Source: an uncultured Shimia sp.
GTDB taxonomy: Bacteria > Pseudomonadota > Alphaproteobacteria > Rhodobacterales > Rhodobacteraceae
NCBI RefSeq assembly: GCF_913054185.1
Contig: NZ_CAJXIV010000021.1
Coordinates: 1 to 45,234 of the forward strand
DNA length: 45,234 bases
Direction: 5' to 3'
In this document: in pieces, positions 1 through 45,234 of the stretch
How positions within the stretch are numbered: position 1 is the first letter of the stretch
Layout: each line of letters opens with the position of its first letter
Program-made: the position numbers and the translations under genes
Notes under the pieces: model-generated
What the model was told of the DNA's origin: nothing
Databases searched by the model: none
The model's input: the letters and a program-made list of their open reading frames with translations, nothing else

Positions 1-80
1 TTGAGATCTTGTTTCACCGCTGTGGTGCGGCGCGTGTTCATCATATGGGACGCCATGTCCCCAATCGAAGTAATTGCCAT
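1..80 (-). CDS. flgL: Flagellar hook-filament junction protein FlgL, N-terminal fragment (runs off the window)
   Basis: Only the first 26 codons are present; the gene continues beyond base 1. The reading begins MAITSIGDMASHMMNTRR, which resembles the N-terminal coiled-coil start of alphaproteobacterial FlgL/flagellin-like proteins. FlgL (HAP3) joins the hook to the filament. It starts 2 bases after the flgK stop codon, so it is almost certainly cotranscribed with flgE and flgK. The identification rests on the short sequence plus gene order (flgE, flgK, then flgL), so another hook-associated protein cannot be excluded. Confidence 0.7.
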   Translation of the reverse strand, partial: MAITSIGDMASHMMNTRRTTAVKQDL

Positions 81-82
81 TT

Positions 83-1537
83 TTACAACCTCAGCAGTTC
101 CTGCATCATTTCATCAACGGCCTGAATGAGCTTTGCATTGGCCGCGTAAGACTGTTCGACAAGCATCAGCATTTGCAGCTCCTGATCAGTGTCGACACCG
201 TCAATCAGCTCCATTTCCTCAAGCGAGGTGAGACGGGCATTAGCAAACGCCACATCCTGATCGCTCTGCACGCGCGCGCCGGAGATTCTGGACAAAAACT
301 TGCCGCTCATCTCACTCATGGAGACCGCTTTGCTGCCATAACCGCCAGACACCGGAACAATTTGGTCCTGCATCGCATCGAGCATCCGGTTCAGGTGGGT
401 CGCGTCACCCGCGTCCCCTGGCGCCGCGGCCCCAAGACCATCGCGCAGGCGCCAGGTCTCCCCGGCCCCGTCAATATCCACCAGATTGTTCAGCTCCAGA
501 CGGCCCGCCAGACCAACCTCATTGGCCACATTGAACGCCAATCCCGCATCAGTGAACAAACCTGCGTCGCCCGGTGCCAAAGTTGGGTCCATGGCCGGGT
601 CTTGATACCGCTCCACAAGGTTGCGGGCTGCTGCATCCAAGTCGGCCTGCGCCTGGGTGCCAAATTCATCGCGAATGGCAAATTGTGCGCCAATCGCGCC
701 ACCGGACAGCGCGCCTTTGTCGCTATCGATTCGCATCGGGTAACCGTTGATTGAGATGCCGTTCAACAGGCCATTGGCCTCGGTCATATGAGGCTCAACC
801 GTGCCCACTTCGGTAAATTCGATAGTGGCCGCTTTGCCGTCCAAAAGCACGGCGCCATTGGTGGTATAAAGTGCCATGCCACCACGATCTCGCGGGGTCA
901 TGCGCACCGGCACCAGCTCACCAATTTGGTCGACCAGCACCTGTCGTTGATCTTCCAACGACGCGGTTTCCTGGCCTTGGTTGATGGCGAGAGAAATCTT
1001 CCGGTTCACCTCTTCGGTCTGTTGAAGCAGCCCGTTGAGGTTTTCAATCATGTTGCCAATGTTGGAGTCTGCCTCCGTGCGCATTTTCTGAATGCCATCA
1101 GAGGCGTCGTTAAACGCATCTGCAATACGTTCCGCGTCTTGCGAGACATTGGCCAGGCGAATGTCGCTGTCCGGCGCACCGGTGGCCATCGCCAACGAGC
1201 TTTCAAAGCCCGCCATCACACCAGACAGGCTGGTTGGATCTTCCGGTGTGCCAACCACTTTTTCCAGGCGGTTGTAGAACATATTGGTCCCGGCGGCCAA
1301 AGCTGTGCCCGCATCTGCCAAACGACGTTCCGCGATGGTCACCGGGTTTACGTTGCGCGATGTGCCCTCGAGCTTAACCCCGCCCGAGTAGCCGTAAAGG
1401 GCGGCTGACTGATTCAGCGATCGCCGCCCATAACCTTCGGTCATGGCATTGGAGATGTTGGAAGACACCACCTCTGCCCGGCGCGCTGAGGCCGACAATC
1501 CAGTTAGTGCATTGGACAGAGCGCTTGAAATGCTCAT
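83..1537 (-). CDS. flgK: Flagellar hook-associated protein 1 (FlgK)
   Basis: This is the 484-residue hook-associated protein HAP1, which caps the hook and forms the junction to FlgL and the filament; it is secreted through the flagellar export apparatus, not by a signal peptide. The N-terminus (SALSNALTGLSASARRAEVV, then SNISNAMTEGYGRR) has the conserved rod/hook-family motif with the ASSNISN-like core. The C-terminus ends with EQSYAANAKLIQAVDEMMQELL, the matching heptad helix. The middle is variable, as expected. It lies 41 bases downstream of flgE and 2 bases upstream of flgL on the same strand, so these are one transcription unit. Length is in the usual range for alphaproteobacterial FlgK. 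Identification is secure. Confidence 0.95.
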   Translation of the reverse strand: MSISSALSNALTGLSASARRAEVVSSNISNAMTEGYGRRSLNQSAALYGYSGGVKLEGTSRNVNPVTIAERRLADAGTALAAGTNMFYNRLEKVVGTPEDPTSLSGVMAGFESSLAMATGAPDSDIRLANVSQDAERIADAFNDASDGIQKMRTEADSNIGNMIENLNGLLQQTEEVNRKISLAINQGQETASLEDQRQVLVDQIGELVPVRMTPRDRGGMALYTTNGAVLLDGKAATIEFTEVGTVEPHMTEANGLLNGISINGYPMRIDSDKGALSGGAIGAQFAIRDEFGTQAQADLDAAARNLVERYQDPAMDPTLAPGDAGLFTDAGLAFNVANEVGLAGRLELNNLVDIDGAGETWRLRDGLGAAAPGDAGDATHLNRMLDAMQDQIVPVSGGYGSKAVSMSEMSGKFLSRISGARVQSDQDVAFANARLTSLEEMELIDGVDTDQELQMLMLVEQSYAANAKLIQAVDEMMQELLRL

Positions 1538-1578
1538 GGCTTATCCTTTCCGGCCGACAACGGCCTCGGCGCGATTAT

Positions 1579-2886
1579 TTATCGTTTAATATTGGTGGTT
1601 TCTTGCAGCATCTCATCCACGGTCTGAATGACCTTGGCGTTGGTGCTGTAAGCCCGCTGAGTCTGGATCATGTCGGTCAGCTCACCCGCTACATCGGTGG
1701 CTGATTCTTCACGAACATAGGACAGAAGTTCACCAGACGGACCGGTGCCAGCATCCCACATAAAGTAAGGACCACTTTCGTTGGACGGCACATAGGTTTG
1801 GAAATCCAGCGAGATGCCCATGCCATTGGGGTTGGGCACATCTACCAACGGAATTTGCGCGATAGTCCGGGTGATCCCGGTATCAAAATAGGCATGCACG
1901 TAGCCGTTGTTGTCCACCTCAACAGAGGTCATGGACCCCACCGGAGCGCCGTCTTTGTCGATGTTGAGTGGGGCGTAATCATCGCCGAGCTGACTCATGC
2001 CACCCTCGGTGCCTATCATGCCGATACTGAACTCCAACGGACCGCCAGCCACGTTCAGAATCGCGCTACCGGTCAGCGGGTCATAAGCGCCACCTGGAGG
2101 GTTGGACACCACGGCCTGAAGCAGACCACCGGTGGTGCGGCCGTCGTCAAAGGTCATGGTGTAGTCACCAATGATGGCACCGCCGGAAGCGGAATCACGG
2201 ATGACCATCTGCCATTCGTTGGAGGCACCGGCAGCTGGAACAGTTGGGGTGAATTCGATGCTCAGAGTCTCTGCCTGGCCAAGGTTACCGTGATACTCAA
2301 TGCTCAAGGTTTCCATGGTGCCCGCCGCACCGGCAACAGTGGAGGTCGCGGGCAGGTTCACACCCAGATCAACAGACGTGGTTGGAGACCCAACCAGCTG
2401 TGACGTCAAAAGCCGCACAGGGCTGAGACCTGTGTCGGTGTCACGCGGATAATTCGGAATGCTGCCGTCGGCAGAAGCAGGCCAACCCATCAAGGCCAAT
2501 CCGCCTTCTGTCACCAAATACCCATCCGCATCCGGGCGGAACGAGCCGGTTGTGGCCAACATCATCGGCGGGCTTGTATCGCCAGCTTTGATGGCCGTTG
2601 CGGCGGTCACAGGAATAAAGCCCCGGCCACGCACCGCCAAATCGGTTGGGTTTGTGGTTGGCGTCAGAGAACCGCCTTCATCAATCAAACGGTAAGAGTT
2701 CGCCTGCACGCCCCCTGCGGAGTATTTACCACCCTTGGCACCGGTCACCATCGACTGGAAATCAGTCTCAACCCGACGGTAACCGTAGGTCGCAGAGTTC
2801 GCGATGTTGTCAGAGATGGTCGCCAAACGGGTGGCATTGGCATTGAGCCCGGCCACTCCGGCATTAAGCGAAGAGGAAATCGACAT
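1579..2886 (-). CDS. flgE: Flagellar hook protein FlgE
   Basis: The 435-residue protein builds the flagellar hook, the universal joint outside the outer membrane. The N-terminus MSISSSLNAGVAGLNANATR followed by SDNIANSATYGYRR carries the rod/hook signature. The C-terminus (GELTDMIQTQRAYSTNAKVI, then QTVDEMLQ) is the paired helix of hook proteins. The middle has the FlgE D2-type beta-rich region. The start is well supported: AAAGG lies six bases before the ATG. It is the first gene of flgE-flgK-flgL. A CtrA-like box lies about 58 bases upstream, so cell-cycle-type control of this operon is plausible. Flagellar basal-body rod proteins share the terminal motifs, but length and position favour FlgE. 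Confidence 0.93.
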   Translation of the reverse strand: MSISSSLNAGVAGLNANATRLATISDNIANSATYGYRRVETDFQSMVTGAKGGKYSAGGVQANSYRLIDEGGSLTPTTNPTDLAVRGRGFIPVTAATAIKAGDTSPPMMLATTGSFRPDADGYLVTEGGLALMGWPASADGSIPNYPRDTDTGLSPVRLLTSQLVGSPTTSVDLGVNLPATSTVAGAAGTMETLSIEYHGNLGQAETLSIEFTPTVPAAGASNEWQMVIRDSASGGAIIGDYTMTFDDGRTTGGLLQAVVSNPPGGAYDPLTGSAILNVAGGPLEFSIGMIGTEGGMSQLGDDYAPLNIDKDGAPVGSMTSVEVDNNGYVHAYFDTGITRTIAQIPLVDVPNPNGMGISLDFQTYVPSNESGPYFMWDAGTGPSGELLSYVREESATDVAGELTDMIQTQRAYSTNAKVIQTVDEMLQETTNIKR

Positions 2887-2944
2887 GGTACGCCTTTCTG
2901 CTGTATCAATTCGGTCGTCGTCTGTTTGGTTACGACAATCGGAA

Positions 2945-2960
2945 TTAACAGCGGCCTAAC
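2945..2960 (+). promoter_or_regulatory. CtrA-like box upstream of flgE
   Basis: The sequence TTAA, seven bases, CTAAC matches the alphaproteobacterial CtrA consensus TTAA-N7-TTAAC with one mismatch. It sits 58 bases upstream of the flgE ATG, written on the strand opposite to the gene. A second box of the same kind and orientation lies upstream of motB, which strengthens the reading. CtrA control of flagellar genes is established in several alphaproteobacteria; binding here is inference. Confidence 0.5.
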
Positions 2961-2984
2961 GGCGTACCATATTTCCTTTTTTGC

Positions 2985-3815
2985 TCAGCGATCCGATCTT
3001 AGCAGAATGATCTCGATCCGGTTGTTTCGCAGGTCGCGCGGCACATTTGACACCCGTTCACGATCCGCGTGCCCGGTCACTCGCGCCACCCGTTCTGTCT
3101 CCAGACCATAGGTTTCCATCAGCTTGCGCAGCTCATCTGCGCGAATCGATGACAGTTGCCAACTGGTATTTTCCCGCACTGTAATCAAGTTACTGCGCAC
3201 ATGCCCTTCGACCGCCACTCGGTTGGTCACCATATTGGACACCTCCGCCAGAACCTTGGCCAGATCCACAAGGATCGGCATCGGCACCGCGCTCTTTGGC
3301 TTAAACAGACGTTCCGCTTCGGAATCAAAGATTTCGATCACCAGCCCTTCGTCGGTCAATCGTGTGACCACGTGTTTCAAGACGTTGTCAGCCAGCAGAC
3401 TCTCGCCTCCGCCGCCAATCAACATGTCTTCAACCTTTGCGAAGTCGGCATCATCGCTGCCGCTGCCAGGTTGTTGAAACTCAACCGGATCCGGATTGTC
3501 CTTAAGCGCGGTTGGCAATCCGCCAACGCCTGCGTGTGACAGGATATTGTGCTCCTGCACACTATCGCCACCAAACATAGCGTTGCCACCACCGGACACT
3601 TTGTTCAGTGGCACCGTTGGGCTGAAGAATTCTGCAATCCCCAGCCGTTGTTGTTCTGTTGTCGCGTTGATCAGCCACATCAGCAAAAAGAATGCCATCA
3701 TGGCGGTCACAAAATCCGCGTATGCAATTTTCCACGCCCCACCGTGGTGTCCGCCGCCTGCGATGACCTTCTTACGTTTTATGATCACCGGAGCGACGTT
3801 GGAATTACTAGCCAT
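2985..3815 (-). CDS. motB: Flagellar motor stator protein MotB
   Basis: The 276-residue protein is the peptidoglycan-binding half of the MotA/MotB proton-driven stator. The N-terminus is cytoplasmic and basic, followed by one membrane helix starting AYADFVTAMMAFFLLMWLIN, whose Asp34 is the conserved proton-carrying residue. A long periplasmic linker leads to an OmpA/MotB-like domain, recognisable near the C-terminus in EGHVRS, SIRADELRKLMETYG, and GHADRERV...NRIEIILLR. I chose the ATG at 3815 because AAGGTG lies six bases upstream; an ATG at 3821 and a GTG at 3848 are also in frame. motA is not in this window. A CtrA-like box lies 48 bases upstream. Confidence 0.92.
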   Translation of the reverse strand: MASNSNVAPVIIKRKKVIAGGGHHGGAWKIAYADFVTAMMAFFLLMWLINATTEQQRLGIAEFFSPTVPLNKVSGGGNAMFGGDSVQEHNILSHAGVGGLPTALKDNPDPVEFQQPGSGSDDADFAKVEDMLIGGGGESLLADNVLKHVVTRLTDEGLVIEIFDSEAERLFKPKSAVPMPILVDLAKVLAEVSNMVTNRVAVEGHVRSNLITVRENTSWQLSSIRADELRKLMETYGLETERVARVTGHADRERVSNVPRDLRNNRIEIILLRSDR

Positions 3816-3862
3816 CGCCATCACCTTTTTCTCACCCTGACACGACACCTAATCGGCAGCTC

Positions 3863-3878
3863 TTACTCCCGCCTTAAC
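3863..3878 (+). promoter_or_regulatory. CtrA-like box upstream of motB
   Basis: TTAC, seven bases, TTAAC matches TTAA-N7-TTAAC with one mismatch. It lies 48 bases upstream of the chosen motB start, in the same orientation and at about the same distance as the box before flgE. Confidence 0.5.
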
Positions 3879-3899
3879 ATATGGAATACATGAGAAATT

Positions 3900-4631
3900 T
3901 TAGGGATTTTTCGAGTCTCCCGGAACGGGATCACCTACCAAAGATGCGCTCAAAATTTGCATAAAATCGCGCCGGTCCAAGCCGGCCTCAATCACCGGCC
4001 CAATCTGCACCTCTACTGTGCCCGGGAACTTCAACCAACTGCCATGCGGCCATACCGCGCCGGAGTTCAACCGGACCGGCACTGCTGGCACACCGGCCAG
4101 CTGATACAGCACCCCAACCCCGGCCTGCGGTGCATCCGCGTCCTGACGACGTGTGCCGCTGGGAAAAATCACCAAACTCCGGCCATCTTTCACCGCTGTC
4201 GCCCCCGCACGAAACCCCGCGCGCATAGCATCCGCGCTTGTCCCAGCCGTCACCGGAATATGACCAAACTTGCGCACCACCGGGCCAAACACCGGATAGG
4301 AAAAAATTGGCGCTTTGGCGTACATCACCGGATGATCAAACAGCACTTGGAAAAACAACGTCTCCCAGGTGCTTTCATGTTGGGACGCGATCAACACCGC
4401 CCCCTTTGGCAGCTGATCCTGTCCCACAACCCGATACCTGATGCCGCACACACTGCGCAGCAGCCACAACAGCACCCACAGATAGCGATCGACAATGGCG
4501 TAGACAGTCCGGCGCGGTCCACGCAACGCAGGCCAACACAACAGAAACGGCACCGCCGCAAGGCCAGCCAGAACATAAAACAAAACGCTTCGCACAAAGA
4601 CGACGGGGAGAGACTGTTGCAGCCTATGCAT
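3900..4631 (-). CDS. plsC: 1-acyl-sn-glycerol-3-phosphate acyltransferase (PlsC family)
   Basis: The 243-residue membrane-associated enzyme is predicted to acylate lysophosphatidic acid to phosphatidic acid in phospholipid synthesis. There is a hydrophobic N-terminus (about residues 13-40), then the acyltransferase blocks: SQHESTWETLFF (motif I region) and FPSGTRR (motif III, normally FPEGTR). The acidic residue of the HX4D catalytic pair is Glu instead of Asp. The ATG at 4631 is preferred over an in-frame TTG at 4643. No strong ribosome binding site is visible. It diverges from tamA. Other PlsC-family acyltransferases, for example ornithine-lipid or hopanoid-related ones, cannot be ruled out from sequence alone. 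Confidence 0.85.
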   Translation of the reverse strand: MHRLQQSLPVVFVRSVLFYVLAGLAAVPFLLCWPALRGPRRTVYAIVDRYLWVLLWLLRSVCGIRYRVVGQDQLPKGAVLIASQHESTWETLFFQVLFDHPVMYAKAPIFSYPVFGPVVRKFGHIPVTAGTSADAMRAGFRAGATAVKDGRSLVIFPSGTRRQDADAPQAGVGVLYQLAGVPAVPVRLNSGAVWPHGSWLKFPGTVEVQIGPVIEAGLDRRDFMQILSASLVGDPVPGDSKNP

Positions 4632-4766
4632 AAGAATTCTCAAGACAATGTGTCTCTGTCATACGCTGAGACTGTTTTTTTTCAAAGCGCGGTCTCACCA
4701 ATCCTGTGCGAAGTATGTGATTGCCGTATGGCCACGGAGTCACGCTTGGTCTAGTCTGCCGCTAAG

Positions 4767-4789
4767 GGGCAACATTCTGCCTGTTGCCC
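4767..4789. repeat. Perfect inverted repeat upstream of tamA
   Basis: Arms GGGCAACA and TGTTGCCC are separated by seven bases, 29 bases before the tamA ATG. It could be an operator or a leader hairpin of the tamA-tamB transcript; nothing in the sequence decides between them. Confidence 0.5.
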
Positions 4790-4817
4790 AAGCATTTTGA
4801 AGAGTTTTTTGTCGCGC

Positions 4818-6641
4818 ATGGGGGATGCTTTGCAAACAGGCGCACGGTGGGTCCAGTTTTCGGGCAAAACGACGATTTTGGCGACAGCTCTGAGCCTGGC
4901 TTTGGCCATGCCGGTAGCCGCTTTTGACATCCAGCTGACAACACCCAACGGCGATGAAGATCTACAAGCCAGGTTGTTGGCCGCCACCCTGACCCACTCC
5001 GCCAAAGAAGAGGGCAGCTCTGATCCGCAGGACATCATTGCTGCCGCGCAATCCGACTATCGCCGAATGGTCAGCACACTGTACTCCCTTGGGTATTTCA
5101 GCCCCAAAGTGTCCATCCGCGTGGACGGCCAAGAAGCCCACAACATCTCTCCCTTTGCGAGCAAATCCTCGATCGGTCAGGTTGTTTATCAAATCGATCC
5201 CGGCCCGAGTTTCACGTTTGGCAAAACAGACATTGCCCCCATTGTGCCCGCCACAGAGCTGCCAGAAAGCTTCGCTCCACGACAGCCCGCGAGCCTGCCC
5301 GCAATCTCAGACGCGGCCCGCGCTGGCGTAGATGGCTGGCGCGACGAAGGCCACGCCAAGGCCAAAGTTGGGGATCAAAGCATCACCGCTGATCACAAAA
5401 AGGCCACGCTGGACGTCGATCTGACCATGGCCCCAGGGCCAAAATTGACTTTCGGCAAGCTGATCTACCAAGACCAATCCAAAGTGCGCCCAGAGCGCGT
5501 ACATGAAATTGCCGACCTGCCGGAAGGAGAAACCTTCAGCCCTCAAACCGTGGCACAAGTCTCTGCCCGCCTGCGGCGCACCGAGACCTTTCGCACTGTG
5601 GATTTGCGCGAGGCAGAAGACCCCAACCCGGATGGCACCCTGGATATGGAACTGGCATTGGTGGACAACCCACCCCGCCGGTTTGGCTTTGGCGCCGAGT
5701 TGGAAAGCCGCGACGGCTTAAGCCTGTCGGCTTATTGGTTGCACCGAAACCTACGCGGCGGCGCAGAAAACCTGCGCTTTGATTTCGCGATTGAAAACCT
5801 CGGTGCGCAAAACAGCGGCGTGAACTACCGGCTTGGCACGCTTTACACCCGCCCCGCCACGTTTGGCTCCAACACCGCACTGACACTGGGGGCGGAACTC
5901 AAACAAGAAGACGAAGACCTTTATTGGCTGCGTCAGCTGTCTGTGGTCGCAGGTGTCAAAACCATCCACTCCGAGCGCTTTGAAACATCCGCAGGCCTGG
6001 GTCTCTTTTTCTCAGACGTGGACGACAATTACGGCAAACGTAAGCTGCATCTCTTCGGTGTGCCGGTGACCACCAAAATGGATCGTCGCGACAACATTGC
6101 CAACCCCACCCGCGGCTACTACGTCGAAGGAAACGCCTTTCCCTATTACGGTTTTGGGGAGGCCGACAGCGCCCTTTACCTGAAGGGCGACCTGCGCGGA
6201 TATCGCGGATTTGGCGCGGATAACGGATTCATCGCCGCCGGGCGTTTGCAATTTGGCACCATCTTGGGGCCGGAAATCCGTAACACGCCCCCGGATCTTC
6301 TGTTTTACTCCGGCGGCGGCGGCACCGTGCGTGGTCAGCCGTATCAGTCCAACTTTGTGACGGTAAACGGCGTGGACAGCGGCGGCCTGTCCTTTTTGGG
6401 CCTCTCCGGCGAAATGCGTGTGAAGATCAGCAGCCATTTCTCTGCCGTGGCCTTTTATGATGCCGGCTTCGTCGGTGAAAAATCTGACTTCAGCGGTGAC
6501 GGCAATTGGCACTCCGGTGCCGGTTTGGGTGTACGTTATAACACCGGTTTTGGCCCGCTGCGGCTTGACCTCGCCACGCCAGTCAACGGCGACACCGGCG
6601 ATGGCCTGCAACTCTACATCGGGATTGGACACGCGTACTGA
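4818..6641 (+). CDS. tamA: Translocation and assembly module outer-membrane protein TamA
   Basis: The 607-residue Omp85-family protein partners TamB in moving and folding proteins, and probably lipids, at the outer membrane. A signal peptide ends near residue 35 (MPVAA, then FDIQL). POTRA domains follow (roughly 40-230), then a 16-strand barrel. The conserved loop-6 motif appears as GGTVRGQPYQS, and the last strand ends in aromatic-rich IGIGHAY. Its stop overlaps the tamB start by one base (TGATG), which marks a translationally coupled operon. The start is uncertain: the ATG at 4818 gives a good signal peptide but lacks a clear ribosome binding site; a TTG at 4797 and a TTG at 4830 are alternatives. 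A BamA role is unlikely because it is paired with tamB and is short. Confidence 0.9.
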   Translation: MGDALQTGARWVQFSGKTTILATALSLALAMPVAAFDIQLTTPNGDEDLQARLLAATLTHSAKEEGSSDPQDIIAAAQSDYRRMVSTLYSLGYFSPKVSIRVDGQEAHNISPFASKSSIGQVVYQIDPGPSFTFGKTDIAPIVPATELPESFAPRQPASLPAISDAARAGVDGWRDEGHAKAKVGDQSITADHKKATLDVDLTMAPGPKLTFGKLIYQDQSKVRPERVHEIADLPEGETFSPQTVAQVSARLRRTETFRTVDLREAEDPNPDGTLDMELALVDNPPRRFGFGAELESRDGLSLSAYWLHRNLRGGAENLRFDFAIENLGAQNSGVNYRLGTLYTRPATFGSNTALTLGAELKQEDEDLYWLRQLSVVAGVKTIHSERFETSAGLGLFFSDVDDNYGKRKLHLFGVPVTTKMDRRDNIANPTRGYYVEGNAFPYYGFGEADSALYLKGDLRGYRGFGADNGFIAAGRLQFGTILGPEIRNTPPDLLFYSGGGGTVRGQPYQSNFVTVNGVDSGGLSFLGLSGEMRVKISSHFSAVAFYDAGFVGEKSDFSGDGNWHSGAGLGVRYNTGFGPLRLDLATPVNGDTGDGLQLYIGIGHAY

Positions 6642-9600
6642 TGCGGTATCTCGCCCTCCTTCTCTGCCTGATCTGGCCTCTGACACTTGCGGCACAAGAG
6701 GCCGAGCAGCCTGAGGCCAGCGACGAAGACAAAGGCATGCTGACCAATTTTCTGGAGGATGCGCTGTCAGGCGATGGCCGCACGGTTGAGGTCATTGGCC
6801 TCAAAGGCGCAATCAGCTCCAACGCCACCGTCGAAGAAATCCGCATGTCCGATGCCGATGGCCCCTGGCTGACCATGCGTGGCATGACGCTCAATTGGAA
6901 CCGCCTCGCCGTTCTGCGCGGCAACATCAACATCAACGAGTTGAGCGCCAACGAGATCATCCTCGCCCGTGCCCCCGCGCCCAATCCCAATGCGCCACCC
7001 ACGGCTGAGGCCACCCCGTTCTCGCTGCCCGAGCTGCCGGTCAGCATCAACATTCAGTCGCTAAAAGCAGATCGCATCACGCTGGGGGAGAGCTTTTTGG
7101 GAGAAGAGCTTAATCTCTCCCTCACCGCACGCCTGATCCTCGAAGGCGGCAACGGCGAAGCTCTGTTAACGGCCGCACGCCTAGATGGCCCAGCGGCTCG
7201 TTTTGCCTTGGACGGAGCCTACTCCAACGAAACCCGAAATCTGCGCGTGGATCTGCAAGTGCACGAAGACGCAGGCGGGCTGCTAGTCACCAAGGCCAAA
7301 ATCCCCGGCGAGCCACCCATGGCGCTCACGGTGTTAGGCGACGGCTCCCTTGACGATTTCATCGCCGACATCCTGCTGACCAGTGATGGCGAACAGCGAC
7401 TCGCAGGCTCTGTCGAATTGGCCACCGAGCCAGGGGCCACTCCGGAAAGCGCCGCAACTCAGGTGGTCCGCGCTGATCTTGGCGGCAACATGGCGCCGCT
7501 CTTTGCACCGGATTACAAAGATTTCCTGGGCGAAAACATTGGCTTCAGCACACTTCTGCGCCGCTTTGGCGATGGCCGCATCACCTTGCAACAACTCTTG
7601 CTCAGCTCCCGTTCCCTGAATTTGAACGGCGAAATGGCGATTGACGCAAACGGATTGCCAGACAGCTTTGATCTGGACATCCAACTGCGCGACGAAACCG
7701 GCAAACCAGTGTTGCTGCCGCTCAAAGGCCCCAAAAATTTCGTGCAGAGCGCCGAACTGGCTGCGAAGTTTGATCACGAAAGTGGCGATCGCTGGACCTT
7801 GAGCGGCACAGTGGACGATCTCAAAACCGACACACTCACATTGGCGCGTGTGGCACTGTTTGGCGAAGGCACATTGCAGGAAGAGCCCACGCCACGTGTG
7901 GAAGCCCAGCTTCAGATGGGCATGCGGGGACTACAGTTGTCTGATCCTGACCTTGCCACAGTTGTTGGTTCAAATGGCGGTTTCCAAGGCGATGTGGTCT
8001 GGGAAAAGGATGTTGGGCTGACGCTGTCCAACTACAGACTGCGCACCAACAGCCTTGGGTCAAACGGCACTGTGCACGTCAGCGGCAGTGGCCAAGACTT
8101 GATGGTCGACGCGGACGCCACACTCAAAGTCGACAACATCTCGCTGTTCTCCACCTTTGCCAAACGCGACCTCGCTGGCGCGCTGAACGCTCAACTCAAA
8201 GGGGCCGTTCTGCCCGTGTCACAAGGCTTTGACCTCACGCTTAGTGCCACGGGCCAAGACCTCAAAATCGCTGATCCACGCGCCGACGCGCTGCTGGCGG
8301 GGACCAGCACGGTATCCGTATCCGCCAAACGGGACAAAACTGGCATCACCCTGCGCGACGTAAACGTAAAAACTCCACAGCTCTCCGCCGCCGGGGCCGG
8401 CACACTTGCCAGCCAAAACAGCGATCTCACTTTTGAAGCGGCTCTCAACGAGTTGGCACTGGTGCTCGAAGGCATCAACGGCCCCGCCACCGCCAAAGGT
8501 CGCGCGGTGCAAACCGGCGCCGATTGGGCTTTTGATCTCTCGGCCAAGGCCCCTGCGCAAACCACCGCCACCATCCGGGCCACCCTGCCGAAATCCGGCA
8601 ACGGCGCGGCTGACATTGATCTGGAAGTGGGCCAGGTGCAGGTCTTTGTGCCCGAACTGCCTGGCAAAGCGCGCATCCAAGCCTCCGCGGAGCAGGCACC
8701 CAACGGCTGGAAAGTTGATTTCAAAGGCACCGGCCCGTTTGACACCAAAGGTGCCGGCCAGGGTTTGATTGACCCCACGGGCGACGCCAATGACATCTCC
8801 GTGGCTGGAACCGTGCCGCTCGCCGCAGCCAATATCTTTTTGCAGCCCAACTCCATTCAAGGCATCGCCAACTACGACCTGCGCCTCAAAGGTGCGCTCG
8901 GACCGGAGGCGGTCACAGGAACGGTTTCACTGGGCGGCGCCCGCTTTGTTCTTCCGGATTTGCGGGTCGCCTTTGAGGACATTCGCGGCACTGTTGGCCT
9001 CAACGGTCGGGCTGCCGATCTCAACATCACGACACAATTCTCCGGCGGCGGCCAAATTAGTGTTGCCGGCAACGTGGCCCTCGCGCCACCGTTCTCCGCC
9101 AACCTGCCGGTCACCCTGACAGATATCATTATCCAACAGGGTCAACTTCTCAAAACCGAGTTGGATGGCACCATCACCCTGTCTGGCCCGCTCACTGGTG
9201 GCGGCAACATCAGCGGCAATATCTTGCTTGGCAAAACCGACATTCACGTCACACCTGCTGGGCTGTCCGGCGCCGGTCCCATTCCGGAAATCCGCCACAT
9301 CAACGAACCCGCACAAGTGCGCCTCACCCGGGATCGCGCAGGGCTGATTGCGAAAAAGAAAAGCGGCTCCTCTGCGCCCTCCTTTGGCCTGGACGTGGAC
9401 ATTCAGACAACAGAACGCATCGCAGTGCGCGGCTTGGGTCTGAACGCCGACTTCCACGGTGGTATGAAAATTGGCGGCACCACCAATGACATCCGCCCCA
9501 ACGGCGAGATTGATCTGATCCGCGGTCGCCTGTCTTTCCTGGCAAAAAACTTCGAGTTGGATGAGGGGCGCATTTCCATGCTGGGGGATCTGGTCCCCAC

Positions 9601-10069
9601 AATGCGGGTGGTGGCAATTTCTGAGCAACCTGACGCCACCGTCTACGTGATTTTGGACGGCCGTTTGGACGACCCCAAAATTGTCTTGGAAAGTGATCCG
9701 GAACTGCCCGAAGACGAAGTGCTCTCCCAATTGCTGTTTGGCCGCGACCTGTCCAGCATCTCCGCCTTGCAAGCCGCGCAACTTGCTGCCGCTTTGGCTC
9801 AGCTTTCTGGTGGCGGCCCACAAGGCCCACGCCTTGGCGAAAACTCTGGGTTGGATGATCTGGGGCTGACCTTTGACGAATCCGGCACACCGGGTCTGCG
9901 CGCGGGCAAATACATCAACGAAAACGTCTACACCGAGGTGGGCGTGGACAGCAAAGGCCAAAGCTCGATCAGCTTGAACCTGGATGTGAACGACAACCTG
10001 ACTGTGAAAGGCAAGGTTGGCTCAGACGACGACACCGGCATCGGCATCTTCTTCCAACGAGATTACTAA
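6641..10069 (+). CDS. tamB: Translocation and assembly module inner-membrane protein TamB
   Basis: The 1142-residue protein is the TamB/AsmA-like bridge that spans the periplasm and docks on TamA. The N-terminus is hydrophobic (YLALLLCLIWPLTLAA) and could be a cleaved signal peptide or an anchor. The body is long repetitive beta structure typical of this family, and the C-terminal roughly 350 residues form the TamB (DUF490) domain, including DLIRGRLSFLAKNFELDEG and the ending DVNDNLTVKGKVGSDDDTGI before the aromatic FFQRDY. It begins on the last base of tamA. AsmA-like proteins of this kind are also implicated in phospholipid transport, so the cargo is open. It converges on the TetR gene with six bases between the stops. 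Confidence 0.92.
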   Translation: MRYLALLLCLIWPLTLAAQEAEQPEASDEDKGMLTNFLEDALSGDGRTVEVIGLKGAISSNATVEEIRMSDADGPWLTMRGMTLNWNRLAVLRGNININELSANEIILARAPAPNPNAPPTAEATPFSLPELPVSINIQSLKADRITLGESFLGEELNLSLTARLILEGGNGEALLTAARLDGPAARFALDGAYSNETRNLRVDLQVHEDAGGLLVTKAKIPGEPPMALTVLGDGSLDDFIADILLTSDGEQRLAGSVELATEPGATPESAATQVVRADLGGNMAPLFAPDYKDFLGENIGFSTLLRRFGDGRITLQQLLLSSRSLNLNGEMAIDANGLPDSFDLDIQLRDETGKPVLLPLKGPKNFVQSAELAAKFDHESGDRWTLSGTVDDLKTDTLTLARVALFGEGTLQEEPTPRVEAQLQMGMRGLQLSDPDLATVVGSNGGFQGDVVWEKDVGLTLSNYRLRTNSLGSNGTVHVSGSGQDLMVDADATLKVDNISLFSTFAKRDLAGALNAQLKGAVLPVSQGFDLTLSATGQDLKIADPRADALLAGTSTVSVSAKRDKTGITLRDVNVKTPQLSAAGAGTLASQNSDLTFEAALNELALVLEGINGPATAKGRAVQTGADWAFDLSAKAPAQTTATIRATLPKSGNGAADIDLEVGQVQVFVPELPGKARIQASAEQAPNGWKVDFKGTGPFDTKGAGQGLIDPTGDANDISVAGTVPLAAANIFLQPNSIQGIANYDLRLKGALGPEAVTGTVSLGGARFVLPDLRVAFEDIRGTVGLNGRAADLNITTQFSGGGQISVAGNVALAPPFSANLPVTLTDIIIQQGQLLKTELDGTITLSGPLTGGGNISGNILLGKTDIHVTPAGLSGAGPIPEIRHINEPAQVRLTRDRAGLIAKKKSGSSAPSFGLDVDIQTTERIAVRGLGLNADFHGGMKIGGTTNDIRPNGEIDLIRGRLSFLAKNFELDEGRISMLGDLVPTMRVVAISEQPDATVYVILDGRLDDPKIVLESDPELPEDEVLSQLLFGRDLSSISALQAAQLAAALAQLSGGGPQGPRLGENSGLDDLGLTFDESGTPGLRAGKYINENVYTEVGVDSKGQSSISLNLDVNDNLTVKGKVGSDDDTGIGIFFQRDY

Positions 10070-10075
10070 CGCGCC

Positions 10076-10633
10076 TCAGCTGTCTTTGCGCAGCCCATGC
10101 AGACAAAGGTGGTGTACCTGTTCGCGCATTTCCGGCGTCAGCGTCACCCCAAGCGAGCGCTGCCATTTCAACGTGTTGCGAATGCCGCCCCCCATAAAGC
10201 CCCCAAACAACCCAACATCACCCGCGATCACCCAACCCTCAGCCTGAAGCTGGCGCAACAGCTCTGCAATAAAATCTGACGTGCGTTTGAAACTGTCGAG
10301 CACCTCCTCGCGCGGCAACAACGGCACATTGGACAGATACTCATGCAGGTCCGCGTGGTTCTCATTGAACCAGACAAAGTCAATCTGCCGATCGATAAAG
10401 GCCTTGAGCCTCTCTGGTGCCGCTTGGCTTGGGTCATCCCCTGCCACCAGCGCCTTTTCAACAATTTTACCAAGCTCTTCATACACCGCACGGATCAGCA
10501 CATCTTTGTTCTCAAAGTGATTGTACAGCGAACCGGTCGCAACGCCGGCTTGCTTGGCAATCTTGCTCATCGACGCTTGTGTGCCATGTGCCACCAGCAT
10601 CGCTGCGGTGGCCTCCAGTATTTTCTCGCGCAT
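10076..10633 (-). CDS. TetR/AcrR-family transcriptional regulator
   Basis: The 185-residue regulator has an N-terminal helix-turn-helix: MREKILEATAAMLVAHG, then SMSKIAKQAGVATGSLYNHF and ENKDVLIRAVYEE, the classic TetR block. The C-terminal ligand domain is not recognisable as to ligand. The reading frame continues upstream to ATG 10696, but I start at ATG 10633 because it aligns with the usual TetR N-terminus and because the palindrome at 10671-10686 then falls in the leader, where an autoregulatory operator belongs. No strong ribosome binding site is visible. The GNAT gene lies upstream on the same strand, separated by a hairpin, so they are probably separate units. Target genes are unknown. 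Confidence 0.88.
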   Translation of the reverse strand: MREKILEATAAMLVAHGTQASMSKIAKQAGVATGSLYNHFENKDVLIRAVYEELGKIVEKALVAGDDPSQAAPERLKAFIDRQIDFVWFNENHADLHEYLSNVPLLPREEVLDSFKRTSDFIAELLRQLQAEGWVIAGDVGLFGGFMGGGIRNTLKWQRSLGVTLTPEMREQVHHLCLHGLRKDS

Positions 10634-10670
10634 GTGGCTCAGTGTCCCGTTGGCTTGCGTTATTGGCGCG

Positions 10671-10686
10671 GTGAACCAATGTTCAC
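10671..10686. promoter_or_regulatory. Candidate TetR operator
   Basis: GTGAAC and GTTCAC form a perfect palindrome with a four-base centre CAAT, 38 bases upstream of the chosen tetR start. Size and symmetry fit a TetR-dimer operator; autoregulation is inferred. Confidence 0.6.
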
Positions 10687-10724
10687 TCAGCGCCATGCAC
10701 CCTAGGATGACCGGACAGCGCAAA

Positions 10725-10740
10725 CAAGACCCTCGTCTTG
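10725..10740 (-). terminator. Hairpin after the GNAT gene
   Basis: Arms CAAGAC and GTCTTG enclose four bases, followed on the minus strand by TTTGCG. This would be a weak terminator for the acetyltransferase gene that ends at 10802. Confidence 0.4.
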
Positions 10741-10749
10741 CCCCAAGAA

Positions 10750-10774
10750 ATATTGGATCAATGTATATTGGATC
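10750..10774. repeat. Short direct repeat between tetR and the GNAT gene
   Basis: The 10-mer ATATTGGATC occurs twice with a 15-base period (10750-10759 and 10765-10774). It may be a regulatory site of tetR or chance. Confidence 0.3.
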
Positions 10775-10801
10775 CCAACTGGCATTCCACGAAACGCCCT
10801 T

Positions 10802-11419
10802 CTATGGGCGTCCCATCCAAACACTGGTTGTAGAAAACGTGCCATCTGGCTGCCGCAGCCGCTCAAACCCCATGGCCTGCCAAAAGGCAATGCCGCCGTC
10901 ATTTTTTGGATCAGCGCCGATGTGAACCGGCCCCACGCCACGCGCCTGTGCCGCTTGCAGCCACGTGTCAAACAACCGCCGCCCAAGCCCACCGCCGCGG
11001 GCCGCTGGCATCAAATTCATGTGCATGTGCGCAGGATACGGCTGCACCACATAATCCGGCGTCGGCACGGCGTTGTGTATCCAATCTGCTCGCCGCTCAT
11101 CTTCGGACCACGTGGCCCGCCGTGCGGCATCCGGCGCCGGGTATTGCGCCTGCAACGCAGGCCACCACGCGGCCTCAAGCTGCGCCTCAAACACACGGCT
11201 GTCCTCCACGCCACACACATAGCCCTCAACCTGCCCGTTTATCTCAACCACAAACGCCAAGTCCGGCGCCAAAACCACGTAAGGCGCCGTGTAGATATGT
11301 CCGAGCATTTTAGGGTCATCATAAAGAGGCGTCGCGTCATTCCCGGCTTTGCCGGTTTGGACAACCACCTCATACAGCCGCTCTTGATCAGCTTGTGTTG
11401 CCTGTCGGATCACAGCCAT
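10802..11419 (-). CDS. GNAT-family N-acetyltransferase
   Basis: The 205-residue protein has the GNAT fold of acetyl-CoA dependent transferases. The N-terminus MAVIRQATQADQERLYEVV is the typical first strand and helix. The acetyl-CoA pyrophosphate loop is seen as ARGGGLGRRLFDTWLQAA, followed by GPVHIGADPKNDGGIAFWQA and MGFERL, the usual last strand region. The N-terminal half (DDPKMLGHIYTAPYVVLAPD) resembles the group annotated as glycosyl-hydrolase-linked or histone-acetyltransferase-HPA2-like proteins. The start has a strong ribosome binding site, AGGAGGT, six bases before the ATG. The substrate cannot be told. It stands alone on the minus strand. Confidence 0.85.
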   Translation of the reverse strand: MAVIRQATQADQERLYEVVVQTGKAGNDATPLYDDPKMLGHIYTAPYVVLAPDLAFVVEINGQVEGYVCGVEDSRVFEAQLEAAWWPALQAQYPAPDAARRATWSEDERRADWIHNAVPTPDYVVQPYPAHMHMNLMPAARGGGLGRRLFDTWLQAAQARGVGPVHIGADPKNDGGIAFWQAMGFERLRQPDGTFSTTSVWMGRP

Positions 11420-11479
11420 GCCCTACCTCCTGAAACGCAAAGCATTTCTAACACTGATACACAGCCTGCGCGAGATGTC

Positions 11480-11755
11480 TCAGGCGCGACGCGGCGCCCA
11501 GCGCTGGACCGCGCCAATGGCCGCACCAATCAGCACACCAAACCCGTAGGCAGCGGGACCGCCCAGATCAAACCGGAAGTTCACAATAATGCCCTCAGGA
11601 ACATAAAGCCCGTAGGCAACTGCAGGAACGGCCGCCAGCAAAAGCAGCATAAACCCGGCAGTTGGATCTTCGCGATTGATGTTTTTGGCCACCAACTGCG
11701 CGCCAATGGCGGCAGGAAGAGCAATGACAAGGATGACATAGATGGCGATGAGCAT
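11480..11755 (-). CDS. Small membrane protein of unknown function
   Basis: The 91-residue protein has three likely membrane helices (about residues 2-20, 34-52 and 66-84). I do not recognise a family. The ATG at 11755 is chosen because GAGGAG lies nine bases upstream; a longer in-frame start at 11821 would add a polar tail that overlaps this ribosome binding site. It lies between the GNAT gene, on the same strand, and the divergent nitroreductase-like gene. Confidence 0.65.
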   Translation of the reverse strand: MLIAIYVILVIALPAAIGAQLVAKNINREDPTAGFMLLLLAAVPAVAYGLYVPEGIIVNFRFDLGGPAAYGFGVLIGAAIGAVQRWAPRRA

Positions 11756-11922
11756 TTCAGAAGTCTCCTCTACCGGAGCGGTGGCGAGGGCCTTTGCGTT
11801 GGCCTCTCGGAGGTGGGACAATAATGTCCGCTTGTCTCAATCCGTAAATGGGATCGCAGCCCGGCAGTTTCAATACTTCGCTTGTTAAATTTTTCTACGT
11901 GCACAAGTTTTCTACCGCAAGC

Positions 11923-11950
11923 TTGACTTTGTACGATATCGCACTAAATA
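11923..11950 (+). promoter_or_regulatory. Predicted promoter of the nitroreductase-like/marR operon
   Basis: TTGACT (11923-11928) and TAAATA (11945-11950) are separated by 16 bases, close to the sigma-70 consensus. The whole -10 and spacer lie inside the inverted repeat described separately, so a bound repressor would block polymerase. Confidence 0.55.
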
Positions 11951-11967
11951 GTTCGATATCGTACAAA
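11928..11967. promoter_or_regulatory. Candidate MarR operator (14-bp perfect inverted repeat)
   Basis: Arms of 14 bases, TTTGTACGATATCG and its exact complement, flank a 12-base spacer. Each arm also holds the 8-base palindrome CGATATCG, with centres 20 bases apart, so two dimers could bind on one face of the helix. It overlaps the predicted promoter and precedes an operon that ends in a marR gene. Confidence 0.7.
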
Positions 11968-11978
11968 TGAGGTCCCCA

Positions 11979-13127
11979 ATGAATATTTCCCGTAGAAAAT
12001 CTCTCGCCCTGATTGGTGGCGGTGTCATCACCGCAGCGGCGGCAACCGCCGGATATTCGGTGACCCGGTCACCCACCCAAGCCATCGCGCCCTGGGAATT
12101 GGCCGGAACTTATACAGATCCGCGCAAAAAGGCGCTGTCTTACGCGCTGCTTGCGCCAAACCCACACAACCGGCAGCCCTGGATTGTTGACCTGTCGGTA
12201 GACGGAGAGGTCAGCCTATTTGCCGATTTGGATAAGTTGCTGCCAGAAACCGATCCGCTGAACCGCCAAATCACTATCGGACTGGGATGTTTCCTCGAGG
12301 TGATGCGCATGGCTGCCGCGCAGAATGGCTTTCGCGTTGATCTCACCCTGTTTCCTGAAGGAGAAGATGCCACCCGCCTGGACACCCGCGCAATTGCCCA
12401 CGCAGCATTCACCAAAGACCCAACACAAACACCTGATCCATTGTTCCAACACGTGATGACCAGGCGTTCCAACAAAGAGCCGTTTGACACCTCTCGTGTT
12501 GTGATGCCTGAGACACTGGCGCAACTGACCAACTCGACCGGTGAAGGTGTTCAATTTGGTGGGTCTGTGGATGCTCAGGACATAGCGGAACTGCGGGAGC
12601 TGACCCACACCGCCCTTCAGATCGAAGTCGAAACACCAAACACCTATCAGGAAAGTGTGGACCTGTTCCGCATCGGCCACCGCGAAGTCAACGCCAACCC
12701 CGATGGCATCGACTTCTCCGGCCCCCTGTTTGAATCGCTGCACCTCACCGGCATGTTCACCCGTGAAACCGCAACCGTCACCTCCTCAACGGCTTATAAA
12801 GCTGGTTTGGATGCCGTCTTTGCCAACACCGACACAGCCATGGGGCATATCTGGCTACTCACAGAGACCAACACGCGGGTGGACCAAATCATCGCCGGTC
12901 AAAACTGGGTACGGGTCAATCTGGCCACAACATCCCTTGGCCTTGGCCTGCAACCGCTGAGCCAGGTGCTGCAAGAATACCCGGAAATGGACAGCGCATA
13001 TCACACCATTCACAACCGGCTTGCGCCAAACGGCGGAACAGTTCAAATGCTGGGACGTATCGGATACGGTCCCCAGGTGGCGCCGAGTCCACGCTGGCCT
13101 TTGGAGGCAAAGATTGCCCAAACCTGA
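11979..13127 (+). CDS. Tat-exported Acg/nitroreductase-family FMN protein
   Basis: The 382-residue protein has a twin-arginine signal (MNISRRKSLALIGGGVITAA), so it is predicted to be exported folded to the periplasm. The mature part resembles the Acg family, a flavin-binding branch of the nitroreductase fold: LLAPNPHNRQPWIVDL near residue 60 and MTRRSNKEPFDTSRV near 155 are recognisable blocks, and TTSLGLGLQPLSQVLQEYPEM near the end matches the C-terminal part of nitroreductases. The substrate is unknown. The ATG at 11979 is preferred to 11967, which lies in the operator. The last 14 bases overlap the marR gene. Control by that MarR protein is likely from the operator upstream. Confidence 0.8.
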   Translation: MNISRRKSLALIGGGVITAAAATAGYSVTRSPTQAIAPWELAGTYTDPRKKALSYALLAPNPHNRQPWIVDLSVDGEVSLFADLDKLLPETDPLNRQITIGLGCFLEVMRMAAAQNGFRVDLTLFPEGEDATRLDTRAIAHAAFTKDPTQTPDPLFQHVMTRRSNKEPFDTSRVVMPETLAQLTNSTGEGVQFGGSVDAQDIAELRELTHTALQIEVETPNTYQESVDLFRIGHREVNANPDGIDFSGPLFESLHLTGMFTRETATVTSSTAYKAGLDAVFANTDTAMGHIWLLTETNTRVDQIIAGQNWVRVNLATTSLGLGLQPLSQVLQEYPEMDSAYHTIHNRLAPNGGTVQMLGRIGYGPQVAPSPRWPLEAKIAQT

Positions 13128-13569
13128 GCAGACAATCCCAACCATTTTTCGCTTCTTCAATGAAGTGGGGATTATCAATCAGCTTTCGAGCCGCCTGTTT
13201 GAAACCCGTCTGCCAGACGGGTTTCTAGTATCCCATTTCACCGTGCTCAATCACCTGACTCGTCTGGGCGACGGCCGCACGCCAATGGACATCGCCACCG
13301 CACTTCAAGTGCCCAAAACCTCGTTGACACATACCCTGTCGGGCCTGAGCAAAGCCGGGTTGATCACGCTGGAACCCAACCCCAAAGATGCGCGGTCCAA
13401 ATGTGTCATGCTGACCGATGCCGGACGTCAATTCCGCGAAGATGCCATTGCCGCGCTGGGTCCGGACATGATGGATGTCGCGGAACATTTCCCGCCAGAC
13501 CGCATTGCCGAAGCTTTGCCGCTGCTGGAAGAAATCCGCGCCTTTTTGGACAAACGTCGGGACCGGTGA
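13114..13569 (+). CDS. MarR-family transcriptional regulator with a TTG start
   Basis: The 151-residue regulator has the MarR winged helix: SSRLFETRLPDGFLVSHFTV, then MDIATALQVPKTSLTHTLSG as recognition helix region, LSKAGLITLEPNPKDARSK as the wing, and MLTDAGRQFRE. The start codon is TTG at 13114. GGAGG (13103-13107) lies six bases before it, which is the best ribosome binding site near the gene. Upstream in-frame codons back to 13021 lie inside the preceding gene. It overlaps that gene by 14 bases, so translation is probably coupled. It most likely represses the operon through the inverted repeat at 11928-11967. The inducer is unknown; no N-terminal sensing cysteine is seen. Confidence 0.85.
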   Translation: MPKPEQTIPTIFRFFNEVGIINQLSSRLFETRLPDGFLVSHFTVLNHLTRLGDGRTPMDIATALQVPKTSLTHTLSGLSKAGLITLEPNPKDARSKCVMLTDAGRQFREDAIAALGPDMMDVAEHFPPDRIAEALPLLEEIRAFLDKRRDR

Positions 13570-13625
13570 AGTTAACCTCCGGCCCCAGAGCTTTCCCTTT
13601 CCCTAACTAAATACCTTGGGGGAGG

Positions 13626-13640
13626 CCCATCGCCGATGGG
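13626..13640. terminator. Hairpin between convergent marR and tdh
   Basis: CCCATC and GATGGG form a 6-bp stem with a three-base loop. It sits between two converging genes but is not followed by a T-run in either direction, so its terminator role is uncertain. Confidence 0.35.
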
Positions 13641-13657
13641 ACGGAGGCAACGCCGCG

Positions 13658-14707
13658 TTAGGCGGTCCAATCCAGCACAACCTTGCCCGACTTGCCGCTT
13701 TTCATCGCCGCAAAGCCCTCTTTGAAGTCGCCAACTGGCATCTGGTGGGTGATCACCCGGCTGACATCCAAGCCGTTCTGCAACATCGCAATCATCTTGT
13801 ACCAGGTCTCAAACATCTCGCGGCCGTAGACGCCTTTGATCGTGATTGCCTTGAACACAATGCGCGACCAATCCACCGGTGACTTGCCCGGCGGAATGCC
13901 CAGCAAGGCAATCTTGCCACCCATCACCAACGCCTCAACCATCTGATCCAGCGCCGCTTGCGAGCCGCTCATCTCCAGCCCAACATCAAAGCCCTCTTTC
14001 AGGCCCAGCTCATGCATCACGTCGTTGAGGTCGTCCGTGGCCACATTCACCGCCCGCGCATTCGGCACCACATGCTCTGCCAGGGCCAGCCGGTCCGGAT
14101 TGATGTCAGTGATCACCACATGCCGCGCACCGGCATGTTTCACCACCGCCGCCGCCATGATCCCAATCGGCCCTGCCCCAGTGATCAGCACATCCTCGCC
14201 CAGCAAATCAAAGCTCAAGGCGGTGTGCACCGCGTTGCCCAGCGGGTCCAAAATCGCCCCAATCTCGTCAGGTATGTCATCCGGCAAAGGCACCACATTG
14301 AACGCAGGCAGGCGCAAATACTGCGCAAAGGCCCCCTGAATGTTCACCCCAATGCCACGTGTGCCGGGGTCCAGATGGAAATTCCCCGCCCGTGCCTGAC
14401 GGCTGTCATGGCCCACCACATGCCCCTCGCCGGAGCACCGCTGACCTATTCTGAGCCCATCAACATTGCGGCCCATCTCGACAATCTCACCGGCAAACTC
14501 ATGGCCCGTGATCATCGGCACCGGCACTGTTGCACTGGCCCAGTCATCCCAGTTCCAGATGTGAATGTCTGTGCCACAAATCCCGGTCTTGTTGACCTTG
14601 ATCAGCACCTCATCCGGCCCAATCTCCGGCACCGGCGCCTGCACCATCCACAGCCCTTCCTCAGGCTTGGATTTCTCCAGCGCGGACATGGTGTTAAGTT
14701 TTGTCAT
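13658..14707 (-). CDS. tdh: L-threonine 3-dehydrogenase
   Basis: The 349-residue enzyme oxidises L-threonine with NAD to 2-amino-3-ketobutyrate, the substrate of Kbl encoded just upstream. The catalytic zinc block is present: [17 protein letters not shown] (Cys44) and [15 protein letters not shown]. The NAD-binding Rossmann motif is [13 protein letters not shown]. Odd feature: the structural-zinc lobe that carries four cysteines in E. coli Tdh reads [20 protein letters not shown] here and has none of them. The start at 14707 overlaps the kbl stop (ATGA) and has GGGGA seven bases upstream; an internal ATG at 14689 would match the E. coli length better but lacks a ribosome binding site. Confidence 0.94.
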
Positions 14708-15891
14708 GAGAGGATCCCCAACGCCTTGCCCACCTTGCCAAAGGCCGCCAACGCCCGGTCCAGCTCATCCCGCGTCAAAGCCGCATTCATCTGCGTGCGA
14801 ATCCGCGCTTGCCCGCGGGGCACCACTGGGAAGAAGAAGCCGGACACATAGACGCCTTCCTCAAACAGTTTTGCTGCCATATCCTGCGCCAACTGCGCCT
14901 CGCCCAGCATCACCGGAATGATTGGATGCTCGCCCGGCAAGATCTCAAAGCCCAGCTTTTCCAATCCAGCGCGCCAATACTGCGCATTCTCCCGCAAGCG
15001 CGTCCGGTCCTCAGCACCTTCCTCAACCAACCGGATCGCTTCCAATCCCGCCGCCACAATGCTCGGCGGCAGAGAGTTGGAAAATAAATACGGCCGCGCC
15101 CGTTGGCGCAGCAGGTCAATCACCGGCTGCGGCCCGGCGATATAGCCGCCAATCGCCCCGCCCAGCGCCTTGCCTAAAGTGCCGGTCAGAATATCCACGT
15201 CGACGCCAAAGTGATCCGGTGTCCCCGCGCCGTTTGGTCCCATAAACCCGGTGGCGTGACAGTCATCCACCATCACCACCGCGCCGTACTCTTTGGCCAA
15301 ACGTGTGATCTCCGGCAGGTTCGCCAGATAGCCATCCATGGAAAACACACCATCCGTGGCGATCATAATGTGCCGCGCACCTTCATTGCGCGCGTGCTGC
15401 AACATCGCCTCCAAGTCACCCATGTCGTTGTTGGCATAGCGATAGCGCTTGGCTTTACACAGGCGGATGCCATCAATGATCGACGCATGGTTCAGACTGT
15501 CCGAAATGATCGCATCATCTTTGGTCAACAGGGGCTCAAACAACCCGCCATTGGCATCAAAACAAGCGGCAAACAGGATCGAATCGTCTTTGCCCAGAAA
15601 ACTTGCCAGTTTCTGTTCCAGCTCGCGGTGAATGTCCTGAGTCCCGCAAATGAACCGCACCGAGGCCATGCCAAACCCACGCGGGTCCATCGCGTCTTTG
15701 GCGGCTTCAATCAGCGCCGGATTGTCCGCCAATCCCAAATAGTTGTTGGCGCAAAGGTTGATGACCTCCCGATCTCCCACCTGAATTTCCCCACCCTGTG
15801 GCGAGGTGATCATGCGCTCCTTTTTCATCAGCCCTTCGGCCTCAATAGTGGTGAGCGTGTCGCGGATGTCGGTCAGAAAAGCGTCGGACAT
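14704..15891 (-). CDS. kbl: Glycine C-acetyltransferase (2-amino-3-ketobutyrate CoA ligase)
   Basis: The 395-residue PLP enzyme cleaves 2-amino-3-ketobutyrate with CoA to glycine and acetyl-CoA, finishing the Tdh pathway. It belongs to the alpha-oxoamine synthase family: [12 protein letters not shown], the active-site block [16 protein letters not shown] with Lys241, and [13 protein letters not shown] are all present. Length matches the family's 395-400 residues when the ATG at 15891 is used, which has GGAG six bases upstream; the frame extends to 15915 but those codons carry the ribosome binding site. It overlaps tdh by four bases. Two palindromes lie 38-87 bases upstream of its start, so the operon is probably controlled by the adjacent XRE-cupin regulator. 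Confidence 0.95.
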
Positions 15892-15928
15892 GGGGTTCTC
15901 CATAATGATGGACAATCATCTACCATAA

Positions 15929-15942
15929 CGGATTTACATCCG
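15929..15942. promoter_or_regulatory. Candidate XRE-cupin operator, copy 1
   Basis: CGGA, six bases, TCCG forms a palindrome, preceded by ATAA. It lies 38 bases upstream of kbl. The same arrangement recurs 36 bases away at 15965-15978. Confidence 0.55.
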
Positions 15943-15964
15943 GGAAGAGGGAAATTCACTATAA

Positions 15965-15978
15965 CGGACAAAAATCCG
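15965..15978. promoter_or_regulatory. Candidate XRE-cupin operator, copy 2
   Basis: CGGA, six bases, TCCG, again preceded by ATAA. The eight bases ATAACGGA are shared with copy 1 in the same orientation. Confidence 0.55.
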
Positions 15979-16021
15979 CGATTGAGGAGTTGAGCTTGGT
16001 AGATTTGGTGGAAGTGTAGCA

Positions 16022-16077
16022 CGCCCCTTGCCACGGGCAGCAAGCCCGGGGCGCGCACGACCCTCCCCACGGGAGGG
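16022..16077. terminator. Two GC-rich hairpins downstream of the XRE-cupin gene
   Basis: The first has arms CGCCCC (16022-16027) and GGGGCG (16048-16053). The second is a perfect 7-bp stem, CCCTCCC and GGGAGGG with loop CAC (16061-16077). No T-run follows, so they may be a factor-dependent terminator or just stable structure. The rest of the roughly 300 bases between kbl and the regulator shows only the two palindromes listed separately. Confidence 0.35.
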
Positions 16078-16191
16078 CGCTTTGCTACGTTTCCACAGGC
16101 GGCTAGGTTTCGGGTTTCGTGAGTTGCCTGCCAAGATCTAGCGCAGTGAAAGCGCCCACCCAGGGTCAGGCGCGCCCCTAATCGCCATTCC

Positions 16192-16749
16192 TCAGGCGTT
16201 CTTCACAATCAGAAACACCCGCGCGGGCTCTGTGGCTTCAATCGCATGCGCCACATCCGCTGCATACCGCGCAGTGTCACCCTCGCCCAATTCCTGCACA
16301 GCTGCGCCGCTGGTGACTCGCACCGCACCTTCCAGCACAGTCAGCTGCTCCGTCGCCCCTCGGGTATGCGGCGCACTTTTCAGGCCGCCGCCCGCCTCAA
16401 AGGTGATGTCATAGACCTCATGGCCCCCGACATCTTCCGGTGGCGACAGGATGCGTATGAGACAAAGGTGCCCCATATTGTCAAACCGCGGCACATCAGA
16501 CGCGCGCAGCACATCCACTTTGTCGCCCGCCTGCGCATCCAACAGGCCAGCAAAATCCACCTGCAAGGCGCGCGTCAGGTTCCACAGCGTCGCAATTGTC
16601 GGGCTGCTTTCACCGCGCTCAATCTGGCTCACCATAGACCGGCTCACTCCGGACAACTTGGCCACCGCATCCAGCGATAGCCCCTGCGCACGGCGCGCTT
16701 CCCGCAACCGCGCCGGCAAAAGTTCCAAGATAGGCAGATCGTTACTCAT
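16192..16749 (-). CDS. XRE-family regulator with C-terminal cupin domain
   Basis: The 185-residue protein joins an N-terminal lambda-repressor-like helix-turn-helix (ARLREARRAQGLSLDAVAKL, then SGVSRSMVSQIERGESSPTI, about residues 12-65) to a C-terminal cupin barrel (about 100-185; VYDITFEAGGGLKS, HTRGATEQLTVLEGAVRV). Such proteins bind a small ligand in the cupin and control an adjacent catabolic operon. Because it lies directly upstream of kbl-tdh on the same strand, threonine, glycine or an intermediate are possible ligands (inference). The start is uncertain: ATG 16749 gives the usual length, while the frame extends to a TTG at 16788. A palindrome (GCGG, four bases, CCGC) lies at 16760-16771, just before the chosen start. 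Confidence 0.87.
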   Translation of the reverse strand: MSNDLPILELLPARLREARRAQGLSLDAVAKLSGVSRSMVSQIERGESSPTIATLWNLTRALQVDFAGLLDAQAGDKVDVLRASDVPRFDNMGHLCLIRILSPPEDVGGHEVYDITFEAGGGLKSAPHTRGATEQLTVLEGAVRVTSGAAVQELGEGDTARYAADVAHAIEATEPARVFLIVKNA

Positions 16750-16907
16750 GCCCCCAAATGCGGGAATCCGCTGCCTTTTGTCAATCAAGGCGTGAACACC
16801 ACCTCCGTAAGACTACGGGCGATAAAACTGTGACGCACCGTTCCACCTGACTCGCAGATGCTGCGCCTGCATACTGTGGTCAACACGATTTCATGAGGAG
16901 ACGACAG

Positions 16908-18083
16908 ATGTCGGACATCGTAATTCTCGGCGGCGCGCGTACCGCCATTGGCACCTTTGGTGGGTCCCTTGCCAACACCGCCCCCATCGATCTTGGCGCC
17001 ACCGTCACCAAAGCCGCAATGGAAAGCGCGGGCGTGGAAGGTGGTCAAATTGGCCACGTGGTCTTTGGTCACGTGATCAATACCGAACCACGCGACATGT
17101 ACCTGTCCCGCGTGGCCGCCATGCAGGCCGGCATCCCAGACACCACGCCCGCGATGAACGTGAATCGCCTCTGCGGCTCAGGTGCACAGGCCATTGTCTC
17201 CGCCACACAGTCCCTGATGCTGGGCGACGCAGACTTTGCCGTCGCAGGCGGCGCGGAAAACATGTCGCGCAGCCCCTACATCATGCAGTCCCAGCGCTGG
17301 GGCCAGAAAATGGGTGACGTGAAAACTCTCGATATGATGCTCGGTGCGCTGAACTGCCCATTTGGCACCGGACACATGGGCATCACTGCCGAAAACGTCG
17401 CGGATGAACACAATGTCTCCCGCGCAGACATGGATGCCTTTGCGTTGGCGTCTCAGCAACGCGCTGCTGCCGCCATCGAGGCCGGATACTTCGACGATCA
17501 GATTGTGCCAATCGACGTCAAAGTGCGCCGCGACATGGTGCCATTTGCGCGCGATGAACATCCCACCGCCTCCACCATGGAAAGCCTCGGAAAACTGCGC
17601 ACCGTGTTCAAGAAAGATGGCCGCGTCACCGCTGGCAACGCCTCTGGCATCAACGATGGCGCTGGCGCAATTGTATTGGCCCGTGCCGAAGCCGCCGAGA
17701 AAGCTGGCCTGACACCTCGGTTCCGCGTGCTGGGCTATGCCCACGCCGGTGTGCGTCCTGAGGTCATGGGCATTGGCCCGGTCCCAGCGGTGGAAAACTT
17801 GCTTGCCAAAACCGGTCTCTCGATCACCGACTTTGACGTGATTGAAAGTAACGAGGCTTTCGCCGCCCAAGCGATTGCCGTGAACAAAGGTCTTGGCCTT
17901 GATCCCGCCAAAGTGAACCCAAATGGCGGCGCGATTGCCTTAGGTCACCCGGTCGGTGCGACAGGTGCAATCATCACAGTGAAAGCCATGTATGAGCTGG
18001 ACCGCACCGGCGGTTCCAAAGGCCTGATCACCATGTGCATCGGCGGCGGTCAGGGCATCGCCATTGCCATCGAGCGCATCTGA
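16908..18083 (+). CDS. Acetyl-CoA C-acyltransferase (beta-ketothiolase)
   Basis: The 391-residue thiolase condenses or cleaves acyl-CoA with acetyl-CoA. Catalytic residues are intact: Cys89 in MNVNRLCGSGAQAI, His347 in ALGHPVGATGA, Cys377 in MCIGGGQG. The stretch VFGHVINTEPRDMYLSRVAA is typical of the BktB-like branch, which accepts C4 and C5 substrates, so PHB/PHV metabolism or fatty-acid oxidation are both possible. The ATG at 16908 has GAGGAG upstream; the 16893 in-frame start overlaps it. It is divergent from the XRE-cupin gene, and a strong hairpin follows the stop. It may use acetyl-CoA from the threonine pathway, but this is only proximity. Confidence 0.92.
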   Translation: MSDIVILGGARTAIGTFGGSLANTAPIDLGATVTKAAMESAGVEGGQIGHVVFGHVINTEPRDMYLSRVAAMQAGIPDTTPAMNVNRLCGSGAQAIVSATQSLMLGDADFAVAGGAENMSRSPYIMQSQRWGQKMGDVKTLDMMLGALNCPFGTGHMGITAENVADEHNVSRADMDAFALASQQRAAAAIEAGYFDDQIVPIDVKVRRDMVPFARDEHPTASTMESLGKLRTVFKKDGRVTAGNASGINDGAGAIVLARAEAAEKAGLTPRFRVLGYAHAGVRPEVMGIGPVPAVENLLAKTGLSITDFDVIESNEAFAAQAIAVNKGLGLDPAKVNPNGGAIALGHPVGATGAIITVKAMYELDRTGGSKGLITMCIGGGQGIAIAIERI

Positions 18084-18105
18084 TAGAGTCAGCCAAACAG
18101 CGCGT

Positions 18106-18133
18106 GGGGCCAAAGGTTAATGCCTTTGGCCCC
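18106..18133. terminator. Strong hairpin after the thiolase gene
   Basis: An 11-bp perfect stem (GGGGCCAAAGG and CCTTTGGCCCC) with a six-base loop TTAATG lies 23 bases after the thiolase stop. The 3' side has only a short T-run (ATTT). It may terminate transcription from both sides of this convergent junction. Confidence 0.65.
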
Positions 18134-18145
18134 GCCACATTTCGC

Positions 18146-18200
18146 ACAGTCGCAAAACAGCTGCAAAACAGTCGTGATACCGACGCTATACCGACGTGCC
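18146..18200. repeat. 11-bp tandem array, five units (consensus ACMGWCGYNAW)
   Basis: Five consecutive 11-base units are in exact phase: ACAGTCGCAAA, ACAGCTGCAAA, ACAGTCGTGAT, ACCGACGCTAT, ACCGACGTGCC. The array lies between the thiolase terminator and the pbpC stop codon, so it is 3' to both genes. The same unit occurs, in the opposite orientation, four times at 36103-36146. An 11-base period is about one helical turn. Function unknown. Confidence 0.75.
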
Positions 18201-18209
18201 AAATCTTGG

Positions 18210-20249
18210 TTAATCCACCCAGAACGTGACCCGATCTGATGCGCCTTTGGCGTCAATCACCGTCACAGTTGCACTGCCTTTTCCGGTCATCGGCACCACC
18301 ATTTCCCGCATCCGACTTTGCCGCACAACCGGCGCCCCATTGGCCAAAACGGTGAAAGGCAAAGCACCGTTTTTGACCTTTAGAATGACCTCGCTGTTAC
18401 CCCCTTCCAAGGTCGCTCCATCCGGGGGAAACGCCACCGCGAGAGCATCGTCCGGTTTCTCAAACAAAGCATTGCGGCCCCGAAATTTCCGAAGTGGTTC
18501 AGGCAGTTGGCCGGTGCTGACAATCAATGTCTCCGGCGGCGGTGGCCCCAAGGGAGTCAGCTCCGGCGCAACGCGCTGAAACACCTCAAACAACACCGGC
18601 GCGGCCACCTCAGCACCAAATGCGCCGGGCACCGGCGTCCCATCCGGGCGACCAATCCACACCCCGGCCACATGCTGTCCGTCAAAACCAATCGCCCAGG
18701 TATCGCGATGCCCATAAGACGTCCCGGTTTTATAGGCCATCCCATTGCGCGACGCCCCATTTGGGGGCGCAATCCCGGACAGGATATCCCCCAAATGCCA
18801 CGCCGCCGTACGGCTGATAACCCGTTGTCTCGGATCAGATTTTTCGCCAAACTGCCAACGTAAATTTTGCGCCAACCCGCCTTGTGGGATGACGGCATAA
18901 AGCTGCACCAACTCTTCAAGTGAAAGCCCAACCCCGCCCAGCGCAACCGCCAACCCAGCCACCCCTCCGGGCACCTCAGGCGCTGTTCCCGCCTTGCGCA
19001 TCGCCGCCATCAAATTGGCCGGGCCAATCTCATCCGTCAGCAAAACAACCGGAAGGTTCAACGACTGCGCCAAAGCCTCCCGCACCCGCAATTCACCGCG
19101 AAACCGCCCGTCAAAGTTCTGCGGCGCATAAGTGCCAAATCGTACTGGCGTGTCGCTGATGAGCGTCTCCGGATGCACAAGCCCTTGATCAAAAGAAAGC
19201 CCGTACACCAATGGCTTAAGCGTGGACCCCGGCGAGCGCTTGGCCAGCGTCATGTCTACAAATCCCTGCCGGTGATCGCCGCTCGAAAACCCAGCTGACC
19301 CCACAGACGCCAAGATCTCCCCGCTGTGATGATCTGCCACCACTATCGCGATCGACACGCGATCCTCCAACCCACGCAAGGCTTTTGCGGCAAGCCCTTC
19401 CAGCGACAATTGCAGCTCCCGAGACAAGGTGACCTGATGCACCCCCGCTTCCGGTCGCTCAGCCACCACCCGATCCGCCATATGCGGCGCGATTGTTGGG
19501 AACTTCCGCCTTCGATTTGGAACCGGCGTCATCAACGCGGCAGAGGCAGCCCCTTCAGACAAACCCCCTGCAACAACAGCACGTTGCAGAACCCGTTCGC
19601 GCGCCTCTGTTGCCTCGCTGGAATGCCGATCGGGCCGCCGGCCATTGGGACTTTGCGGTAAGGCGACTAGGAGCGCAGACTGGGCTGGTGTCAACCGAAG
19701 CGGCTCTTTCCCAAACCACGCCAAAGTCGCCGCGCGCACCCCTTCCAAGTTTCCCCCAAACGGCGCATGTGACAGGTATAGCTCGAGAATTTTCTCTTTG
19801 CTCAGCTTCCGTTCCAACGCCAATGCCAAACGCACTTGCCGCAACTTACCTTCCCAAGCCCCAGTGCCGGAGTCCTCCAACAGCCGCGCGACCTGCATCG
19901 TCAACGTTGATCCACCGGAAACCACTTCACCATTCAAAATGGCTTGACTAACAGCACGCATCACGGCCCAAGGATCGACCCCGGTATGAGACCAAAACCG
20001 TCGATCCTCGTAGGCAACCAACATATCAATATAGCCGGGATCTACGGCGTCCAACTGACTGCCCATGCGCCAAAGCCCATCATCAACAGTATAGGCCCGC
20101 AGTAGTTTCCCATCCCGATCAACCACTTGCACCGACGTGTCCGTGAGCAGGCTGGGTAATTTGGTGTCCGCAACCCATTGGTCCACACTATCCCGCACTG
20201 CAGCTGCCAAAAGCAGCGCAGCAACAAGGACAAAGGGCGCAAACCGCAT
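18210..20249 (-). CDS. pbpC: Penicillin-binding protein 1C
   Basis: The 679-residue bifunctional peptidoglycan synthase has an N-terminal signal anchor, a GT51 glycosyltransferase domain (catalytic Glu81 in VAYEDRRFWSHTG, then GGSTLTMQVARLL), and a transpeptidase domain with Ser342-x-x-Lys345 (SPGSTLKPLVYG), Ser396-Leu-Asn398 and Lys507-Thr-Gly. The last ~90 residues form the PBP1C-specific C-terminal beta domain. All key residues are intact. It starts one base after the stop of the alpha-2-macroglobulin gene, so the two are cotranscribed. The pairing is well known in bacteria: A2M is thought to trap proteases that enter the periplasm while PBP1C repairs the wall. Confidence 0.95.
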   Translation of the reverse strand: MRFAPFVLVAALLLAAAVRDSVDQWVADTKLPSLLTDTSVQVVDRDGKLLRAYTVDDGLWRMGSQLDAVDPGYIDMLVAYEDRRFWSHTGVDPWAVMRAVSQAILNGEVVSGGSTLTMQVARLLEDSGTGAWEGKLRQVRLALALERKLSKEKILELYLSHAPFGGNLEGVRAATLAWFGKEPLRLTPAQSALLVALPQSPNGRRPDRHSSEATEARERVLQRAVVAGGLSEGAASAALMTPVPNRRRKFPTIAPHMADRVVAERPEAGVHQVTLSRELQLSLEGLAAKALRGLEDRVSIAIVVADHHSGEILASVGSAGFSSGDHRQGFVDMTLAKRSPGSTLKPLVYGLSFDQGLVHPETLISDTPVRFGTYAPQNFDGRFRGELRVREALAQSLNLPVVLLTDEIGPANLMAAMRKAGTAPEVPGGVAGLAVALGGVGLSLEELVQLYAVIPQGGLAQNLRWQFGEKSDPRQRVISRTAAWHLGDILSGIAPPNGASRNGMAYKTGTSYGHRDTWAIGFDGQHVAGVWIGRPDGTPVPGAFGAEVAAPVLFEVFQRVAPELTPLGPPPPETLIVSTGQLPEPLRKFRGRNALFEKPDDALAVAFPPDGATLEGGNSEVILKVKNGALPFTVLANGAPVVRQSRMREMVVPMTGKGSATVTVIDAKGASDRVTFWVD

Positions 20250-20250
20250 C

Positions 20251-23200
20251 TTACTTGGTCACAACAAGGCGGGTCGCATCAGTGTTGGCGCGGTATTGCG
20301 GACGATACATATCCTCCACAGACGCGGCGGGATGATGATAACTGCCCGGCGACACGGCGCGCACGACATAGGCCAGTCTAAAGGTTTTATCCGACTGCCA
20401 ATCCACGGCCGCCAGGAAGCGATCCGAGCGGAACTCGCTATGCTCAGCATAGGTTGGCTGTAGCCATTCGAGCGCCCGCACGTCCCCGCTGGCCAAGAGG
20501 TTGGGGTTGTCGATCTCAAACCCCGCAGGCAGCGGATCATTGATCATCAGACGCGCGCCAACTTTGCTGGATGGCGTGACTGTTAGAACCGTGACAAACC
20601 GATCACCTGACATGACCTCGGCACCAGTGACTTCGGCACCCTCCATAGTGAAATATTGGCGCGTGATCTGATAGCCATAGCCGCCACTTTGGATTGGATA
20701 GGTCGGAACACCAACAGTGGTGACGGTCACCGATTGTGCGCTATCTCCCTCATTCTTTAGGACAATATCAGAAGAGGTATCACTGTCAGACAAGCGCTCC
20801 AGCAATGGCCCTTTCAGCGCAACCCCATCCAAGCTCAAGGTGTTAGACGCCTCATCCTCAATGAGCGCATGCGCCGCCATCAATGACCAGACGGACTCCT
20901 GTGTGGACAAGTCATGCTCCGGTGCAGACACCAATGTGAGAAGCGCATTGCTGTCAATCGCTGCGCTCCCTGCTTCCACGGCCAAGGTTAGCGCCCCGGC
21001 AGCATCACGCAGGTGGGTGCCATAGTCCACACGCCACAGCGGGCTCTCTGCCTTTTGCGCCTGCCCTTCAATCAATTGTGCCGAGCGACGGAACATATAA
21101 TCAGCCCGGGTTTGATCTCCATAAGAGGCAAGGGCTGCACCCAATTGCGCCGCCGCAAGCGGGGTGGCAAAGGCATTCCCTTTGACATCTGCGTAGTAAC
21201 GCAAATCTCCCATATTTGCGGCGCCCTCCCGTGCCAAAACCAACAACGCATAGGCGAGGTCTTCGCCCCCATTGTCAAAATCCGGCGCATAATTCACGCG
21301 ATTGCGCAGGTTGTTCATGGCTTGCGTGAAAGCCATATCCGGCACTGTGTGTCCCTGAGCTTTGGCACGAGACAGGAAATCACTGACATAGGCATCCAGC
21401 CAGAAGTCTCCAGAAGCAGGCCGCCATAGGCCAAATGCGCCGTTACTAGATTGACGGGTGAGCACCAGTTCGATGGCATCGGCAATGCGGGTGTCCAAGG
21501 TTTCGCTTGCCACCAGCCCCAGTGCATCCGCCACATCTTCAAAATACAAAAGTGGCAGAGTTTGAGACGCCACTTGTTCGGTACAACCGTATGGGTATCG
21601 GTCCAAGGCACGCATCAAACCCGGCGCATCAAACCGGGCCAACGCACCGGAGGACAAAACAGCCTCCCCTGTGCCTGCTCGTAACTCTGTAAACAGGTCG
21701 CCACCAATTGTTAGCGTTTCACCGCTGGCCAGAACAACCTGACGTGTCTCACTGATCTCCGGATCATTGTCCCGAACCGGCAGCGTCAATGTTTTGGTGA
21801 GCAATTTGCCATCTGGCGTGGTCAACGCAACGTTGATCACGTGATCTCCGACGGTTTGCGCGACAAGAGGCACGGACAATCTTGCAGATCCCTTTGTTTC
21901 CAAAGCCAACCCGGAAGGAATCTCTCCGGTGTCCAAAACAATGCCCCCGCTTGCAACAACATCCAGTCCCATGCGGCCAGATGGTCCTTCGGCGTGCACA
22001 AACTCCAACAACAGACGACTTTCATCCCCGGGTGCGAGGAACCGCGGCAAGCTCGCGGTGACCACAACAGGATCACGCACAAGAACATCTTTCTCTGCCT
22101 GTCCAACGCCAGTGGACGACCAAGCAACCGCCATCAGACGAACAGCGCCGTTGAATTGCGGAATGTCAAATTGCACCCGTGCCAAGCCATCAGCCCCAAC
22201 TTCGACCGGACCTTTAAAGTAGGCGACCAGTTCTTCGGTTGGCGGCGGTGAGTCGAAAGTGGATCCTGCATTGGCATCACCACCAGACCGCAACGCCCCC
22301 ATTGATCCGGACATTCCATTGATAAGACGGCCATAAATGTCGCGGATTTCCATACCTAAGCGACGCTGGCCAAAGTAGTGCTCAGACGGGTCTGGACTCG
22401 CAAAACCGGTCAGGTTGAGTATGCCAACATCAACTGCCGCCAACGTCACATAAGCGGTTTCTCCTGTCGCGATACCCGCGACCTTGAGAGACACATCAAG
22501 TGTTCCACGAGGCGAAATGTGCTCTGGCACATTCACTTCCACCGACAACTGTTTTGTACCTGGATCAACTTTTGCATAGCTCAAGCCTAACGCCCGCGCT
22601 GGGTTCTTTCCGGCCGGCACATCTGCGGGACGGATAACCGACGCGGTCACATAGGCACCCGCGCCCCATTCATCCGTTACCGGCAGCGGAATAACGTTTT
22701 CGCCTTCGCTTACCTCTACCGCATGCATCGAAATCAACCGATTAGACATCACTGATACCAGCGCCGTTCCGGCGAACCGGGGCACTAGACGGAGTTGCGC
22801 GGTTTCGCCACTACGGAACATGTCTTTGTCGAGCGACAATTCCAAAGTGTCGGGTGTTTCAGTGGCATCCACAGGCGCGTACCAACCAGCGTAGAACTCA
22901 ACGGCACTGGAGACAAAATCGCCGCCCTCTTGTTCCACAACGATTTCATAGCGTCCCCAATCGACATCCGCGCCGACCTCAATAACACTGCTTCCCAACG
23001 TTGCGGCACCGCTTGCCACGGCCGTGCGACGGGTGGTTGGCTCCCATTCCCAACTGCCGCCAAGCTGATACCACTGATAACGTGTCTCAACGCGGTTCAC
23101 TGTCCACTGGATGGGCATCTCGGTCCGTGTCAAATCTGGTGACAAAGCCAGCAAGTCAAACCGTGCGGTGCCGCCCTCAGGCACAACATCGCCTTCGAAC

Positions 23201-25689
23201 TTAGGCTTGATGCCAATCAGAGATGTTTGCGCGGCCACCGGATGAGACAGTCTGCGTTCCACAGGACGGCCGGAGCCCTCGAGCACACGTACAGAAATCT
23301 CAGCCGACAAGACGCGCCCTGCGGCCTCTTGAGCTGGTAGAGGCAGGAAGAGATCAACCTTACCCTCAGCATCAGTGACATCGCCGTAGAAGTACTCTGT
23401 TTGGCCATAGAAAGGCGTATCGTAACGCCCAAATTGGTACCCTTCAAACCCGTCAACCTCTGACTGTGTCCGCAGAGTTAGTTGGCCTTCAACATCCAAA
23501 TCCGCCGCAGGTGCGCCAAACAGATACCGCGCTTCGAGTTTGAGCGGCTCCGGATTATCCTCAATCAACGGCCCGTCTGGCGGGATCATGTCAAAATCGA
23601 TGCGTTCTGGCAGAAAATCTTCGACTAAAACCTTCGCCGTCGCCAGAGCAGGCGCATCCAGGTCAGATTTCAACTCTAGCGTCCAACGTCCCCGCGGGAC
23701 TGTTGTACCCAATGGCATGTCAAACACGTGCCCGCCCGCCAGACCCTCTGCGGATACCTTCCGGCTGTACTCTACGCCATCAGGACGCGAAAGGAGCGCC
23801 GTGACAGGCAAAGCAGGTAGCGCCTCAGCCAATGGCCCACGCGCCAGCGCGGTCACATGGATGGTTTCACCTGCACGATATGCCCCCCGGTCGGTCGCGA
23901 CAAATAGATCAATCGGAGGTGCCGCCGGCCGACCCTCGACCCCACGATCTGACAGATCAAAAGCTGGATCGGTCAATGAGAGGAAAGAGAAATCCTCACC
24001 ACTTTCCACCATCAGCAACGCGGGCGCCTGCGCACCCGTTCCCCGTGTGAGGCCTGCGTCAAAACGGACATAACCCTCTGCATCACTGGCCCCTGTTCCA
24101 AGCACGCGATTGGCGCGAGAAATCAAGGATACTTTCACGTCTTGCATTGCTGTCGCATCCGAAAGACGGCGGACAAAGGCGTGCAATCCGTCAGTCCCGT
24201 TCAGGCTGGTCAGTCCAATGTCGGACAGCAAAAACCACTGCGTCGCAGAGGTCTCATCGTATTTATCGGCCCCCGGAAGATCTGCCGTCAGCGCGTAAAC
24301 CCCGGCAGGTTGCCCGGCCACAAGATCCGCCATAGGCAGGCGCGTTGTCACCGTTTGGTTGAGCGCGTTCTGCACGTCACCAGTGCCGGTCCAAATTGTC
24401 TCAGCCACATCACGGGCAAAGTCATCCACTTGCCAATAGCTCAAGGGCTGACCGAAATAGCTGTCCTGAATCGCGCGCAGGATGTTTCGGTCATTCACCC
24501 GTTGCAGGGTCAACTCAACCTCGTCCAAATTGACAGTTTCGATTGGCAATCCCGCCTCCGGACCTCGGGGGAGCACATAGGCGCGACCGCCAAAACCCAC
24601 TTTGGGGCTACGGTCGCGGACATAGGCATTTAGGATGATATCTTTGATCAGTGTCTCGCCGTTTTGCGCCGGCAATCCTTCGCGGAAGGTAACTTCCAAA
24701 CGTTGGCCATGAGTGAGGCCTTCCACACAAATCCGCTGCTCTTCGATGTGCAAAGCCATACGGGCGTCAGGTAGCTTCACAAAAGGTGCATAATCCTGAC
24801 CAACTTTGATCAATGGCTCATTAAATTCCGCACAGACGCGCGGATCTTGCAGGTCACTTTCCACCACATGTTCAGAAACACGGAACCCGTATTTGCCAAT
24901 CGCGGCTTCAAGTCGGCGGCCAACATCGGCACGCGGTTGAAGGGTTTCCGCCAAGCGCAGACTACGCAGCACGGATTTTCCACGTTCTTGATTATCAAAC
25001 TGATCCGCCATCAAAATCAAGGCGTTAACTTGCTGCGCGCGATCCTTCGCCCGCAAGAAGGCGTTGATACTGCCCAAAAATGCCCGCTCGCGATAGGTAC
25101 GTGTCTCCGACGACTTGTTGCTTTTCAGGTTCGCATTCAGATGCGCGTATTCATACCAAAGATCACTTCGGTCTGCCTTGGCCAAAGCCCCCCCTGTCCA
25201 GCGCATCGCACTCAGGGAATTGCCTTCCGCACGACGGTCTCTTGCGGCATCCAACATCTCCTGCACAGCCCAAGGACCACCGGCGTGATAGCGGCCAATA
25301 TTGGCGGCCAAATCTTTGGCGCGCTCAAAATCTGTTTCCCTGAGAAACGACAGCTCGGCAGCGCGATCTTCCGCCAACAAATGGGTGCCGCGCGGTGTAT
25401 CAAAAACTTCTGCAGAGAGTGCGCCTTCGTATGGCTGTCGATCGCTGACTGCTGATTTTGGAAAGCAGGCGTTGGACTTTTTGTTGAAGGTAAAAGCGAC
25501 ACACTCTGAATTGGCCAGGCACGTTCGAACGCACGCGTCGTAAGTGGTATCAAAAATGTTTTGCAAGTCCGATCCGTAGAAATCCACATCGCGACTCACA
25601 ACAACACGTCGATCTGGGACAAACGTATCCTCAGCAAAAACCGAACCAGAACTCACAGTCAAAAATGCAGCCAAAAGAAAACGAAACAT
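20251..25689 (-). CDS. Bacterial alpha-2-macroglobulin with N-terminal PAN/apple domain
   Basis: The 1812-residue periplasmic protein is predicted to trap proteases. Residues 1-19 form a signal peptide cut after SVFA; there is no lipobox cysteine, unlike E. coli YfhM, so it should be soluble or secreted. Residues 20-90 hold four cysteines (53, 57, 63, 75) in a PAN/apple-like domain (VRTCLANSECVAFTFNKKSN). A2M macroglobulin domains follow, and the thioester site is intact: Cys1369 in RYPYGCTEQVASQ. The alpha-alpha-barrel region after it (LWRPASGDFWLDAYVSDFL) is the complement-like domain. The start uses the ATG at 25689 with GGAG seven bases upstream. The gene ends one base before pbpC. It is the longest gene in the window. 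Confidence 0.93.
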   Translation of the reverse strand: MFRFLLAAFLTVSSGSVFAEDTFVPDRRVVVSRDVDFYGSDLQNIFDTTYDACVRTCLANSECVAFTFNKKSNACFPKSAVSDRQPYEGALSAEVFDTPRGTHLLAEDRAAELSFLRETDFERAKDLAANIGRYHAGGPWAVQEMLDAARDRRAEGNSLSAMRWTGGALAKADRSDLWYEYAHLNANLKSNKSSETRTYRERAFLGSINAFLRAKDRAQQVNALILMADQFDNQERGKSVLRSLRLAETLQPRADVGRRLEAAIGKYGFRVSEHVVESDLQDPRVCAEFNEPLIKVGQDYAPFVKLPDARMALHIEEQRICVEGLTHGQRLEVTFREGLPAQNGETLIKDIILNAYVRDRSPKVGFGGRAYVLPRGPEAGLPIETVNLDEVELTLQRVNDRNILRAIQDSYFGQPLSYWQVDDFARDVAETIWTGTGDVQNALNQTVTTRLPMADLVAGQPAGVYALTADLPGADKYDETSATQWFLLSDIGLTSLNGTDGLHAFVRRLSDATAMQDVKVSLISRANRVLGTGASDAEGYVRFDAGLTRGTGAQAPALLMVESGEDFSFLSLTDPAFDLSDRGVEGRPAAPPIDLFVATDRGAYRAGETIHVTALARGPLAEALPALPVTALLSRPDGVEYSRKVSAEGLAGGHVFDMPLGTTVPRGRWTLELKSDLDAPALATAKVLVEDFLPERIDFDMIPPDGPLIEDNPEPLKLEARYLFGAPAADLDVEGQLTLRTQSEVDGFEGYQFGRYDTPFYGQTEYFYGDVTDAEGKVDLFLPLPAQEAAGRVLSAEISVRVLEGSGRPVERRLSHPVAAQTSLIGIKPKFEGDVVPEGGTARFDLLALSPDLTRTEMPIQWTVNRVETRYQWYQLGGSWEWEPTTRRTAVASGAATLGSSVIEVGADVDWGRYEIVVEQEGGDFVSSAVEFYAGWYAPVDATETPDTLELSLDKDMFRSGETAQLRLVPRFAGTALVSVMSNRLISMHAVEVSEGENVIPLPVTDEWGAGAYVTASVIRPADVPAGKNPARALGLSYAKVDPGTKQLSVEVNVPEHISPRGTLDVSLKVAGIATGETAYVTLAAVDVGILNLTGFASPDPSEHYFGQRRLGMEIRDIYGRLINGMSGSMGALRSGGDANAGSTFDSPPPTEELVAYFKGPVEVGADGLARVQFDIPQFNGAVRLMAVAWSSTGVGQAEKDVLVRDPVVVTASLPRFLAPGDESRLLLEFVHAEGPSGRMGLDVVASGGIVLDTGEIPSGLALETKGSARLSVPLVAQTVGDHVINVALTTPDGKLLTKTLTLPVRDNDPEISETRQVVLASGETLTIGGDLFTELRAGTGEAVLSSGALARFDAPGLMRALDRYPYGCTEQVASQTLPLLYFEDVADALGLVASETLDTRIADAIELVLTRQSSNGAFGLWRPASGDFWLDAYVSDFLSRAKAQGHTVPDMAFTQAMNNLRNRVNYAPDFDNGGEDLAYALLVLAREGAANMGDLRYYADVKGNAFATPLAAAQLGAALASYGDQTRADYMFRRSAQLIEGQAQKAESPLWRVDYGTHLRDAAGALTLAVEAGSAAIDSNALLTLVSAPEHDLSTQESVWSLMAAHALIEDEASNTLSLDGVALKGPLLERLSDSDTSSDIVLKNEGDSAQSVTVTTVGVPTYPIQSGGYGYQITRQYFTMEGAEVTGAEVMSGDRFVTVLTVTPSSKVGARLMINDPLPAGFEIDNPNLLASGDVRALEWLQPTYAEHSEFRSDRFLAAVDWQSDKTFRLAYVVRAVSPGSYHHPAASVEDMYRPQYRANTDATRLVVTK

Positions 25690-25846
25690 CAAGCTTCTCC
25701 ATCAATCAATGATGCAATGGTGCCACGCGCCCCGTTGACTTGGCAACGGAAAGAAAAGCCTCGGTCAAGCCGTTCCCGATTAAGCAGATGTTCATGGACA
25801 TTTGAGAGAACACCAACAACGGAATGGACGATTTAGGGATCGGCGT

Positions 25847-28036
25847 ATGTCGCTGGCGCAAAAACTCGCTGACGAAAGACGGGCACGTTTGGCGGCCGAA
25901 CGCTTGCTGGAGCTGAAGAAGCGCGAGCTTTATGCAGCCAACCGCAAGCTCGGCAAGCATGCTGCGCAGCTGTCTAACGAGATTGTCGAGACCCGCGCGG
26001 AATACCAAACCGTCGTCAACGAAAACAAAAAAGTTCGAAATGATCTCGAAACTGCCAAAGAACGCGCGGATCAAGCGGAACGCCGGCTTTGGCATTCAAT
26101 TGCCACGATCCGCGACGGATTTGCCTTCTTTGACGCAAAGGGTAAAATGATCGCTGCAAATCCCGCCTATTTGGCGATTTTTGAAGGTGCGGATCACATC
26201 AAGCCTGGCATCAGTTACCAAGAAATCATGACATTCGCCGCCCATGAAGGGCTGTTTATTTTGGAAGACACTTCTCCGGACGACTGGTGTAACATGATGG
26301 AACAGCGCTGGCACGATAACGAGCCAGAGCCAGTGATCGTACGCCTTTGGAACGAAGAGTTCCTGAAGCTGATTGATCAACGTGATCACGGCGACGACCG
26401 CGCCAGCCTTGCACTCAACATCACAGACTCCGTCCGAAAAGAAGCGGAGTTACAACACGCACGGCACGAAGCCGAAGCTGCCAGCCAAGCAAAATCTGCC
26501 TTTCTCGCCAATATGAGCCACGAACTCCGCACCCCAATGAACGGGGTTGTTGGGATGGCCAGCTTGCTGATGGACACATCGCTGAGCGAAGAGCAAAAAC
26601 TGTTTGCGTCAACGATCAAAAACTCTGGTGAGGCACTGCTGTCGATCATCAATGACGTGCTCGACTATTCCAAACTGGGAGCCGAGAACGTCGGCCTACG
26701 CACAGAGCCGTTTGATCTGGAGCGCTGCATCCACGAAGTTATGACACTGCATCAAGGATCCGCCCGCGAAAAAGGGTTGGAGCTGTTAGTGGATTACGAC
26801 CTTTTCCTGCCCACAAAGTTTGTGGGCGACATTAGCCGGATGCGCCAAATTCTGACCCATCTGGTTGGCAATGGTGTCAAATTCTCACACCATGGGCACG
26901 TGCAAGTGCAAGTTGTTGGTGTCATTACCAATGACGGTTCCGAAGCAGTGATTCATGTCACCATTCAAGACACCGGAATTGGCATTCCAGAAGAAAAGCT
27001 GGAGCACATCTTTGGTGAATTCAATCAGGTCGACACCAGCCAGAACCGCGAATTTGAGGGCACCGGGCTTGGCCTGGCGCTCACGAAACAATTGGTCAGT
27101 CTGATGTCCGGGGAAATCTGGGTTGATTCTGTCGTGGATGAGGGCACGTCTTTTGGCTTCCGACTCTCGATGCCAATCGAAGAAGATTGTGACCAACTCC
27201 CGATTCCGCTGCCAGACAATGTTCAGCATGTTTTGGTGGCATCGGATATGGAAGTAAACAGCGACCTACTGCACAAGCAACTTGAACAAATGGGAGCAAC
27301 CGTCACGATCTGTACAGACCAGACACAGGTTGTTCTTCTGGCGCCTCATGTAGACTTGATCCTTGCTGATCACACGCCATCCGGCATCAACGCACGTGAA
27401 CTGGGGGCCGAACTGCAGAAGATGGAGATCACCACACCCATTTTGGCGCTCACGGGTGATCTGAAAGCTTTTGCTGGAATGGAAAAAGACTCCCTTGTGA
27501 AGGCGATTTTGCAGAAACCCGGATCGCGGGCGGAGCTGAACTTGGGGATTACCAAGGCGGCGAGTGCTGCACGCTCTCACTCATCTCTTCAGCCCCGGCC
27601 TGCCAAACGCCGGATGCGGGTCTTGTCCGCGGAGGACAATAAAACCAACCGGTTGGTACTTGAGAAGCTCCTTAAGTCGTTGGACATTGAATTGGAGTTT
27701 GCGCACGACGGCGTCGAGGCTGTCGAGAAATTCCAAACCTACGCACCCGACCTCATCTTCATGGACATTTCCATGCCCCGCATGGACGGAACAGCGGCGA
27801 CTCAAAAAATACGTGAGTTGGAAGGGGCTTCCAACAAACGCACGCCGATTATTGCGCTTACTGCTTTGGCCAACGAAGGCGACGAGGAGCACATTCTGTC
27901 ACACGGGCTGGACAAGTACCTGACCAAGCCGCTGCGAAAGAATGAAATCTTCAGTGTGATTGCAGAAATCTATACTGGGGAAACAGCAGATCCGTTCCCC
28001 GAACCAGAAGATTTGCCGCGTCAGGCCTCTGGATAG
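25847..28036 (+). CDS. Soluble hybrid sensor histidine kinase with two receiver domains
   Basis: The 729-residue protein has no membrane segment. Residues 1-80 are a charged coiled coil (LADERRARLAAERLLELKKR), 80-195 a PAS-like sensor (SIATIRDGFAFFDAKGKMIA), 215-285 the HisKA domain with His225 in ANMSHELRTPMNG, and 325-445 the ATPase with N box Asn342 and DTGIGIP. Receiver 1 (460-560) keeps Asp508 and Lys557 but has a weak acidic pocket (VASDMEV). Receiver 2 (590-710) is complete: AEDN, Asp640, Lys694. The start at ATG 25847 has AGGG upstream. It diverges from the A2M gene, and its last 16 bases overlap yaaA. It probably passes phosphate to an unseen Hpt protein or response regulator. Confidence 0.92.
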   Translation: MSLAQKLADERRARLAAERLLELKKRELYAANRKLGKHAAQLSNEIVETRAEYQTVVNENKKVRNDLETAKERADQAERRLWHSIATIRDGFAFFDAKGKMIAANPAYLAIFEGADHIKPGISYQEIMTFAAHEGLFILEDTSPDDWCNMMEQRWHDNEPEPVIVRLWNEEFLKLIDQRDHGDDRASLALNITDSVRKEAELQHARHEAEAASQAKSAFLANMSHELRTPMNGVVGMASLLMDTSLSEEQKLFASTIKNSGEALLSIINDVLDYSKLGAENVGLRTEPFDLERCIHEVMTLHQGSAREKGLELLVDYDLFLPTKFVGDISRMRQILTHLVGNGVKFSHHGHVQVQVVGVITNDGSEAVIHVTIQDTGIGIPEEKLEHIFGEFNQVDTSQNREFEGTGLGLALTKQLVSLMSGEIWVDSVVDEGTSFGFRLSMPIEEDCDQLPIPLPDNVQHVLVASDMEVNSDLLHKQLEQMGATVTICTDQTQVVLLAPHVDLILADHTPSGINARELGAELQKMEITTPILALTGDLKAFAGMEKDSLVKAILQKPGSRAELNLGITKAASAARSHSSLQPRPAKRRMRVLSAEDNKTNRLVLEKLLKSLDIELEFAHDGVEAVEKFQTYAPDLIFMDISMPRMDGTAATQKIRELEGASNKRTPIIALTALANEGDEEHILSHGLDKYLTKPLRKNEIFSVIAEIYTGETADPFPEPEDLPRQASG

Positions 28037-28794
28037 TCTCGTAAAAACACCCACCGATCGCCTTCTGACATGTCTGGCTGGTAGCGATACCCGCCGTAGT
28101 CAAAGTCTTTGAGGCCTTCAGCATCCTGCAACCGATTGTGGATGATGTAACGCGCCATGCTGCCCCGCGCCTTTTTGGCGAAAAATGATACGATTTTTGC
28201 CGTGCCGTTGCGGGCTTCCATGAAGACAGGCGTGATTACACGCAACTTCAATGCTGAAAGATCGACCGCGCCAAAGTATTCTTGGCTTGCGCAATTAATC
28301 AACGTATCGGCCTTGATGTCACCCGCTTGTGCCCGCAGAGCTTTTGCTGGAGCCTGTCGCCAGTAGTCGTAAAGGGATTTGCCACGCCGCGTCTTTAGAC
28401 GACTGCCCATTTCGAGGCGGTAAGGCTGCATGGCGTCCAGCGGACGCAGCACGCCATAAAGACCCGACAATATGCGCAAATGATCCTGCGCCCAATTCAT
28501 TTCGTCCTGTTCAAGGCTTGCTGCATCCAAACCAACATAAGTATCGCCCGCAAAGGCGTGGACTGCAGGCCGGGTGACTTCAATACCGGGGACCTCTTCG
28601 AACGCCTTGAAACGGGCTCGATTCAACTTGGCGAGATCCGGACTTAGATCCATCAGCTTGCGCAGCTCGGTCAGCGTGAGGTTGCGGGCAGTTTTTGCCA
28701 AACGCACCGCGTCTTCCTGAAACTCGGGTTTCGTTGTCGGCCCCTCCACGGGATCCCAATTCAATCGTTTGGCAGGGGAAATCACAACAAGCAT
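28021..28794 (-). CDS. yaaA: Peroxide stress protein YaaA (DUF328/UPF0246)
   Basis: The 257-residue cytoplasmic protein matches YaaA, which in E. coli lowers free iron and limits peroxide damage. Typical blocks are MLVVISPAKRLNWDP at the start, AVHAFAGDTYVGLDA, LRILSGLYGVLRPLDAMQPY, and the basic KKARGSMARYII near the C-terminus. A ribosome binding site (GAGGAG) precedes the ATG. It follows recQ by 27 bases, so the two are likely an operon joining DNA repair and oxidative stress. Its 3' end overlaps the kinase gene on the other strand by 16 bases. Confidence 0.92.
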   Translation of the reverse strand: MLVVISPAKRLNWDPVEGPTTKPEFQEDAVRLAKTARNLTLTELRKLMDLSPDLAKLNRARFKAFEEVPGIEVTRPAVHAFAGDTYVGLDAASLEQDEMNWAQDHLRILSGLYGVLRPLDAMQPYRLEMGSRLKTRRGKSLYDYWRQAPAKALRAQAGDIKADTLINCASQEYFGAVDLSALKLRVITPVFMEARNGTAKIVSFFAKKARGSMARYIIHNRLQDAEGLKDFDYGGYRYQPDMSEGDRWVFLRDYPEA

Positions 28795-28821
28795 CGAGCG
28801 CTCCTCATCTCTTGGATATGT

Positions 28822-30861
28822 TTAGGTGGCATCGCGCAACACGTCCAGGAACGCATCCCCAAATCGGCCGGCTCGACGATCGCCCAAAAGGCGCTCCATC
28901 GATTGAGTGTCGCGGGGCTTGGCGCTTGCGATCTTTGCCAACAGGCCAGCGGAACAGCTCATCGGTTTATCGATCCCATCGGGACCTCGAAGCAACTTGG
29001 TTTGTGCTTCCAGAAGCAAATCGTATAGGTCCGCATCCTGTCGGCCCGCTATCTTGCGCCGACTCGGGTGCATTTGCTCTGCCTCGCCGTTGATCACTTC
29101 TAGAAACGCATCGCCGTAATTGGCCAGCTTTTTGGCCCCAACCCCGTTTACACGTGCCATCTCGTCCAAATTTGTCGGCCGCACTTCTGACATTTCAGCC
29201 AAAGTTCGGTCCGGAAAGATTACATAAGCTGGGACTTTGGCGGCTTCAGCCAAGGCGCGGCGTTTGGCCTTTAGCGCCGACATCAACGGCGCGTTTTCCT
29301 CACTCACCAGCGTTTTAGCCGCGGGTCTGCGCGAGGTAGCACGAATGGTATCCCGGCGAAGCTTCACTGTTTCTTCATCCCGCAACACGGGACGTGCGCG
29401 GTCTGTCATGGTCAATGCACCGTGGCGTTCGGGATTGGGGCGCACAAGATCATGGCCCATCATCTGACGGAACACCGCCTGCCATTGGCGTTTATCGTAC
29501 TCCGTGCCAACACCGTAGGTTGGCAAAACGTCATGTCCACGCTCGCGCACTTTTTCGGTGTCATTGCCGAGCAGAATATCGATCAGATGACCGGTGCCAA
29601 ACCATTCCCCTGTACGCAAAATGGCGGACAAAGCTTTGCGCACTGCAACTGTTCCATCAAACACTTCGGGCGGGGTGTCACAAAGGTCGCACTTGCCGCA
29701 CGTGACTTCGGTTTCGCCAAAGTATTGCAACAGATTCGCGCGGCGGCACTCCAAAGCTTCCGCCAAACCCAGTAGTGCATTCAGGCGCGCATGATCTGCC
29801 GCACGTCGTTCAGGAGGCGCGAGGCCTTCGTCGATTTGCGACCGCCGCAACCGAATATCATCTGGGCCAAACAATGTCAGCGTTTCGGCCGGAGCCCCAT
29901 CCCGTCCGGCACGACCGATTTCTTGGTAATAGGCCTCAATCGACTTGGGCAAATCTGCGTGCGCAACCCATCGGATATCAGGCTTATCAACCCCCATGCC
30001 AAACGCCACAGTGGCGACAACAATCAGACCATCTTCCCGTTGAAATCGGACTTCGGTATCACGTCGTTCCTGTGGGTCCATGCCACCGTGGTAGTGCAGC
30101 GACAGATGGCCTTCCTCCCGCAACGCTTTGGCCAGGGTTTCGGTTTTGGCGCGGGTGCCGCAATAGACAATGCCAGACTGCCCCTTACGGGCCGCAGCAA
30201 ATTGCAAGATTTGCTTTCGTGGATTGTCTTTGGCCGCGAAGGCCAGATGCAAATTGGGCCGATCAAACCCATGCAAGAAAGTTTGCGGCGCTGCGCCACC
30301 AAACAGACGTTCAACAATTTCGTCACGGGTTTCGGCGTCAGCTGTGGCTGTGAAGGCGGCAATTGGAACATCCAAGGCGTGTTGCAACTCGCCAATGCGC
30401 AGATAATCAGGCCGGAAATCATGGCCCCACTGGCTCACACAGTGCGCTTCATCCACCGCAATGAGACCAACACCAATTTGGCGCAACATGCCCAACGCCG
30501 CGCCCGAGGCCAAACGTTCGGGCGCGATATAGAGAAGTTTGAGACGGCCAGCATCAAGAGCCTCCCAAACCTGCGCGGTTTCTTCTTCAGTATTGCCAGA
30601 GGTCAGCGCTCCCGCCTCAACCCCTGCCTCACGCAGTGCTCGCACCTGATCCCGCATCAGCGCAATCAAAGGTGAGATCACAACAGTGACGCCACTGCGA
30701 ATAAGGGCAGGAAGTTGATAACACAGAGATTTTCCACCGCCAGTTGGCATGATGGCAAGCACATTGTCACCACGGGTGACAGCGTCCACGATCTCTTCTT
30801 GTCCCGGGCGGAAGGCATCAAAGCCAAAAACATCGCTCAGAACCGTGGTTGCGGCCTGCAT
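28822..30861 (-). CDS. recQ: ATP-dependent DNA helicase RecQ
   Basis: The 679-residue 3'-5' helicase works in recombination and fork repair. The helicase core has Walker A MPTGGGKS (residues 38-45) and DEAH at 137-140 (AVDEAHCVSQWGHDFRP). Motif VI is near EIGRAGRDGAPAE. The RecQ zinc-binding domain has Cys residues in LECRRANLLQYFG and TCGKCDLC. An HRDC domain (NLDEMARVNGVGAKKLANYG) follows, and a second, similar repeat forms the last ~75 residues (GLLAKIASAKPRDTQSMERL). The start has AAGGTG upstream. It is likely cotranscribed with yaaA. An inverted repeat lies just upstream. Confidence 0.96.
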   Translation of the reverse strand: MQAATTVLSDVFGFDAFRPGQEEIVDAVTRGDNVLAIMPTGGGKSLCYQLPALIRSGVTVVISPLIALMRDQVRALREAGVEAGALTSGNTEEETAQVWEALDAGRLKLLYIAPERLASGAALGMLRQIGVGLIAVDEAHCVSQWGHDFRPDYLRIGELQHALDVPIAAFTATADAETRDEIVERLFGGAAPQTFLHGFDRPNLHLAFAAKDNPRKQILQFAAARKGQSGIVYCGTRAKTETLAKALREEGHLSLHYHGGMDPQERRDTEVRFQREDGLIVVATVAFGMGVDKPDIRWVAHADLPKSIEAYYQEIGRAGRDGAPAETLTLFGPDDIRLRRSQIDEGLAPPERRAADHARLNALLGLAEALECRRANLLQYFGETEVTCGKCDLCDTPPEVFDGTVAVRKALSAILRTGEWFGTGHLIDILLGNDTEKVRERGHDVLPTYGVGTEYDKRQWQAVFRQMMGHDLVRPNPERHGALTMTDRARPVLRDEETVKLRRDTIRATSRRPAAKTLVSEENAPLMSALKAKRRALAEAAKVPAYVIFPDRTLAEMSEVRPTNLDEMARVNGVGAKKLANYGDAFLEVINGEAEQMHPSRRKIAGRQDADLYDLLLEAQTKLLRGPDGIDKPMSCSAGLLAKIASAKPRDTQSMERLLGDRRAGRFGDAFLDVLRDAT

Positions 30862-30877
30862 TCCACACCTTTTTTAT

Positions 30878-30909
30878 TGGGACAATCTGCGTTTTGCGCG
30901 ACTGTCCCA
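30878..30909. promoter_or_regulatory. Inverted repeat upstream of recQ
   Basis: TGGGACA (30878-30884) and TGTCCCA (30903-30909) are exact complements, with 18 bases between, starting 17 bases upstream of the recQ ATG. It could be an operator for recQ. It does not fit the alphaproteobacterial LexA form GTTC-N7-GTTC. Confidence 0.35.
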
Positions 30910-30944
30910 TAGGCAGGCGGTCGCCTCAAGCCCGAAGGCACAGG

Positions 30945-31229
30945 TTATCCGAGAAGAACCGCCGGCAGGATGTAGTCACGCAACGAAATGATTATGACAA
31001 ATACCACCAAAGGCGCGAGATCAAGCGGACGGGTGTCCGGCATCACACGCCGCACCGGTTCGTAGATCGGCTCCAACAGGCGGTTTAGGCCAGCCCAAAT
31101 TTGCGAAACCAGTGGTTGGCGTAGATTCAACACCTGAAAATTGATCAACCAGCTCATGATGATATGTGCCAGCATAAAGAAGAAGGCGATATCCAAGATC
31201 AGCCGCAGTGGGCCATAAATTGCCATCAT
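30945..31229 (-). CDS. YggT-family membrane protein
   Basis: The 94-residue inner-membrane protein has two hydrophobic helices (MMAIYGPLRLILDIAFFFML, then LAPLVVFVIIISLRDYILPA) around the YggT loop RLLEPIYEPVRRVMP. This family is linked to cell division, cell shape and osmotic tolerance in some bacteria, with no defined activity. I use the ATG at 31229 since AAAGGA lies about six bases upstream; the frame extends to 31343 but the added 38 residues look like non-coding sequence. It is separated from recQ by 83 bases with no shared operon evident. Confidence 0.85.
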   Translation of the reverse strand: MMAIYGPLRLILDIAFFFMLAHIIMSWLINFQVLNLRQPLVSQIWAGLNRLLEPIYEPVRRVMPDTRPLDLAPLVVFVIIISLRDYILPAVLLG

Positions 31230-31354
31230 GAGAGGTTCCTTTGCTCCGATTGGGGCACAGTTAAGCACCGTTGCGTCAAAGCACAAGGCTGTGCTGGAAT
31301 CTCGGTTGACGATGTGTTGCTGAGTGCATTGAAAGGCAAGCAAAGGAGAGCCTT

Positions 31355-31891
31355 ATGTATCCCATCATGCGCATGGTCAAAGAGCTGATCAAATTTCGAA
31401 ACGCCACGCCGCTGCCGTTGACCGGCTCTCATGTGTCTGAGCACAGATGCTGGCCCTCTGACATTGACCTGTGGATGGAGCTCAACAATGGACGCACACT
31501 GACCCTGTTTGATCTTGGCCGCATTCCGCTGGCGCAAAGGATCGGTTTGGTTGCGGTGCTGCGCCGCAAAAAGTGGAGCATGACCATGGCGGGCGCAACT
31601 GTGCGATATCGTCGCCGCATCCGCACATTTGAAAAGGTCGAAATGCGCAGCCGAGCGGTGTTTTGGGACAAGCGCTTCATCTATCTGGAACAATCCATGT
31701 GGAAGCAAAACGGCGAATGCGCCAACCATGCGCTGTACCGTGCCGCTGTTACTGACAAGGCCGGGATTGTAACGCCTGACAAAGTTTTGGCAGCGATGGG
31801 AAACACTGAAGATGCCCCTGACGCACCGGAATGGGTGGCCAAGTGGGTTGCCGCAGAATCCACCAGACCGTGGCCTCCGATGCAGGATTAA
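31355..31891 (+). CDS. Acyl-CoA thioesterase-like protein (hotdog fold)
   Basis: The 178-residue protein resembles the 4-hydroxybenzoyl-CoA/acyl-ACP thioesterase family that hydrolyses acyl thioesters. The clearest blocks are HRCWPSDIDLWMELNNGRTL (catalytic loop region of this branch; D in the HxxxxD...NGRT pattern) and AGATVRYRRRIRTFEKVEM. No signal peptide or membrane segment is seen. The start has AAAGGAG six bases upstream. It stands alone between yggT (divergent) and the MFS gene. The substrate cannot be assigned. Confidence 0.75.
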   Translation: MYPIMRMVKELIKFRNATPLPLTGSHVSEHRCWPSDIDLWMELNNGRTLTLFDLGRIPLAQRIGLVAVLRRKKWSMTMAGATVRYRRRIRTFEKVEMRSRAVFWDKRFIYLEQSMWKQNGECANHALYRAAVTDKAGIVTPDKVLAAMGNTEDAPDAPEWVAKWVAAESTRPWPPMQD

Positions 31892-31946
31892 CTTGCTAAG
31901 GTTGTGGCATCCTGTCTAAGTGTAAACAAAGTCCGGGGGGATGCGG

Positions 31947-33332
31947 ATGTCAGATGTTTCTGCGCGCAAGCGCATTTGGGGTTGGTTCTTCTTTGATTGG
32001 GCGAGCCAGCCATATCACACGCTTCTTGTGACCTTTATTTTTGGCCCGTTTTTTGCAGCGGTGGCCTCCGAGTTCTTCATGAATGCCGGCCAGAGCGAGG
32101 ACGCCGCAAAGGCAAGTGCTCAGACACTTTGGGCCTGGAATATGGGGCTGGCGGGCCTTGTGATTGGGATTGGCGCGCCATTTCTTGGCGCTCTGGCTGA
32201 CACACGAGGCCGCAAGCGTCCATGGATCATCGGCTTCTCATTCATGTACGTAATCGGTGCAGCGGCCTTGTGGTTTACGGCACCAGACGGCTCCAATATG
32301 TATTGGATGCTGCTTGTGTTTTCGATTGGATTTATCGGCGCGGAATACGCCCTCATCTTTACCAATTCGCAGTTGCCGGACTTAGGCACCGAAGAAGAGA
32401 TTGGAAAAATTTCCGGCTCCGGATTTGCTTTTGGATATTTCGGCGGCTTGTTGGCGTTGATTGTGGTTTTGGTTTTCTTTGCGGAGCAAGGCGATGGAGT
32501 GACCATTGTTGGCTTGGCTCCCGGACTTGGGCTTCTCGATCCGGAAGCACGTGAAGGCACGCGCGCTGTTGGTCCATTCACGGCAATTTGGTTCCTTGTC
32601 TTTATGATCCCATATTTCCGGTGGGTGCATGATCCGTTGATTGCAAAAGTGCGCGGTACTGTGGGGGATGCTCTCGGAACTCTAAAAGCGTCCATTGGAA
32701 ACCTCAAAACCCGTCGCAGCCTACTCCACCTCCTCATTGGGTCTATGCTGTATCGCGATGCGCTGAACGGAATTTATGCATTTGGTGGCATCTATGCGTT
32801 CAACGTTTTGGATTGGACCGTCCCACAAGTTGGCATATTTGGCATCATCGGGGCAGCCTCCGCCACCCTGTTTTGTTACATCGGCGGCAAAGTCGACAGC
32901 CGCATTGGTCCCAAACCTGTGGTGATTTTTGCGATTTGGGTGCTCATTCTGCTGTGCTTCGTACTGGTCAACATGTCCCGTGACGCACTGTTTGGGATCC
33001 CACTGGCTGAGGGCAGCAATCTGCCTGATATCATTATGCTGGCGGCGGGCGCGTTGATTGGGGGCATGGGCGGCATTTTGCAAGCGTCGAGCCGTTCGTT
33101 GATGGTGCGTCACACTGATCCCGCGGTGCCGACCGAGAGCTTTGGCTTATACGGTTTGTCAGGGCGTGCTACTGCGTTCATCGCCCCCATTCTCATCGGA
33201 TTGGCGACCACAATTACCGGATCCGCGCGTTTGGGCGTTTCCCCTGTGATCTTGCTTTTCTTGTTGGGTCTGATCCTGCTACGCTGGGTCAATCCACAGG
33301 GAGATAGAGAAACATGGGGTACCGCCTCTTAA
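31947..33332 (+). CDS. MFS transporter, UMF1/Atg22-like family
   Basis: The 461-residue protein has about 12 membrane helices. It begins MSDVSARKRIWGWFFFDWAS, the N-terminal signature of the UMF1 family, and has the MFS loop GALADTRGRKRPWI after helix 3. Substrates of this family are not well defined; nucleobase, amino acid or drug export have been proposed. The ATG at 31947 is chosen over 31941, which abuts the GGGGGG ribosome binding site. The last 19 bases overlap mepA, so these two and the next gene probably form one unit. Confidence 0.85.
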   Translation: MSDVSARKRIWGWFFFDWASQPYHTLLVTFIFGPFFAAVASEFFMNAGQSEDAAKASAQTLWAWNMGLAGLVIGIGAPFLGALADTRGRKRPWIIGFSFMYVIGAAALWFTAPDGSNMYWMLLVFSIGFIGAEYALIFTNSQLPDLGTEEEIGKISGSGFAFGYFGGLLALIVVLVFFAEQGDGVTIVGLAPGLGLLDPEAREGTRAVGPFTAIWFLVFMIPYFRWVHDPLIAKVRGTVGDALGTLKASIGNLKTRRSLLHLLIGSMLYRDALNGIYAFGGIYAFNVLDWTVPQVGIFGIIGAASATLFCYIGGKVDSRIGPKPVVIFAIWVLILLCFVLVNMSRDALFGIPLAEGSNLPDIIMLAAGALIGGMGGILQASSRSLMVRHTDPAVPTESFGLYGLSGRATAFIAPILIGLATTITGSARLGVSPVILLFLLGLILLRWVNPQGDRETWGTAS

Positions 33333-34231
33333 CAATTCTCGCCCTAATCGGGCTCGCGGCATGCAAAAACGAAGCACCGGAGCGCACGGTTGCGGTGTCG
33401 ACGCAGCAACAGGTTCCCGTGAGCATGCAAGGTGTCCAGGCCAAGCAACTCTTTGGGGCGAAACCAGCGGCCTCGCAACAATCAAGCGCACCGTTTGGAG
33501 GCTATTCCAAAGGGTGCTTGGCAGGTGGTGATAGGTTGGCGGAAACCGGGCCAACATGGCAGGCCATGCGGCTGTCACGCAATCGGAACTGGGGCCACCC
33601 CGAGACAATTTCCTACATCAAAGACCTATCCGCCAAAGCGGCACAGCAACCTGGGTGGAACGGGCTCTATATCGGCGATATCAGCCAACCTCGCGGCGGA
33701 CCCATGTTGACGGGGCACCGCTCTCACCAATTGGGTCTGGATATTGATATCTGGATGCGACCCACGGACCGGCTTAACCTCACAGCCACCGAGCGTGAGG
33801 GTATCTCGTCGATCTCCATGCGTCGTGACAAAGGCGCTTATGTGAACAACAGTTGGTCCAAACAGCATCATGAAATTCTGAAGGCCGCGGCAAGTGATCC
33901 AAGGGTTGCTCGGATTTTTGTCTTCCCAGGTGCAAAAGTGCAGATGTGTAATGACGAAAAAGGTGACCGGTCTTGGCTGCGTAAGATCCGGCCCTGGTGG
34001 GGGCATCACTATCATTTCCATGTGCGGCTCAAGTGCCCAAGTGGTACGGCGGGGTGTGTGAACCAAGACCCGCCACCTGCAGGAGATGGGTGTGACGACG
34101 CGGAAAAGTGGGTCCAGGATATTTTGTTTCCACCTCCACCCGACCCAAATGCACCAAAGCGAGAGCCAAGACGTGAACTTCAAATGACGGACCTGCCTCA
34201 ACAATGCGTCACAGTTTTACAATCGCCGTAA
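33314..34231 (+). CDS. mepA: Penicillin-insensitive murein DD-endopeptidase MepA (lipoprotein)
   Basis: The 305-residue zinc enzyme cleaves D-Ala to meso-DAP cross-bridges in peptidoglycan. A lipoprotein signal with lipobox LAAC (Cys17) predicts attachment to the outer or inner membrane; the classical E. coli protein is periplasmic and not a lipoprotein. Zinc ligands can be seen: His138 and Asp145 in SHQLGLDIDIW, and the HYHFHVRL block at 232-239. It overlaps the MFS gene by 19 bases and the next gene by 28 bases, so translation is coupled. Confidence 0.93.
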   Translation: MGYRLLTILALIGLAACKNEAPERTVAVSTQQQVPVSMQGVQAKQLFGAKPAASQQSSAPFGGYSKGCLAGGDRLAETGPTWQAMRLSRNRNWGHPETISYIKDLSAKAAQQPGWNGLYIGDISQPRGGPMLTGHRSHQLGLDIDIWMRPTDRLNLTATEREGISSISMRRDKGAYVNNSWSKQHHEILKAAASDPRVARIFVFPGAKVQMCNDEKGDRSWLRKIRPWWGHHYHFHVRLKCPSGTAGCVNQDPPPAGDGCDDAEKWVQDILFPPPPDPNAPKREPRRELQMTDLPQQCVTVLQSP

Positions 34232-35106
34232 CGGCGTGTTTGCTCAGTGCAGGATTATTGGCCGGACGCAGCCTTAGCGGGGACGCGTCCGGGGAACTTG
34301 CAGAGCATGTTTCCACCTACACTTGGCGCCTGCATGAAGGATGGTTTGGCGGCTTCTCCGGGTTGGAGCTTTCGGCCGACGGGTCACGAATGGTTGCGCT
34401 CTCTGATCGTGGAACCTTTGTGACCGGTGACGTGCGGCGCAATGCGGACACCATTGTCAGCATTGACAACTTGGAACCCTATCGGGTGCTGAACACGGCG
34501 GGAAAGTTCCCTGCCAAAGCAGGATTGCGAGACAGTGAGGGGCTGGTTTTGCAAAAGGATGGCAAACTGATCGTGTCCTTCGAAGGCAATCACAGGCTTA
34601 ACAAGTTTGCTGCTCCCGGTGCAAAAGCCAACCAAATGCCGTGGCCCAAAGAGCTGAACCAAATGAAGTTGAACGGCGGGTTTGAAGCTTTGGCCATCAA
34701 CAACCAAGGTGATATTTTTGCGATTCCGGAGCAGCCACTTGGCAGCAAAGATACCGCACAGGTTTACGCCTTGAAGAAAGGCACCTGGACAACAGCTTTT
34801 ACCTTGCCGCGCGAGAAACAGTTTCAGCCTGTAGGCGCAGACTTCGGCCCCGACGGGAGATTGTACTTGCTTGAACGTGGGTTCAATGGGCTGGGATTTC
34901 GCATTCGAGTGCGCAGTTTCACTATCGACAAGAACACCGTGGGTGACGAAAAGCTGTTGCTTCGCAAAGGTGTAGGCGCTCACGACAACCTTGAGGGGCT
35001 TGCGGTTTGGCGCGATGATCAAAATCGCATACGTCTCACCATGATCTCAGACGACAACTTTCGTTTGGTGCAGCGGACAGAAATCGTCGAATATATGATC
35101 CCGTAA
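34204..35106 (+). CDS. Esterase-like phytase family protein
   Basis: The 300-residue exported protein has an N-terminal signal (SFTIAVTACLLSAGLLAG). The mature part resembles the esterase-like-activity-of-phytase beta-propeller family: FSGLELSADGSRMVALSDRG near the start, GLRDSEGLVLQKDGKLIVSF in the middle, and AHDNLEGLAVWRDDQNRIRL at the end. The propeller probably has phosphatase or esterase activity, but catalytic residues cannot be assigned. The start is preceded by no strong ribosome binding site, but it overlaps mepA by 28 bases, so coupling is likely. Confidence 0.8.
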   Translation: MRHSFTIAVTACLLSAGLLAGRSLSGDASGELAEHVSTYTWRLHEGWFGGFSGLELSADGSRMVALSDRGTFVTGDVRRNADTIVSIDNLEPYRVLNTAGKFPAKAGLRDSEGLVLQKDGKLIVSFEGNHRLNKFAAPGAKANQMPWPKELNQMKLNGGFEALAINNQGDIFAIPEQPLGSKDTAQVYALKKGTWTTAFTLPREKQFQPVGADFGPDGRLYLLERGFNGLGFRIRVRSFTIDKNTVGDEKLLLRKGVGAHDNLEGLAVWRDDQNRIRLTMISDDNFRLVQRTEIVEYMIP

Positions 35107-35133
35107 TTATACTTGCTTTGTAGAACCCTGCAC

Positions 35134-35183
35134 GGTAGGAGCGCCCCGTCCCGCGGCGGTCGCGGGGCCAAGTCGCCGCTACC
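35134..35183 (+). other. GC-rich structured leader before yhhQ
   Basis: Outer arms GGTAG (35134-35138) and CTACC (35179-35183) enclose GCCCCG (35143-35148) and CGGGGC (35163-35168). No T-run follows, so it is not a simple terminator of the gene upstream. It ends 22 bases before the yhhQ ATG, which has no visible ribosome binding site. Function unknown. Confidence 0.35.
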
Positions 35184-35205
35184 TTGACAAAACGGGCTCA
35201 GACAA

Positions 35206-35841
35206 ATGAAAACGACCTATCTTCCCGGCATTATTGCCATGGCTGCTATTGTTGTAGCCTCTAATATTCTTGTGCAATTCCTCTTTGGTCAGTGGCTGAC
35301 CTGGGGTGCATTCACCTACCCTCTCGCTTTTCTTGTGACCGACGTCATGAACCGCGTTTACGGGGCACCCGCCGCGCGAAAAGTGGTTTTTGCTGGTTTC
35401 ATCGTGGGTGTAATCTGTTCCTTCATTGGAACAAAGATCATGCTGCAGGGCGACGGCTTCACCTATCCAGCCGTGACTTTGCGTATTGCAATCGGCTCTG
35501 GATTCGCCTTCCTGACGGCGCAACTGCTTGATGTTGCTATCTTTGATCGGCTGCGCGAGGGCGCTTGGTGGCGGGCACCATTGGCGTCTACGCTGATCGG
35601 ATCCTCTTTGGACACTGCGATCTTCTTCACTGTCGCCTTCAGTGGCACGCTGAACATCCTTGAACCAAGCAACGACGTGAGCTGGGCAGGTGAGATGCTG
35701 CCTTTGCTGGGCGTTGGACCTGTGGTGCCGCTTTGGGTGAGCCTTGGCTTTGCTGACTGGTGCGTAAAGCTCTCGCTTGCGCTGATCGCTCTTGTGCCGT
35801 TCCGCATGATCGTGGGGTTTTTGACGGCACGCACCACATGA
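35206..35841 (+). CDS. yhhQ: Queuosine precursor transporter (YhhQ, VUT family)
   Basis: The 211-residue inner-membrane protein has about six hydrophobic segments. It matches the vitamin-uptake-like family that imports queuine or preQ0/preQ1 for tRNA modification: WGAFTYPLAFLVTDVMNRVYG and ARKVVFAGFIVGVICSFIG are diagnostic blocks. No Shine-Dalgarno sequence is visible before the ATG. The structured segment just upstream does not match known preQ1 riboswitch motifs by eye. It is not part of the mepA operon (99 bases gap). Confidence 0.9.
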   Translation: MKTTYLPGIIAMAAIVVASNILVQFLFGQWLTWGAFTYPLAFLVTDVMNRVYGAPAARKVVFAGFIVGVICSFIGTKIMLQGDGFTYPAVTLRIAIGSGFAFLTAQLLDVAIFDRLREGAWWRAPLASTLIGSSLDTAIFFTVAFSGTLNILEPSNDVSWAGEMLPLLGVGPVVPLWVSLGFADWCVKLSLALIALVPFRMIVGFLTARTT

Positions 35842-35853
35842 TTTTGTTTGACA

Positions 35854-35882
35854 TATCTCCATCCTGTGGCAGGCTGGAGATA
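35854..35882 (+). other. Imperfect hairpin after yhhQ
   Basis: TATCTCCA and TGGAGATA enclose a second stem CCTG and CAGG with a TGG loop and one mismatch. A TTGACA hexamer lies immediately upstream (35848-35853), but no -10 element is found at a normal distance. No T-run follows, so it is probably not a Rho-independent terminator. It begins the 310-base gene-free stretch before arfB. Confidence 0.4.
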
Positions 35883-35892
35883 CGCGAAACAA

Positions 35893-36069
35893 ATTGAAGG
35901 GAGGTGCCCATTGTCTAGAGAAGCTATGGAGAACGAGGTCGGAACAGTTTGGGGGGAGCGCAGCTGAGGCAGCCCTTGGCTGACGTAAAGTCCGAATTGG
36001 TGTGATCCTAACCGATGCACCTCCAATCATCTCGAAGGGCTGCCTCCAACGCGGGAGGCGGCCCTTTTT
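35893..36069 (+). ncRNA. Candidate structured noncoding RNA or attenuating leader
   Basis: This stretch has no credible gene. GGAGGTGC (35900-35907) can pair exactly with GCACCTCC (36017-36024). GAGGCAGCCCTT (35966-35977) can pair exactly with AAGGGCTGCCTC (36035-36046). The latter is also the left arm of the terminator at 36035-36069, so the two structures are mutually exclusive, the layout of an attenuator or riboswitch. It could be a free small RNA ending at the terminator, or a leader for arfB. I find no match to 6S, SRP, cobalamin, TPP, FMN or SAM families by eye. Confidence 0.35.
36035..36069 (+). terminator. Rho-independent terminator before arfB
   Basis: A 13-bp stem including GGGCTGCCTCC and GGAGGCGGCCC (one G-T pair) with a six-base loop AACGCG is followed by TTTTT. 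The best-formed terminator in the window. It would end transcripts from yhhQ or the putative RNA. Confidence 0.85.
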
Positions 36070-36102
36070 GTTGCCGCGTTAACCCCTCAAAGTCACCCAA
36101 AA

Positions 36103-36146
36103 ACCACGTCGGTATCACGTCAGTATTACGACTGTATTGCGGAGGT
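36103..36146. repeat. 11-bp tandem array, four units, overlapping the upstream ribosome-binding site of arfB
   Basis: Units in exact phase are ACCACGTCGGT, ATCACGTCAGT, ATTACGACTGT and ATTGCGGAGGT. Read on the minus strand they fit ACNGWCGYNAT, the same unit as the array at 18146-18200. The fourth unit is divergent and contains GGAGGT (36141-36146), a Shine-Dalgarno sequence four bases before ATG 36151. The array lies between the terminator and the arfB gene, where its promoter should be. Confidence 0.75.
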
Positions 36147-36210
36147 GCGTATGTTGAGCGCATACCAAGGCGTAAATCTTAATGGTAGGCCGCGCAACGC
36201 GGAAAGAGAC

Positions 36211-36633
36211 ATGCTGCGGATCAGCGACGAGATCACAATTGAAGACTGGGAGCTGACGGAACAGTTCATGCGCGCCAGCGGACCTGGCGGGCAGAATGTG
36301 AACAAAGTTGCCACCGCTGTGGAGCTGCGTTTTGAAGCGGCGCGTGCGCCTGCGCTTACTCCGCAGGTGAAGGCACGCCTCAAGAGATTGGCCGGACGAC
36401 GCTGGACCAAAGACGGTGCCATCATCATTCAATGTGACGAAACCCGTAGCCAAGCCCGCAACCGCGACATTGCTCGGGAGCGCTTAGCCGAACTGATCCG
36501 CAAATCCCTGGTGGCGCCAAAGCGGCGGATCAAAACCAAACCCACCTACGGCAGCCAGCAACGTCGCCTGAAATCCAAAAAGGTCCGTGGTGACGTTAAG
36601 GCGATGCGGGGCAAGGTCTCCCGCGACGACTGA
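36211..36633 (+). CDS. arfB: Alternative ribosome-rescue factor ArfB (peptidyl-tRNA hydrolase)
   Basis: The 140-residue protein releases peptides from ribosomes stalled without a stop codon. It has the class-I release-factor GGQ motif in ASGPGGQNVNKVATA and a basic C-terminal tail (KRRIKTKPTYGSQQRRLKSK, KAMRGK) that enters the empty mRNA channel. With the ATG at 36211 the protein has the same length as E. coli ArfB, and GGAAAG precedes it. However, ATG 36151 in the same frame has a better ribosome binding site (GGAGGT) and would add 20 residues (MLSAYQGVNLNGRPRNAERD). Either or both may be used. Confidence 0.92.
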   Translation: MLRISDEITIEDWELTEQFMRASGPGGQNVNKVATAVELRFEAARAPALTPQVKARLKRLAGRRWTKDGAIIIQCDETRSQARNRDIARERLAELIRKSLVAPKRRIKTKPTYGSQQRRLKSKKVRGDVKAMRGKVSRDD

Positions 36634-36700
36634 TTGTGGGGTTGCAGCCCCCCTGCTTCGAGCGCAGTAATGGCGCGGGAGCAAATTGAGGGAGCAATCC

Positions 36701-37966
36701 ATGTCGGATGCATTGGCGCGGCGCAAGCGGCTGTTGGGGCCACATGTCACTACCTTTTACAAAGAGCCGGTGCACCTTGCACGTGGCGAGGGGGTTTGGC
36801 TGTGGGACACGGACGGACGCAAATATTTGGACTGCTACAACAACGTGCCACATGTCGGGCATTGCCATCCCCGTGTGGTGGAGGCGATCGCTACACAAGC
36901 CGCGACGCTGAACACCCATACACGTTATGTACATGACGGCATTTTGGATTACGGCGAGGCGCTTACTGCGAAGTTTGACCATGACCTGACCAGCATGGTG
37001 ATGGTTTGCTCCGGCTCTGAGGCCAACGACGTGGCGTTGCGCATGGCGCAGGCGATGACCGGCAAGACCGGTGTGATCACCACAGACAACACCTATCACG
37101 GCAACACCTCTGCGGTGAGCCAGCTTAACAGCTCCAAAACCCCGATTGGTGGGTTTAAAGACCATGTGAAGCGTGTGCCTGCACCGGACAATATGGCTCC
37201 GGTTGGCGGCACGCGCGAGGGTCAGGCGGCGGCGTTTGCCGCAGCCGTGAAAGACGCAATTGCAGAGCTTGCGGCGTCAGAGCACGGGCTGTCTGCGCTG
37301 ATCATTTGTCCGTACTTTGCCAACGAAGGTTTCCCCACACTGGAGAAAGGCTTCCTCGATGAGGCCGTTGCAGCGGTGAAGGCGGCGGGCGGCATTGTGA
37401 TTGCCGATGAGGTGCAACCGGGGTTTGGCCGGATTGGCAGCCATTGGTGGGGGCATCAGAAACTGGGCTTTGCGCCGGATATCGTGACGCTGGGCAAACC
37501 GATGGCAAACGGACATCCGGTGGCAGCGACGATCACACGTCCGGAAATCCTGACTGCGTTTCAGGAAGGCTTCAAATATTTTAACACCTTTGGCGGCAAC
37601 CCGGTGAGCGCGGCGGCGGCGCATGCGGTGCTCAATGTGATCGAGGACGAAGGCTTGGTCGCCAATGCGGCGGACGTGGGTTCCTACGCGGTAGCGCAGT
37701 TGAAAGAACTGCAGACACGGTATGACGTGATTGCCGATGTGCGCGGCTCGGGCTTGTTCCTTGGCGTGGAACTCTGGCGCGACGGGAAACCGGCCACAGA
37801 AATTTGCACAGCGATGATTGACGAGATGCGCGACCGTGGCGTGCTGCTGCACAGCGAAGGGCGTTACGACAACACGCTCAAAATTCGCCCGCCCTGTGCG
37901 TTTGACCGTAGCAATGCAGACCTGTTGGTGGAGACCCTAAATTCGGCGTTTGAGGCGGTGCTATGA
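36701..37966 (+). CDS. Class-III aminotransferase-fold phospho-lyase (ethanolamine-P/phosphohydroxylysine type)
   Basis: The 421-residue PLP enzyme matches the AGXT2L branch of class-III aminotransferases. Diagnostic blocks are KYLDCYNNVPHVGHCHPRVV (ethanolamine-phosphate phospho-lyases have a near-identical block), MVCSGSEANDVALRMAQ, DEVQPGFGRIG with Asp236, and TLGKPMANGHPV with Lys266. That branch removes phosphate and ammonia from O-phosphoethanolamine or 5-phosphohydroxylysine and does not transaminate. It ends overlapping the kinase gene by four bases (ATGA). The start at 36701 follows GAGGGAG. The physiological substrate is not determined by the sequence; ordinary aminotransfer remains possible. 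Confidence 0.82.
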   Translation: MSDALARRKRLLGPHVTTFYKEPVHLARGEGVWLWDTDGRKYLDCYNNVPHVGHCHPRVVEAIATQAATLNTHTRYVHDGILDYGEALTAKFDHDLTSMVMVCSGSEANDVALRMAQAMTGKTGVITTDNTYHGNTSAVSQLNSSKTPIGGFKDHVKRVPAPDNMAPVGGTREGQAAAFAAAVKDAIAELAASEHGLSALIICPYFANEGFPTLEKGFLDEAVAAVKAAGGIVIADEVQPGFGRIGSHWWGHQKLGFAPDIVTLGKPMANGHPVAATITRPEILTAFQEGFKYFNTFGGNPVSAAAAHAVLNVIEDEGLVANAADVGSYAVAQLKELQTRYDVIADVRGSGLFLGVELWRDGKPATEICTAMIDEMRDRGVLLHSEGRYDNTLKIRPPCAFDRSNADLLVETLNSAFEAVL

Positions 37967-38922
37967 ACAATCAAGAGGCCATTGTGGCCGCGCAGGAGGC
38001 GCTGAAGGCTTGGGGTGTGGAGATGACTCCTCGGTTGATCAAAAACCGTGAGAACATCGTGCTGGAAGCGGCTGGGCCGGATGGACAGCGCGCCGCACTG
38101 AGGCTGCACCGGCCAGGCTATCAAAGTGATGATGCGATCCGCTCTGAGCTTTGGTGGTCTGAAGCTTTGGTTGCATCTGGAATGGTAGTGCCACAGCCAA
38201 TCCGCACGTTAGCTGGCGAAGTGTTGGCAACGGGCGGTGAACGCGTTGCTTCTTTGGTGACTTGGCTGGACGGTGAGCCACTGGGCGAAGGTGGCGTACA
38301 ATTGGCCATGCCTGAGGCGGAGCAGGAACGTCTGCATGAGGCCCTGGGGGCAGAATTGGCGCGGTTGCATGTGGCAAGTGATGCCATGACCCGACCAGAA
38401 GCGTTTGAGCGTGAGGTTCTGGATTTGGAGGCTTTGCTCGGAGAGACCCCATCTTGGGGGCAGTTCTGGGAGAATACCAGCCTTTCAGAAGAGGAAGCAG
38501 CGCTGCTGCTGTCGTGCCGTGAGAAGCTGCGGGCTGTGATTTCGGCGCATGCGGAGGCGGGGGGCGACTTTGGCCTGATCCATGCGGACGCGTTGCGGGA
38601 AAACGTTTTGGTTCAGGCGAGTGATGCGCGTTTGATCGATTTTGACGACGGTGTGTTTGGCTTCCGCATGTATGAGCTGGGCGTGGCCATGTCGCAGAAT
38701 TGGGATCAGGCCAATGAGTCGGCCTTGGGCACAGCCTTGTTGCGGGGGTATGCGTCTGTGCGGGCCTTGCCGGAGGGCGCGGCGCAGCTTCTTGAGGCCT
38801 TTACCGTGATGCGGGCGATGGCGTCTTGCGGCTGGGTCATTGGCCGCTATGCCGATGACCATCCGGCGGTGCGGGACTATGCCGAACGCGCAATTGCCAT
38901 GGCAGAGCGCTATTTGGCTTAA
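37963..38922 (+). CDS. Aminoglycoside-phosphotransferase-fold kinase paired with the phospho-lyase
   Basis: The 319-residue kinase has the choline/APH fold: the catalytic loop is HADALRENV (His207, Asp209, Asn214) and the metal-binding loop DFDDGVFGF (Asp226). The N-lobe (LIKNRENIVLEAAG) resembles the nucleotide-binding sheet. Hydroxylysine kinase, which supplies the 5-phosphohydroxylysine phospho-lyase, has this fold. The gene overlaps the lyase gene by four bases, so the pair probably works in sequence: phosphorylate an amino alcohol, then eliminate phosphate. The overlap of the stop with the hxlR stop on the other strand is four bases. Confidence 0.82.
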   Translation: MNNQEAIVAAQEALKAWGVEMTPRLIKNRENIVLEAAGPDGQRAALRLHRPGYQSDDAIRSELWWSEALVASGMVVPQPIRTLAGEVLATGGERVASLVTWLDGEPLGEGGVQLAMPEAEQERLHEALGAELARLHVASDAMTRPEAFEREVLDLEALLGETPSWGQFWENTSLSEEEAALLLSCREKLRAVISAHAEAGGDFGLIHADALRENVLVQASDARLIDFDDGVFGFRMYELGVAMSQNWDQANESALGTALLRGYASVRALPEGAAQLLEAFTVMRAMASCGWVIGRYADDHPAVRDYAERAIAMAERYLA

Positions 38923-39365
38923 TCGCGGTTGGCCTCAACCCAGATAGATGTCGATGTAATTTCGGTGCCCGTATTAGTGTCGATCACTTTGGGCGCCGTG
39001 GGTTGGCGCGTTTCTCGGTCCAGAAAACGGTAGGGTTCCGGCTTGTCCGTCGGCAAGTGGGCTTGCGCCCAACCTGTCATGGCTTGCATCACCGGCACAA
39101 AATCCTTGGCGGATTGCGTGGGATGATACTCATGTCGCAGCGGGCGCTGCTGATACGGTTTGCGCTCCAATAGGCCGTGGGCCTCCAACCGCTTGAGGCG
39201 GTCGGAGAGCACATGGCGGGTGATTCCCAACCGTTTCTGAATGTCGTCAAAGCGACGAATGCCAAACAGCGTGTCGCGCAGGATCAGCAGCGTCCAGCGG
39301 TCGCCAAGCACTGACATGGTGCGGGCCACGGAGCAGCCTTCGTTGGGGAGATCGGTCCATTTCAT
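38919..39365 (-). CDS. HxlR-family transcriptional regulator
   Basis: The 148-residue winged-helix regulator has the HxlR signature: CSVARTMSVLGDRWTLLILR, then GIRRFDDIQKRLGITRHVLS and DRLKRLEAHGLLERKPYQQR. Cys11 precedes the first helix, where family members such as HypR sense oxidants or electrophiles, so redox control is possible. ATG 39365 is preferred over the in-frame GTG at 39374. It diverges from the hydrolase across about 130 bases that hold three copies of a near-palindromic repeat, so it most likely controls itself and the hydrolase. Confidence 0.9.
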   Translation of the reverse strand: MKWTDLPNEGCSVARTMSVLGDRWTLLILRDTLFGIRRFDDIQKRLGITRHVLSDRLKRLEAHGLLERKPYQQRPLRHEYHPTQSAKDFVPVMQAMTGWAQAHLPTDKPEPYRFLDRETRQPTAPKVIDTNTGTEITSTSIWVEANRD

Positions 39366-39399
39366 GTCTGACACCTAACATCTCTGGTTGGTTTTCCCA

Positions 39400-39420
39400 A
39401 TAGGTTCCAAAAACAGACCT
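39400..39420. promoter_or_regulatory. HxlR-type operator repeat, copy 1 (reverse)
   Basis: Read on the minus strand it is AGGTCTGTTTTTGGAACCTA plus T. It differs from copies 2 and 3 by the second half-site (AGGTC in place of AGTTC) and one extra T. It lies 35 bases upstream of the hxlR ATG. Confidence 0.6.
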
Positions 39421-39449
39421 TGACTCAGTTCTGTTTTGGAACCTATCTA
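39420..39449 (+). promoter_or_regulatory. Predicted hydrolase promoter
   Basis: TTGACT (39420-39425) and TATCTA (39444-39449) are 18 bases apart, near sigma-70 consensus. Operator copy 2 fills most of the spacer. Confidence 0.45.
39427..39446. promoter_or_regulatory. HxlR-type operator repeat, copy 2
   Basis: AGTTCTGTTTTGGAACCTAT contains GTTC-N7-GAAC as an inverted repeat. It lies between the promoter elements. Confidence 0.65.
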
Positions 39450-39456
39450 TATAGTG

Positions 39457-39477
39457 AGTTCTATTTTGGAACCCTAT
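39457..39477. promoter_or_regulatory. HxlR-type operator repeat, copy 3
   Basis: AGTTCTATTTTGGAACCC followed by TAT is a direct repeat of copy 2, spaced 30 bases from it, about three helical turns. It lies just downstream of the predicted promoter. Confidence 0.65.
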
Positions 39478-39499
39478 GAATTGATTTCGGGAGGTCCTC

Positions 39500-40408
39500 A
39501 TGACCGACAGCAGTGTTCCTTCAGTTGTGCGACGGCGGCGTAAGTTGCCTCAGATCCAAAAGTTGGCGCAGTTGGCGGCGCTGCGTAGCCAGATGTGGGT
39601 TCTGTCGCGCACATCACCGGACAAGGCAGCCACACGGTTGGCAGACCTGTTCACCACCCCTTCCCGCCCCACTGTCCGCCACTGGGAACATCGCGCCATG
39701 ACGCAGGCCCACTACGCGCGGCGGCGGTTTGGCAATCTTGGTTTCTTGTCCGTGTACCGATGGCGACCTGACAATGTCGCGCCCAAAGGTAAGGTCCTGC
39801 TGATGCACGGATTTGGCGGGCGTGTGAGCCAGCTCAGCGGCTTTGCAGAGGCTTTGGTGGCGGCTGGTTATGAGGTTGTAGGATTTGATGCCCCGGCGCA
39901 TGGGATGTCTCCCAACAACCGTGCCGCTTTGCCTGATTTTGTCGACGCGCTCGAGATGTTTGCCACGCAGGAAGGACCGTTTCACACGGTGATTGGGCAC
40001 TCCATGGGGGGCGCGGCTTTGGCCACGGCGCTGCGGCTTGGCATGGGCGCACAGCGGGCGGTGTTGATTGCGCCGCCGGTGTATCCGGGTACCTATTTGG
40101 CGCAGGCCGGGCGTATGTTGGGTGCTACAGAGAAGGTCACAGGTCGTGCACAAGCGTTGATAGAATCGCAGTATGGGCGGGCGTTTGATGAGTTTCGCAC
40201 GCCGCTCAATGCGTCGGTGCTCACACAAAATGCCCTGATCCTGCATGATCGCAGCGACCGGCAGGTGCCTTTGGCGGAGGGGCAATTGGTAGCTGCAGCG
40301 TGGCAGGATGCCAAACTGGAGGTCACCGAAGGCCTGGGACACACGCGCATTTTGCGGGACCCCAGCACAGTGGCCTTGGTGCAGAAGTTCCTGATGGAAA
40401 CTGTTTAG
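39500..40408 (+). CDS. Alpha/beta hydrolase
   Basis: The 302-residue serine hydrolase has the alpha/beta fold: oxyanion block LMHGFGGR (101-108), nucleophile elbow GHSMGGAA with Ser168, an acid near HDRSDRQ (Asp250 or Asp253), and His281 in LGHTRILRDP. The N-terminal ~60 residues are basic and extended, possibly an added segment, since the hydrolase core begins near residue 75. No signal peptide is seen. The start has a strong ribosome binding site (GGGAGG, five bases before the ATG). The divergent HxlR regulator and operators suggest the gene is induced by an electrophile or quinone; this is inference from the family. Confidence 0.88.
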   Translation: MTDSSVPSVVRRRRKLPQIQKLAQLAALRSQMWVLSRTSPDKAATRLADLFTTPSRPTVRHWEHRAMTQAHYARRRFGNLGFLSVYRWRPDNVAPKGKVLLMHGFGGRVSQLSGFAEALVAAGYEVVGFDAPAHGMSPNNRAALPDFVDALEMFATQEGPFHTVIGHSMGGAALATALRLGMGAQRAVLIAPPVYPGTYLAQAGRMLGATEKVTGRAQALIESQYGRAFDEFRTPLNASVLTQNALILHDRSDRQVPLAEGQLVAAAWQDAKLEVTEGLGHTRILRDPSTVALVQKFLMETV

Positions 40409-41697
40409 ACAATCACGTCCATTTCTTCCTGCTGACCCACGCCAAACACACGCTTGTAGCGCTCGATTTCGCTGGCGGGGCCCATGGCTTTGTTCGGGTT
40501 GTCCGACAGTTTGACCGTCGGCTTGTCGTTGGCTTTGATGGCTTTGCATACCATGGAGAATGGCGCGAGGCCTTCGCTTTGGGTCAAGCCACGGAAGTCA
40601 TTGGTGAGCAATGTGCCCCAGCCAAAGGACACGCGCACGCGGCCAGCAAATTGCATGTGCAATTCGGCAATTTTGGCGGTGTCCAGACCATCGGAGAAGA
40701 TCACCAGCTTCTTGGTGGGGTCTTCGCCGCGCTCTTTCCACCAACGAATGGCGATTTCCGCGCCTGTGGCGGGATCACCACTGTCGATGCGAATGCCGGT
40801 CCAGCCTGCAAGCCAATCCGGTGCGCCTTTCAAAAAGCCTTCGGTGCCATAGGTGTCCGGTAGAATGATGCGCAGGTTGCCTTCGTGCTCTTCATGCCAG
40901 TCCGCGAGAACTTGGTAAGGCGCTTGGCGCAACTCTTCATCATTTTTCGCCAGTGCGGAGAACACCATCGGTAATTCATGTGCGTTGGTGCCAATCGCTT
41001 CCAGATCGCGTTTCATCGCAATCAGACAGTTGGAGGTGCCAACAAATTTGTCACCCAAGCCTTCCACCATGGCCTGCACACACCAGTCTTGCCACAGATA
41101 GGAATGACGACGGCGGGTGCCAAAGTCCGCAATCCGCAGATCTGGCAGGGTGCGCAGATGGTCAATTTTTTCCCACAGCTTGGTCATGGCGCGGGCATAG
41201 AGCACTTGCAGCTCAAACTTGCGCATATCGTGCAGAACGGCGCGGCCGCGCAGCTCCATCAACACCGCCAAAGCCGGAATTTCCCACAGCATGACCTCGT
41301 GCCATTTGCCTTCAAACGTCAGCTCATATTGGCCGTCGCGCTTTTCCAGATGGTAGTCCGGCAGGCGCATGTTTTCGAACCACTCCATAAAGTCAGAACG
41401 GAACATCTGCCGCTTGCCGTAAAACGTGTTGCCGCGCAGGAACGTGCTTTCGCCACGGGAGAGCGACAGTGACTGGATATGGTCGAGCTGTTCACGCAAC
41501 TCGCCTTCGTCGATCAACTCTGCCAAACGGATGTTGGAGGATCGGTTGATCAGGCTAAAGGTGACATGCGCGTCAGGGCGATTGCGGAAAATCGACTGAC
41601 ACATCAGCAACTTATAAAAGTCGTTGTCGATGAGTGACCGCACAATGGGGTCAATCTTCCATTTATGGTTCCAGACGCGGGTGGCGATATCGACCAT
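40405..41697 (-). CDS. pncB: Nicotinate phosphoribosyltransferase
   Basis: The 430-residue enzyme makes nicotinate mononucleotide from nicotinate and PRPP for NAD salvage. It matches the PncB family: N-terminus with LIDNDFYKLLMCQSIF, DFGTRRRHSYLWQDWCVQAM, GTSNCLIAMKR, and the phosphate-binding IRIDSGDPATGAE. It follows the histidine kinase gene by 74 bases holding a weak terminator hairpin, so it may have its own promoter. pncA, which makes its substrate, lies 2.4 kb upstream on the same strand. Its stop overlaps the hydrolase stop by four bases. Confidence 0.95.
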   Translation of the reverse strand: MVDIATRVWNHKWKIDPIVRSLIDNDFYKLLMCQSIFRNRPDAHVTFSLINRSSNIRLAELIDEGELREQLDHIQSLSLSRGESTFLRGNTFYGKRQMFRSDFMEWFENMRLPDYHLEKRDGQYELTFEGKWHEVMLWEIPALAVLMELRGRAVLHDMRKFELQVLYARAMTKLWEKIDHLRTLPDLRIADFGTRRRHSYLWQDWCVQAMVEGLGDKFVGTSNCLIAMKRDLEAIGTNAHELPMVFSALAKNDEELRQAPYQVLADWHEEHEGNLRIILPDTYGTEGFLKGAPDWLAGWTGIRIDSGDPATGAEIAIRWWKERGEDPTKKLVIFSDGLDTAKIAELHMQFAGRVRVSFGWGTLLTNDFRGLTQSEGLAPFSMVCKAIKANDKPTVKLSDNPNKAMGPASEIERYKRVFGVGQQEEMDVIV

Positions 41698-41745
41698 AAT
41701 TTCTGGTCCTCACAGTCTTGTTTCGCCGTTAATACCCAGAAAATC

Positions 41746-41763
41746 AAAGGCCTGAAAGCCTTT
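41746..41763 (-). terminator. Weak hairpin between the histidine kinase and pncB
   Basis: AAAGGC and GCCTTT with a six-base loop, followed on the minus strand by GATTTTC. It may partly end kinase transcripts before pncB. Confidence 0.4.
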
Positions 41764-41771
41764 ATGGCGCA

Positions 41772-44015
41772 TCACCCCATACGTGCGGCTGATGTGCGAC
41801 TTTCAAGCCCATGTGCAATGGCTCGCAACAACTCGGCACGCCGCACTGGCTTGGGCAGGAAACCGTTCATGCCAGCCTCCAAACAGGCCTGACGGTCGCT
41901 GCGGTATGCGTTGGCGGTCAGAGCGATGATATGGGGTTGGGTCGGCATCTGCTTGCGAATGAAGCGGGTGGCATCAAGCCCATCCATGACCGGCATTGAC
42001 ATGTCCATGAGCACAATCTCCGGCTCGTGCTGCTTCACCATCTCAACTGCCTCTTCGCCGTTTACCGCAGTTACCAAGGTGAGCGGCAGATCCTTCAACA
42101 GCTTTTGAACAAGGAACCGATTGGTTCGGTTGTCTTCCGCCAGCAGGACAGTTGTGCCTTCAAACACGGCTGAGTCCGGCAATACATCTGGGTCCGCCAC
42201 GCGCTTTGCAGGCAGATTGACTGACGGAAAGTCCACTTGGACAACAAAACAAGAGCCAACATTCACAGCGCTGGTTGCGACAACATCGCCGCCCATCATG
42301 CGGGCCAATTGGCGGGAAATTGCGAGACCCAAACCGGTGCCGCCAAACCGGCGCGTGGTGGCGGCGTCAGCCTGCGCAAATTGGTCAAACACGTGCTCAA
42401 TTCGATCCGGCGCGATGCCGATTCCGGTGTCGGTCACGGAAATTTCCAGCCCGTGATCCGGGCCTTCTTTCACGGTGCCAACCTGGACGGTCACGTTGCC
42501 GGTTTCGGTGAACTTGATGGCATTGCCAATCACATTCACCAAAATTTGACGCAACCGACCGTCATCCCCCCACACGGTGCGCGGGAGATTGTCAGCTGTT
42601 TCAATGATAAGGGGAATGCCCTTTGCGGCTGCCTGTGGGCGCATCAGATTGACCACTTCGTCCAGACAAGGCTTTAACTCAAAAGCGATGGAGCTGATCT
42701 TGAGATGACCGTCCTGCAATTTTGAGAAGTCGAGAATGTCGTTGATGATGGTCAGAAGTGCCTCAGATGAATGGCGAATGGTTTGCACATAAAGCGCTTC
42801 TTCTGAGCTGAGTTTCGCGTCACTTAGCAGGTCTGACATGCCAATAATGCCATTCATGGGTGTGCGGATTTCGTGACTCATTGTCGCCAAGAAAGCGGTT
42901 TTGGCGCGCTCGCCCATTTCTGCGGCCCGTTTTGCCTCCGCCAATTCCGCCTCACGCTGCTTTTTGAGGGTGATATCGCGATCCACTGAGACGACCATCT
43001 CCAAATTTCCGCGATCATCAAACACTGGGGACAGATTGGTCTCCACCCAAAAAGCCGCACCGATTTTGGTGTAATTGACGTTTTCACCGTGGGCCGGCAC
43101 GCCATCTTTGATCGCCTGAGTGAAGCGCCGCAGGGTTGCGGGATCAGACCTGGGACCATGAAGGTATTGAGTGGGATGTTTTCCAACAACCTCGGACAGC
43201 TTGTATCCGGTTTTACGGGTAAACGCCGGGTTGACCCATAAGGTATTGGCTTGCGCATCCAGCATAATGATACTGTCGACGGCATTTTCGGCAATTGAGC
43301 TGAGCCTGCGCCCTTCGCGTTGACGCTCCTGCAAAGAGGCGTTGGCTTTGGCCAGCTCAAGCCCCTGTTCAATTTGTCGACGTTGTTGGCGCAACTCCCG
43401 AAGGCGACCAGTTGTGACGTAGCTGACAAACGGCAGCATCGTGTAGGCCACCATCATGGTGGCAACGATGTTGTAAAAAAGCTGCTCCCGCTGGTACTGC
43501 AGGGCGTAAAAATCAGCGACAAACAACCCGACCACTGTAGCTCCATACACCAGAAGGCGTGCAATGGCCGCTCTTTGATGGAAGGCCAGTGCCATAATCG
43601 CATTGACGGCACCTGAACCCATGTAGGCCAAACAAAGTAGCAACGCCGCGTCCCGTGGAATGGCGGACCACAGGATGGTGACAAAGGCTGACAAACCCAG
43701 AGCCTGAGCAAAAGCGGTGACGGTGGTTTTAAATTGGATCTGTTTGACCGACACACCGCGATTGAGCTGCTTCTCCACGCCGCGCAGTAGCGTGGTATCC
43801 AGCATCTCGCCAAACAAGGAGACACCAAACGCCATCAAGCCAGTCACAGGCGACACCGTGAAGGCGAGAAGCAGTGCCCCAAAAAGCGACAGCGACTGGC
43901 GCGTATAGAAATGGCGCAGTCGACCACGCGCATAACGCACCAACAAACCTTCAGGCGTATTGCGCTTGTCAAAAGCCTCTAGAGCCCGGTTAAGTTCGTG
44001 AATTTCCGCAGCCAT
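41772..44015 (-). CDS. Membrane hybrid sensor histidine kinase
   Basis: The 747-residue protein has an N-terminal membrane region with about five to six hydrophobic segments (residues ~40-200, including ATVVGLFVADFYALQY), a PAS domain (~240-350, AENAVDSIIMLDAQANTLWV), a HisKA domain with His381 in ATMSHEIRTPMNGIIG, an ATPase domain (~480-600, N box Asn498, DTGIGIAPDRIEHVFDQF), and a receiver domain (~620-735; Asp671, Lys722). The receiver is complete. It lies between pncA and pncB on the same strand, with 73 and 74 base gaps, so a role in NAD-precursor sensing is possible but unproven. No partner response regulator is present. Confidence 0.92.
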   Translation of the reverse strand: MAAEIHELNRALEAFDKRNTPEGLLVRYARGRLRHFYTRQSLSLFGALLLAFTVSPVTGLMAFGVSLFGEMLDTTLLRGVEKQLNRGVSVKQIQFKTTVTAFAQALGLSAFVTILWSAIPRDAALLLCLAYMGSGAVNAIMALAFHQRAAIARLLVYGATVVGLFVADFYALQYQREQLFYNIVATMMVAYTMLPFVSYVTTGRLRELRQQRRQIEQGLELAKANASLQERQREGRRLSSIAENAVDSIIMLDAQANTLWVNPAFTRKTGYKLSEVVGKHPTQYLHGPRSDPATLRRFTQAIKDGVPAHGENVNYTKIGAAFWVETNLSPVFDDRGNLEMVVSVDRDITLKKQREAELAEAKRAAEMGERAKTAFLATMSHEIRTPMNGIIGMSDLLSDAKLSSEEALYVQTIRHSSEALLTIINDILDFSKLQDGHLKISSIAFELKPCLDEVVNLMRPQAAAKGIPLIIETADNLPRTVWGDDGRLRQILVNVIGNAIKFTETGNVTVQVGTVKEGPDHGLEISVTDTGIGIAPDRIEHVFDQFAQADAATTRRFGGTGLGLAISRQLARMMGGDVVATSAVNVGSCFVVQVDFPSVNLPAKRVADPDVLPDSAVFEGTTVLLAEDNRTNRFLVQKLLKDLPLTLVTAVNGEEAVEMVKQHEPEIVLMDMSMPVMDGLDATRFIRKQMPTQPHIIALTANAYRSDRQACLEAGMNGFLPKPVRRAELLRAIAHGLESRTSAARMG

Positions 44016-44088
44016 TTCCCAGTCTTCACAACCTACTAATGATGGGTAAATGACCGAACTTTGGTTAACAAACCAAGAAGATTATGCC

Positions 44089-44685
44089 TCAAATGCGAGA
44101 AATACCTGCGTCATCCATGGCTTTTTCAGCAGTCGCAAGGGAGCCATCCAAGTCAATCGCGCGGCAGAGACCTTGGCGTAAATTGACGTTGAAGCCAAGC
44201 CGTGCCGCATCCAAGGCGGAAAACTGAACACAGAAATCTGTTGCCAGGCCAACCATGGTGAGTTCCGACACGCCGAGGCCTTTGAGGTAACCATGCAAGC
44301 CTGTTGGAGTTTTCTGGTCGTTCTCAAAAAACGCGGAGTAGCTATCAATCTCTGGGTTCATGCCTTTGCGGATGATCATGTTGGCGCGGGTCACATTGAG
44401 ATCGACATGAAGGGCCGCGCCGTTGCTGCCCTGCACACAGTGGTCTGGCCACAACACCTGAGGGCCGTACGGCATATCGATCAGCTCATAGGCAGATTTG
44501 CCGTTGTGGCTGCTGGCAAAAGACGAATGGCCTGCCGGGTGCCAGTCTTGGGTCAGGACAACCGTGTCGAACTCCGCGATAAGCGCGTTGATGCCGGGGA
44601 CAATCTGATCGCCTTCGGGCACGGCCAGCGCACCGCCGGGGCAAAAGTCGTTTTGCACATCAATCACAATCAAGGCGTTGGACAT
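44089..44685 (-). CDS. pncA: Nicotinamidase (PncA)
   Basis: The 198-residue enzyme converts nicotinamide to nicotinate, feeding PncB. The catalytic triad is Asp9 (VIDVQNDF), Lys107 (IIRKGMNPEIDSYSAF) and Cys152 (LATDFCVQFSALDA). Metal ligands are in TQDWHPAGHSSF (Asp47, His49, His53). These are the standard features of the isochorismatase-like hydrolase family. It lies 63 bases downstream of the amidohydrolase gene. The start is ATG 44685. Confidence 0.95.
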   Translation of the reverse strand: MSNALIVIDVQNDFCPGGALAVPEGDQIVPGINALIAEFDTVVLTQDWHPAGHSSFASSHNGKSAYELIDMPYGPQVLWPDHCVQGSNGAALHVDLNVTRANMIIRKGMNPEIDSYSAFFENDQKTPTGLHGYLKGLGVSELTMVGLATDFCVQFSALDAARLGFNVNLRQGLCRAIDLDGSLATAEKAMDDAGISRI

Positions 44686-44748
44686 TTTGGTCTCCTCAAG
44701 TTGCGCAGAGCCTTATCAACTGCGGCGCGCAGGTCAACGTTTCTCCGC

Positions 44749-45234
44749 CTATTCGGCGGCCAGGCTGTTGGTCTCCGGCTGGCCCAAACGGGCAATTTGG
44801 GCGACCACCTGCGTTAGTCGTTCGCGGAAGCTGTCAAAATCGGAATTTGGCCGAATGCTGGCCTCATCCATGTAGAGCGACCGGTCGATTTCAACCTGAA
44901 CCGCATGTTGCGCCTTAAGCGGACGGCCATAGTGCTGTGTGACATAAGCCCCGGCAAAAGGTGTGTTGCGGGAGACAACAAAACCCGCCTTTAGAAAGGC
45001 CGCTTCGATTTGGTCCACCAGTTCCACATCTGCTGCGGCACCAAAGCGGTCTCCAAGTACTACTTCGGGACGCGGCACGCCGCGACGTGTTGCGCTTTCC
45101 ACGGCCTCTCGGGGCATGGAGTGGCAATCCACCAAAATGGCCTCGCCAAATTTTTCACGGGCGGCCTCCAGCAGCGCCTGGAGTTCGGCATGGTACGGAC
45201 GCCAATACGCATCAATTCTGGCGTCCGCCTCAGC
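44749..45234 (-). CDS. N-formylglutamate amidohydrolase-like protein (partial, runs off the window)
   Basis: The reading frame is open to the window edge, so the start is missing. The visible 161 residues hold the metal-binding motif ILVDCHSMP, DAYWRPYHAELQALLEAARE upstream of it, and NTPFAGAYVTQHYGRP with a likely metal His, typical of the N-formylglutamate amidohydrolase/HutG family, which frees glutamate in histidine degradation. Other members of this family act on other N-acyl amino acids. The product is inferred from family only. Confidence 0.8.
   Translation of the reverse strand, partial: AEADARIDAYWRPYHAELQALLEAAREKFGEAILVDCHSMPREAVESATRRGVPRPEVVLGDRFGAAADVELVDQIEAAFLKAGFVVSRNTPFAGAYVTQHYGRPLKAQHAVQVEIDRSLYMDEASIRPNSDFDSFRERLTQVVAQIARLGQPETNSLAAE

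Follow-up and report, generated by a model that had tools for sequence, protein, structure and literature searches.

A polar, helically phased four-unit array dispersed between genes along Shimia chromosomes

Two arrays of 11-bp units and their copies in the genome

The DNA analysed (the window, 45,234 nt) is contig 21 of a 4.04-Mb genome assembly of an uncultured Shimia sp. in 176 contigs. A thiolase gene (PF00108, PF02803) and pbpC (PF00912, PF00905, PF06832) converge on an array of 11-bp units, referred to below as site A. A second array, site B, is located upstream of arfB, which codes for an RF-1 domain (PF00472). The features of the two sites, including the matches of a sequence-only model of the element named R1, are the following:

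18106-18133: palindrome GGGGCCAAAGG/CCTTTGGCCCC, 3′ of the thiolase gene
18115..18121, plus strand: left companion GGTTAAT of site A, in the loop of that palindrome; it matches the left TTAA peak described below
18146..18197, plus strand: site A array, in the gap between the thiolase gene and pbpC; the 11-base step is exact in the sequence
18146-18156 (extra fifth unit), 18157-18167, 18168-18178, 18179-18189 and 18190-18197, plus strand: units of site A
18167-18210: R1 match at site A, 39.4 bits, E 8.9e-10
18208..18214, plus strand: right companion GGTTAAT of site A; its TTAA starts 12 bases past the array and it overlaps the pbpC stop codon
36078..36084, minus strand: companion GGTTAAC of site B; its TTAA starts 23 bases past the array end, that is, two helical turns
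36106..36146, minus strand: array of site B, flanked by an sRNA-like region and arfB
36136-36146 (ACCTCCGCAAT), 36125-36135 (ACAGTCGTAAT), 36114-36124 (ACTGACGTGAT) and 36106-36113 (ACCGACGT), read on the minus strand: units of site B
site B: R1 match, 66.2 bits, E 3.8e-18

The exact 11-base period that had been proposed for the array next to pbpC was found there and also in the second array, at 36106-36146 of the minus strand. The consensus of the original prediction, five units fitting ACMGWCGYNAW, held in part: three of the five units of site A match it exactly (those starting at 18146, 18168 and 18179), whereas the unit at 18157-18167, ACAGCTGCAAA, departs from it at two positions, and the array closes with ACCGACGT, after which GCC follows. 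Site A is atypical in having a fifth unit and in carrying ACAGCTGCAAA in place of ACCTCCGCAAA, a form that G007, out of six close relatives compared, also has. A pattern of two in-phase units (ATACNGWCGTNATACNGWCGT, at most three mismatches) was detected four times in the window, versus 0.02 times expected from 100 shuffles. In-phase runs are thus far commoner than in shuffled sequence, and they are not confined to these two loci, since about 76 sites exist in the genome.

The palindrome 3′ of the thiolase gene (GGGGCCAAAGG-TTAATG-CCTTTGGCCCC, at 18106-18133) has no T run and contains a GTTAAT-type hexamer inside its loop; versions with GTTAAC are present in close relatives. The RNA-like region upstream of arfB (35888-36072, plus strand) contains a hairpin resembling an intrinsic terminator that ends near 36070, and has a weak match to the Rfam CC2171 sRNA (26.5 bits, the gathering threshold being 75). 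Two parts of this region, TGCACCTCC and CTCGAAGGGC, recur before arfB in several of the Shimia genomes compared.

A two-unit in-phase pattern matched the genome 129 times, versus 15 for a reversed control pattern. The ungapped alignment of 26 copies revealed an ordered four-unit element, GCACCTCCGCAAA-ACAGTCGCGAT-ACAGACGTNAT-ACCGACGT, with AT-rich flanks. R1 gave at least 81 matches in the genome at E values of up to 1; since R1 scores the best 116–150 candidates of each genome, all R1 counts are lower bounds. A matrix scan of the fetched loci returned 77 rows, including some weak copies (scores 23–38); these are probably 76 copies, given that L252 and L256 are the same 49 bases at contig ends and are probably one. 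The 11-bp register is exact, and four units are present in nearly all the aligned copies, both from this genome and from other genera. In 71 copies (the 77 minus six weak ones, which were left out of unit counts), invariant columns are interspersed with freely variable ones. The core of the element showed no palindrome and no strong RNA fold (z −0.30 and −1.14 relative to shuffles), and Rfam gave no match at gathering within the window. The AT tracts seemed complementary, as terminal inverted repeats would be, but the pairing of flanks of the same copy was no better than that of shuffled pairs (p 0.32), and the idea was discarded.

Placement, retention and spread

None of the 77 copies lies inside a gene as called with a simple gene caller. 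For the 72 copies with both neighbours called, convergent gaps contain 28, tandem gaps 40 (23 ++ and 17 −−, reading in the direction of the element) and divergent gaps four. Control gaps of at least 45 bp, taken from 145 kb of the same genome, sum to 1356 bp between convergent genes, 9005 bp between tandem genes and 5118 bp between divergent ones; divergent gaps therefore contain 33% of control gap bases, versus 4/72 copies. The comparison of copy counts with gap lengths indicates that, in this genome, the copies favour gene ends and avoid promoters. Most of them lie within 100 bp past a stop codon.

Outside Shimia, the placement is less clean. Among 47 copies from other genera, with ORFs called by a Shimia-trained caller, 21 were ++, seven −−, four convergent, two divergent, four at edges and nine in ORFs. 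Twelve of the 21 ++ copies stop 15–27 bp ahead of a called start (e.g. L089, L095, L102, L107, L111); there, the leader transcript may include the element, with a possible role in the 5′-UTR. When ORFs were called with the codon table of each genome, the 15 best copies of G307 comprised seven ++, four −−, three convergent and one in an ORF, and the 15 best of G094 six ++, two −−, two convergent, one divergent, one at an edge and three in ORFs.

At the 3′ end of pbpC, 16 of 22 Shimia genomes (PbpC identities of 61–90%) have an element with a matrix score of at least 14 no more than 22 bp past the stop codon. For five of them, the 1.5 kb that follow yielded no thiolase gene, indicating that the element goes with pbpC even if the neighbour differs. 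Possible remnants were seen in G003 and G002 and none in four genomes; the element is absent from this site in G005, G009 and G013. Upstream of arfB, a matrix score of at least 13.5 was obtained in 16 of 23 Shimia genomes, four more (G004, G008, G018 and G013) had visibly diverged arrays, and the element was absent in G002, G005 and G009. In G016, arfB and pbpC are adjacent and have one element in common, counted at both sites. Pairwise identity among seven close genomes was 0.88 (pbpC) and 0.87 (arfB) within the element, versus 0.43–0.80 in the flanks, aligned ungapped.

R1 found 18–96 matches (lower bounds) in 20 of the other 23 genomes of the genus and none in G005, G009 and G013, which are likely to represent natural losses of the element. 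In 16 genomes belonging to other families it gave no match. When named genomes were scanned with an exact pattern, at least 113 stretches were obtained, of which the 80 listed belong to Shimia, unplaced Rhodobacteraceae and a Pseudopelagicola MAG, several coming from one genome; this set includes UNRJ01 contigs and is not independent of G010. Of 113 named loci, 78 had flanks like those of a copy of the present genome (77 in the same orientation, one inverted) and 35 did not; for the first 80, the figures were 60 in the same orientation, one inverted and 19 without a match. Across genera, flanks resembling some copy of this genome were found for 12 of 44 copies, two of which had both flanks similar and in the same orientation.

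In other genera the element mostly consists of four units (three in a few cases) of near-identical ACCGACGYNAT. A general pattern was detected in 23 of the 295 family genomes, representing 22 of 294 genera, with up to 229 matches per genome; for seven of these genomes the number was one or two. Its reversed control matched in one family genome only. The element is absent from most of the sampled genera of the family. The 229 matches correspond to G320, 2.5 times the next highest value (91, in G307) among the 295 genomes. Four of 385 genomes drawn from the class matched, three of them among the five members of the family; outside the family, the single match among 380 class genomes is due to an unrelated AGCGACGCAAT repeat. 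Plasmid records gave no match with two query forms, the BLAST low-complexity filter being on, and viral contigs gave one exact match (L441) whose flanks look, by inspection, like ordinary bacterial genes. The prediction of a dispersed, conserved, helically phased element 3′ of genes was therefore borne out in this genome and at orthologous sites, and its dispersal and phasing in other genera as well.

Orientation, spacing and companion sites

With the element itself excluded, the flanks are C-rich in the direction of the element at 68 of the 77 copies of this genome: 18/23 in ++ gaps, 17/17 in −− gaps, 27/28 between convergent genes, 4/4 between divergent genes and 2/5 at contig edges. The 27 of 28 found between convergent genes imply that gene direction cannot explain the orientation. 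C-rich flanks were also seen at 101 of the 113 named loci (70 of the first 80). GC skew sampled every 80–100 kb along the two largest contigs of G018 shows clear arms, and 43 of 49 copies are on the C-rich strand by the nearest skew sample (41 of 49 if one 10-kb sample of near-zero skew is assigned to its arm). For G010, the sampled skew agrees with the strand of 62 of 82 copies, one of the 83 copies (C12) having been dropped as it lacked a skew sample. Reversed copies number 6/49 and 20/82, respectively. The element changes strand within about 65 kb of parS, near the origin as placed by parS and GC skew, and in G018 also close to the terminus, where the skew switches; it is the ACCGACGT end that faces the origin. 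The orientation tracks the replication arm rather than transcription. Canonical KOPS, GGGNAGGG, is strongly polar on the G-rich strand in both genomes (46:1 in G018 and 29:4 in G010, in samples with an absolute skew of at least 0.04).

In two one-contig genomes of other genera, the agreement with the nearest skew sample was 46/77 (G307, p 0.055) and 17/26 (G094, p 0.08); these p-values, as all others, assume independent copies, and relatives share sites. For G307, the 78 matches became 77 because two neighbours near 1427 kb were taken as one. With arms set afterwards from KOPS polarity, a post hoc choice, the values were 49/77 (p 0.011) and 19/26 (p 0.014). The polarity in G307 was strongest near the terminus, with 25/34 copies within 700 kb and 16/27 and 8/16 farther out, again a post hoc observation. 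Local flanks were C-rich in 14 (G307) and 15 (G094) of the 15 best copies of each genome, and 36 of the 47 copies taken from a range of other genera had such flanks too. Polarity is therefore strong in Shimia (this genome and two more) and, in other genera, clear locally and weak relative to the coarse arms.

Copies are distributed over both whole arms (49 on contigs C1–C4 of G018, 83 on those of G010), with mean gaps of about 70 kb in G018 and 48 kb in G010. Gaps were more even than random in G010 (CV 0.67 versus 0.92, p 0.0018), G018 (CV 0.60 versus 1.00, 0/5000 simulations) and G307 (CV 0.66 versus 0.98, 0/5000 simulations). Spacing was not significantly even in G094 (CV 0.82 versus 0.95, p 0.23).

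The intergenic DNA around the copies is rich in GTTAA[CT]/[AG]TTAAC hexamers, present at 39 of the 77 copies and at 4.7 per kb, versus 0.20–1.63 per kb in small controls from the same genome and 0.34–0.61 per kb in larger controls from element-free gaps of three Shimia genomes. To the right of the array, a TTAA (mostly GTTAAY) lies at about 12, 23 or 34 bp in 42 of the 77 copies. The class at 11–13 bp occurs alone in 15 copies, that at 22–25 alone in 22 and that at 32–36 alone in four; one copy has the first two and 35 have none, so that 41 of the 42 copies use only one phased distance. The right-side distances have a period near 11 (Rayleigh R 0.80, n = 47), values of 10.5–11.5 fitting about equally well. 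Among the 113 named loci, some of them orthologous to copies in this genome, TTAA occurred 28, 10 and 8 times at 11–13, 22–25 and 33–36 bp, and 15 times elsewhere within 60 bases. On the left side, a broader TTAA peak is located 25–30 bases ahead of the array. No phased TTAA was evident in G307 and G094 (five and two TTAA, respectively, in 15 copies each). Jumps of the TTAA site by whole turns, always onto the same face, suggest that the bound proteins are in contact.

The units are not equivalent. Among the 71 copies, the fourth base of unit 0 is usually T (52/71), and the third base is A in unit 1 (71/71) and C in unit 3 (65/71). The deviating unit of the 15 best G307 copies is instead the last one, with ACAGAC in nine. 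Unit preferences that differ by position and by lineage suggest that separate modules recognize the units. Many of the 15 best G307 copies (e.g. L448, L450, L452) also have a motif like CGTTCGGGTCC directly before the array.

Possible function and relation to known elements

For an array that combines exact phasing with intergenic 3′-end placement in Shimia, arm polarity, even spacing and long retention at orthologous sites, the explanation that we favour, with modest confidence, is a putative protein-binding site that acts at the DNA level, is polar and multi-module, and serves as a chromosome-organisation or segregation mark. The arm polarity and even tiling (a copy every ∼45–70 kb) point to origin-to-terminus traffic and make such a mark the most likely role. 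The site would be about 45 bp of double-stranded DNA (about 100 bp with flanks) contacted by four DNA-binding modules in head-to-tail order, each taking one helical turn, so that all would share a face of the helix. Shimia would add a second site, a TTAA within GTTAAY, spaced from the array by whole turns and thus on the same face. The mark would be polar and fixed relative to the replication arm, its ACCGACGT end toward the origin, and its reader would travel from origin to terminus; candidates are the replisome, a translocase or a condensin that loads at parS. We infer that the modules have separate specificities and form one ordered assembly, a plain homo-oligomer offering no obvious reason for the differences between units. 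Among the functions first suggested for the array, the phasing and arm polarity suit a multimeric protein-binding site and a nucleoid or segregation site, but an RNA feature is disfavoured, as there is no clear fold, no Rfam match and no tie between orientation and transcription. A bolder version of the favoured reading is speculative and, in our judgement, unlikely: a CTCF-like multi-module protein would sit at polar, even sites every 45–70 kb and check or position condensin, or another motor, moving from parS/origin to terminus, joined in Shimia by a GTTAAY-bound partner, with lineages having changed module specificities and all sites together.

The main rival is a REP/MITE-like dispersed repeat that would insert in a strand-specific, replication-coupled manner, be tolerated between genes and be passively inherited. 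REP sequences are intergenic, rare between divergent genes and present in tens to hundreds of copies, and the element likewise avoids genes and divergent gaps; lagging-strand insertion would produce arm polarity, and most sites of other genera are not common to Shimia, as the few copies with any flank similarity (12/44) indicate. Against this, the element has no palindrome or strong fold, and the complementarity of its flanks is at the level of chance (p 0.32). Column-specific conservation and the whole-turn spacing of the companion suggest selection, unit preferences vary by position between lineages, and the element has persisted at pbpC across 61–90% protein identity, also with a different neighbour gene. 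We consider such a repeat rather unlikely.

The asymmetry and arm polarity of the site, and the stronger polarity near the terminus of G307 (25/34 within 700 kb, post hoc), would also suit a polar, Tus/Ter-like barrier that lets origin-to-terminus forks pass and obstructs reversed forks or head-on transcription. This is improbable: the 49–83 copies are spread over both whole arms rather than forming a terminus trap, and the 12–24% of them that are reversed are incompatible with a strong barrier. A signal acting in RNA (terminator, processing or 5′-UTR) or an operator for a response regulator of the OmpR/PhoB type would account for the location of most copies of this genome within 100 bp past a stop codon, for the 12 of 21 ++ copies of other genera that lie 15–27 bp before a called start and, in the case of PhoB-type operators, for 11-bp direct repeats. 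Both tandem orientations occur, however (23 and 17), while arm polarity is 68 to 9, the core folds no better than shuffles (z −0.30, −1.14), Rfam is blank, and divergent promoter gaps are avoided in this genome (4/72), the opposite of what operators do; we regard such a signal as quite improbable. Even spacing, intergenic placement and genome-wide differences in consensus between lineages recall a DNA-uptake signal with lineage dialects, spread through biased uptake. Known uptake sequences, with over a thousand copies, are far more numerous than the roughly 80 copies per genome found here, and uptake gives no reason for arm polarity, which makes this the least credible of the alternatives, with a very small chance of being correct.

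A protein that could read the favoured chromosome-organisation mark was looked for. By eye, no clear four-fold DNA-binding repeat was seen in 2113 ORFs, a part of any genome; 56 of them have internal repeats, of the RTX, TPR, pentapeptide and similar types. The RCCGAC core resembles the plant DRE motif. An AP2-domain (PF00847) binder, which this core had suggested, was discarded, with none of 41 genomes over the cut-off; weak AP2 matches (E 0.03–0.09) occurred in five genomes, none of which has the element by R1 or by the general pattern. The likely losses in G005, G009 and G013 should be useful for finding a binding protein and, together with the absence from most sampled genera and the lineage-specific unit changes, would make such a protein and its code directly testable.

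Several known systems resemble the element in part. Like KOPS and architecture imparting sequences, it is dispersed, non-palindromic and oriented by arm, but those are 8-mers, and the element is a 4 × 11-bp array that is about 5–11 times rarer. Identity with KOPS was rejected: the four 11-bp units are of other sequence, and the 8-mer GGGNAGGG is separately present and polar. FtsK probably has its signal in the latter, which makes it a less likely reader of the element. As REP/BIME sequences, the element is, in this genome, extragenic, mostly 3′ of genes and present in tens to hundreds of copies; it differs in being a direct-repeat array without a strong fold rather than palindromic hairpins, and in that many of its sites are common to several species. 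It has in common with Tus-Ter an asymmetric site oriented by arm, but it is not centred on the terminus, has four units and shows many reversed copies. PhoB/OmpR boxes and the ParR/parC system of plasmid R1 consist of head-to-tail 11-bp repeats that present one helical face, and the exact 11-bp head-to-tail direct repeats of the element are alike; the former are promoter operators, whereas the element avoids divergent gaps in this genome, and parC is a single plasmid centromere, whereas the element is dispersed in the chromosome, usually with four position-specific units. No description of it was found in searches of open-licence papers. Since KOPS, REP/BIME, Tus-Ter, OmpR/PhoB operators, AP2 sites and structured RNAs each fail a defining feature, the element appears to be new at the sequence level, its function aside. 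To our knowledge, no bacterial element has been known to be polar, evenly spaced, multi-unit and arm-following, the known polar marks being 8-mers; if a protein reads these sites, they would constitute a new layer of bacterial chromosome organisation.
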